Source of the DNA: Undaria pinnatifida
Taxonomy: Eukaryota; Sar; Phaeophyceae; Laminariales; Alariaceae
Direction of reading: 5' to 3'
DNA: 64,000 bases
Assembly (NCBI GenBank): GCA_012845835.1
Contig: JABAKD010000030.1
Location: 9,089,805-9,153,804 of the forward strand
Shown: positions 1 through 64,000 of the stretch, piece after piece
Layout of the letters: each line of letters begins with the position of its first letter
Numbering within the stretch: position 1 is the stretch's first letter
Made by a program: the position numbers and the translations under genes
Notes under the pieces: generated by a model
Databases searched by the model: none
Seen by the model: only the letters and a program-made list of their open reading frames with translations
Told to the model about the DNA's origin: nothing

Positions 1-622
1 GGTCAAACCTAGACCGTCAACCGACATTTGGCTTCTAACCCGCAAAAAGGGTGTCGTCATTGAAGGGTACTACTAGGCTAATATTTCCGCTCATGATACG
101 AAATCACTAGCTTCATGTCTCACGATTGCTCTTGAACGGCACGCAGCACACATAACTACGCGGCATGCGGCACAAGGACACCTTCAAACCACAGCGTTGA
201 GGGGGTGTAGAAAGCTGTGAATCTCGAGCCAGAAACAGCGCTACAGAATACTCCCAACAACCAACGCCACACCAAAAAAAAAAAGGCTAAGGAACGCGCG
301 TCACCCACCACACTCCGTGTAATCGTGGAGTCAAGTTTGGGCTGGTGTAACACCCCAGCGATGCAATTCCAGCTCAAACCGGAAAATTCTCATCTGAAAG
401 CGCAACGCTAACTTCGGTGCCACCCGTGCGAAGCTTTGATAGGGCGGTTTGTTGCACTATTAATACAAATATATGTACGTAAGTCCTTCTGTGATGTAAA
501 CCTCTACGTAGTGTTTACGGAGTGCTAACCTATAATGTGACGGCGACATCGCAAACTGTCGAGGGTACTAGGTAACCTTGACCAACGTGCACCGCAATGC
601 GCGAGAGCAGCTTTCTGCGAAG
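1..622. other. Gene-free left edge
   Basis: No exon, RNA gene or clear mobile element is recognisable here. It lies downstream of the stop codon of the minus-strand fibrillin-like gene, so its right part probably holds that gene's 3' UTR and polyadenylation region. A run of A at about 270-285 is the only low-complexity feature seen. Confidence 0.5.
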
Positions 623-3600
623 TCACACCGGCACAACCTCCTCAGCCTTAGTTTGCACCACGACGCCGCCTGTGTCTGAGCGGAATATCCTCAGCTTCGC
701 GTCATTGTACACAACAAAGGTAGTGCCCTTTCCCTGGTTGACCGGAGCGACAGCAACAACGCGCGGCGAAACGAGGCGATGGGTGGACGTCGGAAGAAAA
801 CACAGGAAAAAGTACCGCCACCTCAAACTATTAAAATGCTGAAAAACTGAGTGCATTTCGGAGCGCTCAGAGTTGAGTATCGAAGCATTCAAATGCAGAA
901 AACCGACTTGCAATCAGAGCGTTCAGAGTGAAGTATCGTATGGCTGTCGTCCAAGCATGGATGCCTTATTGGCAACCGCTGTGCAGCCTCGGTTACGGAA
1001 GAATCTTGACGACAATGTAACACCATACAAAGGGCGCGCACGATATCGCACGATGTTGTCTCTCTTGGGCGGTGCACGAACTCTTAAGCTCTTTTTGAGG
1101 CTTCAAATGGGAACAATGTTGAGGGGGAAATGCATGACGATCCACACGAAGCAACACGGGCTGCTGGTGTGGGCAACTTGTTCGAACTGCAACGCAAGGA
1201 GCTCTTGGCCACGTGCGTACCATGGCAATACCCATACAAGCCTTACGCTCTTCCTAGAAGTGTGAAAAGGCCGCACGCGTCGCCTTTTTGGTCGGTACGT
1301 ATGGGTCCCACTAGGCGTCGAATTGTTTAACAAACATGGCCTACTGCCTCCTCAACCATAGTACCAAGTGCCAACAACGAAATCGCCGATGATACTCCAG
1401 TGACATAGAGCCGCGATAAGCGCAAGCTGGTCGAAGCAAGTCGCTGCGCATTGTTCAACGTTGTAGACCGCTGGCATGACGCAAGACGGGGACATGCATT
1501 TACTCATGGGTGATGTGCTGAAGACAACTACGATGACCCCACCTTGATGAAGTCGAGAGGAATCTTGCCACCAAGCGCGTGTAGCCATGCCCGAGAAACT
1601 TCAACGTTGACCTAAAAACACGCGTTGTGGGACACGGCACAGCAGCGCGTTGGACAACTAAGGTGAAGATACACAGAACAGAAAGCATGGCGTATCCGCC
1701 ATCGACAACACCGCAACCACTTTCACAGTACCCGCAGCTGGCGCGATCGAGTGATTACATTCAGTCCGGACGGTGGCTTGTCACGTGCTACAGTGCTTCT
1801 GCAGCAGCATGAGAGCCACAGGTGTGCACAGTGTTATGGCTGCGCTGTGAACGCTGAGAGGTGTTCCGTTACTTGAAACGCCGACACAAAGAGCAGTATG
1901 CGCATTCGTCGCGCCTAATGCTTTGGCCGTGAGACTCGCAAGCTCTTGAGGAAAACACACGAGAAAAAAAAACGGAAACCGGAACGTTCATTACACGAAC
2001 GAGATCAGTGCTACCAGGTAAGTTTCAACCCGTTCCCAGAACGGTACCTCGTAGGGAAGCTCCGTGCTCGTGGATGCCGGTGTGCCCTGTCCATCCACAG
2101 TCACGTACAGTTTGTCTCCCAAAGCCTGAGCGATGTTAGTAACCGATCCATCCTGCACCGGCCATGGCGTACGCATGAACGGTGTTTGTTTTCGTTCATG
2201 CGCGTGGCGCACAAATAGTGAAGGGCAACCTTTCGTTCTAAAAAAGAAACAGGCTGCAGATACCATTATGTTTCACCGCATCGCATGCTCCGTCACACGT
2301 ACGCTTTTAATCCTTCGACACAAGCTGCAACCCAGCGGGCCGTTGCGCAAGCCTCGAAAGCGGTATTGCTCTAACCAAAAGTTGCCACGCTTGAAACGGT
2401 AGTACAGGCTTTTGCAACGAGAATCGCGGGAAACACGTGTTGTCACACCCGATTTTCGTTCATCGTAGCTCTTGATCACACGGCCTACCGTTGTCATTAC
2501 GGTTACCGTACTACGCTAGGCCGTGGCTATGGCGTCAGTGACTTTTCGAGAAAAAATGGGGCAAAGTTATGCGGCAGCCCTCGTGTAGACCGTGTCAAGC
2601 AACGTCCTTCGACAACCAGCGCACCAAATGGAACGTACTCAGACGTGCACGCGCACCAAAACGTACGCGACATTTTGTGCGTTTTCTCCTCGCGCGCTTA
2701 TCTCGCTGGCTCACCTCCTTGTACCACTGGTAGGCGCGGTTGTCCGCCACGCTGTTGAGGGGGTCGAAGTATTTCTGCCACGCCGTGTTGGTCTTCCAGA
2801 GAACACGCCATGGGCCGTCGTAAAGATAGTCTTTGTTAAAACTCACCCCTGGGACAGCCTGCGCGGTTTGCGGGTGTTGAATATTATCAAAGCCAAACTT
2901 TAAGTCAATGTCGCAGAACCGCACTGTGCGACACGTCTCTGACGAGATGTTTCAAACAACAATCTACTGGAAATACGCCAGTTGCATATTCGTTCGACCA
3001 AAGTGATTGATGCGCAATTTTGCAAGATGAGTGATATATGTCGCGCGGGTTTTCGCGAAGGATGCAAGCTGATGATTCCCTTGGTGGCGACAGAGTCAAG
3101 AGCAAGAACACGTGCGGGAAAATAGGCCCAGATTGAGCTCTACCTCGTGCTCAGATTAAGCGCAAGCTGATACGTGCACAGCTACGTCGCACATCTGGTA
3201 AAACATTGGGCCTACGTCACATACACATGTGCACATATAATACAACGCCTACGACGGGGAAAAAAACGGCCAATTAAAGCAACCAGCGAGGACCATTAAG
3301 GCTTCGCACCTCCAGCTGCTCGATTTTTTCCATGACTTCCGCATCGTCGGGTTTGGCACTCCCGGCGGTTAAAAAACTGAAAAGCTCCGAGCTCAGCTGA
3401 GCCGCAGCCGCGGCGTCCGTCTTCTTCGGTGCCTGCGGAACGGTTGCGTTAAAGGGGGCGGTCACTACTGAGGGCAACTGTATACAGAGAGAAGGCGGCT
3501 GCGCTAAAACACGGCGGAAACATAACACCCCCCTAAACAACACACAAAACACATCTCTCCGCAAGGAGCATTGGCCTCGAGAAAGAGGAGTGCGCAAATA

Positions 3601-4663
3601 TTGAAACACCAACCCGTAAGAATACGAGGGGGAAATCGAGGTGGGTACACACCTTTGTTGACAACAACTAACTACTTGGTACCGTTGGTTAGTGTTTCTG
3701 CCCGCCTATGCACCGAAGACCACAACCAACGTGAGCCGCGTATGACACAGCAATGGCCAACACCCAAGACATGGTCTAGAATCTTCCCGAGCAGCGGAGG
3801 CAAAAACCGCTCCAACTTTTGAAAGCGCCTACTCGTACGCACCGAGTTGCTATCGATTCAGATCGTAACGATTGTAGAACAAGTGGCGAATAGATCTATT
3901 CGGCAGCACTACCGAAGCGCCATTCTTATCGTGAACAATAGCACGAGATCGTGAAGTTGAGCGTGTGTCCGACGGCTCCAACAACGAAGCGACGGCTACG
4001 AGCATTCAGTCCCAGGTACGTACTACACAAGCCGTCGGAATCTGTCGCATGACTGCTGCGCACGGCAGAGAGGCGCACCAAGGGTTCCGCGACACAAGAG
4101 CGATATTCCGCCGTGCACTAAGACCACTCCTGCAGTTGTAATCATCGCGTGTGCGCATAACGTACAACTAACGCGTGAGACAACACACCCCTACGACGGA
4201 CTTCCAGGATGGTTTTGTCTCCAACGGGGAGGGTGCAAACGCCAAGCGATGTGTCTACGGAAAGACCTCGAGGAGGTCTTCCCAAATCCATCATTTTCGT
4301 GCGGTGTGCCCTAATCGACTCATAACTTCATCCCACGGGGGTGTGCTATCTCGTGCGTTACACGGTACTAGTCGTAGTTTCCATGCGGGTGACACGAGTT
4401 GTCTACGGGGTACGGGTCCTCACTTTCGGTCCAGACGAAAAGATGGAGAACAGTCCCATTGTCGTCCCTTCTCCGGCACGAGTCGAGTGGCGACTTCTGA
4501 TAGGCAGCACCTCGTTTCCAAAGCCACCTTCTTTCCATAGTATCCCCCGCCCGTTCAGGCCAACCGGGGTTTGAACGAATGCAGCCGTGGACGCGGGAGA
4601 ACACATCAACGGCAGCAAGAGAAGCAGCAGCTGCAGCGGCAGCGCCCTGACGCTCTCCATCAT
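623..4663 (-). CDS. PAP/fibrillin-like plastid lipid-associated protein, five exons
   Basis: Proposed exons on the minus strand: 4663-4424, 3477-3310, 2858-2715, 2152-2048 and 733-623, giving 255 residues. All four introns are phase 0 with GT-AG ends. The start is the first of two adjacent ATGs and opens a strong signal peptide (PLQLLLLLLPLMCSPASTAA) running into FVQTP, the A-F motif used for heterokont plastid import. The mature part carries DGPWRVLWKT, DGSVTNIAQALGDKL and VVYNDAKLRIFRSDTGG; the last resembles the C-terminal YLDEDLRI(S/F)R signature of PAP/fibrillin proteins. Fibrillins coat plastoglobules and thylakoids and bind lipophilic molecules. Family assignment is by motif memory; the substrate is unknown. 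It is divergent from the SbcD-SbcC gene, 5.7 kb away. The donor of exon 4 (GTACCG) is the weakest junction. Confidence 0.72.
859..944. repeat. Short direct repeat in fibrillin intron 4
   Basis: Two near copies of a 22-bp string beginning GAGCG(C/T)TCAGAGT lie about 60 bp apart within the 1.3 kb last intron of the fibrillin-like gene. The rest of this intron (734-2047) shows nothing I can name. Confidence 0.45.
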
Positions 4664-6039
4664 CGTGCCCTTATGAGCTGTGTTGATCGCTTCTCCTGCG
4701 AACCAATAGACCAAGACCGAGAACAGAAGCGCGAGAGATTGAACCTTTTACCGTCGCAAAATTATATGCCACACTAGTATACCAAAGCACGAATATTTTC
4801 GAAGTTTGTACAATAAACAAGGCTCCGCATGTGTGCTGGGCAGGAGTGAAGGGGTTGAGGGGTAGAGAGGATGGGCAGGATGTATCACCACAGTTGTTGT
4901 TGTGGGTCGTGGGTGGCAGATGTAACACAATACCAAGTGTTGGTACGTCGACAGAGCACATGATCCGGGAAAGGGAGGACGGCTGGACAGGTTACATGCG
5001 ATAAACTAAGGTCACAATATATGTCAACGCCAATGTAGTTGCTGCTGCTCGAAAGCGCCGCTGTATGCCCAGTCGACAAGGGAGGGCTACCATAACTGTC
5101 GAGAAGACAGCGTGGTCTTTATGAGGGAGGCGATAGGCTTCAGGTACGACTGACAGCAACAACAACACCGCCATGTGCTATGTACAGGAACTTCACACTT
5201 TAGACTACTCGTATAACTCGTGCTTGTTGCGCTTCAACGGCAAGTGAATATGGTGGAGAGAGGGTGCGCAGCAGTCGAAGAAATGAATGTTGTGGGAGAG
5301 TAGTATTTTCCAGTACGTACCGATTGTTTTGCGCCGCCATGTTTAACCGCCATGTTTACCGGAAAAAACAAAAAAAACCCAGTTTTTTTTAGGGTTGCCG
5401 AGTCTTTCCTAAGCTCACATATGCCTGCAAGAAGCAAAATTGTGTTGTTTCGCGCATTTGATGCAGCTGCGGACCAGAAAATATGCCGTTTTTCTTTCAC
5501 GATCACCTGTGTTGCTTTGCGCACAAAAAAATATGTTCTTAGGTGAAAATATAGAAAAAATACACCTGGAAGCACCTCTACCACCGTTGTTGTTGTGCCA
5601 GATTCGTAATTCAAGCCATAACTCTAGAGCCACGTCTAATCGAAAAGTGTACCACCCTGCCACGGAATCTTAGGTCCTCTAATTACATTGTGGCAACGCG
5701 GCAGCAGTTTTGTTGACCTGTAAGCACCGCGACAGTGTCACTGAAGTTTGAAAATGTGATCCCAGGTCGTTGGATTTGCTCTGTCTTATACTATGGCTAA
5801 GTATGTTTTTTTATGCTGCCGTAGCGATGATCAGTACCAGTACATACGTGTGTATGAGTAATTCTTAGAAAAACGTCTTCTTCTGTGATCAAGCGCTACC
5901 ATACTACAACGTAGTGTTTCTCGTTCACATTTCTTTGTTTTTGAGGCATGCCTCCAGCCGATTGAGACGTCGGTGACATTAATAAGAAAGTACACCACCC
6001 TGGAATATCCCCTGCCTGTATAAACGAACACACGGCGAA
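4664..6039. other. Intergenic stretch without recognised gene
   Basis: This is the upstream side of the fibrillin-like gene, so its left part should contain that promoter. Only short low-complexity runs (CAACAA, poly-A) are visible. No convincing exon or RNA gene was found on either strand. Confidence 0.5.
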
Positions 6040-7870
6040 TCTTAGGCGATTTCATCAGCGTTTTTACACACGTCGGATAACGTAACACTCCGGGAACACT
6101 TAGTAACGTTATACGCCCTAACACGGCGGCTTTGCAACGTCCTTACCATAGTGTTAGCACTCCAGGAGCAACCGCTTAACACGCTATAATAGTGTTGACT
6201 GCGTATACCGGAACTTGTTAACGCAGTACCGTTACGGCTCTTCTGTAGCTCGTCGGCTCTGGTGCGGTAGCATAGTGTTACGCCGTGATTGGTGCGTGCA
6301 AAAACATCGTAACACAAAGTTAGGATTCTTCCAGACTCGCGCGTTATAAACATTAAAATCGGGCGTAACATTTATGTTACTGCGTGAATGTGAGAAAAAT
6401 ACTCTTAACACAATGTTACAATGTTTCCACTTCGGTCTGTTAGGGATCTAACACGTGTTACTCGTGTTACACTTAAGCGGCATCGCCGGGTAACATCGTG
6501 TTTCCTGTTCCAAGTTCCGAAGAGCCCACCAAAGTTTTTATACTAGCTTGTAACATCGCCGCATGAACATGGCGGCGGGCTAATATGGTACTACATCAGT
6601 AGTGGTCCCTTTACAGCGCTGGTTGAGTAGAGCCGACCTCCTTCTATAGTGCTTGTTAATCGCTTCACCCAGATGGGAACAACGCGTAGTGGAAGCATGC
6701 GGGTACTTCTAGCTGCACATGCCGGCGCTATAGACGGGCCGCTACTACGAATGCTATACAGCACAGTAAAGAAGACAAAAAACATGTCGGGGGAAGAATA
6801 CGTTGAGATGCACGACATCCACACTCTGGCAACGAACACACCACGTAACATGGTAAATGCACCGCTTTGCCACCATCAGCCAACACCACATCACGACACG
6901 GACCTCAACAACACTCAGTCACCACCCAGTCACCGACAGACTCCCCACCTCCAATCACCACACGACAACCATACCCTTCAGATTGTTTGCAACCCAAAGA
7001 CGCACACTCGCGCATACCAGGTAGGCTTCATTGTTCTTTGTTCCACTCTAGACTCTAGAGGGATTGGAGCCTCTCTTGTGACCACGGACATGTTTCTGGC
7101 GACGATAGTGAGTTCGTGTGAGAAATCTCATATCAAACCTGATATGGTTCCTGGTATCCATTTAGCATCATTACCTCATACCTCGTATCGGTCCTCGTCG
7201 TAGTTTTCATGAGTACTAAATTATGCAATAAACTAGAATACGAGCTAACACAGCAACTAATGTTGGCGTTATGTTGGGCATGTGCCTTATCTGCCTAATG
7301 TTTGTTACGATAGCTATTACATTAGGAGTTTCGCTAACACCGTAACATTACGTTACACGCTACGGCATGCCGACCCTATTTAATAGTACCCCGGGTTAAC
7401 GCGATGTGATGCAACTAATCTGCCGACCCTAGTACCCCGGCTTAACGCGGTGTATTGCAACTAACTTGGCGTATAAATACGACCTCACACAGAAACGTAG
7501 TGTTAGTGTTATATTGGGCATCTAAGTTATCTGCGTGACGTTCGTTACCATAGTCACTAGGATTTTCTCTAACACCGTAACAGTACGTTGCGTGCTATCG
7601 ACTGCCGGCCCTATTACACGTTAACGTCGTACTTCGTACGTTACAACTACATTGGCGTCCGACCTGGCAGAGTAACTTAATGCGTTGTATTGGGCATGTA
7701 CGTTATCGGTCTAACGGGATTTAAGATGGCAAGCAGGGATTCCGTTAACACCGAAGCATTACGTTACGAGCTACGGGATGCCGATCCTAACACCGTAACA
7801 CTTCACTGCTGCCAGTCCTTATGCAAACGTGACACTCTAATATTTGTTAGGTGATCGGCTGTCGATATCG
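6040..7870. repeat. Degenerate GTAAC/GTTAC-rich tandem repeat block
   Basis: The stretch is crowded with GTAAC and GTTAC pentamers. Between about 7260 and 7810 it resolves into at least three diverged units, each with TTGGGCAT (at 7274, 7514 and 7690) followed about 60-80 bp later by TAACACCG(T/A)A(A/G)CA and about 100 bp later by TGCCG(A/G)(C/T)CCTA. Units are about 176-240 bp apart, so the array is old or rearranged. No coding capacity is recognised. Confidence 0.65.
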
Positions 7871-7877
7871 AAAAGCA

Positions 7878-8700
7878 GTAACACGATGTCATCGCAATAC
7901 CTAGAAATCCGATAACGTCGTAACGTAACGTTACAAGAAAAAAATCTCAACCATAACCGTAATGTCGAACGTTAAGCAGTACGTTACCCGAGGCGTGAAC
8001 GTTTACCGCCACAACACTGATCGTGAAACTTTTGCCTAAACTGGCGGTGTGATTGCTGGGAACACACATAGCAACGGCGCAAACGATACACTACGTTGCC
8101 GCGGCATACCGTATTTCTCGAATTCTAGCGAGGCAAACGCCAAATCAAATACACACCAGACTATCATGTCTTGGTGGGGTTCCTACGGGCGTGGTGTGTT
8201 ATTTGAAGGCTTCTGTGGAGAGCACCGAGCGCTGTCACGTAGCAATAAGATACCATCACAATAACTAGAAAATCTGACAACGTCGTAACGTAGCGTTGCC
8301 AAAACAAAAAGTCCACCGTAACATTGACGTCGAACGTTACGTGGTAAGTCATCCGAGGTGTGTGTACGTTTACCACCGCGTTTACCACCGCGACAGTGGC
8401 CGTGAAAATTGCCTGAACTGGCCGCGCGATTGCTGGCGCACACGTAGCAGTGGCGCAAACGATACACTACGTGGCCGCGGTGCGCCGGATTTCTCCAATT
8501 CTAGCGAAGTTGAGTTGCAACTATTTAATCGGTCGTACTCACAGCTGACGTTTTTCAATTTTGTATAAAAAAATTCTAGCAAGGCAAAACCCAAACCAAT
8601 TATTAACAGATACCAGACTATATATCATGACTTCGTGGGGTTTCCGCAGGCGTGGTGCGTCATTTGAAGGCTTCAATGGAGAGCACGGCACCGGTGAAAT
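7878..8700. repeat. Two-copy tandem repeat, unit about 365 bp
   Basis: Copy one (about 7878-8238) and copy two (about 8240-8700) share, in the same order, an AACGTCGTAACGTA block, a CGAACGTTA block, GGCGCAAACGATACACTACG, TTCTAGCGA and GTTATTTGAAGGCTTC-like strings. Copy two carries an extra AT-rich stretch near 8515-8580. The repeat sits between two divergent genes and may be satellite-like. Confidence 0.7.
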
Positions 8701-8829
8701 GACACAGAGCGCTGAGTGACCCGCAGGGAATTGTGCGGGGCTGTTTTAGACAAAACCCCGGGTTCAGTAATATTTACGTAATGGGTTGTACCGCATTTTT
8801 TTTAGTAGGGTAAAGCAACACAGGTGCGA

Positions 8830-9080
8830 TGCACCTGGCAAAATTCCTTCCGCTCTCGGCACCTCGCCCCCGCGGAGGAAACGCCTCGAGTTTCCGCCTC
8901 GACTTCGAGCCGCCCGGGCTTTACGCACGCGATGCCCGCGGGAGCGCGGCCGCCGTCCCCCCGCCGGGGGGGGGCATCGGTCGAGCCCAGGCGCCCCAGC
9001 CCCGCGAGGGGGGGGGCGGTGGTCGAGGCCCACGGCGCCTCGGCCGCCGTGGCCCGACCCCGGCGGATAGCCGGCATTTC
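8830..9080. other. Very GC-rich island in intergenic DNA
   Basis: About 250 bp of almost pure G and C (runs such as CCCCCGCCGGGGGGGG), flanked by ordinary sequence, with several overlapping open frames caused by the lack of A/T. No protein family is recognised. It could be an inserted fragment or a CpG-island-like element. From 9081 to 9904 no gene or strong repeat is visible. Confidence 0.45.
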
Positions 9081-9904
9081 GTACCGGGGTTTTAGTGTGG
9101 GCAAATGTTCGGCAAGCGGGGCACTCGAATGAACCTGATTCCTGGACCTGATACATGTCGGTAGGTTATTAGTCTACCCCAAAACGTTGGTGCGGTTCTA
9201 AAGAGTGAGGCGAAGTGGACGCAGCTGGGCAGTCAGTGTTCTTGGGCTCATACGTGGTATGACATGTTGTGTTCTCCCTGTATTTACTACAGAGTACGTA
9301 TGGCTATACAGTGCAGCAGCGTCCGTCGTCAGTGGAGCTCTCTTGTTCGACTCAAGAAGCAGCTAATTTGTGCTACCAGGCACTTGTGAAGAACATAGGG
9401 TGCTGCATAACGCACGAAACATGTGCCGCTTGACGAGCAGTTGTTGAAGAGCGGGTATGGGGCTCGAAACATGTGTCCCTTGTGACACGTGTTGTAGCGA
9501 GGGGCACGGCTTTCTGTACACGGACGATGCAACTCGCTGACTATCACTTGCAAATTCCTCTCACCTTGAGTGTAGACGGACGCTCAGCCCAAGGATGATT
9601 CTGGCGTAGACGTTGATCCGTGAAGCTCAACCCTGCGGTGGTAAGCAACTGAACCCGGGCACCTCTCAGACTTGGTTTTAATATTGTGGGAACCGTAATC
9701 CCAACAGAACCATGCGGAAACCCCAATATCAACATGTTAGAGCACTCGTACAACCAACCCTCGTAGTACGCCGCGCCAGGCGAGCTTCTACCAACGGTGA
9801 GAGACAGAGAGGGTCATTGTGTGCAGTCATCCTGGAGTTACAGCTCGGACGGCCTTCATTGTGCACTTTCCCGCTCTCGCGATAGCCCACCGCAGGCGTC
9901 GGAG

Positions 9905-10280
9905 GCTCACTGCGCACTGCACACCAAACCTTGGCTTTCACTTGAGTCGCGAAAATAGGTCGAGCACGAGTGCGAGTGGTGGCCGCACGTCGCATATATC
10001 ACGAGCACATTCATGTCAAACATGCAGCCGATTAAATTGCTGTTTCTTGTTAGCAGCCCTCCTTCTCTCTGTGAAGGTCAACCGCATCACCGCACTGCAC
10101 ACCAAGCAAGCAATCGCTTTTGCTCGCAAAAATAAGTCGAGTCGTACGAGTGTATCGAGTGAGGCGTCCTCGTAGCTAGCACATTAGGATCATACACGCG
10201 GCAGATTGAAGCTGCTCTTTCTTGTCAGCAATCCTAGCCCTTCCCCTCTCTCTGTAAGAGCCAACGCACCACCACTGCAA
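9905..10280. repeat. Direct duplication just upstream of the SbcD-SbcC start
   Basis: ACTGCACACCAA occurs at 9916 and 10094, each followed by matching blocks (TCGC.AAAATA.GTCGAG, GCAG.TTGAA.CTGCT.TTTCTTGT.AGCA). The period is about 178 bp. The second copy ends about 85 bp before the proposed ATG at 10364, so the pair lies where the promoter is expected. Confidence 0.6.
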
Positions 10281-10363
10281 CAACGATCTCTTCTCCTGCT
10301 TGCTGCCCTCCTTTCGTCAACCGCGCTGCAGACGTCGCTGCTTCTTCTTAAAATGGCCAAGAA

Positions 10364-11473
10364 ATGACGCCTTTCGCTTCTCGAAGCTCAGCGATGTGCG
10401 TCGCATGGCTCGCCCTCTTCACGCGCGGAGGAGGGTCGTCGTCCCCGGCTTGTGCTGCTGCCGTGCTGGCCTTTGTCAGACCCGGAAGGCGTGTGTTCCT
10501 CGGCCAGTCACCACCGACCCGAGAGTTCCCGCATCTCAACGTCAGGAATGGAAGCAGCAAGCGCCACCACCTCTGCCGTGGTGCTGTTCCTCTTTGCACC
10601 CTTTCTCGGGAAGAAGCCTCGTGGCGACCGCAACATGATCGACCAGTGCCACTGCCGTTGATGTCGATGTCGACGGACCGAGGATCGAATGATGCAACAC
10701 CACACAGCAGCAGGCGAACAATCCGACGGCGTGACCTGGCAGCCCCAATGAAATCCAAAGACAGTGATGACGCGTCGACGACACCAGCCGCCGCCTCTCG
10801 GACAGAGGAACAAACTACAAACGGTGCCGAAATCGCGGTGGGCATGCGCGTCCGCCTTCGAGACACAGGCCGTCTTGGAACTGTCGTCGGCAAGAAAGCC
10901 GGGGGGTGGTGGGTGGTCGATTTGTTAAAAAGCTGGGGCGGGTCGGAAAGGGAAGCCACTGCTATGGGTGCGGCGTCTGGCAGGAACGGCAATAGGGACG
11001 ACGATGGGGGGCTGGGGAAGGGTGGGCCCAAACGAAACGAAAGCACGGTTTCTTCGAACAGGCCCATTTCGACGCGAAGGCTCAACATGGAGCCTCTGGG
11101 CAGCGCCTACGCCTCATCCTCGGACGAAGTCTCAGAAGCGCCGACGCCGACACCGACTGCGGCTCCTTCGGCCAAAGCCGCCAAGAACGAACGACAACAT
11201 TCGACGATGAAAGGGAGCGGCCAAACACAGGGCGATTCCGCCTGCGCCGCCACCACCTCGGATATCGCAGAAGGCACCGCAACAATAGCAGCAGCAGTAG
11301 CGCCGCCATCGCTGCATGTGCAATCGTTTTTGCCGGTGACTCCGCCGGCGGTGGAGGGGGGGGTTGTGATCCACGCCATGAGCGCCGAAGGTCTGGCTCA
11401 CGGGGAGATGAAGGAGTGGATGGTATTTTCTGACCTGCACGTCAGTCCGGCCTCGCTTGATGTTACACTGCAG
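10364..11473 (+). CDS. Fusion gene exon 1: presequence, linker, first nuclease motif
   Basis: The 370-codon exon starts at the ATG at 10364. A second ATG at residue 11 would give a cleaner signal peptide (MCVAWLALF). The alanine-rich stretch ACAAAVLAFVRPGRR contains an A-F site like the ASAFAP motif cleaved during import into stramenopile plastids. Residues about 158-190 (VGMRVRLRDTGRLGTVVGKK, then GWWVVDLL) look like a small KOW/SH3-like beta module. A low-complexity linker follows. Phosphoesterase motif I is VFSDLHVS with D357 and H359. The exon ends CAG|GTGAAT in phase 0. Confidence 0.8.
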
Positions 11474-12958
11474 GTGAATGTGTTGTATGTCCGTTCCACG
11501 CTGCCTTGCAGAACGCAGAGAAGCCGAAGCGCGGCTCGAAGTGAAGAAAAGGGTAGGGGCTCTCGCAACTATGGAGGCTTTCGCCGAACTCTCACCGACG
11601 GCTCGGAGTGCTCGGTACAGTTTTTGTGAACGCGTACTGCGCGGTTCCCGCCAGACGAGAGGGGCTATCAATAAAAGGTGGCGCTGCAACCGATTGGCTC
11701 TCGTCTCGGGTTTCCTTTGCTTACGGAGCTATTCAACACGTTGCCAGGACACCGCTGCGGTGGATACAAGAGCCATTTTGTATCCCTGTTGTTACTCCAA
11801 CTGCTGTCGGGACTGCCCGTCGTACCGTGCGTCGTATCGTGCGGCGCGACCGAGTGTTTTTGTTGGTTCCCCCTTACGATGTTCGTCACAGCTTGCGGTG
11901 TGCACCTTATCAGATGCCGACGGATGGAAGTTGCCGAGTTGTGCAGCGTTGACTCGCGGCAACCCAACAGGCGTGTGGTTGGTTGCCACTCACCGTCCAC
12001 ACCGACGCGCTGTTTTTATTCGAGACCGGAAAGAGACTGAATCCTAAATCCGCAATGGTATCGATGTTGCCACTGTAGGTACTGGACCGCGTGAATACCG
12101 AGGCGATGAAGCGGCCGGCTTGTGGGATCGCATTCCTCGGCGATTTCTGGCACGCCCGGGGCTCTCTCAAGGTGAGAACTGCTTCCTTTTTTTCGTGAAA
12201 ATGTGCTGCGGCGATCTTCGACTGTTTTGACACGCAGAGCACGGGCGGACGGTTTTTTGCCGGAAAACGCCAGCCGCTCTTGAAATTTGCGCGTCATTGG
12301 TGTTGGGGTTCGGCTCAGCATTGGGTGAAAATAAGTACTTTAGTGACGCCTTTGAACACTGCTGCGCTTGGGGTGAAACGACCCTCCCGTAGGAGCAGTG
12401 CTTCAAATAGCAGTCCCTTGCCACTGGAGTTGATAAGAGCGGCGCGTGCACGGTTTTCCATTCTATGTTTCCAACACGCGAGACCTCTGCACTGGTCGGG
12501 GCGCTGCAGATTCTGACGCCTGCTACGATAGAGGTGGCATTTTTTCTTCTTTTTTTTTTGAATGGTGGCGCTCGTTAGCCCGAAATCGTCGGAATGTTCA
12601 TTCTTGTTTTGAAGTATGCTCTTTTTGTATACCTACACCATGGGTTTATTAATCACAAATACACTTTTAATTTGCTCTACATCATTTTTGGGGTGAGATT
12701 GAGAACCCCTCAAGTGGTTGGAAGCCTCAGAACACACACGTGGTGCACCTCTGCCGCAGCATGTGTCTTCTGCCGCGTATTCACACATGTTCGCTGCACT
12801 TCCCTGGCCACTGCCCTGGATCAAGTGAGCGTGACTCGGCGAAAACACCACTTCCCTTGCTCATCGCACCCGCGTACGAACCTCCCCTTCCCCCTCACCC
12901 TCCCCCCGCCCTCCCCTGTTTAACCATCCACACCCCGGTCACAACAACAACAACAACA

Positions 12959-12995
<37 letters not shown>

Positions 12996-15900
12996 AACCA
13001 TCAAGGTGGACCTGCTGGTACCGATCATGAACCGATTGGCAACTTGGACGCGGCCAGTTGTGATGATCCCCGGGAACCACGACCAGGTCACTCTTGGCGG
13101 TGGGGTGCACGCCCTCACCCCCCTACAATTCGCCTTCGCCGATCCAAAGCAGGTAGGTTAGCGCTGCGGACGGATGGAGAGGTTCTTCTTGCACGCATAC
13201 GGAACGAGAGGGAGGGGGGGGTGGGAGGCCAATGCAGCGCTTCTGTTGACCGAAGGGTTTACAGTAGTAACGTGCGGGAGAGACGTCTGTTGGGAGCATA
13301 TGAAGCCTGAGCGAACAGCTTGCCAACAACGTCGTTTTTCTCGCGCCTTTATGTTTTAAGCTTTGTGAGGACTTGTCGACCGTGCTCCCTAACGGAAGAG
13401 ATTGTGGTGCCAATGTGTTCGCGGTGTTGTGCCTACCGATTGGCTTCCGACCGTCTCACTCGAGGCCTAGTTTCGAACACCTGCCCATTTCCTTGTCCCG
13501 CTCGCTGCCGCCCCCACCGGCAGGCACTCGTTCTTTCCGAGCCAACGCTCTTCCTTAACGCTCTGTGGATCCCACATCGGAGGAACAACGAGGCTATGAC
13601 AACCCTTCTCAGCAGCGAGGAGGCTCGGGGCGCGCGGTAAGAATTAATCCGAAAAGGGAGGCGGCCTTCGATGTACGTACACATATCTCGGCAAGTAGTT
13701 CGTTTTGGAATCACATGATTAAACGGCCCTGCTTCGCTCTCATCGCTCCCGCGCGAAACACGTCTGCCTAAACCCTCTTCTCGGAGAACCTTCCCGGCGG
13801 CTTTCTTCGCGTTCCTTGCCTTCGTCGCTTTCTTCGTGTTCTTCGGGACCGCCTCTACACTAATTTCAAGGCAAAATTTCCAGCACTGCTTCAAAATAAA
13901 TATCCCCACACTAACTTCAACACATTTTTTCCACGCTAAAATATTTTCTTCCTTTGTCAAAAAGTCGAAAAAAGTTTTTTAAACGGGTTCAAAATCTCGA
14001 GTCAGAATTGAAAAAAGTCAGCACTGAGCAAGATAGTCGTTCCCACACTAAATTCGGCATAGAAAGTGCCGATAAACAAAATCAAGTACAAAAAGTGTGT
14101 CTGAATACGCAGGTGCTCTCCGGGACCGCCCATACATTAAATTCAAGACAAGATTTCCAGCACTGCCTTCAAGACAACTCATCCACACTAAATTCAAGAT
14201 AAATGTACTCAATCCAATTTCAAGACAGTTTTCTCCACACGAATGAAATCATTTTTTTTCCAAAAAAAAAAAAAAAAAAAAAAATAATCTCCCAAACTCA
14301 AGTCAGAATAAAAAAAGGGTCAAAATTGAGCAAGATAGTCGTTTCCACACTAAATTCAAGATAAAAGTTCCGCTAAACAAAATCAAGTACAAGATTTTTG
14401 TTCGAATACGCACGTGCACGTGTCATATCATGTGACGTCGTTCGTATAACGCGACAACGCTTATGAATCTGGCAGTTAATAATCTCAGGTTCGAGCTTAC
14501 GACGAAATAACGTCATGGCGTCTTTTGTACTGAAAATAGTGTAGATAAACCCTGCCTTACATGAAAAAATCCCGGTCTGACCAGAAATAAGATATTCTTA
14601 CCTGGTGTCGCATTATGTGCACGTTTATTTTGCACATGTTTCTTCTGCTCAAATCGCATTAAAGCACACCCACCCACAGCTCTTAGAGCTACAGCAGTAG
14701 TAGCATGTTGCCGTCGAGTATGAATCACATGGACAGAACAGGACAGCGAGCTCACTCAGCCCTCAAAGCAACAAAACACACGTTGTACGAAGTTGCTGCG
14801 CGGCAGCGCAAGTAGTTCAAGTACGAGTAGTGAGAGTTGGAGAGATCTAGCATCATCATGGTGTTTATGCCGTCGAAGATTTTTTACAGCTCGCTTTTCC
14901 CCCCGATTTTGTTATGTTTCCCTTTTTTTAGACGTACCAGCACGAGGTAAGTTAAGGCTGCAGGTAATACGTACAGCAGTTCACGTTTATGTACGCGTCT
15001 ATCTGCTTCTTCTGCTCAAATCACACAACAAGCAAACCCGGCTCCTAAGCTACATTAGCATGTTTTGTCGTCGACCATCTACTGCAAGCACCGCAGCGCA
15101 ACACAGCAATTAACCGAGTACAATCGAGCAAATCACGTAGTACGTGCCCATCATAGCACAACAATGCGAGCAAAAGCAGACAGAGTTGCCGAAACCCATC
15201 ATGTCGCCGAGGATCTTCTGCAGCTCTCTGTGTTTTCAAAGCAAACGAGTACATCGAAATCTGCGCGGCCAAAAACGTACAAGTATACAACCACAAGCAG
15301 CAGCTATGCATGAATAATAGCTGGTGATGCGCGAAGAAATTGCCTTTAGTTCGAGCTCATTAACCCCTTTAGAGCCCCAAAACCCCTCCCTATACTAATT
15401 CCAAGTAATTTACCCCAAAAAACAGCTTTCCAGCTGTAAAGGACGCTACTATTCTCTCCGCGCCCTTCCTTTTTCGTACGGATGATGTGATTCGTGCGTG
15501 AATGCGACGTCCCGGTTATTGTCCGGGTAATTTGCCTGAACCGTTGAGCTCTTGGCATTTGTAATTCGTAAGTTGACCAAATCATGGCCCTCTGTCCGCT
15601 CCACATTTTGTTCTATTTGAGCTAGCTCAGCGGGCGGATGGCGCCCTTGGAGTGAAGCGTATTTTGCACGTATCATATCATATGTATACGTATACTTGTC
15701 ATTTTTTTTTCGTTGGGACACATCTCTTCGTGCTCGCACCTTTATCCGAAACGTTTGGGGGTGGTGGGCACAATCCGACCGTTAGGGTTGTGTTGCCGGA
15801 GGTTGGGCGCGATCCGTGCAGTGTGTCGCGCGTGGCAAGCCTTTTAAACTTTTTTGGCCTTGGGCATGGATGCATGAATAAGGCTAATCGTCGGGTTTCC

Positions 15901-18900
15901 GCAACATCCCCGGGGGTGGTGTTTCCGTATCCCCCCGGGGATTGGGTTTCCGAATCCCCCCGGGGATTGGGTTTCCGAATCCCCCCGGGGATTGGGTTTA
16001 CGCTTCCCTTTGATGCAAACCCAAAAAATATGTGCATATTATGCGCGCGTACCAGACCCAGAGGTGAACATTCGGCCTGTTTTTTGCCCTTTCATGAACA
16101 CAGCCATGGGCACAGCCAACACGCAGAAAGCACAGCGTTGAAACACTGCCGCCCGGCAGCACCAGCAGGCAACTCCGTGCGTGTGTGGCACATCCATCTG
16201 CACCGTTCTGCTGCGGCTACTTGATTTTTTCGGGGCCTGCTTCGTATCTGTAATCGATCACCTGTATTTTGCTGCTGCTGTGTGGGCGGCATCGCTGTTC
16301 TGGACGAAAGTATTAGGACTGTTTGGATTTAAGACTTTTGCATCAATGGTTCTTTATATTTCCGATCATCAATTTGTGCTTGCTTCCCCCACGCGACCAT
16401 GAGTAGACAAGAGCAGTGAAAATGCAGATAACACAGAAAAGGCTACAACCGTGCCCAACAGCACAAGCATCAGCAGGCAACATCATCTTCATGCGCGTGT
16501 GGCATACCCATATGTGGTGTGCTGCTGCTGTGGCTATGTGTTACATACAGCAGTAGAGCAGTATACGTATAGCAGCAAACCGATGCGTTGGTTCGTACTT
16601 GAACTTCGCTCGGCAAAGCAAATTCGTCTCGTCGAGGGGACAATTCCGAATCGCACGACGATCGAAACAATCCAGCGTGATTTGTTTTTACTCTAAAAAG
16701 CAAACAGCAGTGGATACAGGCGCTGATGCTCCATGAGAAAGGGCTTCTCTGTCTCCAGGGCACAAAAACCTGACACCTTGGACCCTACTTCATCCCCGAG
16801 CTTGAAAAGCTCCAAACCTGCCAGCCAGAACACTGCCTGCATGCGTGCGTGCAAATGTGCTATCCTGATGGCACANNNNNNNNNNNNNNNNNNNNNNNNN
16901 NNNNNNNNNNNNNNNNNNNNNNNNNNNNNNNNNNNNNNNNNNNNNNNNNNNNNNNNNNNNNNNNNNNNNNNNNNNNNNNNNNNNNNNNNNNNNNNNNNNN
17001 NNNNNNNNNNNNNNNNNNNNNNNNNNNNNNNNNNNNNNNNNNNNNNNNNNNNNNNNNNNNNNNNNNNNNNNNNNNNNNNNNNNNNNNNNNNNNNNNNNNN
17101 NNNNNNNNNNNNNNNNNNNNNNNNNNNNNNNNNNNNNNNNNNNNNNNNNNNNNNNNNNNNNNNNNNNNNNNNNNNNNNNNNNNNNNNNNNNNNNNNNNNN
17201 NNNNNNNNNNNNNNNNNNNNNNNNNNNNNNNNNNNNNNNNNNNNNNNNNNNNNNNNNNNNNNNNNNNNNNNNNNNNNNNNNNNNNNNNNNNNNNNNNNNN
17301 NNNNNNNNNNNNNNNNNNNNNNNNNNNNNNNNNNNNNNNNNNNNNNNNNNNNNNNNNNNNNNNNNNNNNNNNNNNCCCCCTCCCTCCTCCCTCCCTCCCT
17401 CCCCCTCCCTCCCCCTCCCTCCCTCCCTCCCTCCCTCCCTCCCTCCCTCCCCCTCCCCTCCCTTCCCTGCCCTCCCTCCCCCTCCCTCACCTCCCGCCCC
17501 CTCCCTCCCTCCCTCCCCTCCCTCCCTTCCCCCCTCCTCCCCTCCCTCCCTCCCCACCTGCCCCCCCTCCGCCACCTCCCCCTTTCCTCCACCCTTCCCT
17601 CCCCTCCCCCCATCCCCCCCCCTTCCCCCCATCCCTCCCTCCCCCCCTCCTCCCCCTCCCCCCTCACTCACTCACTCCTTCTCTCTCTTCTTTTTTTATT
17701 GGTTGTGTTTACGTGGGAACAACATCAGGCGTGCGTGGCAGGGGGCAATGGTAGAGGGAGATGAGGGACGTTTTTTCTTTGCGGGTGGTGGGGGGGAATG
17801 ACCGGACGCCTCGAGGCACGCTATGATACCGTTGTACGTTGGTTACGTGTTTACGCAACATTACATGCCGTTTTGCTAGCGTCCACTATGTGTGTAAGCG
17901 ACGCCCCGTCGTCGATTTTTTCTGCCTATACGAGGGTCTTCAACGCTGGCTAAATGCAACGAAGCAGGCTGCGTATGTCTTGAATGATCGAGGTAGGCGA
18001 TCGGAGGAAATCTTCCTAAGGCGTTTTTTTATTTTGTGGCCGGGGGGCAAGCGGGGGGGTAGGGCGGAGTGCTTCGGTTGTACGGCCCTTCCCAAGTGGC
18101 ATGGTGGGAAGTCATGTCTCTGAACCCTCACGATTGCAGCGTTACAGCGGGGCCGGTTGGAGGGGGTCTAGATTGTTGCTGTTGGGCCCAACTCGCCTCG
18201 CCTAACCTTGGCCATGGGATGGTTCATACGGTCAACGGTACGATTTTTCTCCGAAGTCTGTTTTTGAGTGAGGTAAATAGAAAAATTAAGCGAGGAGCTG
18301 TCTGAAAAATTAAGGTGCACCAGTCTTCACGGCAGACCGTGAGTAATTTCCGTGTTTTTTTGTGTTATGGGGTGGTGGGGATTTAGGACAGCTGCGGGCA
18401 TTGTCGTGGGGTACGTCTCACTGACAACTACAAATTCCGCACAAAAAAGGAGGCATGGTTGTAGTCGTATTTTGCACCAATCACAATTTCCAACATGAAA
18501 CATGGCCAATCAGAAAATTGCGGGCATGAAATGTCTTTTCTCCGTCGTAGCTGCATCTGCCTGTGTAGGTACACACACGGGTCGCGCTAAAAGAGCATGT
18601 GTCCCGAGCTTAGCCCTCCATGTCTCGTCGGTCCTTGCTTCTTTTTCGCAAGACTTGCGTAGCGGAGTCCGGGCAATTGAAGTCGCTCGTCGTGCTGGGC
18701 TCTGAAGCGTGGGAGGAGAAGGCGACCATTCCACTAAACGTTGGAAGGCGTTTTTTCAGGGTGAAAGGAGAGGATCAGCCCCTTCCCGATGTTGGCGAGG
18801 TGCGGGCGGTGCGGTGGGTCCCTTGTTGCATTTCGGCCGACCTGTGGACGACGAATCGAGCGTTTCATTGTCGCTATCATAACACTTCGCGTCACTTGCC

Positions 18901-21900
18901 ATATATATATTTTTCTTTTTCGCGATGTTAGGCGCGAGGTGTAACGGTTTGCCCCACGACCCGTCGATTACCTTGGCTCCCATGGGCACCTTGCTTGTTC
19001 CCGTGGACTAATCCAGTCGTTGGGCACAATGTCACGACGTTTGGTGAACCAGGGCCAGGCGTTGACCGTGTGACGTGTATCGCTCTGCAGCAGCTAGGTA
19101 GACCTCCCCTCTCCTCTCGGCCACCTCTACCTCTGATTCTACCATTCCGCCCTCCGCCCTCTCCCCCCCCCTTCCACTTGCGTGTGTCGTCCCCTCCTCG
19201 CGGCGCGCTGCAATCGTAACGTCTGCAGGTATCTCCAGGCGATCGTGTGGTGTGGACGGTAGGGGATGCGGGTTCGGAGGACGTGAGGCGTCGCGTGGAG
19301 GCCCTCCAAAAGGTGCGTTGTCGCCGGCCGGCAGCTTGCCGGGCAATGCACGCGGTTTGCCATGTTTTGTAGCGAGTAGCGAGTAGCGTGCGGCGACCGC
19401 CGCGATAACATTGACTTTGTAGCAAGAGGTCGACCGCGTGCACAGATGGCGTCGACCCACTTTCCCTCTCTCTCCCTCTTTCTCTGCCTGGACACGACTC
19501 TTCGAACGCTTTGTCCGAATGGAAGCGATCCTACCAAGCATGTAAGCGTGCATGCACGCGTTCTCGTCATGTTTTGGATGTATTTTTCGTTTTCACAAAA
19601 GTGCCATCTCGCAGTGCCTCGATGCCTCGTGTGCTTGAAACCACCCGAGGCGCCCCGAAGGCTGCTCCGCGAATTCTCCCTCTCCAAGGCCCTCACGCTA
19701 CTTGTTTTGTTTTGTGCTTGCTGAAACAACGCTGAACCTTTTCCGTCGTCCTCCGCCGTTTGCTGCTGCTGCTTGCTGGCCTGCTGCGGACGCCCCTGGC
19801 CGAACGTTTCTTCCCCGGCGATTGCCCAGGAAATGATCGAGGTAGAGGTTCGCGAGACGCCCAAACGTTCCCCGATCCCAACGCCGGGACTTTTAGGGCG
19901 TGGTCTTGGCGCGGGAGGAGCCGTCAACGGCAACGAAACGGTGTCTTCCTCAACCGTTGGCGGCATGGAAGGTGCAGCAGCGGGTGCGACTGATGGCTGG
20001 ATTCCTGATTCGACGAATTTGTCGCCGGATGCACTGTTTCGCGCGTACCTGAAGAGGGAGAGGGAGGGCGGTCGGAATGTCTCGGAGAAGGTGGGTGCTG
20101 CTGTGCGCTTCGGACGGTCGGGCGGCCCTGCCGTCAGTCGGTAATTTTTGTTTTCGGTGTTTCTTGGGTCGGTTGATTGATCAGTCGGTCGGTCGTTCGG
20201 TCGGTCGTTCGGTCGATCGGGCGGGCGGGCGGGCGGGGGATCGGGAGGTCGGGCGGGCAGGCAAATCGTCGGTCGATCAGGTGCTCCCTCGGTAGGTGTG
20301 CAGGCGGAGCTTTGTGAGTGACGTGGCCTGCCCCTTGTCCCTCGAGATGTCGCTCGGAAGATCCCTTTCGCCTTGTTGTCCGCTCCTTGATAAGTACTCA
20401 TGAATATTCGGGGAAATTTCCGTCTGTAATGCGCGTCTCCTCGCTGTTTCTTGTTTTTTCTCCCTTGCCACACAAGTCGCGCATCGAGAGCCTAGTCTTT
20501 CCCCCTCGCTGGACATCGCTCGGCAACAGCGCTAATTCTGCTTGTAATAATAAAAAAAACAGAAAAGGGTCCGTAGTGATGGCTACCTTACCGATGCATG
20601 CGATGCCGTCTCGCCGGTGTCCCGCAAGGTATCATCGCGGCCCGAGCGACCACCACAAGCTTTGCGTCCTTGGTTATATGAAGGAACCTATGTACCGATA
20701 GAAAGTTTCAACATCCCCAACATTGTCGCTGTAAGGCTGCTGTACTTGTCCAATTCTTGTGGTTGGCGTGTCGACTGGCGAGGAGTGTTGATGGACGCGC
20801 TCAGGGATCCTCTTTTTCTCCCCCTGTTGAACAGGTGGAACGGCTTGGGTTTACCCTGATCGAGGACCTAGAGCCCAAGACGGCATCGAAGGTATGGACG
20901 CGCGCTAAGAGGCCTGTCAGACCTTGCGCTCGGCGCTGGCAAACGGGGGTGTTTGTCCGAAGCTGAATTTGACTGTAGAACACGTTCTATGGACAGGATG
21001 CCGTGTCCCGCATACCCTGCGTGATGCCACCCCTTTACCCACGCTTTTGCGGTTTCCCGCCTCCGGGTTCAATGTGTTCATAGCGGTTAGCCCTTGGTTG
21101 GTGCCCCGAGACTGCGCACCACTTCGGCGCGCGTTCGTACCTCTATAGTTTTCTTCTTACCTTGATTGTTAGCGTGATGGGTGGTCATGGTCCTCGCGGG
21201 GCATGGGGTGGATGGCGAAAAGTGGGGCTGTTACGACGGGCGAGCTTGCTGCCATCTTGCCTGCCATAACTGCATCACGTCTCGTGACGCACGTATGTAC
21301 GTACAGCTCACGGGCTAACCGGGTGTACACAGAGATTGTGGCTACCATAACACTACCCGGGACTGTCTAATGGTCCACGTCGGCACCAGCACCGAGACAA
21401 AACACTGCAACGTGCTGTTGGGTTTGGGTTTGGCACACCAACCAATCACATTTTTTCGTCCAGGGCTACATTGCGCCGTCACGCTACAAGGAGCTCACGG
21501 GAGAGCGTTTTCGGTCAATGCCCCACCCCCCCAACAAAAACACAACAGGCTAAATAAGAAGGGTAACAAGGAGGGTATAAGATATGCAGTTTTTTTATGC
21601 ACTACACGAAAAAAACGTGTTGAGGGCCCGAATGCTGGGGGTGTCTTTATTAGGAGTAAAAACGATTTTCCGTCTCGAAAGGGATGCGTGGTCTATTGTC
21701 AACTTAATTTAGGACAAACAAGTACCCTCCTGGTGGGTTGACGAGGTGGTGGCTGCAGACCTGCAGGCATTTTACGCGGCGGCGTTGTGTCCCCCCACCC
21801 CCTTAGTCAGTGTCGGGACCTGAACCTACCAGAAAGAAGACATACTTCGAAGTATTTTTTTTTTTTTTTTTTTTTTGCACACTTTTACTTTCCAGCTTCT

Positions 21901-24900
21901 GGACAAGCCGTGGTCACAGTTGTCATCCCTTCTCCTCCCCGGTTCTTGCCTTCAATTTTTATCGCGCATAGGGTTCTGTAATCCCACTGCTCGTCGATTG
22001 TTCATCGAGTGTTGCTAACTCACGCTCTCGCGCTTTCCGCAAGTCAATTTGTCCACAAGAAAAATCCCAACGAATTTATACGAGTATGCACTCGGCGGGG
22101 CTCGAACTCACGAAACTGACCTATACCAGGCTCGAGGATAACCTGATACGCCACCGGGGCGACCGATCTACAAGTAGTCGGGAGGAGAAGGGCATGGATG
22201 CACCTATGTGCCCGTGTGGGCAACAGTAAAGAGTAGGACTCACGTAGTAGGAGAATTTGAAATATAAAAGGAGGAACAGGATGTGTAAGAGAAGGATATG
22301 AGGAAAATAGACGAATGTGATATGGAAGAGTTTGGTAGACTAGAGAGTGGCGAGAAAACAATCGCTGTCCTAGGAGATGGATGGTGGCCACAGACGGCGA
22401 AACAGGACGGGGATAAGATAAGCAAAATCAAATCCTGTAATATATGGGAAAAGCGTAATGAACGCCCAAACGTTGGAAGGGCCTCTATTAGGAGTAGGAA
22501 CGGTGCTCCGTCTCGAAAGGGATGCGTGGTCAATGGTCAAATGCCTAAGGCCAGCAACAAGTGAGTACGCTTCCCCCCCCCTCAGTCCTATGCCCCCCCT
22601 TCCTGCACGACTTTGCGTTGTTATGAATATTTTCTGCTGTGTATTGCTGTCGCGTGCATCACCGTAAACGCGTCTTGCGCGTGCTTTTCCTCTGAAGGAG
22701 AGTGGCATTAGAGACCGACATACCTCACTGGCGCTGCACAGCATCCAACTCAAGAATTTTGGTCCTTTCCGCGAAGAGGTGAGACCCACAAAATGGAAGG
22801 GAAAAGGAATTGGAAAATGGGAAAGGGAAAGGGGTGTGTGAAGGGTGTGTGTGTGGATGAAAAATTGGAGAGGCTGTCGTGCTCCACGAGAATCGCCTGA
22901 CTGACAACAGAGAAGCTGTCATGCTCTACCATAATCGCCTCGAAAGAGAGGCTCGCGTGCTGCATTAACATACTTTTATAGTTTTGGGGTTGTGTTTATG
23001 TTGTACAACTCACGCCGACGTGGACGCCGGCTCCTCGGGCACATGTGCACCCCATCCAGGTGACCTACCCCCTGGACGGGCGAGGCGTTGTCCTTCTCCG
23101 AGGGAGCAACCTCGACGACTCGGGCGCCGATAGCAACGGCTCGGGGAAGACGACGCTCGCCATGTCCGCGCTGTGGGCGATGGCCGGTGTCGTTGACGCC
23201 AGGTGCGAGACAGAGACCAATTGTTGTTGTTGGTTCGGCAGCAGCGATTCCCTGAGAAGGGGAGGGGGGGGGGGATAGCTGAGAAGATGAGGAATTGAGG
23301 AAAGGGAGGGGGGGGGGGAAAGGGGAGGGGAGCGGAGGGGAGGGGACGCGAGGGGAGGGGGGGGGGGGACGGGACGGGACGGGAGGGGACGGGAGGCAAC
23401 GCGAGAGGAGGGGGGAGGGGGGGGTGGAGGCAGACCGGGAAGGGGTTTAACGACGTGCCTTGTTTGGCGTTATGTGTGTACCTTCCTTTCCGGCGTAAGT
23501 TGTTCTTGATCGAGCGCTACACACGTTCGAAGAAGGTGCGACCGTCTGCAGCAGCGGAGCGATTCTCGATTGCAAATAAAAGTTGCAATTGCGGATTGCT
23601 GTTGCTTCCGTTGTTATGGCTGGAGCCACTCACCCCATCTTCTTCCTGCTCCCTTTGCCGGCCCCGTCTTGCGGTGGCGCGAGCGATCACCTTATGCAAT
23701 CCTACTGTCTTCCCGCGATGCATGATCCCCCTACAAATGCCGTTCACTCTCGGCACAGCACTAAACCAGCTCAAGACACCAACGCGATCGCGAGCTCCAA
23801 ACGTACATCCTATTAACGTTAACACCCACAGTCGAAAGCAAAAAAGAAAACGTTCGCACGCGCGCACGCGTTTCCTTTCCGCCAGGCCTGTGTCCGACGG
23901 TCGCGTTGCCGATGTTGTGCACGAAGGGACCCGCGCACTGCCGCTCTCCTCCTCCTCCTCTTCCTCCTTGTCATCGTCATCCTCGGGGCCGACCGGTTCT
24001 GAAAAGGGGGGGGAGAAATCGGGCACGAGCGGAGCGCGGCGGTCTGCGGTCGCGGAAGCAACGCTAACCGGCACCCTTAACGGGAAGCCGCTGTGGCTGA
24101 AGCGGCGCAAGGGCTCGAGGGTCAACCAGCTCTTTCTCAAGCACGACGGAAAGGACCTGACGCGCCAGATTGCGAAGTGAGCACGGTTTAGGCTGGAGTG
24201 GAGGGTGGGAAGGGATGGAAAATGGCGGGAACTAAGGGAGACCAGGCGTAGTCATAGCATGCATGGCTGTAGTCCTCAGAATCATAGGGGAGGGGGAGGG
24301 GGGGGTGTACTCTTATCATGCATGGCCGTAGTCCGTACAACTATCGTGGAGAGGGAGGGTGTACTCATTGTCATGCATGGCGGCAGTCTTTAGACTATAG
24401 CCCCTGATATCCCTACAAAGTCGGAACGGAGCACGTCGGGTTTTCGCCGACCAGACAGGGGGCGACGTTGGTTGTTCGGATGTTGTGAACTGCGTGGTTT
24501 GCCCGCGACAGCGGTTAGCGTGCACCACGAAATTGCCTCCGTACATCTGCAGCGTGTGCTTGAGATTTATGTAGTGTTTGGGTGTGGGCATAGAAGAGTG
24601 GCCCGTTTTCTGCATTCCCCGAAGACCTCCGTGCAGGCAGTCTGATCGCGCGAAAAACCCAGGGGCAACGAACCGTTTTCTCTTTGCGCGACGGACGATC
24701 GACCACGAGCGCACCGCAGGGAGGGTGGGCCACGAGGTAAATCCGTCTTCGGGGTTCCGGCTTGCCTACCCCCCATTTCTCCCGGTTGCGATCCGTGATA
24801 GGTTGCGATTGTGCAAGGCAGGATCTATTGTATGTTGTAAGGCCAAACAACATGCTTAGGCGCAGTTGCACGTGCGATATTTCGCCTCGATACTCGCAGC

Positions 24901-27900
24901 GCTGGAAGCTCCCTCAGCGCAAAGTATGATACGGCCGAGTCCCGCCGGCTGGGGTAGGAGGCCGCCGGCTGGGGCAGGAGGCCTCGTCTAATCCAATGAC
25001 CGAGAAATCACTGTAAATGGTTGATGTAGGCGCAGAAGATCACGGCAGCCCAAGCCGCCCCACCCTCTTCGATCGCGGCCAAACTACCGTCCGCCCCGCT
25101 CCTGTGACTTGACAGGGAGACGCAGGTTGTGCTTGAGGAGGAGCTGGGGCTGTCGCCGCACGTGCTAGGACGCGGTATTTTTCAGGGACAGCACCACATT
25201 AACGGCCTTTTGGAGAGCACCGATGCTCAGCTTAAGGAGGACCTAGCTCTACTGGTGCGGGAGCTTCGCGCGCGTTTGTTTTGTTGTGCATAAAAGCTTG
25301 TGTGTATGCGTGTGTGCTTGCGTGTGTCTGCGTGTTAGGGGTATTTTCTTAGAAAAATGAAAAATACTTGCCACACTTGTGCGTCGAATCGCCCCCTTCC
25401 CATCCCCCTCCCCGTTTTTAGCAAGAAAACTCTGCGCATGCCTCGTTCTCGGGTCGGTTTAGTGGTTGATCAGGATAGGATACCCATGCGAATTAATCGA
25501 ATGGTGTGAGCGATCAAATGATCGATCGATTGATTGCTTGATTGCTTGATTGCTTGGTTGCTTGATTGCTTGATTCTTGATTGGTTGATTGATTGATTGG
25601 GTGATTGTTTGATTGATTGATTGCTTGATTAATTGATTTGTTGCTTGGTTGCTTGATTGCTTGATCTATGGATTGTTTCGTTGGTTGATGAATGGATTGA
25701 TGCATTGATGTACCGTCATGCTTCAAACATCTGAGCTCGCATCCCGAAACACCAGCCCGAGACGCCAAGCGCGTGCGGCACACCTCCGCCTGTACTACAC
25801 CACCATGTATTTGCCGGCACGCCCGGGCAGGCGGGCACGTTCCGGAAATCCGGTTGCACACCATGGATAGCCTTCCTTTTGTCGCATGTCGTATCTCCAC
25901 ACCGAGCGATAGTCCACCGGTGGGTCAGATGTCGATGTATGACTCCCCCCTTCTCTGTGCTTCGTCTCTAAAGGGAAAAAGGGATGCGTGGTCAATGGTC
26001 AAACTACTGAAGACAATCAACAAATCAGTACGCCCGCCCCTCCTCCCCCCCCCTCCCCTGCCCTTTCGCCGCCGCCACCGTCACCACCGCCGCCACACCC
26101 CCCCTCCCCCTAAACATGGGCGATGTTTTTGGCGTGCGTGTGTGACCCGCAAGGTGCCGATGGACATGTGGCAGGGGTTGGCTTCTCGGAGCAGGGCGAT
26201 GTCGCGTAGAAGCGACGAAGATGCGGCGAGGTTCCGAGAAAGGGTGAGTGTGGGTCGTTTGGCTCCCCGCACTTTTGTTGCTTCTGCCGCCAGGGACCAA
26301 TTGACGCGTGGGTGTGTCGGGTATTCATAGTATACAAAACGGAGTGTTTTTTGCATGGTTAAAACAGAGGGGAGGGAGGGGGGAGGGGAGACGCGGGGGC
26401 GGTGGGTATGTATACTTCCCGACGCTGCCCGCCACGAAAATTACTAGCGTCGTTTTTGTCCCGGGGAGCGGGTATCTGGCATGGAAGAGGTGTTGTTAGG
26501 GATTGGCCGATCGACCTTGTTGTTTCGAGTCGTCTTGGTGATGCCCTCTGCAAGCGCCCTCTCTATATGTATTTTAGGTATGTCTCTACCCGTGTCTATA
26601 TCCCTGTCTTTGGCTGTATTTACATATATTATCTGTCTCTATTTCTATCTCTTTGCGTCTCTACTGAACGTGCATCCCTTTCTGTCTCTCTAACTTTTCA
26701 CTCTTCCTCTTCATTGGCTGTTTAGATCTTACACCGTCGCGTACCGGTGTTTGCGAGCTAATGGTGAAAGAGTCGACAAGGGGGGGGGGGGCACGTCGGC
26801 GCCGTTCCTTCCTCTCGCGGACGTTGGTATTCCCCCCTCACGTTTTCCGCACGTTCCACATAGCGAGTGTTCTACCCCCGCCCCCGCCCCCCGTCCCCCA
26901 CTGTGCCCCCGCCCCGTTTCGAAAGGGTAGTGTGGTCGATGGTCGAATGACTAAGGCAAGAAAAAATGAGCGCCCCGCCCCCTTGCACGCCTGCGCCGTT
27001 CCTCGTCTCGTAGGTGTTGATGTGTTGCTTACCTAACATTTCCGCACGTTCTACATCGCGAGTGTTCTACCTCCCTCCCCCCGCGCCCCCTCTCAGTCTC
27101 GAAAGCGATTCGTGGTCAATGGTCAAACGGCCAAGGCAAGCAACAAATGAGTACGCCCACCCCCCCCCCACCCGCCCCCGCCACCCATCCCCGTCTCCCC
27201 TCCTTTTCGCGAAACTTATCCGTCCCACCGTTTCAGGCCGTGACACGACGGGAAGACCTAGCGAGGCTGGCGGAAGAGCTCGACCGGGCGCGACGGGAGG
27301 CTACAGAGGTCGGCACAGGTCGCCCCGCCGACAGATCGAAGCTATCGGAACCCGCGGGCGCCGCTCAGTCGCCACCTGGTGGCGGCGAAGGCGTTACTTT
27401 TGCCGAAACGGCGCCAGCACCGCCGTCGAAATCGAAATCGAAGTCGAAATCGACATCTTCCGGGGAAGAAATATCGGGAGGTGGCGCGGCGGCTCAGGGT
27501 GAGGACTCAGCAGCTATGGGTTTAAAAGACGGTGGCAGCGACGAAGGAGAGCTTGTGACAGGGGCGGGGGCAGGGGACGGCGTGGGGGCGGGGGACGGGG
27601 TGGTCGTGGGGTCGGAGGTTGGGGCGGGGGTGGGGGTGGTGGTGGAGTCGGAGGCGGAGGAGACTGTGGCGGCCGCGGCAATGCTGGAGCAAGCGAGAAG
27701 GGTCAGCCGGCGGGCAAGACGAAACGCGAGGCAAGCTCGAGAAGACGCGGAGGTCGCGGAGGAGGCGCTGCGTAGGCTGCGGACGAACTTCGAGGGGCTG
27801 GCCGCGGGCTGGACTGACCGAAGGACGAAGATTTTAGGTGGGAAGCGGGGGGACGGGGGGGGTGAACAGAGGAGGGGGGGGGGAGGGATAAAATCCTGTG

Positions 27901-30900
27901 GGCGGCGAGCGTATTTTGGGAGTGGAGCGAGGCGGGGATAGGCCGGGGAGGGAGGTGGTTTGTTACCGAGTGCGGGTTGCTGCTGCGTGCGTCTGGCCGG
28001 GGTGTGATCCTCTTTTTCGCCTATCTGAGAGTGGGGTTTTCTTCGGCTTGCGGGTTTGCGCGCGCCCCCCCCCCGGTTCTCGGCGACTCTGCGGCTCTCC
28101 TGCGCGACTGCAGTACTTTTTTCATCTAATTGTAGATACAACAACAATATCAACAACAACAAAGCTCACAGTATTTGAACTGTTGGGCAAAACGACTACT
28201 GGTACAACCCAGGCTACGATATTGTGGTGGGGGTAACCCTATTTGCGCTACCGGGTTTAGACTACACCTACCAAGAACGGTATTGCGCCTCGTTCCAGAA
28301 CGCGTGCGTGATAAATAGTGCTTGGCCTTAGATTTGTGGAACTCACAGCTGACGTATTTTTAGTATTTTTATAAAATAGCGCTTGGCGTCAAAACCGATA
28401 AAAATAGGAAAAATCACGACTCGCAAATATATGGGGTACCAGTAGGCATTTCTTGCGCGAATGGCCCTGAGACGATGAATAGGACGCCTTGAAGGTGACT
28501 ACTGTAGCCGTGACTAGTGCACCCCCATACCGTACCCTTGCTCCTATTCTGACCCGAAATGTTGCGCCAGCGCAACAGCGCAACTGTGCAACAGCTGTGC
28601 TAATGGTATATCCTCGGCGGTAGCTGTTGAGGCGACGGCAGCAAGCTTACAAACGGACCTGCGAAACCCCGTGAACGCGTGTTGTGCTCTCGAACTCCTA
28701 AAAAAAGGCGAGGCGGTGGCGGCGCAGGAACGCGTGTCGTTCATTCGGCGCGACGTGGAGCGGGAAGAGGCCAGGCTGGCGGACGCGCGACGCTCGGTCG
28801 TCACAAGCGAGGAGCGCGCGGCCTTACTCCGAGAAGCAGATCCCGACCTTTGGGGTACGTGCGATCAACAAAAGGGTGATGCCGGTGTTGCGGTCGGTGC
28901 TGTCGGCTGAGAATGTTGTTGTCGTCGGTACGGAGAGCGCGGCCTTACTCCGAGAAGCAGATCCCGACCTTTGGGGTACGTGCGATCAATAAAAGGGTGA
29001 TGCCGGTGTTGCGGTCGGTGCTGTCGGTTGAGAATGTTGTTGCCGTCGGTACTCTGATGGCCAATGATGTCGCCGGTGGTGATTGCCAAGCGTGCTGCTG
29101 TCGATGCTGGTATTGTATCATTCAAGAGTGTTGCTGTTGATGCTGGTCTCAGTCAAAAGAGCTTGTACTCTGCATACACACACCTTCATATTTTTGGACT
29201 GTTCTGATGTTTCGGCCGATGTTCGTGTTTGCTGTGGTTATCTGAACACAGACGGAAATAAAACTGTACGCTTTGTGTTTGCGGTATTTTCATAATATTG
29301 TTTTCGTTGATTGCCTCTCTGCCCCTTCCACACATAATGCCGACGGTGCGACGTGCAACTTCCTTTATCATACTCACCCGAAACGCAACGACGAGCATCG
29401 AGAAACGTCATCTGAGGACGAGATCGCCGCCACCCCCCGCCCCGCCCCCTGCACCCGCTCCTGGTTCGACTTGTGGTGCTCTGCCCGCGCCCACTCACGC
29501 AACAGACGCACTGAGTGGTTCGGAAGGCGAGGGGCAAGGGTTAGGAGGGGGAACGGCGGTGGCGGCCGAAGTGGAGCGTGCCGAGGCGCAAGCCCTTTCC
29601 TCTCGCAGAGCTTTGGCAGACGCTCAGGCTGCCTTCAGGCACGCGAGCAAGACTGTTCAAGCGCACGCGAGGCTGGAATATATCGGAGAGGTGAGGGCTT
29701 GGCGATGGCGGGGATGGGGATGGGGGTGGGGATGAGGCTGGGTGGGGGCGGGCAGGAAGGGGGCATAGGAGGGAGGGCGAGGGGGCGTGCTTTGCTGAAT
29801 ATGGCCCTTTTATCATGCAGGCGGAAAAAGGGGGGAGTTCGGAGGGGCGTTTGCGGTGTGAGTAGCCGTCAGGCCACCGCCAAACCAACGAGGCAATGAC
29901 TGCACAGCGCACCCCTAGGCGATGTTTTTCGAACCTTCCACCCTCCCCCCCTCTTGCCCCCCCCCGCCCCCCCTCATCCCCATTCCCCCTCCGCCTCCCC
30001 CACCCAAATTCCTACGTCCCACCTCGTGCGACCGTAACAAATCAACACGGCTCTGATGGAAAATAACAGGGCGAGTGCTACACGTGTGGGCAACCGGTGA
30101 CTGGGAGCCACATTCGAGATCGCGGCGAGATTCTCCGAGTTTCCAAAACCGTCGCAGAATCGAAGCTGCAGAAGTTCGAGCGAGAAGCCTCGGTCAACGA
30201 CCGGAATCTCGAGCTGGCACAGTCTAGAAAGGAGCTGCACGAAGAGATGGTCCGCGTGGCGCGGGAACAGGCCGAGGCGAGGAGACGGGCGGCGGAGAGC
30301 GAAGAAGAGCTGAGGGCAAGCCGCGACAAACTTAGGTAATCTGAACGAGAGTGAGGGCGTCAAGGAGCATCGAAAGGCCCTCGTGTTTTTTCGCGGTGTT
30401 GGTGGCAAAGCAGTCCTGGCGTTGTGCTTAAGCGATGGGCTAGAGTGAGGGGCTTCGAAAGCGCACGTGTTTTTCTCGCGTAGGTGATGGGCGAGAGTGG
30501 GGGTCATAACGGCGTAGGACGCGCTCGTTTTTTTTCCGCGTGTGGTAGTGGAGCAGCTGTCATGGTATTTTTTTGCCCCGGTTGCTCGCGAAAGACGCGC
30601 GCTATCATGGCCATGGTGGCGACGCGGGCAGCAGCATTTCTTGGACCGCGCTGGTGATGGTTCCCCGCTTTGCGGCGTGGGTTTAGATTAAGCTCCCTTT
30701 TGCAGAGAAGAACAATCGGACGGACCCCATGTTCGGTGTATCCCCGTTTATCACCGCAGCGGCGCAAAAACCCTTGGTCCTGTCGCCCCCAGAACGTGGC
30801 CGCTTTCGCCCTGCCGACTCCGCCTCCGCCTCCTCCTTCCCGCCCCTGCATTATGCGTTCCTTTCTCGCCGCCCCTTGAGCCCAGATCGCTCGCTCTTCG

Positions 30901-33900
30901 TGGTGGTTGTGCCTTTTAGTGCAATTGCCTAATTAGTAACACGCTTTCTTGTTGCTGTGCTCGTATTGATATATATATACCTGGTACGCATGAAGAACCG
31001 CCATTGCTCAACCGGGATCCCCCGCGAAACGAACCGATATATGCCGTCAGTGTGTTGAGTGTTTGTCGGCGGCGGCTGATGTTATGCTTCTTTCATAACG
31101 AAATAAAGTGAAATTGATATCGTTGATTGTGCCAGGCGAGTGCAGGTTGAGGCGTCAACCGCCGACGGGCAGGCGAAAGAGCAGGCCCTCGGCGAAGAAC
31201 ACCTACGGCGAGAGTGGGCGGGGAAAATAACGGCGGCCGAGTGGGCTCTCAAGGCGCACCGGGATAAGCAGGTGACTAACTTGACTCACTGACTGACTGG
31301 CGAGACCGCCGAGCACCTCTCTCTTGTTCATGCTGTTTTTTTCTTCCTTTATGACTATGTACGTACAGCAGAGATATCTGCGCGTTCGCCAATGCCTCTG
31401 CTTCTTGTGGCAAGCATGCACTTCCCGCCGTATGGCAGGGAGAGAACGACCGAGCTGAGCTTGTGCACTGTGGAGTGAAGAAGTTGTGTCTCGGTAAACG
31501 TGTCGAGCTGCTGAACTTTGTGCACGAAGGCAACAAAAGGTGCCCCCCTCCCCCCTTCTGCTAAGCAGACACTTGCCCAGCACGAGCTGGCGGAAGCCGT
31601 GGCGCGCGAATCCGATTTGGAGCTGCAGGCTCAGGCACAACAGGTGGGGCAATTTTTTTCAAGTATGTTGTTAGCGTAATAATTCACCGTATTACAGCAG
31701 TACGCGACAGCACTCGAGCAAGTGGGCGTTAAGACAGTGCAGCTGTATGATCTGTATGATGCTTTGCACGAAAACAATAAAACATGTTTTAGTAGTGGTA
31801 CTGAGATAGGCAGTGTTGGACACACCCTGCGTCACAGAGTATTCGAGCCTGGCCCGAACTAAGAGTTTCAACAATGTTGTTGCACGCGTTGTTCTACATA
31901 TACCGAATATGATATAGGGCAGTGGTCGAAATCCTCAACGGAAAGAGGAAAGCTCCATGACCAAAACATTACCCCAGCAAAATATGACCCAAGCAAAACA
32001 CGACCAAGAAAGACCCAGTGCACACGTGGAATCTTTACCCCCCCCCCGGGACACGCACGCTACCGTTGCGCGTGCGCAACCGCTTCGCCCCGCCGTACGG
32101 CGGTATATATGGCCAATCGGAATGACTGCGTCAGGCTGAACAGCAGCGGCTGTTGCGGGCAAAGGAGGTCGTTCTCGCGCAGGTTAGGGACATCGAGGCC
32201 TCGGTGGACAGGCTAAAAAAAGAGCTGACGGAGGCGGAGGACAATGAACGAGACGCCTCCACCTTGAAAACTGCCAGCGCCGGTAGGTTCATTTTTGATG
32301 AATTATTTGTGAAATGGAGAGGATTGTGGCGTTTCGGGAACAGAACGCGGCGTGATCTGCCGTCTATTTGAACGCGGGAGAATGAAGGCTGTAGTCCTAT
32401 GACTTGGTACCATAAGTGGTTTAGGTTACTGTTCCAATTTTTTGTAGGCGGCCATCAGTGGTGGCTGCTGTACCAAGAGTTGAGCAGCTTGGAGGTAACC
32501 CCACGTTAGATTGCAAGGGACGGTACCACCGAGTAGGCTGTGCGATCGAAGCAGTAAGTGATAATAGCCGGCTAGCGACCAAGCGATAGGCGGGCTCTTG
32601 TAACGTGTTATTTCTGATCCTTCTGGTGTTTTGTTTGATGAAATATTTATAGAATTATGTATGAAATTATTTACGTAACTACAGTATGTATAAAGTAATT
32701 GAAATACGTCAACTCACAGGTAATCTATTTGAAATGGTTTCATGAAACACGCCAGCTGTGAGTTCGTCCGATTGAATGGTCGGCCCTCAGCTTCGCAAGC
32801 TGCATAATACGTCTACCTCGCGTTCTTTGTGTGCTACATCCAATTGTCGCCCATGCTGTGGCGTGGGCAACGTTGTTGTCTCGTGCTTCTCTTAGCCTCC
32901 GACAAGGTGTGTGTGTTCGGTGTAACCTGCTCTGCTTTCCGGGGTGTCCCCTTTCGTGTTGATGCCTTCGTTGTGTAAACGTGGTAAAGTAAACTGTCCT
33001 GGTTGTCCTGGTTGTTGGGGCTCACGTTTCGCGTTAACGCGTTGGTTAGTGTAGCAGCTGTAATAGAATCAGGATGAGAAGCAGTAGAAGCAGCCGCAGA
33101 ACAGCGGGTAGAAGCAGCCGTAGAAGCATCAGCGCGAGCATGGGTGGCAGCCGGCGGCAGTCTTGCCTTTTTTGCAGAGACCGGGAGAAGTGACAAAAAC
33201 GCGAAAATGCACGCAGATGACACTCGTCACAGGTGACGCTCTTCATTACTGTGCTGACGGTTCGGGCCACAAAAGAGGCCACCGTATGCTACCTGGTACG
33301 TAATTTTCTTGGAGCGGTCGAGATAGAAGACCTACCCCCCGCTTGTGGCCTCAAAATTACCAAAGGCAGGCGTTGCACACGAAGATCCCTCCTTTGGCGG
33401 TATATTTTTAAAAGGACGCGAGCCAGCCCGTTGCGAACTCGGGCCGGGGTGCTGTATTTGTGTTGTGCTGGTGGGGGCGGCCGCTTCTTCGAACGCAAGG
33501 GGAAGCGATGACGCGTGACGGTGCGCGGGGCACGGCATACAAGTTGACGCTTTCTTCCCGTGCCGCGTAGGGTTTTCGGTTGTTGCCGCTGCTGCCGCCG
33601 CCGCCGCCGCCGTCTCCATCTTGACGCGTGTTACGATGGGGGTACAGTACCTCTTTTTGGCCCAAATAGTTTTCACTGACTGGGGCCCTCAACTAGACTA
33701 AAGAACTTATGGATACAGTACCTTTTGGGGGGCCAGAATATTTCTGCCTGACAGGGCTCCTAAATTAGACAAAATATCTACCGGGCACAGCAGCTCTTTT
33801 TGGCCAAAATATTTAATACTGCCGGGGGGGGTCCTCATCTAAAGCAACTAAAGAAACTAACAAACTACGCGAGTATTTTTTTCAAAAGCTGTTTGCATTA

Positions 33901-36900
33901 TTTCGCTAGTGTTCGTTATGTGCATAGGCCATGGGATCGATCAGCAGGTTGCAAACCTCTTTTTTTTTTCCGCGGTCAGTTTTTGCATAAGGTATACAAC
34001 GCCTCCGGTGAGGGGGTTCAGGAACATTTGGTGCAGTACACCCCTATCGCTAGGGCGGCGAGTTTCGGTCCCGCCTGCTTCTGCTGCAGGTTCACGGTAA
34101 CCGCGTTGGCGTCGTCGTTCCCCCTAAGGTTGGACCCATTGTTTTGTTTACCGTCGAATTGGCAAGAAGGCACCCTGACACCGCCCGTTATTTTTGTCCT
34201 CACGCTGCTGCTGCTGCTGCTGCTGCTGCCGCTGCTGCCGGTCTCGCCTCAACCTGAATTTCTTGTGTGCCACAGCGCTCGCCGAGCATCTTGGGGTGCG
34301 GGGAGTGCAAAACTTTATCTTCAGGGATGCCGTGAGCCAACTTCAGGCAAACGTAGACAGGTGATATGGAAACAGCCTGGTGCACACTTAGAGGATCGGG
34401 GCCGGGGATTGGGATAGGGGGCGGTGGGAGCGCAGGAGAGGGTGAAGGGGGGAGGATGAGGCCTTCGTGAACTTAACACTGTTGGCGGCTGAAACGTGAA
34501 TTGACAGGGCACAGCATATGTACACGCGTGTATGCCCTGGGCGTGCACAGCTTTAAGAGGTGTATTCATCTGTTGATTCGTTTTCGTGGTGCCCCATGAA
34601 CGAAGCCGGAGCTTTTTTCGACAACCCATACGTAGAGGCGTCCCAATTGTCACGTCCCCCCCCCCACCCATACCCTAACCCCACAACCCCAGCAATAAAT
34701 GCATTCGCCGCTACAACTCCTGATTATTTTACTACTCATGCCGAAGAAACGAAACTACTATTATGCTGAGTTGTTGTTCCCAAATCGTTGGTGCTGTCCT
34801 ATTCGGGACCAAGGAAAAGGGTATTGTTGATGTTATAATATACCCCCTTTTCCACTACCGGAGTTGAGCTATCATGCTCGCAAGAGTGACTCTGTACCTC
34901 ACCGAAAATCGTTTTATGCGATTTGTTTTGGCGCAGCGTAGCTATCATGACCATTTTTTTTGCGGATTCACACCGTAGAAGTAAAACAGCACGAAAAATT
35001 AAGTCCGCAAAGGAACGGGGGGGTCATTCTCGTGAGTGACCCTCGTGAGTGACCCTCGTGAGTGACCCCGAGCCACCGCCAAAATAGCCCCCAAAATTAG
35101 CCCCCCCACCGTAGCTTGGTCCCCGGGTTCATATCGCCCTTGGCCGCCTCACTCACCTCCCTCCCCACCCCCCCCAGGTACCTCGACGTCCTGTCCGACG
35201 GTGCTCTGCTGCTCCGCCTTTCGATGGACGGCGACCGTGTTGTCAAGCGCGCGAGTACAAGGGCGGCGGACGGCGGCTTCCGGGACCGCTCGCTGTCGCA
35301 GCTGTCGGGGGGGCAGTGGCGGCGCGCGAGCTTCGCCCTTGAGCTGGCGTTCGTCGAGCTGGCACGGCAGAGGGGCCGGTTCTCGTGCAACTTGCTGGTG
35401 CTGGACGAGGTGCTGAGCCAGCTCGACTCCTATGGGAGGGCGAGGGTGAGCAACCGCACGCGCAATGAGTGTTTTTGCCACGGTATTTTCATCGGAAGTT
35501 TGCTGCGCTTGTTTCGCTGTGTCGCGTAGGTGACAAATAAACATGAAGGACAAGGGCAAAATGGCTGAGACAATGTAGTAGTCTACAGTAGAACGAGGAA
35601 GCTTTTTACTGCTGGAAAATGCATCCCACCACTGATTCTATGGCATTTCCCCCCGAAAACCAACGGTTTTATTTAACGGACCTTTCATGGCTGCTCGACA
35701 CGAGGAAGGATGCTATGAAAAAAATATGTTCATATATTTTATTTGTTTGCAAAGGACTATCGAACGATGACGTCGGGGTGGCAAGGGGCACCGTATTTCA
35801 GAAGATACGGCCGGGAGCTGTTTTTAAAACCAGCGATTTTGTTAAATACAAGTTTGGGGGGGGCTACCGTTGGACACTAATTCCACGTATATTGTAAAAA
35901 GCGGTGTTCAGTACGAAATGGGATTCGTGTGGGAAGGCAGAACGAGGAAAACGGCTCGAAGCTCAAAACTTTTTCTTACTTCAAAAACCGTTCCGTAATA
36001 ACTAGCTTCAACACCATTTCCCGCCAAAACGTGGATTTAGTTCTAATGAGATTAGCCCTTCTACCGCTGCATGTTGTATCCCACACTAAGTCCAAGTAGA
36101 TCATCTCCCAACACGTGGATGCAGTTGTAAAGGGGTAATTACTCCAAGACTCGGGATGTCAGGCAGATTATAGCAGGTTACAGTCCCGTGTGGGACTGCG
36201 AGTGAGGCAGCGACGGATGAGGGAGGCGGCCGGGGGCGGGTGGGGGCCAAACGTCGGGAGAATCGCTCCTCGTTTGTTGATCGTAATTTGAGTTGGATCC
36301 TGCAGAGAGCCGGCGCGTTGAGGGTCGGTAGGCATTCTTTTGGTGGCATGGGGGTCAAGCTTGTATTTGATACGGGTCGGACGAGAGAAGATAACCATGT
36401 TCCGCCATTTCCCCCGCCCGCTCCCCCGGCCTTTCCCCCCGTTGTTGCATCTGCAGGTTGCAACTATGCTTCGAACTCTAACGCACGGGCGTGCCCCGGG
36501 CGATGATTCGGACATTGAACCCACCCAGGCGATGTACTCGACTATCCTGGTCATCTTGCAGGCAAGCACCGGCGTAACATCAGTGGGCTGTGTTGGCGTT
36601 GTAAATGTACAGTGGGGGGGGCAGACGTGAAGTATTTTCAGCGCTTCTTTCTTTTAGGCCTGTGCGGATACTCCACACGCCTCGCGAGACTGGCTCGATT
36701 CTATGATACGGGTGGCCGTGTAGGTGTGTCCTCTCGGCAGGGCATCGCGATACCTGTGGTTAACTACCTCTGATTACTATTTAAATAGTGTGGGGACACG
36801 GCTTTTCGTGTTTTCATAGAATACGCATTGGATTTGTTGAAAAGCGCTTTCCCCACAGCGAATACCCCCCCCGCCCCCCCCCCCTCAACCCTCAACCGTG

Positions 36901-37100
36901 CCTTCCCCCGCACCGCCTTCGACGATGACGCATACTCTTGGGCTCGTCGTTTCCACCCGGAACGCACCCACCCTAAAATATGTTCATAAACACGGCAGGA
37001 TATGCCGGCTGAGGAGCTCCAGGAGTCGTTCGACGTCATCGACCAGGTCGTCAAACACCGAGATAGCTCTTCGGTCATCGTAGGCGACAGTTGTGCGTAG
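10364..37100 (+). CDS. Plastid-targeted SbcD-SbcC (Mre11-Rad50-like) fusion protein, at least 24 exons
   Basis: One gene, read through 24 recognisable exons with consistent phases, joins an SbcD-type metallophosphoesterase to an SbcC/Rad50-type ABC-ATPase. Visible coding sequence is 4958 nt (about 1650 codons); more is missing near the N gap. SbcCD and Mre11-Rad50 are ATP-driven nucleases that trim blocked DNA ends and cut hairpins. Nuclease motifs present are SDLH, GDFWH and GNHD. ATPase motifs present are SNGSGKTTL, FQGQHH, the hook CYTCGQ, LSGGQ and LVLDEVLSQLD. No stop lies between the halves: exon 8 ends in phase 0 and exon 9 opens in phase 0. In bacteria sbcD and sbcC are separate neighbouring genes. 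Exon coordinates are in the five segment entries below. Individual junctions need transcript support. Confidence 0.82.
12079..13636 (+). CDS. Fusion gene exons 2-4: metallophosphoesterase core
   Basis: Exon 2 (12079-12171) carries motif II, FLGDFWHARG (D392, H395). Exon 3 (13006-13152) carries motif III, MIPGNHDQVTLGG (N425, H426). Exon 4 (13524-13636) encodes EPTLFLNALWIPHRRN, a strand and turn also conserved in my memory of the plant/algal SbcD-like family, and ends in phase 2. These residues bind the two catalytic metals in SbcD/Mre11. The following nuclease segment with the expected C-terminal GH(F/Y)H metal ligands was not found in the sequenced DNA before exon 5. Confidence 0.82.
12901..13005 (+). 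repeat. (AAC)n(GAC)n microsatellite between pyrimidine tract and splice acceptor
   Basis: A C-rich tract (about 12885-12930) is followed by seven AAC and about ten GAC triplets with no AG dinucleotide until ATCAAG at 13000-13005, the acceptor of exon 3. In frame with exon 3 the tract would read poly-Asn then poly-Asp, so it might alternatively be exonic. Confidence 0.7.
13830..14413. repeat. AT-rich two-copy direct repeat, period about 277 bp
   Basis: CGGGACCGCC occurs at 13844 and 14121, each followed by matching blocks (CACACTAA.TTCAA, GAGCAAGATAGTCGTT.CCAC, AAACAAAATCAAGTACAA, CGAATACGCA.GTGC). Copy two contains a 23-A run at about 14261-14283. It lies in the long interval after exon 4 of the fusion gene. 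Confidence 0.75.
14640..15310. repeat. Diverged two-copy direct repeat, period about 367 bp
   Basis: TTCTTCTGCTCAAATC occurs at 14640 and 15007, followed in both copies by AGCTAC.GCAGTAG/AGCATGTT, a GTCGTCGA/GCCGTCGA block and a CATCAT.GTCG..GAAGAT/GGATCTT block ending in CAGCTC. Intronic; no gene seen in it. Confidence 0.6.
15921..15995. repeat. 25-bp minisatellite, three units
   Basis: Three consecutive 25-bp units start at 15921, 15946 and 15971. Each contains GTTTCCG(A/T)AT followed by the self-complementary CCCCCCGGGG and then ATTGG. A partial fourth unit follows at 15996. Confidence 0.85.
16080..16540. repeat. Two-copy direct repeat, period about 308 bp
   Basis: CAGCAGGCAA at 16163 and 16471 is preceded by similar CAGATAACACAGAAA/CACGCAGAAAGCACAG blocks and followed by CGTGTGTGGCA(C/T)A and a GCTGCTG.GGCT block. 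Intronic. Between 16541 and 16875 nothing is recognised. Confidence 0.55.
16876..17375. other. Assembly gap of exactly 500 N
   Basis: The gap lies in the 5 kb interval between exons 4 and 5 of the fusion gene. Because 500 is a round number, its true length may differ. Flanking sequence on the right is a long (CCCTC)n tract, a likely cause of the assembly break. Confidence 0.98.
17376..17680. repeat. (CCCTC)n low-complexity tract at gap edge
   Basis: About 300 bp made almost only of C and T, mostly CCCTCCCTCC units. It adjoins the 500-N gap. The region 17681-18652 shows no recognised exon. Confidence 0.95.
18653..20891 (+). CDS. Fusion gene exons 5-8: end of the SbcD half
   Basis: Exons: 18653-18799 (AESGQLKSLVVLGSEAW then IPLNVGRRFFRV), 19229-19312 (VSPGDRVVWTVGD), 19830-20090 (EMIEVEVRETPKRSP then LSPDALFRAYLKRE) and 20835-20891 (VERLGFTLIEDLEPKTASK). 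All are phase 0 except that the exon 5 acceptor could instead be 18662/18663 in another phase. The content matches the C-terminal cap region of SbcD-like proteins, which binds the partner ATPase. Here the cap runs straight into the ATPase half. Exon 7 has a Gly/Ser/Thr-rich linker. Confidence 0.75.
20155..20275. repeat. (TCGG)n / (GCGG)n microsatellite in intron 7
   Basis: A run of TCGGTCGG and GGTCGTTC units followed by GCGGGCGGGCGGGCGGG. A related TCGG tract occurs in an MCM4 intron (54685-54720). Confidence 0.85.
21855..22175 (-). mobile_element. Candidate tRNA-derived SINE
   Basis: On the minus strand an RNA polymerase III A box (TGGCGTATCAGG, 22153-22142) is followed 44 nt later by a B box (GAGTTCGAGCCCC, 22109-22097) and, about 220 nt further, by a 22-nt poly-A run (21876-21855). 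Head, body and A-tail in that order fit a SINE. The flanks of the tRNA-like part do not pair as an acceptor stem, so a working tRNA is unlikely. Target duplications were not found. Confidence 0.5.
22698..26243 (+). CDS. Fusion gene exons 9-13: N-terminal ATPase lobe
   Basis: Exons: 22698-22778 (LHSIQLKNFGPFREE, the SMC/Rad50 opening strand), 23060-23202 (VVLLRGSNLDDSGADSNGSG and KTTL: Walker A), 23886-24176 (a poly-Ser insertion, then LNGKPLWLKRRKGSRVNQ and DLTRQIAK), 25116-25254 (GIFQGQHHINGLLESTD: Q-loop) and 26154-26243 (start of the first coiled coil). Phases are 0, 2, 2, 0, 0. Walker A has an unusual DDSGADSN lead-in before GSGKTT. The poly-Ser run is a coding (TCC)n microsatellite at about 23940-23985. 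Confidence 0.82.
23262..23435. repeat. G-rich low-complexity tract in intron 10
   Basis: Runs of G interrupted by A and occasional GACGGGAC units, directly after the Walker A exon. Potential G-quadruplex strings are present (several GGGG blocks). Confidence 0.8.
24250..24475 (+). repeat. Repeat family with CATGCATGGCCGTAGTC core, intronic copies
   Basis: Three short units near 24257, 24318 and 24373 contain CATGCATGGC(C/T/G)G(T/C)AGTC. The third continues into CGGAACGGAGCACGTCGGGT and TTTC(G)CCGACCAG. Related copies lie at 37733-37985 and, inverted, 39545-39620. They may be a non-autonomous element. Confidence 0.65.
25510..25720. repeat. TGATTGCT-type tetranucleotide repeat in intron 12
   Basis: About 210 bp of interspersed TTGATTGC, TTGATTGA and TTGGTTGC units following exon 12. 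Confidence 0.9.
27237..32282 (+). CDS. Fusion gene exons 14-20: coiled coils and zinc hook
   Basis: Exons: 27237-27837, 28624-28854, 29506-29690, 30070-30335, 31136-31271, 31569-31643 and 32135-32282. Most residues are charged heptad-like sequence (for example ARRNARQAREDAEVAEEALR). Exon 17 opens with GECYTCGQPVTGSHI: the CXXC hook that lets two Rad50/SbcC molecules dimerise through a shared zinc ion. Exon 14 holds a (SK)n run and a Gly/Ala/Val/Asp-rich insertion. Exon 16 needs the acceptor at 29505 to keep phase; this is the least certain internal boundary. Confidence 0.75.
28811..29052 (+). repeat. 121-bp tandem duplication spanning an exon end and its splice donor
   Basis: Two copies, 28811-28931 and 28932-29052, differ at only a few bases. 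Copy one contains the last 44 bases of exon 15 (ending CTTTGGG) and the donor GTACGT. Copy two repeats both, so an intact second donor lies 121 bp downstream. Use of the second donor would read into stops. Confidence 0.88.
34276..37100 (+). CDS. Fusion gene exons 21-24: C-terminal ATPase lobe
   Basis: Exons: 34276-34360 (LGVRGVQNFIFRDAVSQLQA), 35178-35445 (LSQLSGGQWRRASFALELAF, then NLLVLDEVLSQLD: ABC signature, Walker B and D-loop), 36457-36561 (MYSTILVILQ) and 36999-37100 (ELQESFDVIDQVVKHRD, then the TAG stop at 37098). The phases of 32282 and 34276 fit exactly across a 2 kb intron. The H-loop position after the last strand reads VILQD and lacks the usual histidine. The donor after exon 23 appears to be GC rather than GT. 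Confidence 0.8.
35028..35065. repeat. Short tandem CTCGTGAGTGAC, three units
   Basis: Three consecutive 12-bp units in intron 21, each containing GTGAGT, a splice-donor-like hexamer. Confidence 0.8.
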
Positions 37101-40100
37101 CGGAACTTTTTAAAGACTAAGATTGATTTGTTTCGTTCCATTCGAGCGTCCTTTGCTGTCTGGAGATTGCCCACAGGAAGATCGGAAGGACACACGTCGA
37201 CCGCTTTCTACTTCTCCGGAGATGCCAATACGGGGTTTGGTCACTTAATTTTTTATTTTAGCATCCGGCGAATGCGTAACAATGAAGCTTAACGCCCTTT
37301 AGCCAATCCACACCCGGTATACGACTTGAAAGCCGTTTTTTGGGAACATATTTCTTCGAATTAGTATACGGGGGATTTTTGGACTCTACAGGCGCTAAGC
37401 TCACTTCACCATTTAATGTGATGTGTACCAAATTAACCCATTTGCCCAGCCAACGGTGCATCCGCGGCAACGATAGGGTTGCTGTCGTATTAGATAACAT
37501 GCAAATCAACCGGTTTGTTTGGTACCTACGAACATCTCGATTCGCTGATGTGGCGAGGGCGGCACGCTAACCCGCTCGTCTTGTATTTCCGAAGAACGCT
37601 TGACAAGGCGTGTGTAACGGGCGTTAGTATACCCGTTGGGCCCTTTTTAGCGCTACACCTCCGTTATGGGAACCCCTTGTAGCTTGTAGCACTTCACCTC
37701 CACTGTGGGCGGGGTGTACTCGATATTCTCGATATTCATGCATGGCCGTAGCCATATGACCACAAGACCCTCGCATCTCTCCAATGCCTGGACGGAGTTT
37801 GTGTGTCGGGTTTTCACCGACCAGGCAGACATTGCTTGAACCAAGCGCAAATGTGGAGGGGTTTGTGTGCTCAGTTTGTGCATGGCCGTAGTCGTATGAC
37901 CGTAGACGCTCGCATCCCCACTATGCCGGAACGGAGCACGTCGGGTTTTCACCAACCAGGCAGATATTGCTTGCATCAAGCGCGAAGCGCCGTGAGGTGT
38001 TCGGCGAGTCACATGGACGGGTGAATTGCATTCTTTCAAGAACCGCTCGAAAGAAGGACTTCCGCACCTTGTGCCTACTTTCTTGCTTATGGATGACGGC
38101 GCCAATAAGTTACTTTATTTTCTGCTGTGGCCACTCCAGAGACAGCAATGGGTATTACTATGTAACTGCCTCATGGGTGCCTTACCATATTCACACTACG
38201 TGATGCGATCATTCCCCTTGTGCGGAGGTGGGGGGGAGGGGACTTGTAATTAGACATAGGATTGTTTGAAGGGTTGGAAACCTTCATCCATCCACGTTCC
38301 GGGAACAAACTCATTTTTGGAATTAATGTGGAATAGTTTCTTTTTGGTGAAAGGATTAGACTAGGATTCCACCTCTTTCCCTGCGTTTTTTTTCAACGAG
38401 GGCAATTTGCCATGTGTTCTCGCATGGGGCTTTAAAACTTGAAAATGGCAGGCAGGGACACTGGTGTCGCTCTTCTCTTGGTCGTCGTGTCCAACTCCTC
38501 ACCCTGTTACTCGCGGTCGACCAAAAAAAACAATTGAGCTACGATATGTAAATCGGAGTCAGAGAGCGAGTCAAACAATCGAACACGTACTACCCCCGCG
38601 ACTGCCTTGTTGTCGCTGTGGTGTTGCAGCTCTCTGCACTAACACAGAAAGCTTACACCCTCTCTATTAGCGCTTGGTCAATTTTTCTCGTAATGACAGC
38701 CATAGCGCTCATCATCGAGTAAACATTCGCCATCGATACATCCAACATCTGTGAGAACAGAGTTGTCAGTGTGACTGGTGGAGAGTTTTTCTTGCAAATA
38801 ATGGTTTCCGGTTCATCGTACGCACCTCCCGTCATTTGTTCCACTGCGCCACGAACAGCATACCAGGTGCACAAAAGCTTGTGTATCTCTCAACGGTGCC
38901 GGCACAGTGCTAGTTTGACATGTCGAAGGTGTAAGCAGTTCACCACCAACATTTATGTTATACGCGGAGACAGCAGATAGCCTTTGGGCAACAAACGAAT
39001 TGGGCGCTCTCCCAAATGGATTTTTCAAAGCATGATGCGGCCGGCAGCGGGGCATCCCACGAGTCACGACCGTTTTCAGATCGAGTGCACTATAAGCGAG
39101 GCTGTGAGCTTGGCGCCCACGCGAGGGCGGAAAAAGCCCGCGAGAAGTTGTGAGTTAGCCCCACAAAAACGTGAAAAGTACTGTCACTTCACATGTTCAG
39201 GGGTCGACCCGCACCGACCCACGTGATGAACAAGTATACTTCGGGACCGAAGTGATTTCGTTTTGCCACGGTTGACGTTGACGGCCGCACCGATCCACGT
39301 TATAAAACGTGACACGTCGCCTGCAATGAGAAAGGGATCGCTTTCGGAGCGGTCAACATTTGGTAGAATCCCTTCGTTGTGCACCCGAGTTGTGGATTCG
39401 GAAGAGAAGTCGTTCTCGAGCGCCCCCACAGCCGTATGCCAGCAAGTACGCACACGGTTCGGAAGTCCGTCTCACAAGTGGTTCTTAGTAGAGGATGCAG
39501 CTCACCGTTCACGCGACTCGGCGAAAACTTCACGGTGTTTCGCGCAGTATCTGCCTGGTCGGTGAAAACCCGACGTGCTCCGTCCCGGTGATGTAAGGAT
39601 GCGAGGGTCTACGGCTTAAGACTTCGGCTATTCACGAAATGAGTACCCACAATCACAGCCGACAAGACTAGACAAAAGGCTGGGTGCACACGCTTGGTAT
39701 TATTTCAACAACATAGCTGTTTCGAGACGCACGCAGTAAGGAGAGCGCGAGAGATTCTCGCTGTTGTCTTGAGGACCTTTGCAATATAAGGGGCGGGGCG
39801 AGCACAATAGGAAATTAGCTGAGGCGGAAAACATCTGATGGTGTGAGGCACCTCAAGCGCAAGCAGCAGTTATAAGTATTCGCATCCGCGGGCGTGATCG
39901 ACATTTTCAGCGATCGGGGCAACTTATTAGCGTTATCTCCGTGTGACCATTTTCCCTAAACCGTAGCTGCTGGGTTTCGGGGCGTTGGGCGTTTTGTGCA
40001 TGTGTAGTGGCTTGGCTAACGGTCAATAGCTCGCCTGCAGCACCTTCACAGAAGCGTGCTCTGCAAACAAGCGTGTGGCATGCTATATAGTCCGAAGCAC

Positions 40101-40493
40101 CTTCATACAAGCGTGCTTTCGCGAACAACCGTGAGCCATGCCGTTTAATGTCTGCGAACCAAGCGAGCCCTGTTGGCAACACACCACCAGGGTTGTTGTC
40201 TGTTTCAGTGAGCTTTAATATTTTCCTTCCGACGATGAGGAAGAAGACGTGAGCGGTAGATCACGCAGTGGGCCGCAGGACCGGGCTGGCACTCTCGTCG
40301 ATAGCCTAACAAACACCCCCAACCCCAAGACAAGACTCGATTTGAGAGCATTTGCCATTGCTTGCCCGCCAACTCCATCCCCACCCCGTGACCAAACAAC
40401 AGGAGCACAAAAACACCGCCACACAAGATGCGTGAAAGGGGTTCAATGCACGGCCTGGAGTTGCGTTGCTTGCCCTTGCAAACAGAGCTAAGT
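37101..40493. other. Convergent intergenic region without recognised gene
   Basis: It lies between the stop of the fusion gene and the stop of RPS24, so it should hold both 3' ends. Two direct copies (37733-37835, 37878-37985) and one inverted copy (39545-39620) of the CATGCATGGCCGTAG / CACGTCGGGTTTTC repeat are present. A 57-bp duplication (GCACCTTCA at 40040 and 40097) is also seen. No exon or RNA gene was supported. Confidence 0.55.
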
Positions 40494-43400
40494 CTACTTG
40501 GCGGCCTTCTTCGCTTTGTGCTTGGCGATACGGCGACCCGTGCCGCGGATCTTCAAGCCCCTGTTCTTGGCTTCCTTGATCTGCTTGCGGGAGGTCTCCT
40601 TCTTCTCCTGCTCGTACGTAAAAAGTGGTGGGTGGGGTAATGTATACCATGAGTCGGGAGCAGAGAGCGCGTACAAGCATACACATAATAACGTAAAATA
40701 CAAAAAGACACAAACGCGCGCGCATTCATCCATCCGGTCAATCGATGCATATAATACTTCCAAGTATTACTCTGGACGGAAATTTTACGAGTATCTTTTG
40801 GTTTTTATACGGATTATGAAAATCCCAACCCTCCGCATATTTCCGCCCAGAACGGTAATAAGAAAGACCAGGTATAGCTCAACCGGTGGTGGGCATGGTC
40901 CACATTAATTTCGCTGTTCCACAATACACAGGCCGTCGATGTGTGTGCGTACGTTTGAACTATTTCATTATGTTGACCTCCAAGCACAAACACTAAAAAC
41001 CGTCGCGGTTCTATATAAGTCCCCCTTCACTCACAGCGGCAGCGCGAGTAAACATAACACACCCCGAGACACAAAGCGAAACCACCCAATGACCGGTCGC
41101 ACGAACAGCATCATGGAACACATGACCGAGCGAATGAAACCATTTGGAACGACAAGTTTTGATGAAAATCTCCCATCTCACAGCCAAGGTGACGTTTCAA
41201 GACCACATACTAGGCATAAAAAAAAACAAATGGAATGAACTACGTCACTAACAAAACCATAGAATGAACGAGCAAAGACGACTAACCGTGAGACCGGCGC
41301 GAGCCAGGCGGTGCTTGGGCTCGAATTTCTTCATGTCCTCAAGGCTGTCGTAGATAAGGCAGAACCCCGTGCTCTTGCCGCCACCGTAGTGGGTCCGGAA
41401 GCCGAAGAGAGTCACCGTCGTCGGGTCAGACACACGAAACTTCTGCTCATAGAGATAAAAAAGAGGTGGGCGGACCGAAGAAGGGTGGTGCCATGCATTC
41501 GATCGCGGATATTCAAAAAAAGAGAGCAGTAATTGTCAAAAAAAGCCCAGAGGGACTACAGGCGGGTGGGGGTCGGGGGGAGCAAGCATTCGAGTACATG
41601 CATGCACGACGGAGGGTACATGCATACACGACAGAGGTGTTGAGAAAGAACAAAAGAGGGACATAACTTCTCATCCCCGCGACATTAGTTGGGTTGTATA
41701 CTACAGTAATTGCGTGGACTGCATCAGCAAGTACGCCACACCAAACCGACGCCGACCCCAGTACGAAGTACTTCCAAGTATACAACAAATCATTCAACAC
41801 ATAAAATCTCCAAAAAACCTCACAGGAACGTCATTAACGGTGGGTCTAAAAAGCAGAGCCCAAAGCAGTTGCTGGTATGCACCACACTACGGGAACACTA
41901 TGAGAACAGAAAGGAAAGGGCCACTAGTAAGGTAAATACATGCCAGGTATGCACCACGGGTGCTGGAGACTGGCCACTTGCTCCCCATGCCCACAACGCA
42001 CCGTAGGATATGTATACCGAGCCGAGAAAAACTCCCGTCTAGGCTTGTGCGACACTATTTTCAACGAAGTAATACCTATGTGTACGTCAGCTGTGGGCGC
42101 GACCGATCTAGTATACGTGGTAGTCGATACGCAGTTTTGCAGGCTGCTTTTTACATAGCGAGCCGAAAAAACGGCTCCACCACACACATTCTTGCTGCTT
42201 ACGTTGACTGGTGTGCTTCGCTACACAGTCGCAGGGGACGAAGGCATGCCTTCCGTGGGTAGAAAGAAAAATTACTACATTACTTGGAAGCCTACTCGAG
42301 CCTATAAACACACCCACGTGAGTCAAAAGCACGACCACTCCACAAATGGATAACGCTTACTTCGTTCTCAGTGTTCGCGACTAAGATTTAAGCTTGTCGT
42401 CATCGTGGTGCAACGCAGTTTTCATACCCAGTACATACCGCAAAAAAGCGGAACAGTTATGATATACACTCGTTACCACTCGAGAAATGGATGACGCTTA
42501 ATTCGTCCTCATTGTTTGCGACTAAGATTGAAGCTTATCGTCATCGTGGTACTACAGAGCGACGTTACAAAACAAAACGTAACGCATTTTGGAGCATGAG
42601 GACCTTGCTTGGGTAGTCCAGGTTCGCCACGTAGCTAGTTAACTCATAAAGCACATTCTCACCGGAAAAAACAACATAACATAATCACCGAAAAAGAAAA
42701 AAACAAGGAGGGGCAGCACATCTAAGTAACACACAGGCTGGACCGCTCGAGAAATGGACGACGCTTAATTCGTCCTCAGTGTTTGCAACTAAGATTAAAG
42801 CTTACCGTCATCGCGGTGTAGCGCGGTTGTCATACCGAGTACAATCCGCAAAACGCGAAACACGATTAATAAGCTACACTATATAACATGCACTCGTTAC
42901 CACTCGAGAATTGCATGACGCTTAATTCATCCCCAGTGTTAGCAAATAACATTAAAGCTTATCGTCATCATGGCACTACAGAGCGACGATACAAGACAAA
43001 AAATGTTTCAGACAAATAAGGAGCTCGCCAGAGTAATCAAGGTTCAATAGCTACTGTAATGGAACTAAAAAAACATCCTCACTGAAAAACTAACCCACTA
43101 AACATCCTAACCGGAAGGAACAAACAAAATAAATACGGAGGGACACCACGTTTCAATAACACAGGCTGGACCGCTCAAGAAATGGATGACGCTTAATTCG
43201 TCCTCAATGTTTGCGACTAAGATTAAAGCTTGTCGTCATCGCGGTGCAGCGCCGTTGTCATATCCAGCACAAATCGATAAACACATACCTGGTAGTTAAA
43301 TAGCTATAATATGCACTCTTTGCCACTCGAGAAACGGATGACGCTTAATTTGTCCTCAGTGTTTGCGACCAAGATTAAAGCCTATCGTCGTCGTGGTACT

Positions 43401-46400
43401 ACAGAGCGACGCTACAAAACAAAAAATTACGTATTTTAAAGCATGAAGAGCTCGCCTGCGTAATCAAGGTTCGCTAGGCAAATGCAACTCATAACGCTTC
43501 TTCACTGAAAAATTAACCCACTAAATATCCTAACCGGAAAGAAGAAAAAAATGGAAAACGGAGGGACACCACGTTTCAATAACACAGGCTGGACCGCTCG
43601 AGAAATGGATGACGCTTAATTCGTCCTCAATGTTTGCGACTAAGATTAAAGCTTGTCGTCATCGCGGTGCAGCGCCGTTGCCATATCCAGCACAAACCGT
43701 TAAACACACTTAATAACTACAATATAAAACATGCACTCGTTACCACTCGAGAAAAGGATGACGCTTAATTTGTTCGCAGTGTTTGCGACTAACATCAAAG
43801 CTTCTCGTCATCGCTGTGCAGCGCAGTCGTCATGCCCAGTACAAACCGCAGAATAGCTACTGGTATACGATATGCACTCGGTACCACTCGAGAAAAAAAT
43901 GACTCTTAAGTCTGTCCTCAGTGTGTGCGACTGAGATTAAAGCTCATCGTCATCGAGGTAATACCGAGCTGCGCCATCAAACAGATAACCATTGTAGAGC
44001 AATCATCGGCTAGCTATTCGCTGTAAATATTAATAGGTTCGCCAGCTGCGAGCTAGAGAAAGTTCTACGACGGCAATAACTGTCACCGTATATATCAGAT
44101 TTTGTCCGCGTCAGAAACGGGTTTTATAGTTTCTGCGCACAGACCAATCAACGTCACCCTGTCGACCCTGGTACAAGCTACACTGTAGTTCCAAGGGGAG
44201 TCGCCGACCTATATATTTAATGAGGGCACACACCCAGTAATACGCGCGATCTGAGTATCACACACAGCTGGCAAAGATGAGGTTCGACACTATCTTCGAT
44301 CTCACAGCTGGAGTGTAATTTTATATTTATAATATATATAGATGAGCAACAAAACGACGCTGTTTGATCAACACGAGCTGAACCGCTCGAGAAATGGATG
44401 ACGCTTAATTCGTCCTTAGTGTTTGCGACTAAGATTAAAGCTTGTCGTCATCGCGGTGGCCGGCCCATGCACCAAAAAACAGGCGCTAATCCAGCAAATC
44501 CATTCAATCTCAATCAAACAAGAAAAACTTAAACCTAAAAGCAAAACGTAACAAAGGTAATCTTCCGTTTCCTGTAAGACATGATACCAACCAAGGGGCA
44601 GGCATCGACCGACGTCACGGCGTGGACCACTCGAGAAATGGATGACGCTTAATTAGTCCTCAGTGTTTGCGACTAAGATTAAAGCTTGTCGTCATCGCGG
44701 TCTACCGTCTTCGTCGATTCGAGCCCTTACGGCTTACATCGCTATGCCAGTGAAGTCTGGGGTAACAACAACACAAGTCTACAGCAATAGAAGGTAACAA
44801 TTGGGGCACCGCAACAACCAGAACACCCCCACAAGCTCAATCGAGACACTGCACTCGCTACCGACAACAGCGCACTCTCCGAGGTACGGCATATTATACC
44901 TGGTATATAATTAACATGTCACTCAAAACGGCGAATGCTACACAGCAAACCCAAAACTCCTTCAGAAGCCGAGCATTCTTATCCTGCACAGGGCAGAACA
45001 TCTCTCCCCCCACGTGACCCCCCCGTGCTCGCCGGGCACATCCAACGCGTCCAACGCTTTTCCCATGCTCACCGTAATCAAGACTCATGCCACGTTTCGT
45101 TGCGAGATTCGGTTCAACGAGCGCATCCTTGGATGGGTGGGTGGGCATGGGCCTCACGACACCAACCTTCGATAATGGCCCGGTGTCCATCCGTCGTCGC
45201 AAGCACGTGAATCTACAGATGGGTTCCGTTTCTTAACGGGGGCCTTTAGTATAGGTTGCACCTTTCTCGCTCGCAAATAGAGTTGCCATTGCAAACTAAA
45301 TCGATAGATCTGAGCCTGTTGCACCTTTCTCGCTCGCAAATAGAGTTGCCATTGCAAACTAAATCGATAGATCTGAGCCTGTGGGAGATTTTTCACTGCC
45401 ACAGTATGTCGACCGTTAGAAAATGTCTACTGCATGGTGTATAATAACCGAACACCATGGGTAAGAACAGGTCTGACTCATGCCGCCAACTCTTACGTAC
45501 GCTGTACGCTTGTGACTCGGGGCCTTGGTGAAACTCAAGCGCACATCGCAGTCATTTAAGGCAGACGCAAAAGGCAAACATGAAAGCGAGCGCACGCCAT
45601 GTTGTTTACCTCTCGTACAGGACTATCAACACAAACAGAAACAAGCTATGCATTAGTTAGTGCCATAGTAGAATGCCCTCTCGTACTTCGACACATACGA
45701 CACGAAAATAGGAAGGCGTATTCCTTGATTGATTGTCCTTTTACGATCGACGAATCCACGAGAACATAACCACATAATTCTAATTTTTTAGCATAGAACC
45801 CACTTTGTCGGAGTCAAACTACTCATTATTAGCGTGGATCATTATGAGTCCCACAAGAGTTCAGATCAACCCTTTCGCTAGCGGAAAAAAAATCCTACAC
45901 AGCTTCAAGCTGCTTGTCCCCCAAAACGGGTGTGACTTCCAACGGGGATAAGGAGGCGCCGCAGCGGAACGACATCGTACACTATCCTTATTAATTAATA
46001 CGCTAAGGATGGTCGTGAAGGTGGTCGTGACGTTTTGGATCTTTGAAAAATATCTTGGTTAAAACACCCCCCCCCAAAAAAGCGGCGACTCCCGAGCTCC
46101 ACTCGGCCTCAGGCGGCCTCGCGGTGCCGCCACGTCCCATCCGCACAGCAGCACTACGACATGCCGGCGAAAGAACGGCCGTCGGTGCCCCACCTCGGCG
46201 AGGGGGGAGCGTGGAAATCGCCCTCCCGGGGACGGCTCGCTTGCCCCCCCCCTGCTTTTTCTTCGTCGCTGCCTGCTAATTTTCTTTTTTCGAACTCCCA
46301 ACTATATTGTGAGGAAGACTAAAAATGTTGAACAACAAATGCTACTCGAGTTATTGCTTTTTGGCCACTTGGGCCATGGACACAGCCATGGACACGAGAC

Positions 46401-49400
46401 CACAAGCGCGCCTGCGTCAACAGCAATCACACAACACCAGGACCAAACACAGCAGCGTCCAGCCGTCGCCGCTCGCCGTGCGCAGAATTGGCAAAGCGAG
46501 CGCTTTTGGCTTGGCCTAACCAGCCCGAGAGCATTGTAACCAACAAATCGGCTGCTGCTCGCCTGTCAGGTGTATTGCTCTAGGTACTGCTGCATTGCTG
46601 CATTGCTGTACTGGGTAGGTTCGTGGGTGCATGGTGGGTGGTGTTCTGCTGTGCTGTACGTACTGCTGCACTGCTGTTCTGATGTACGTACTGCTGCACT
46701 GCTGTTCTGCTGTATGTAGTAAAGGTTTGGTCGGTGATGGGTGAAGCGTGCACTGCGTCGTCCGTGGTGGGTGGGTGGGCCGTTCTGTACGTGGGAGTCT
46801 TTTTTTTGCCGTTTCCTGTTTCATAAGAACCAACCAACTGACTGCGCCCCGCGTACCAGGTGTATACTGCTGTATGTACTGCTGTATGCACTGCTGTTCT
46901 GCTGTGCTGTACGTACTGCTGCACTGCTGTATGTAGTAAAGGTTTGGTCGGTGGGTGGGTGCAGGGTGCACTGCGTCGTCCGTGGTGAGTGGGTGGACCG
47001 TTCTGTACGTGGGAGTCTGTTTTTTGCTGTTTCCTGTTTCATAAGAACCAACCAACCAACTGCGCCCCGCATACCAGGTGTATACTGCAGCAGCTGTAAG
47101 TACTGCTGCACGGGTGTCCTGATGTACGGACTGCTGCACTGCTGTTCTGCTGTATGTAGTAAAGGTTTGGTCGGTGGGTGGGTGGAGGGTGCACTGCGTT
47201 GTCCGTGGTGGGTGGGTGGGCCGTTTTGTACGTGGGAGTCTTTTTGCATCCTGTGGGAGATGAACCCTTTTTTTTGTTTCTACAATTTAATACCGGCCTC
47301 CCACTCACTGGTGCTTGGGAGTACCACCGTCCCCACTGCTGCACTCCTCTGTCCTTTACTACCGTACGTACTACTGCTGCCGTGTTATCTCTTTTGTTTT
47401 GCAAAACTTACATACAATACAGAGGATGATACCTTTACTAGCGTACGTACGGCGGCATTGTCGTACTGCCCTGTTATTATTTTGTTATTTCAGTACTTAA
47501 TACAGAGGATACAGCACCAATTTGTTTTTGTCCGCCATACCGGCCGGCAACTGGCATATTTCGGTAGTACCACTATTAATAGTCACAGGAAAAGGCAACA
47601 TACGACACCCCCTTCGTATATAATGCGTGCCCAACACGCGCACGCTCGGAGCTTTGCCACTGACCTTTGCCATCATCTCCCCGAGCTCGGTCTTGGAGAC
47701 GTTCGCCACGCCGGGGTGGATGATGTCCACCACCTGTAACGTTTTCAAAAGCCAAGAAAAAAACGAGCGCAGCAGATAAGACACGCGATGAGGAAGGAGG
47801 AACCGTGTGAAAAACGAGCGCGCGCAACAGCAGTACGTGTCCGGCTTTCAGATTCGGAAGCTGCCATAGCAGCCATACGTAGTAACTCTGTGAACCGGGA
47901 GATTGGCGGTATACATGCACGAGCATGACCCCCGCTTCCAACGCGTAAACCAGCAAGAAATTATTTAGCAACTGCTTTGCTTTGCGGCGACCAAAAACCA
48001 TAAACCAGTTTGGCCGTTAAGCATGTCTTCTTAAAGTGTCCATCTACCGATTACAAGATTGGCCAAAATAAGCAGTCCGGGCTAAACGGTCAGGGTGGGA
48101 GTGTCCGCCGTACGACGTCATGAGCTATACGGCATGCGCACAGCATGCCGATACTCGCTTGCTGCGCGCTCTTCATACACGTTTGATAACATCGATAACA
48201 TCGCACTTCTCTCGCGTTTTTTGTCAATACAAACGAACCCCCAAAATGACAAAACATGAACCCTTGTGAGACTTTCAGAGGGAAAAAAACGTCCAAAATA
48301 ATAAGGAGCCGATCACAGCATCGGCCACACCAAGCGGCCGCCGGGGTTAATGACGTGCAAGGATGCGCCCGAATCGCGGGGCAAGAACCTGTGCGACACG
48401 CACTCAGCATGAAAACGAAAATACACGCAACGCCCGCTACGACAGGGTAGCATAGTTTGCTCAAAGAGTGTTTCTGATCGACGGATGCTCCTCAACCCAA
48501 CGCCGTTGGAATGCTAGTTGTGCTGTTACAATTGCATTTGCAATTATATTTGTCGTACATATAACTATTACTAGGCCAAGATACTGGTCATCGGGTTGTA
48601 CTTTTCAGTTTTGCTCAAGCGTCAGTTAGGGTCATGTATTGTATTGTACAGTATACAACTCTTCAAATGAGGAACTTCATAAATGTCGACATTTGTACCA
48701 TTCTTCTGGTGCTGTACTGGCTCACGCTCTATGGGTGAGGTGCCCCTGTCGCGCTCTTTAGGTCGCTATACGCTAAACCTGCCCCCCAAACGGGTTCATA
48801 ATAGGTACTCTTTCAAACGACCGACGTTTTCCTTCGTGGCCAACACGTGTCAATAGCACATGTCCCGACAGCAATAAACGGACACCCGAGAGCTTTCGAG
48901 AATACACCCAAGGCAGGGACCCAATTCCGACTTCCGAACGTCAGTCACAATAGGAAAAGGGCCAGCTTTTCGAGGGCTGTCTGATGGAGAACTGGCGGTT
49001 ATCGCGTCGACCACCAAGAAGCATTTAACAGCTTTCACAGCTTCGGAGTCTTCAAAATAAGCGCACGGCATGCCAGGTACCAGGTAAAGCAGTAGGCACC
49101 GGGACGGGGACGCAAAAATCTCGCACTACAAACTACTATTTAACGGGCTGTGGAAGCTGGACGCGTTGTGGGTCGCGGTGAAGGGCACTGCCATCTAATT
49201 CCTGGTACTGCTGTAGACTCATCAGCGACAGCAGTGCTGTGATCTACTGCTATTTCTATACGGGTTGTGAATCAGGTTGTAAAGGGGGGGTTGGGTGAGT
49301 TGTCAGGACATAACACAAGCCCTTCTTCCCCTTATCTAAGGTGAGTCGAGCACTCGACGATCAAACGGACCGGCAACAGAGGGAATGGCGTGCCGTGGGT

Positions 49401-50276
49401 TTCGTGGTGTGCTTTGTTGCCTCATACCAGGTATGTACTGGCTGTGTGCTTGTGCCACTATTGGAAATATGGTCAAAAGTATTGCTCATAAAAGAGAGCA
49501 TCAATGACCCAAAACCTGCCAGCTCCATTCGCTCGTTAACGTTTGATTTACATAATCGTTTTTGAATCAACATGAGAGAGCGTCTCGTACACCATGGAGG
49601 GCAGACAATAACAGAAGCCAAGCTGTTGTCCAGCATTCCCGATACCCTTATCATATGATAGCATTACGGCTACGATAAAACCAAGTCAAAGCAAAAAAAA
49701 TGTCCCTCTCGGGGAAGCAAATATTGGTTACCCTGCCTCTGTTTGGCGCACAACCACACTATACGTGCGTAGTGCAGAATGTGCATAATATTGCTCAAGC
49801 AGCGAGACGGCGAAGAGCACGCACTTCCAAGGCACGCACAGCCCCAACGCACCCAACACCCAATCCATTGATTCGAGTCTTCGATACTGCCAATTTCCAA
49901 TTTCTGCCCATCCCATCGTTTGCGGTCAGGGATAGGGTATTGGGTACAGAAGCCAACACGCGCCAAACGTGCACTAGGCTGTGGCGTTCACAATCCACAA
50001 GCTAGTGAGCGAAACACAGGGGCCGCCAACAAAGATAGGAACAGGTTACAAAAGACCACTCCACTCAAGGCAATGACGATGAATGGTACCCATCGAGCAA
50101 CGAACCACTCCACCGCGTGGCTCTCGCCAAGGTCACAATCGCTGGAAAGCCGCAAAAAAAAAACCGGATGGCACAAAACAATTCGCTCAAGTTTCAAACG
50201 AGCTCACCATCTGCCTCCGCGCGAGCAGGGCATTCCGAATGAACTTTCTCGTCCGTACGGTCACGTTGGAAGACAT
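40494..50276 (-). CDS. RPS24: Ribosomal protein eS24 (RPS24), four exons
   Basis: Exons on the minus strand: 50276-50208, 47733-47665, 41442-41287 and 40607-40494, giving 135 residues. All introns are phase 0 with GT-AG ends. eS24 is a small-subunit protein. Family landmarks in order: [60 protein letters not shown] and [20 protein letters not shown], ending in a basic Lys/Ala tail. Length and order match eukaryotic RPS24. The introns are remarkably long for a ribosomal gene: about 2.5, 6.2 and 0.7 kb. It starts 285 bp from MCM4, head to head. The 6.2 kb intron contains the 76-nt repeat array. Confidence 0.96.
42334..44701. repeat. Eleven copies of a 76-nt hairpin-forming element
   Basis: Starts: 42334, 42475, 42742, 42899, 43170, 43322, 43593, 43742, 43883, 44382 and 44626. 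Every copy is 76 nt except the ninth (77). The core is strongly conserved while spacers vary, although copies 3-8 form a higher-order repeat of about 423-427 bp (spacing alternates near 150 and 270). Each copy begins ACC(G/A)C and ends G(C/T)GGT; inside, GATGACG near the 5' side pairs with CGTCATC near the 3' side, and CTTAA with TTAAAG. Ends covary: ACCGC with GCGGT (copies 3, 5, 7, 10), ACCAC with GTGGT (copies 1, 2). Copies 4, 8, 9 and 11 break some pairs. It may be a small RNA cluster in an RPS24 intron or a satellite with inverted ends. No tRNA or complete C/D-box pattern was found. Confidence 0.9.
45255..45380. repeat. 63-bp perfect tandem duplication
   Basis: Two adjacent 63-bp copies (45255-45317 and 45318-45380) beginning GTTGCACCTTTCTCGCTCGC appear identical by eye, so the event looks recent. 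It is inside RPS24 intron 2. Confidence 0.92.
46075..46265. other. GC-rich block in RPS24 intron 2
   Basis: About 190 bp of GC-rich sequence with C runs at both ends (CCCCCCCCC near 46066, CCCCCCCC near 46245), unlike the AT-richer neighbours. No product recognised. It resembles in composition the island at 8830-9080. Confidence 0.4.
46580..47260. repeat. Three-unit tandem repeat, period 217-223 bp
   Basis: AAAGGTTTGG occurs at 46721, 46938 and 47161. Units share a CTGCTGCACTGCTGTTCTGC block, GTGCACTGCGT(C/T)GTCCGTGG, CCGTT(C/T)TGTACGTGGGAGTC and, in the first two, CATAAGAACCAACCAAC. It lies in RPS24 intron 2, upstream of exon 3 on the minus strand. Confidence 0.88.
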
Positions 50277-50561
50277 GATGCCGCGAAAGTCCACCGCAAG
50301 CTACCGGCTCACGATACTAAGCTCTCTGAATGTGAGGCGCCCAACCACGAAATCTCCGGCATGCATCCAGCCTCTCCACAAAACCTAATAATACCGGGAT
50401 AGTTCAGCCAATCACGAATATCCCGCGTTTATATTTTTGAATTTTGTCAACACAGGAACACAGCCTCAGCCCAGCAGCACGTTGCCCCTCCCTGTTCGGC
50501 GACGCACGGGCAAGACGAGGCTGAGAGAGAGAGGTCGTAAAGATCTCCAACGATATCTTCT
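50277..50561. promoter_or_regulatory. Divergent promoter region shared by RPS24 and MCM4
   Basis: Only 285 bp separate the two start codons, which face away from each other. On the plus strand a CCAAT box lies at 50408-50412 and ATATCCCGCGTTTAT around 50418-50432. TCCCGCG resembles the core of E2F sites, which control replication genes such as MCM4 in many eukaryotes, but it is not a perfect match. No TATA box was placed with confidence. Function is inferred from the layout. Confidence 0.6.
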
Positions 50562-53500
50562 ATGTCGTCTAATTCTCCATCTCCTGGTGGCGATGCACCA
50601 GAAAGCGGAGCAGCAGCTCAAGAGCAGCCGCCGCCGAGCTCTCCCGCGGCTGGTCTTCCGTCACCTAACAACGACAGCGACGTCGCTGCTTCTCCTCCGA
50701 CAGCAGACGGTGCTCGAACCTCGCCCTCTGCAATCGGCGATATGCTTAGTTCCCCCGATAGAGGAGGTCCATCTAACCCACGGTCTACGGATGGTTGTGA
50801 CGATGACGATAGAGACGCAGTTGGATCTCCAGCCAGGTCGCCTCCTCCTACCCCTATGACCGATTTTAGCCCTCCCCGCAGCTTCTCGGGCTCGATTCCG
50901 AGGACTCCGTCGTCGATGGGCAGGAGCTTGCCCGGCACGCCGAGGACACCGTTTACGCCCATGGACATGCAGGTAGGTTGCTGGTGTTTATTGTCGTGGG
51001 TTATGGTGGTTCACGAGTATCTGTCAGCTGTCGGCTGGCCGAGAAGAAGGCCGTTTCTTTTTTGTTGTGTTCTTTTGATCTTTGAAACGGCGCGTTTTTC
51101 TGTCTTGTACCTGGTATTAAAAGTCTTACTGCTGTCGCTGTAGGCTGTGGCGGCATGGTTCCTATTAATACATACAAGCAATGATGTGCTTGCCTCGGTG
51201 CGGCCGTGGGTGCTTCGGGATTGGTGAACCCTCTGTCATAACAGTAATAAGCTACCGTAGGTGCTCTTGGGCGTACTGCTGCTGCACTCGGTGCTGTATC
51301 TGTGTGTACCGAGTGTGTACAATGATGTGCTTGCCTCGGTGCGGCCGTGGGTGCTTCGGGATTGGTGAACCCTCTGTCATAACAGTAATAAGCTACCGTA
51401 GGTGCTCTTGGGCGTACTGCTGCTGCACTCGGTGCTGTATCTGTGGGTACCGAGTGTGTACTGGCGAACGGGTCGGTCTCCAGGCACTCGCCTAGAGTGG
51501 GCGCGAAAACTGCAAGACAGCAGCACAAACGAACAAATACAATATTAGACTAATAGACAGCACACAGCAATCTGTACGCGCAGCACGAGTGCGCACCAGT
51601 GCGTACTCGCGCATACTACTTGTACAGGCCGGAGAGCCTTCACCAGATTACATCCCTTTTTTTATCCTATTTTTCGTCTTCCTCGATTCCTCAAGCGCGC
51701 ATCGTTCGCTGACCTCTCTTGCCTTCCCCTCCCCCCCCCCCGCCCCCCCCTTCTTTCTCCCCACTCCCCCGTGCCCCCGCCTCTGCTTCTTCCAGTCCCC
51801 TCTGTCCCAGCAGAACTCCAACCCGCTCCCCCGAGGCGATCTCGGCCGCCGTGCCGCTACGCTTGCCGCGCTCAGCAGCGGCGGCTGCAGCATCAACGGA
51901 AGCTTTGCCGCCGGCCTTGCCCCCCAAAGCCCACCCTCAAAACCTTCGAGGATGAGCGTCGGCAGCGGCTCTCCGCGATCGCTGCCAGACACGCCGGGCT
52001 CCCACGCCTCGTCTAAAAGGAGCCGCACGAACTGGAACGACAGGAGAAAAGGGCCAGGAGATGGACGGGGTGGTGGTGGTGGTGGTGGTGGTGGCGGTGG
52101 CGGCGATGGTGGTGGTGGTGGTGGCGGTGGCAGCGATGAGGAGGAGGAGGAGGATGGAGATGGACGCGGTGGTGGAGGAGGGGGTGGGGGTGGGGACGGC
52201 GGTGATCCGCCAGGGTCCCCGGGAGCGAACCCCAGCGGCCCGGGTGTATTGCAGGGGCAGGAGAGGGCGGTGATCTGGGGCACGGACGTGAACGTTGTGG
52301 AGTCGATGGAAAAGTTCAGGCAGTTTTTGTTGGAGTTTTGCCTCGAGGGTGAAGATGAGCCGCTCTACAAGTCCCAGCTGGAGGAGATTCATAGAACGCA
52401 GGAATTCAACATCAGCATCAACTGCAAACACCTCCACAGCTTCATGCCTTCCCGCAAGCTGTACCAGCAGTTGGTCCACTATCCGCAGGTGACAAAAACC
52501 GGCCCCCCTTCTCCAAAAAACGATCCAGTCGCAGGCGCGATTCTGCTAGTTAGATTGCTGCGGTGGTGGCACTACCCTGAGAATTGATGTTCCACTTTCG
52601 TCAGGGGCGTGCTCCCCCCTCGCAGGGATTTCGAACTTCCCCGACAAAAAATATCTTGCGGTTGCCTCCGCCTTGCTCGCGATTGCTCACAGTCCCGTAC
52701 GTCTGTAGCTCAAGAATCGTGTGCCTCATCGCGCGCTGCGCCGATACTGTACTTTACGAGTCTGCTGTATGGTAGTTATTTTGTCCTATTGTTATACTCA
52801 AACCTTCCCCCTCCCCCGTTGCTCTCGCCTACCTGGCTCTACAGGAGATCGTGCCGATAATGGACCTTGCGGTGAACGAAGAGTTCACGAGGATGTACTC
52901 GGAGGAGGAGCTTATGGGGGCGCGGAGGATACAGGCGAGGCGGTGGTCACCTTGCTGGTGTTGTGTTGTCTTGTCTATTCTGCCGCGGTATGATTCGTCC
53001 CGGTCTCCCGCCGGAGTCTTCTTGGTTGCCAAAAATACTCAGCTTTTCGTATGGCGTTTTCGTGTTTTCACGTTGCGGGTCGAAGTTTTTGGTTTTGTAC
53101 GGTCGACCCGTCCCGCGCTTAGGCGGCGCTTCGAGCACTGCAGCTGCGGCTGCCAGGTTTCTGCCGGGTGTGATAGCTGAATCTGATTGGTGTTCCTCGA
53201 GCTTGTGTGTGGGGTGGCTCGGGACTAAGGTCGACGGGGGGGGCATTCGGGGGTGTGGGTCGTTGGTGTCGTTCGGTGCAGGATATGGACGATCTCGATG
53301 CCCGGCGACATCGATTTTGCTTTTTCACAACTATTCGAGCTGTTTTACGTTTTGCTCACGCGCACGGTTGCATCCCAACAGGTGCGCACGTATAACCTGC
53401 GGGAAGTGAAACCGTTGCGGAATCTGGACCCTCAGCACATCGACCAGATGGTGGCGCTCAGGGGAATGGTTATTCGCACCAGCCAGATCATACCGGACCT

Positions 53501-56500
53501 CAAGCAAGCGTTCTTCCGCTGCATCGTGTGTAACGCCTCTAAGGAGGTGAGGAAACCTATTCATGGGACGGTGGCGTCCTGAACGAAATGCTACTTGGAA
53601 CGTGGTGGGTGTTATTTTTGCGTGTTTTGTTGCCCAAGTCGCAATTTTTCGATATGTTGTAGCCCTGACTTGCGCACAGGAGTCTCGCGGCAGCTGCAGT
53701 AAAAGCTGCGATACGGTGTCGTTGCTCGAGGGGCTCGGGTGGTTTGATGCATCGCTCGCAGCCGCGAGCGCCGCCTCTTTCCCCCGCCGGTCACAAATAC
53801 ACTCATGCGCCTCCGAATAACGAATCAACGCCGCGACTTGTTTTCAGTTCTCTCTCATCTCGACCCCTCTGGCTCCCCTCCCAGGTGATGATTGACCGAG
53901 GGCGAATCGATGAGCCGTCCTCCTGCCACCTCTGCGGAAACACCATGTCGATGGAGCTCGTGCACAACCGCTGCCTCTTCACCGACAAGCAGATGATTCG
54001 CCTACAGGTCGGTCGATGGTGGCGGCGACGGCGGCAGCAATTTGTTGAGCGGGCGATTCCCTACCCAAGCGCCGAGCATGTTTTTTCGTTGATGCCATGG
54101 GAACCCCCTTCCCCCCGCGCGCGCGAGTCCCCCGGTCGTCGCGCTCTTGTGGGCTTCGTACGGTTCTGATAGCATAACGACCTCGCGTTATTTCCCCATT
54201 ATCGGAGTTGCATTTACATCAGTAATGCGAGTATGGTAGCTCCGCCGTTGTGCTGTTCCATTCCGCAACGTACTGCTGTATCCCCCAACACAAGAAAGCT
54301 TACGGGATGCGGCACTAAGAGGTTGGACGGCTGCACCGTCCTGTCTCTCGTCCGGCAAGCCCTTGGCACCAGCCTCCGCGCGTTCGTGGGGACAGTGCAA
54401 ACGCATGTGCGTACAGGGACACGTTCTTGTGGGCGTTATTAATTCCTGACGACACCCTTGGGTAGAGGGTGTTACTAGTCTTGGTAGAGACGGACAGGCG
54501 TCCATGACCGTGCGGCCGTACGCCACGGGCCTCAAATATGAAGTGGTTACCATTTTGGTGCTCCTTTTTCGTCTGGCAGGAAACTCCGGACGAGATCCCG
54601 GAGGGAGAAACGCCTGCTACGGCGACCGTCTTTGCTTTCGACGACCTGGTCGACGCGGTTCGGCCTGGAGACAGGTGCGTCCGTGTCGGTCGGTCGGTCG
54701 GTCAGTCGGTCGGTCGGGGATTCGGTCATTGGTTTGCGCATCACAACCATATTAAACCCTTTTTGCACGATACTCCCTTTATGGGAACGCCACACTTGTA
54801 ATTTGAGTAATAAAAGGATCATTGGGTAATGGAAGGGTCATAGGATCATTGCAGGATTTGGAACAGGGTCAAGTAGGGTGCTGCCGTATAATGTTGAGCG
54901 CAGAGCTTGTGTTTTTGCGACCGAGTTTTCTTTCAATGCCGTTTCGTTTGTCCTCCAGACTAAATGCCTACTCGTGTTTTTTATTTCATGCGTTCATTGC
55001 TCTCGGGGTGTCAGTTACCCCACCACGTGTCCTCCTCCCCCCTCCCCCCCCCCGATTCAGGGGGGAGGTAACGGGAATCTTCCGCGCGGTGCCGAAGCGC
55101 GTGAATCCGAAGCAGAGGGTGGTGCGCTCGGTGTACAAGACGTACGTCGACGTCATCCACTTCAGATCGACGGAGTCGGACTCGGAGGTGGACGGACGCG
55201 GCGGCGGTGGCGCCTCCCACGGGACGGCCGCTGAGCTAGAGAAGGCGCAAGGCGGCGTGGAGAGGTCTCGCTTCTCGCCCGCCAGGATAGCCCAATTCAA
55301 GGAGCTCGCGGCGGATCCCCGTGTCTACGACAAGGTGCGGAGCCTACCCTCGCGTGCTCCTGTCGGAACGAAAGGACGACGACGTCGGCATGTGTTGGGG
55401 GGAGCGTTTGCGTTGCCCCCCGCCCACACCTGTCAATCGCATCCCGTGCCGTTTGACCGTTGTGGTTTTCGAATGCGGCTTCTTACACTTGACCCGCTGG
55501 CTGCACATAGTGTTGATGTCGTCTCTCGCCTTTTGATTGATCTTTTGATCTCGAGGAGTTTTTTTTTGTGTTGCGGAAGTCGGATGGTCTCTATCATGTG
55601 TCCGAGGCTCTATGACCTTTTAAGACTACGGCCATGCGTGATAATTACCACCCCTTCCCTCCCCCCCTTTGTGCTGTTGTTGTGACTGTGGCTGCGGCTG
55701 TGGCTGGCTGCGGTGATTCAGTTGGTGGCGGCGATCGCCCCGTCAATCTGGGAGCTAGACGACGTAAAAAAGGGCATATTGTGCCAGCTCTTCGGCGGCA
55801 ACAGCAAGGTACTAGTAGGCGGTGGGTCCAGTTCAGTACGTACGACGCAAAACAGTAGGAGCGAGAAACATTCTGAAAATCGCGTGCCCCCACGCCGAAT
55901 GCCATGGCACCCCGCGGTGCTGCTGGAGTTATGTCCGTGCGCCTCGTGTTGCGAAGATGGGAAACGGTGTAGGGGCTGTTGTGCCTGAACTCGGGCTCCT
56001 GGTGAGGTGTCAAAAGCTTCTCTTTTCGCTGAACCCCCTTTGCGCGTGTCCCGCACCCACCCACCCCCGGCCCACCCCCCACCCGCTCCTAACGCATCCC
56101 CTAAAAACATTATGTGTATGCAGGCAGTATCGGCGAAGGACGACGATGAAGAGCTCGACCCGGAAACAGACGCCCTGACGGACCCCAACGCTCATGACGC
56201 CCACGCGGAGAGAATGGCAGCACGGCCTACCGTCAGCAGCACGCGCGGGAACAGGTGAGGCAAGCGGGGCAGGAAGGGAGAGAAGGGGGGGGGGGGAGAA
56301 AAGAGAGAGAGAGATAAATGATAAACAGAGGAGAGAGATGGGGGAGAGAGGAGGCTATAGAGGGGAGAGAAAGGGGGGACGGCGCGGGGAAGGAATGACG
56401 AAGGTTGCCACAGAGCTTGCTGAAATAGCAGCAGTACAGTCAATGCCTGGGGGGCTTTGGAGTGGCCTTGGTGCTGTCCTGAGCGACGTTTTACGTCGGT

Positions 56501-56902
56501 TTTGAAACGGCGCACAGCCACATTGTTTTTGTTGAGCGGTTTGCTCGCTGCAGTGCTCCTGCACGATAAGTTGAGTGGGTCATTATTTGGACCCCATGCT
56601 CCCCTGATGGCGCTGCACGCCGCAGGTAACTACTGTACAATGTACACGTTTGAGGGACAATTAGAGTTTTCCCCTCGCACAGATCGCACGCTTCTCTCTC
56701 CGCCCGAACAGCTTGAGACGTCGATTTATCGATTTTCTTTGCCGTCGTGTTTGAGGTCACAGCTCTACGTCAATTGTGGCATACTTTTCCCCCCCCTCGT
56801 GAAATACGTTTGGGTCTTGTCAGGACGCGAGGGGAGATAAACGTCCTCATGTGCGGAGACCCCGGTACGAGTAAATCGCAGCTCCTCGCCTTCGTCCACA
56901 AG
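50562..56902 (+). CDS. MCM4: MCM4 replicative helicase subunit, 5' part (ten exons, continues beyond the window)
   Basis: Exons: 50562-50972, 51796-52488, 52845-52934, 53382-53546, 53885-54007, 54580-54674, 55061-55334, 55722-55808, 56124-56254 and 56824-56902, giving 716 codons. MCM4 is one subunit of the MCM2-7 ring that unwinds replication origins. Diagnostic segments: [40 protein letters not shown], a four-Cys zinc finger (CIVC and CHLC), [53 protein letters not shown], and Walker A in [10 protein letters not shown] (K707). The N terminus is Ser/Pro-rich with many SP/TP sites, as expected for CDK/DDK targets. Walker B and the arginine finger must lie beyond the inserted retrotransposon. 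The acceptor of exon 2 and a GC donor after exon 3 are the least certain joins. Confidence 0.95.
51181..51459. repeat. 141-bp tandem duplication in MCM4 intron 1
   Basis: ATGATGTGCTTGCCTCGGTG starts at 51181 and again at 51322. The two copies are nearly identical over about 138 bp. Confidence 0.92.
52066..52210 (+). repeat. Coding poly-Gly/Asp-Glu tract in MCM4 exon 2
   Basis: A (GGT)n/(GGC)n run, a GAGGAGGAGGAGGAGGAT stretch and a second GGT-type run encode about 48 residues of Gly with Asp/Glu, between the phosphosite-rich N terminus and the conserved VIWGTDVN core. The tract stays in frame, so it is probably translated as a flexible linker. Confidence 0.85.
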
Positions 56903-56990
56903 GTCAGTCGAAAATCCCTCTGACTTGTTGGCAAAGGTGTCGCGAACTTTGGAAAGTTGAATGTGTGGGCGTTGGGCGGCTTTGGGATGT

Positions 56991-56995
56991 CCTAC
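56991..56995. other. Target-site duplication, left copy
   Basis: CCTAC immediately before the 5' LTR matches CCTAC at 63971-63975 immediately after the 3' LTR. A 5-bp duplication is the size typical of copia integrases. Confidence 0.93.
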
Positions 56996-57438
56996 TGTTA
57001 TGGAAATGTTAGCACATAGCCAGTATGAGTCAATGTTCAGTAGCACTGCACTTGTACGTCGTAGATCATCGTAGATCTGTTATGGGTCGGTTGGTATGTA
57101 ACGTGCGTATGAATATGCGGAGGAATTACTTCTGTAGGATTCTCTGTTGCCTTGGCGAGTAGCTCACTCTCTCGTGTGGATCCTTCCGGATTGTCTAGCA
57201 TCGTAGCCATCCTGGTCATCTCCAGTACCCAGCCAACTTCTGGACTCCTGCATAGTCTGCGGTTTATCTGCGTGTGTTGGCCACATAAGCGCCCGTGTTT
57301 ACAACATTTTTACATCTTCTCGACACGGAAGCACTCGAGTCTTCCAGGCTATCCACTGCACAGTGTCACCAACCCGACTAGCGTCGGGGACACAGCCTCT
57401 CTGCCACCGTGCTGGGGTATACCACAATATCCATAATA
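56996..57438 (+). repeat. 5' LTR of the copia element
   Basis: 443 bp, starting TGTTATGG and ending CCATAATA. Against the 3' LTR there are 8 substitutions and one 3-nt length difference, all in the last 168 bp. The bases just after it (GGTTATTATAGCC) weakly resemble an initiator-methionine primer-binding site. Confidence 0.95.
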
Positions 57439-58370
57439 GGTTATTATAGCCTCGTGTGTGTGAGTGGGAGCCTGCGGCGACTGCGCGTCTACTGCTGTCG
57501 CCGAGTGCTGTGGAGAGCACACCCGTCCTCCAGGATTCGCAACTTTTGGATCCTTCAGGATTTGGATATTTTTGGATTCTGCTGAATTTGGAGATTCTGC
57601 AGGATTTTTCCGCGGGGAGCTACTGCTGGAGTCAGCTTTCTGCTGAAGGCCACACTGAGTCAACCCGCTTGCTTGTTGGGCCCGGACTGATCACCTGGGC
57701 TCTCGGCGGCACATTCGGTACGCAACTGTCTGTGTAAAGCATTCGGGGGCGCAATTCCTAGGCGCTGACTCCGGTCGGTGAATAGAGTTGTGCAGGTTGT
57801 TGGTTCTGCGCGCGGAGTACCGTTATTTCTTATACTCAGTTCCGCGTGTTTGCAACCGACTTCCGAATACCAAATCGCCTGCGCTTAGATTCTTCGCGAG
57901 GCGTAGTCTGTCCAAGACACCTTCCACATACCTTGTTGCCGGCTTGGTCGCGTGTGTAGGTTGAGGATATGACTGCTAGCTGGTAGCCGGCCGCTGCTAC
58001 AGCTACTCACACGTGCTAGCTCACGTAAAGTTTGCGCTGAAAGACCCGTAACACTACGCAGTGCACCACGCTGTGTACCTGCAGGACCAGTTAAGTGGCC
58101 GGAGCTGACTACTCGCCACATCACCGCAGCCTCGTCAACCGCGGTTGGTCACAGCTGTGCTCACGGGAGCGCAGTCGTCCGAGCGGGGGGCTTGCGAGCT
58201 TCCGGCGGACTCGGGTTGCCAACTACGGCTCTGCGACCTACCTTTCACCCTACCTCTGTGTAGAGCTGCCCCACACATTTCAGGCGCGCCAGCCCGTCTC
58301 AGGTGATCAGGGCGTCTTGCGGGTGCAGCGCTTTTCAATCACACCCATCGCGTGTCCCTGTCTCTAAGCT
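57439..58370 (+). other. Copia leader, untranslated
   Basis: The stretch between 5' LTR and gag ATG should hold the primer-binding site and packaging signal. A short TTTGGAT(C/A/T)-rich segment lies at 57545-57600. No conserved coding sequence is seen. Confidence 0.6.
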
Positions 58371-59180
58371 ATGGCGAACTCATCAAGCTCTAGTTTTGGG
58401 CTCCACCGTTTACTAGATTCCATTGGACAATGCTCTGGGTCTACCTTTCGCGTGTGGAAGGAAAGCTTCGAGCACGTCATCAACATCCATGCGCTGGAGC
58501 TTCTCACGGTCTCACGCGGATTGGCCGGCCAGTTGCTTTATTTATTTTTACTTATTGCTGTTAATATACAGCTATACCGCGCTGGTGACCAGACCCTCTG
58601 GCTGCTACTCTGGCCGACGTTACCGCTTGGGACAAGGCCGACAGCCGCCTCTACTCCCTCCTGTTCTTCGCGACTACCGGCTCGGCGCGGATCACCGTTC
58701 AGGCTCACCGAAAGGCGGGCACTAGCGCCGAAGGCAACGGACAGTTGGCTTGGGCGGCTCTGAACGCGCGGTTCGACGCCCACACCCAGGAAGCTCGGCG
58801 TGCGTGACACAAGGAGCTCTTCGCCCTCACGCACGTTGCGGGTGGTGATCCTGTTGACTTCTTCTCCAAGGGATGCGAGCTCAAGCTCCGCCTCGAGACT
58901 CTGGGGGAGAAAGTATCAGACGAAGTCTACCTGGATATCATGCTCTCGGGCCTGACGTGTGCCCCGGAATTCCACTTTGCCCGGGAGATGCACTACCGAA
59001 CGAATTTACATCGGTCGACTGTCTTCAGGACACGGCCAACCGCTTCTTTGTGGACCAGCAGTCGCGCAAGGCGGCGGGGCCCGCGGTCTCGGGCAGGGGA
59101 GCCGCGATGGCCGCGTCCAGCAGCGACCAGTGCCACCGCTGCAAGAAGTTTGGACATTTCCAGCGAGACTGTCCGAAGTC
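58371..59180 (+). pseudogene. Copia gag, broken by frameshifts and a stop
   Basis: The frame starting at the ATG at 58371 encodes MANSSSSSFGLHRLLDSIGQ, then FRVWKESFEHVINIHALELL, typical of a copia gag start. Near 58530-58600, beside an AT-rich stretch, the homologous reading moves to another frame (TAWDKADSRLYSLLFFATTG). That frame hits TGA at 58805-58807. A second frame change near 58990-59005 leads into the main gag-pol frame. The nucleocapsid zinc knuckle is intact: CHRCKKFGHFQRDC, CX2CX4HX4C. Gag forms the virus-like particle that packages element RNA. Confidence 0.85.
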
Positions 59181-62100
59181 TGCGCAGCCGTCCCGACCGA
59201 CGAAAGGGAAGAAGCCAGGCAACAAGCGCGGAAGTGGGGGGAGTGGGCAGTCCAAGTGGTGCTCCTTTCACCGCACGAAGACGCACAGCGATGCTGAGTG
59301 CAAGGCTCAGCAGGACAACCGAAACAAGAAGCAAGAGGAGCTTCGAGGGTTGGCTGCGAACCTGGCACTGCTTCAGGCAGCCGGTCTGGCCAACTTCTCC
59401 CACTTGGCGCAGCCGTTTCAGGCGGCGGCGCCCCAGGCGTCTCAGGCCCCTTCGGAACCAACCACGTTCGGGTTCTCCTTCAACGCTCTCGCCGCCTCTG
59501 CAGGTCCTGCCGCCTCGCCGGGAGCTTCCGCGTCTGCCTCATCCGCGTCGTCTGCGCGGGACCACCACTTGCCTTCCGAGTACTTCGGTGCTTTCATGGT
59601 TTCTTCTGCGGCGGAGTCGTCGCTCGCTCCTTTTCGCTCCGACGGATCGTCCATCCTGATGTTGGTGGATAGCGGAGCGACGGACAATTACCGAGATTCT
59701 GCGCTTACGCCTGGCGTGCGGGCTCACATGCGTGACATTGAAGACCTTCGGATCCCGCTCCCGATCATTGCCGCTGGGCAGCACGTTCTTCACGGCGTTA
59801 CGACGGGGGTTCTCTTCGGCACGGTCGCCGACGACAGCGGCAACGATAGGCAAGTTTCCTTCCGTGTCGTCTTAGTACCGGGGCTGGGGACCAACCTCTT
59901 CTCCGTCACCGCTGCGCTGTCGAATGGAGTGACCTCCCTCTTCTATCCGGGCAACCCCAGGCTGGAGTCGGGGGACGTAGTCGTCCCGATGAAAATCCGA
60001 GGAGTGGATGACACCGGCAAGATCACTTGCTCCATCACCGTGAAGTTCGGCGCTGGGGATGGCGGTCGGCAGACCCTCGGGGAAGCTCCTGACGGCCTTG
60101 CCTTGCGGGTGGGGACTGCTAGTCTCTGGCACCGGCGCATGGGGCACATCAACAGCAAGAGCTTGGATGTGTTGAGGTAGGAGGCGGCCAACGGCATCGA
60201 TTACACCGGCGACGTGCAGGACTGCAGTGCGTGCCTTCTTGGTAAGAGCTCTCAACAGCCGCACCCAAAGCACGCCGTTTACGGCGTTTCACGCGCCTTT
60301 CAGATCGTATTCGTCGATACCCTTGGTCCTTTCACGCCTACCGCGTTGGGCGGCTTCAAATACGCCGCCAAGTTTGCCGACCAACACACCAAGTGGAAGG
60401 AGGTCGTCCTCATGAAGGATAAGACTTGCTCGACTGACGCCCTCGAGTTGTTCAACAAGGGGACCGTCATCCCCCGCAGCGAGCGCATCCACGTGCTTCG
60501 TGCGGATAAGGGAACCGATTTTACGAGCTCGGCCTACCGACAGTAATAGTACTGCCTGGACATCGGCATCCAGCTACAATTTGCATCGCCAAACACCCCC
60601 CAGCAGATCGGAGCGAATGAGCGTGCAGATAGGACGATCATGAACATCGTGCGTTGCATGCTCGCTGATTCTACGCTGCCGAGCCTTCTTTGGGGAGAAC
60701 TGATGCACACGGCGGTCTACCTGAGCAACCGGACTCCTCATGCAGCCTTGCACAACGGGACGCCGTACAAGGCGCTCTACGGCAAGGACGCGCACCTTGG
60801 ACACCTTCGGGTGGTCGGGGCACGGGCGTTTGTGCTTGAAGAGACGCACACCAAGAAGTTTGAAAGCCGTGCGTGGGAAGGACGGTTGGTGGGCTACAGC
60901 CTGGACAGCAAATCCTACCGTCTCTACAACGCTCAGACGAGACGAGTGCGGGAGATTCGCAACGTTATCTTCATTGAAACGACTCCCGCGCCGCCTTCGT
61001 TGGCCGAGCGTGGTTTTGACGACGGGGAGTTCACCTACGCCGACCAGAATGACATGATCCGAGATGTGCGCAACTACACCACCAACCACTCGGTCGATGC
61101 GGTTTCTCCCAATCATGCCGTCGGGGACCCGTCTGTTCTCGAGCTTGTCGAGGACATCTCCACGGTCAACAACCGTGACCTTGGGCTCAGCTCCGCTGAC
61201 CCTTCTCCTGCCGCCGAGGATGGGCCTGCGGACGACAGCCGTGCCTCGCCTGGAGGAGTCAGCCCTCCTGAGTCGGGTAACAGTGCACCTTCACCTGCCG
61301 CATCACCTTCCGGTCCTGCTCCGGCCGGGTCATCATCTGGTCCTGCGTCGCCGCCTGGTACGTCGAGTACTGGTTCTGCTCCAGTTGGTGCTGCATCGCG
61401 GGGTCGTTCCGCGTGTGGGCGTGGTTCATCTCGTGGTGGGCGTGACACCCGCGGTGGCTCTTCGCGTGGTGCATCTGCGCGGGGAGGGATCGCGACGCGT
61501 GGTGGACGTGGTTCGGTGAGTGGGCGTGGTTCTCGTGGTGGTCGCGGCTCCATGTCAGCCCCTCCTGACACCAGGATTACCCGGGCGATATCGCGCGTGC
61601 CCAACCAGAAGACCCTCAGCGAGCTTTGTTGGCTTTGGTACGCGTTTCCCGCGATGGGGGAGTTTCCTGACGTCGCGCACAGGGACGCCACATTGGGATT
61701 CACGGAATACGCATACGCCGTAGGGGCAGTGCAACCAGACGTTCCTCGCACCATCCAGGAAGCACGGGCCTCACCGGACGCAGCGAAGTGGAACGCAGCT
61801 GCCGAACGCGAGATGAAAAGCCTCAACGACCGCAAGGTCTACAAACTCGTCCCGCGCTCAGCCGTCCCTCCGGGAAGGAAGCGCATCAAATCCAAGTGGG
61901 TGTTCAAACGCAAGGCCGACGGCTCCTTCAAGGGACGTGTCGTAGCCCAGGGCTGGAACCAAGTTCCCGGACTCGACTGTTGCAGCACCTACGCTCCGGT
62001 GTGCAGGATCCAGAGCGTGCGAATGGTGGCGTGCATCACCGTGGAGTGCAACCTCATCTTCGACCAGAGGGATGTTTCTACCGCTTTCCTCTACGCGGAC

Positions 62101-63327
62101 ATCCAAGAACAAGTGTTCGTTGAACAACCACCCGGTTTCGAGGTCAAGGACAAGAATGGAGGTGACCTGGTAATGCAGCCGAAGAAGAGCCTCTACGGAC
62201 TTGCTCAAAGCCCAGGCAACTGGTTCAACACCATCGATCCCGTGCTTGTCGAGATTGGCTTCGTCGCACTCAAGTCAGACCCGTGCGTGTATTTGTACGA
62301 TCACAACGGGGCCAAGATCTACCTGACTCTCTACGTCGATGACCTTCTCCTGGCCGGCAACGACTCTAGCGCCATTTCGATGGTGAAAGGGAAGTTGCAA
62401 GAGCGCTTCAAAATGACCGACATGGAGGAAGCATCTCTCGTACTCGGAATGGAAATGAAGAGGGATCGCGAGGCAGGTACCTTGACTATTTCCCAAGAGG
62501 CATACTGCAAATCGATCCTTGAACGGTTCGGGATGTCGGACTGCAAGCCGACTAGTACACCTGTGCACGGCTCCGAAATCTCGAACAACCAGCCCGAGGA
62601 CACACGTCTCAACGAGGAGGAGACGCGCAAGTACCAAGGGATCGTCGGATCGCTCATGTACATTGCGCAAGTGCTGAGGTATGGCATCATGTACGCGACA
62701 GGCCAACTGGCTCGCCCGCTGGCGAAACCCAGCAAGGTGCATATGGTGGCGGCAAAGCATACTCTTCGCTATCTAGCAGGAACGACCAACTTTAGCATCA
62801 CCTACAAGAAAGGTGGTTTTAAGCTCGCGACCTTCTGGGACTCGAACTGGGCAAACAACCCTGACAACGGGAAGTCGACCTCAAGCTACGTGACGATGCT
62901 GGCAAACGCTCCGATGAGCTTCAGGTCGGGGCTGCAAGGTCTGACTGCGATGTCCATCATGGAAGCGGAGCTGGTCGCGTCCGCCCTGGCGATGAAGGAA
63001 GCAGTGTTTTGCTCAAACATGCTGACGGAGCTTGGATTCGGGAAGGAGTTTGCACAAATGCCTGTGTACTGCGACAACACGGCTACTCTACATGCATTGG
63101 GGAACCGGTCCTTCAGCTCGAGGACCAAGCACATCGCATTGCGCTTCTTCTTTATCCGAGAACTGGTAACGGAGGGGAGGATCTCCATCCATTACGTCCC
63201 GACGGAGGACAACCTCGCCGACATCGGTACAAAGCACTTCAACAATCACAGGTTCAAGCACCTTATGGACCTCATCAACAAGTTCGACGTCAACAAGGTC
63301 ACCACCGTCGAATTTAAAGGAAAATGA
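59181..63327 (+). pseudogene. Copia pol: protease, integrase, RT, RNase H, with three in-frame stops
   Basis: One frame runs to the TGA at 63325-63327. Protease: MLVDSGATDN. Integrase: HRRMGH and CSAC zinc ligands, then VFVDTLGPF, LRADKGTDF and the E of ANERAD as D, D, E. Stops: TAG 60178-60180, within the integrase zinc domain, and TAA-TAG 60544-60549, between the second D and the E. Between integrase and RT (61200-61560) is a Ser/Pro/Ala-rich then Arg-Gly-rich linker. RT: LIFDQRDVSTAFLYADIQEQ, SLYGLAQSPGNWF and YVDD at 62332-62343. RNase H: FWDSNW, MEAEL, YCDNTA and NLADIGTKHF. The RT-RNase H part is open. Confidence 0.95.
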
Positions 63328-63524
63328 GTAATTTGTTTGTTTGACTCTGTCTGTTTGGAATTAGCTTAAACTTTTGATTTCTTTCGTAGGATTGAAGATT
63401 GTAGTTGGTTGTGTAGGAAACAATGAATATCATCACTTGGTTGAAACACGCATGACACGCATTCGTTTGCTTAAATTTATCATCATTAGTTTTGGTACAA
63501 TTCAGAGCAACTTTCATTGAGGAG

Positions 63525-63970
63525 TGTTATGGAAATGTTAGCACATAGCCAGTATGAGTCAATGTTCAGTAGCACTGCACTTGTACGTCGTAGATCATCG
63601 TAGATCTGTTATGGGTCGGTTGGTATGTAACGTGCGTATGAATATGCGGAGGAATTACTTCTGTAGGATTCTCTGTTGCCTTGGCGAGTAGCTCACTCTC
63701 TCGTGTGGATCCTTCCGGATTGTCTAGCATCGTAGCCATCCTGGTCATCTCCAGTACCCAGCCAACTTCTGGACTCCTGCATAGTCTGCGGTTTATCTGT
63801 GTGTGTTGGCCACATAAGCGCCCCTGTTTACAACATCTTTACATCTTCTCCTCAACACGGAAGCACTCGAGTTTTCCAGGCTATCCACTGCACGGTGTCA
63901 CCAACCCGACTAGCGTCGGGGACACAGCCTCTCTGCCACCGTGCTGGGGTATACCATAATATCCGTAATA
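63525..63970 (+). repeat. 3' LTR of the copia element
   Basis: 446 bp, starting TGTTATGG and ending CCGTAATA. It is preceded by a short purine-rich TTGAGGAG, a weak polypurine tract. Confidence 0.95.
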
Positions 63971-63975
63971 CCTAC
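63971..63975. other. Target-site duplication, right copy
   Basis: CCTAC immediately after the 3' LTR. The 25 bp after it (63976-64000) is the continuing MCM4 intron; no exon is reached. Confidence 0.93.
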
Positions 63976-64000
63976 CTTCGCCGATTCGTGAATTATAGCG

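Follow-up and report, generated by a model that had tools for sequence, protein, structure and literature searches.

What are the eleven short units that stand in tandem inside an intron of a ribosomal protein gene of Undaria pinnatifida? A preliminary description saw in them hairpin elements under selection for an RNA fold, without a fitting named family. The window analysed is the whole stretch of 64,000 nt (64 kb) that contains them. Their location in an RPS24 intron is borne out: the host gene encodes an S24e-domain protein, the stretch placed by peptide match (aa 24-135) has zero differences with protein P0001 (label Undpi1, taken to mean Undaria), and GT-AG splice sites could be read off the sequence (Table 1). 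As RPS24 is on the minus strand, the relevant RNA is the reverse complement of the units as listed, which are antisense to the gene.

All 11 units (42334-44701) share a single orientation, and their length is as constant as had been stated, 76 nt in ten copies and 77 nt in c9. Five of them (c1, c4, c6, c8 and c9) have long branches. Tandem segments in the array are ∼423 nt long, and the long spacer between c9 and c10 is due to a dispersed repeat sitting there. By eye, the left and right flanks of c8 look like different spacer types.

Table 1. Positions in the window of the host gene segments, the units, and the elements of unit c7
Feature	Position	Strand	Remarks
RPS24 coding stretches flanking, peptide-matched (aa 24-135)	47665-47733, 41287-41442, 40497-40607	-	
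RPS24 host intron	41443..47664	-	6222 nt, GT-AG; splice sites read off sequence
Unit c1	42334..42409	-	long branch; guide pairing retained with 2 G-U; box D slot GTGGA
Unit c2	42475..42550	-	near consensus
Unit c3	42742..42817	-	near consensus; guide pairing retained with 2 G-U
Unit c4	42899..42974	-	long branch; box C canonical AUGAUGA; guide interrupted at 2 places
Unit c5	43170..43245	-	near consensus; box D slot CTTGA
Unit c6	43322..43397	-	long branch; guide pairing retained with 2 G-U
Unit c7	43593..43668	-	near consensus; query of genome search
Box C-like GCGATGA of c7	43659..43665	-	unit nt 4-10
Guide of c7, AGCGTCATCCATTT	43603..43616	-	nt 53-66; complementary to LSU rRNA AAATGGATGGCGCT
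Box D slot of c7	43598..43602	-	CTCGA in place of CTGA
Terminal stem 3′ strand of c7	43593..43597	-	pairs with 43664-43668
Unit c8	43742..43817	-	long branch; guide interrupted once
Unit c9	43883..43959	-	77 nt; long branch; guide interrupted at 2 places
Dispersed genome-wide repeat between c9 and c10	44089..44346		outside the unit
Unit c10	44382..44457	-	near consensus; flanks differ from those of c11
Unit c11	44626..44701	-	near consensus; flanks differ from those of c10

Mean pairwise identity ranges from 0.74 to 1.0 inside the unit (4-nt blocks; the ten copies of 76 nt, without c9), and from 0.24 to 0.53 in the flanks (10-nt blocks, ungapped 60-nt flanks, all 11 copies), meaning that it drops steeply at the unit ends. 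Copies c10 and c11 are 96% identical within the unit, and 28% and 17% in the flanks. When homologous tandem segments were compared (13 pairs), identity was 66–82% in the spacers versus 79–99% in the adjoining units; the difference was significant for 7 of the 9 pairs tested (Fisher P<0.03, four c8 pairs left out), and absent for c1/c3 and c4/c6. The claim that the core is better conserved than the spacers therefore holds, and there is good support for selection acting on an RNA from the intron.

Read in the RPS24 sense, the unit has a terminal stem, a box C that is close to canonical (RCGAUGA), a guide at nt 53-66 and then a slot for box D. The box C-like motif is found beside the terminal stem in all 11 copies, at a Hamming distance of 0 to 2 from RUGAUGA (0 in c4, 1 in eight copies, 2 in c6 and c9); in the alignment to sR39, a C/D model, the model consensus also has GCGAUGA. 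The end stem reported earlier can be read as the terminal stem of a C/D RNA: 94.5% of cells are paired, and pair 4/74 varies on both sides. It speaks against a C/D RNA that this pair presumably stands where a classical k-turn has its bulge. The unit length, measured between the conserved ends, is within the range of C/D snoRNAs, about 60–100 nt (PMC3542256). The antisense element of these RNAs is 10–21 nt long and abuts box D or D′ on the upstream side (PMC3542256); here it consists of 14 nt (one G-U) complementary to the kelp's own LSU piece, and is interrupted in c4, c8 and c9. CUGA itself occurs in the box D slot of none of the 11 copies, as nine have CTCGA, c5 has CTTGA and c1 GTGGA. A D′ box CUGA is poorly retained (5 copies of 11), and no rRNA target was found for the region upstream of it (duplex score 16). 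Canonical C/D candidates were absent from both strands of the intron (about 0.03 expected by chance).

The complementarity to LSU rRNA was noticed before it was tested, and is one among several readings tried. The unit consensus was scanned for duplexes with a complete set of eukaryotic rRNAs (6,200 nt of L060, confirmed by Rfam). The best duplex joins nt 52-66 to the LSU with 14 Watson-Crick pairs and 1 G-U (score 28), and ends exactly before the box D slot. Among 4000 dinucleotide shuffles, this score was reached anywhere by 0.5%, and in the box D-adjacent slot by 0.025%. It was reached by none of 186 intron 76-mers other than the units (best of 186, 26), and the antisense strand of the unit yielded 18 at best, versus 28 for the sense strand. 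The target site is also present in the LSU piece available from the kelp itself (491 nt, 481.8 bits with Rfam). With this piece the duplex has 13 Watson-Crick pairs and 1 G-U (score 26), which is reached by 0.125% of the shuffles against the same piece and, in the whole rRNA, by 1.9% anywhere and 0.175% in the slot. The best of the 186 other 76-mers attains this lower score as well, which counts against the reading. Guide pairing is intact in 8 of the 11 copies, the changes in c1, c3 and c6 converting pairs to G-U. An 18S pattern gave no match, and a 28S pattern matched L001 only, which was not useful.

We conclude that the array probably consists of intronic guide-RNA genes of the C/D-box snoRNA type, clustered through tandem duplication and lying in RPS24 sense; judging from the sequence, we give this reading a probability of roughly 0.6. 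It is supported directly by the unit boundaries, the constraint, the single locus in the genome search (see below), the strand, the host, the box C-like motif and the in-slot rRNA complementarity. The unit would function as C/D snoRNAs do, but we class it as a C/D-like variant rather than a proven member. Box D, altered in all copies, and box C, one or two letters off in 10 of 11, speak against membership. With its box C-like motif, terminal stem and LSU-matching guide, a C/D-box-snoRNA-like guide is a better reading than a hairpin that fits no named family.

At gathering cut-offs the unit matched no curated Rfam C/D family, nor did the 64-kb window give any Rfam match at curated cut-offs. At E≤10, the whole array had no match and the intron two chance matches, both outside the array and neither to a C/D family; mir-297 (E 8.8) is such a match. 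Searched singly, c10, c4 and c11 gave weak matches, 12 of 13 to C/D-box families (1/1, 7/8 and 4/4 respectively), 10 of these 12 being on the sense strand; with E values of 1.7–9.6 these are far below cut-off, none is individually significant, and they come with no control set. Other RNA classes were discarded. A microRNA precursor has conserved arms that form a long, nearly perfect duplex of some 21 bp, and is ruled out by the 7-bp and 5-bp helices with their 10-nt bulge. No tRNA was found. The supposed core letters of a hammerhead-like CUGANGA...CGAA string vary between copies, a resemblance between the listed strand and the 3′ portion of U6 received no support from Rfam, and the Sm-site or spliced-leader reading was dropped, c1 alone coming near. 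H/ACA snoRNAs have two hairpins, a hinge ANANNA and an ACA tail in 120–160 nt (PMC3542256); the unit has 76 nt and a consensus 3′ end CTCGAGYGGT, by eye without ACA.

Could the units rather be structured RNA hairpins that belong to no named class, with selection on their 5-bp, 7-bp and apical 7-bp stems and a 28S match due to chance? We hold this to be unlikely. RNAalifold does recover the stems of the preliminary description on the sense strand (−15.0 kcal/mol, covariation −0.37; listed strand, −10.2 kcal/mol and +1.04), as three helices with 198 of 209 cells paired. The inner stem GATGACG/CGTCATC is returned too, but we reread it as box C pairing with the 28S-matching guide. The ends were said to covary between ACCGC/GCGGT and ACCAC/GTGGT; these variants are correct, but only one base pair is involved, 4/74, which is A-U in 4 copies, G-C in 4, G-U in 2 and U-U in 1. 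Covariation was compared with 500 shuffles, and the observed values were not clearly above them: shuffles did at least as well in 102 cases for cells paired, 259 for pairs with two-sided change, 47 for two-sided-change cells, 454 for pair types and 44 for the covariation score. Single-copy folding z-scores on the sense strand ran from +0.2 to −2.3. Paired and unpaired sites changed at an equal rate (0.077), and the guide and box D slot, which fill the 10-nt 'bulge' of the hairpin, were among the slower blocks (0.065 and 0.055 changes per site). What stands of the earlier claim is an intronic RNA under selection; the hairpin reading itself has partial support. A strand argument from the G-U tilt of the sense strand was dropped, as it is confounded by a similar C>T/A>G excess at unpaired sites (17 vs 4, for 24 A+C and 14 G+T sites).

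Two further tests bear on the hairpin. On the sense strand, substitutions preserve pairs beyond a placement null (P 0.003 with stem and loop changes separate, 0.037 otherwise), and the unrelated flanks of the copies can lengthen the stem, both by left/right flank swaps (P 0.143, 0.004, 0.003 and 0.017 at 8, 12, 16 and 24 nt) and with 16-nt flanks drawn at random from the intron (combined P 0.006 with 5 classes of flank and 0.019 with 8). However, the listed strand is at least as good under the placement null (P 0.0003 and 0.002) and almost as good in flank pairing at 16 nt (P 0.009 for swaps, 0.008 and 0.021 for random intron flanks), so neither test picks the strand; with 60-nt flanks, pairing was not significant (z +1.5 to −2.2). 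An external stem formed by the flanks has moderate, length-dependent support on both strands.

Less probable still, in our view, is that the units are snoRNA pseudogenes or a relic, having lost box D before the array expanded and owing their near-identity to recent duplication or gene conversion. The alteration of box D in every copy, the five long branches and the ∼423-nt tandem segments would agree with this. Duplication of a longer segment, however, fails to explain the contrast between units and flanks in c10 and c11, and conversion confined to 76 nt would be needed; moreover, the guide changes in c1, c3 and c6 preserve pairing. Copies c2, c3, c5, c7, c10 and c11 look maintained, c1 and c6 have diverged yet retain pairing, and c4, c8 and c9 look like decaying copies. 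The 'decaying satellite' considered earlier fits c1, c4, c6, c8 and c9 only, and does not fit the single locus in the genome search.

In that search (511 Mb, E≤10, query c7), 10 matches were obtained, every one in this array. Close copies are detected by this search, and c9 was missed, so that diverged copies elsewhere could escape. Within the window, an ungapped scan with the consensus along the two strands found none beyond the 11, and a covariance model recovered exactly these units and none besides. The unit cores had 0 exact matches in viral and prokaryote collections, and none in phage records. Confinement to one locus at E≤10, with no matches at unrelated genome sites, argues against both a transposon and a satellite of the dispersed kind. 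A mobile or satellite element, or selection at the DNA level (protein-binding sites), without RNA function, is very improbable: the tandem arrangement and the terminal inverted repeat ACCRC/GYGGT speak for it, but close copies occur at one locus, no target-site duplications were seen by eye at c9, c10 and c11, and all 11 units have one orientation.

Returning to the C/D-type guide cluster, we infer that the units are transcribed and processed, with CUCGA serving as box D. The RPS24 intron would be spliced out, and each 76-nt unit would then close via its 5-bp terminal stem. Core proteins would bind the box C/box D region, and exonucleases trim the RNA back to the unit ends. Pairing of nt 53-66 with LSU rRNA at AAAUGGAUGGCGCU would direct 2′-O-methylation, most likely of the first of the two Gs in AUGG, which lies 5 nt ahead of the box D slot. 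More tentatively, and with considerable doubt, we suggest a functional brown-algal C/D guide in which CUCGA was fixed as box D before the 11-fold amplification: the kelp core would tolerate or prefer an altered box keeping only the final GA, and amplification would compensate for a weaker particle or give a high dosage for one LSU site. The 7 bp formed between box C and the guide could then serve as an off-state holding the unbound RNA closed.

The published Undaria annotation counts 367 tRNAs, 93 rRNAs, 43 snRNAs and 4 miRNAs (PMC7058681). The word 'snoRNA' is absent from the main text of that paper, whose 'snRNA' count may include some (PMC7058681). If our reading is true, the array is a guide-RNA cluster that stays below the cut-offs of Rfam but points to its own rRNA target. 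It would also mean that box D of C/D RNAs tolerates more drift than its consensus permits, and that a single intron can amplify one guide eleven-fold.

How do the units compare with known systems? At E≤10, c10 has a single Rfam match, SNORD95 (RF00189), which spans the complete model and has about the same ends as the unit, but its E value of 3.6, and 12.1 bits versus a cut-off of 55, are no evidence of homology. The mammalian SNORD115 and SNORD116 arrays are alike in holding many near-identical intronic C/D RNAs in tandem. Each intron of their repeated non-coding host gene holds a single copy, and most of these RNAs are not known to target rRNA, whereas all kelp units lie in one intron of a coding gene and have an rRNA match. 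SNORD50 (U50) targets 28S C2848, and possibly G2863 (PMC7277114). With box C/D guides of LSU 2′-O-methylation, the kelp units share the length, the terminal stem, a near-canonical box C adjoining it, a guide right before the box D slot, the sense strand and a ribosomal-protein intron; they differ in carrying CUCGA for CUGA, in a box C that is mostly RCGAUGA, and in being eleven in one intron. U50 has a canonical box D, unlike the kelp units. Its two sites, a C and a G spaced by 15 nt, would agree with the sequence around AAAUGGAUGG, and possibly lie in the same 28S neighbourhood as the target of the kelp guide.

Eleven units of 76 nt (77 nt in c9) lie at 42334-44701, where the preliminary description had placed them, inside an RPS24 intron. 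Amino acids 24-135 of RPS24 match the protein labelled Undpi1 with zero differences, and the window was placed on contig C38 of the Undaria genome assembly (511,146,479 bases). Because RPS24 and its intron are on the minus strand, the units as first listed are antisense to the gene and have to be reverse-complemented to give the sense RNA. No report of an eleven-unit array in an RPS24 intron was found in the literature searched, which was partially covered. Feature coordinates are collected in the table; the domain set of the long reading frames is as in Copia-type retrotransposons, and the MCM frame is likely to be one exon of a gene for a replicative helicase.

Features of the window, and the Undaria LSU fragment
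Feature	Position	Strand or contig	Details
RPS24 host intron	41443-47664	minus	GT-AG, running from 47664 down to 41443
Tandem repeat in RPS24 intron	45255-45382		perfect 63-bp doublet
Tandem repeat in RPS24 intron	46653-47245		218-bp unit, 2.7 copies
Reading frame with MCM N-terminal domain	51496-52584		E 1.1e-11
Long reading frames	58858-63324		zinc knuckle, gag pre-integrase, retroviral SH3-like, RVT_2 domains
Undaria LSU fragment	L066 (database stretch) 1386-1876	G000 contig C19	491 nt inside 16-Mb contig

The proposal that the unit is conserved far beyond its surroundings was borne out. Within the units, mean pairwise identity was 0.74-1.0 (4-nt blocks; the ten copies of 76 nt, without c9), and in the flanks it was 0.24-0.53 (10-nt blocks); c10 and c11 are 96% identical within the unit, and 28% and 17% in the flanks. 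Thirteen spacer pairs were compared, and 9 were tested against units, the four pairs with c8 being left out. The unit changed less than the spacer in 7 of these 9 pairs (P<0.03), and no difference was found for c1/c3 and c4/c6. Copies c2, c3, c5, c7, c10 and c11 form a close group, 1-7 differences apart, while c1, c4, c6, c8 and c9 are each 8-20 differences from every other copy.

A single-unit query against the whole genome (E<=10) gave 10 matches, every one within the array; this search missed c9, so that diverged copies elsewhere were possibly missed too. A whole-region query returned the window itself and at least 46 further matches (40 scored of 3717 candidates), all inside query positions 1790-2047. 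This segment (window 44089-44346, between c9 and c10) is a genome-wide dispersed repeat of ~240 bp, and these matches represent the repeat, not the 76-nt unit. Most of the at least 46 listed matches are 87-91% identical. In the window copy the likeness begins at TCAGATT. The seven loci compared have in common an additional stretch, ending in CTG, upstream of this point, so the window copy may be truncated at that end.

The units had been described as hairpins with covarying ends. RNAalifold did yield three stems on the sense strand (5 bp at the ends, 7 bp further in and 7 bp at the apex), the listed strand giving a worse fold with a positive covariation term, but two-sided change was seen in one pair only (4/74), and covariation measures were not clearly above 500 shuffles. 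Shuffles as high as observed numbered 102 for cells paired, 259 for pairs with two-sided change, 47 for cells with two-sided change, 454 for pair types and 44 for the covariation score. The change rate was equal at paired and unpaired sites (0.077). Against a placement null, pairs were kept more often than expected on the sense strand (P 0.003 or 0.037), but the listed strand did no worse (P 0.0003 or 0.002), so the test does not discriminate between the strands. Sequence is kept as much as structure in these units, which fits the prediction of a guide RNA and not that of a pure hairpin.

Read in the sense of RPS24, transitions between copies across 42334-44701 show an excess of C>T and A>G, at unpaired sites too (17 vs 4), a pattern that transcription-linked mutation might give. 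The similar bias at unpaired sites confounds the leaning of G-U pairs towards the sense strand, and this leaning was rejected as a strand argument.

The sense consensus reads, in order, stem ACCRC, an overlapping (R)CGAUGA, a middle part, AGCGUCAUCCAUUU, CUCGA and stem GYGGU. Compared with RUGAUGA, box C is one letter off in 8 copies, none in c4 and two in c6 and c9. This order is that of a C/D snoRNA, except that the unit has CUCGA where a C/D snoRNA has CUGA. As box D CUGA, a defining feature, is absent from the slot in all 11 copies, the units were filed as a C/D-like variant and not as a C/D snoRNA member. Rfam searches with single copies c10, c4 and c11 (E<=10) gave 13 low-score matches, 12 to C/D-box families and 10 of these 12 on the sense strand; all 13 are far below cut-off and come without a control set, and are taken as a lead only. 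The inner stem described earlier is reread as box C opposite the guide (unit nt 53-66). Each of the two has grounds of its own for conservation, so that the pairing between them may be incidental or an off-state.

AGCGUCAUCCAUUU looked complementary to a conserved segment of 28S rRNA, and duplex scans were then run. The segment GAAAATGGATGGCGCT was matched exactly by 33 stretches of the viral collection and, within a longer pattern, by 13 of the prokaryote collection; 12 of these 46 were judged rRNA-like from context. Among two of them analysed with Rfam, L060 holds complete SSU, 5.8S and LSU genes, and L062 a complete 5.8S gene with partial SSU and LSU. Both are filed as bacterial MAG records yet carry eukaryotic rDNA, and two further such records (L053, L064) have rRNA-like sequence around the same LSU site; this is probably binning contamination.

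Against all 8000 nt of L060, the best duplex of the consensus joins unit nt 52-66 to LSU AAAUGGAUGGCGCUU, with 14 Watson-Crick pairs and one G-U, and stops exactly at the box D slot. It scores 28 (runner-up 20) and is the best duplex in 8 of 11 copies tested singly. Among 4000 dinucleotide shuffles scanned against the 6,200 rRNA nt of L060, 28 was attained by 0.5% anywhere and 0.025% in the slot; none of 186 other intron 76-mers reached it (maximum 26), and the antisense strand of the unit gave at best 18. The Undaria assembly, from which full rDNA may be missing, has one exact copy of the LSU segment, in the 491-nt LSU piece (Rfam 481.8 bits). With this kelp sequence the duplex has 13 Watson-Crick pairs and one G-U, attained by 0.125% of shuffles; its score, 26, was attained by 1.9% of the L060 shuffles anywhere and 0.175% in the slot. 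Eight of the 11 copies keep an uninterrupted duplex, and c4, c8 and c9 break it; in c1, c3 and c6, letters changed in the guide and pairs became G-U. The region upstream of D' (the internal D-like box) gave no rRNA target in the duplex scan (score 16).

On the simplest account, the array is a tandem set of intron-encoded guide RNAs that act on a single LSU site in the manner of C/D snoRNAs, some of the copies having decayed. We infer that the units would be processed, bound by protein, and would direct methylation. A possible neighbour in target space is SNORD50, and SNORD115/116 offer a parallel to the array.
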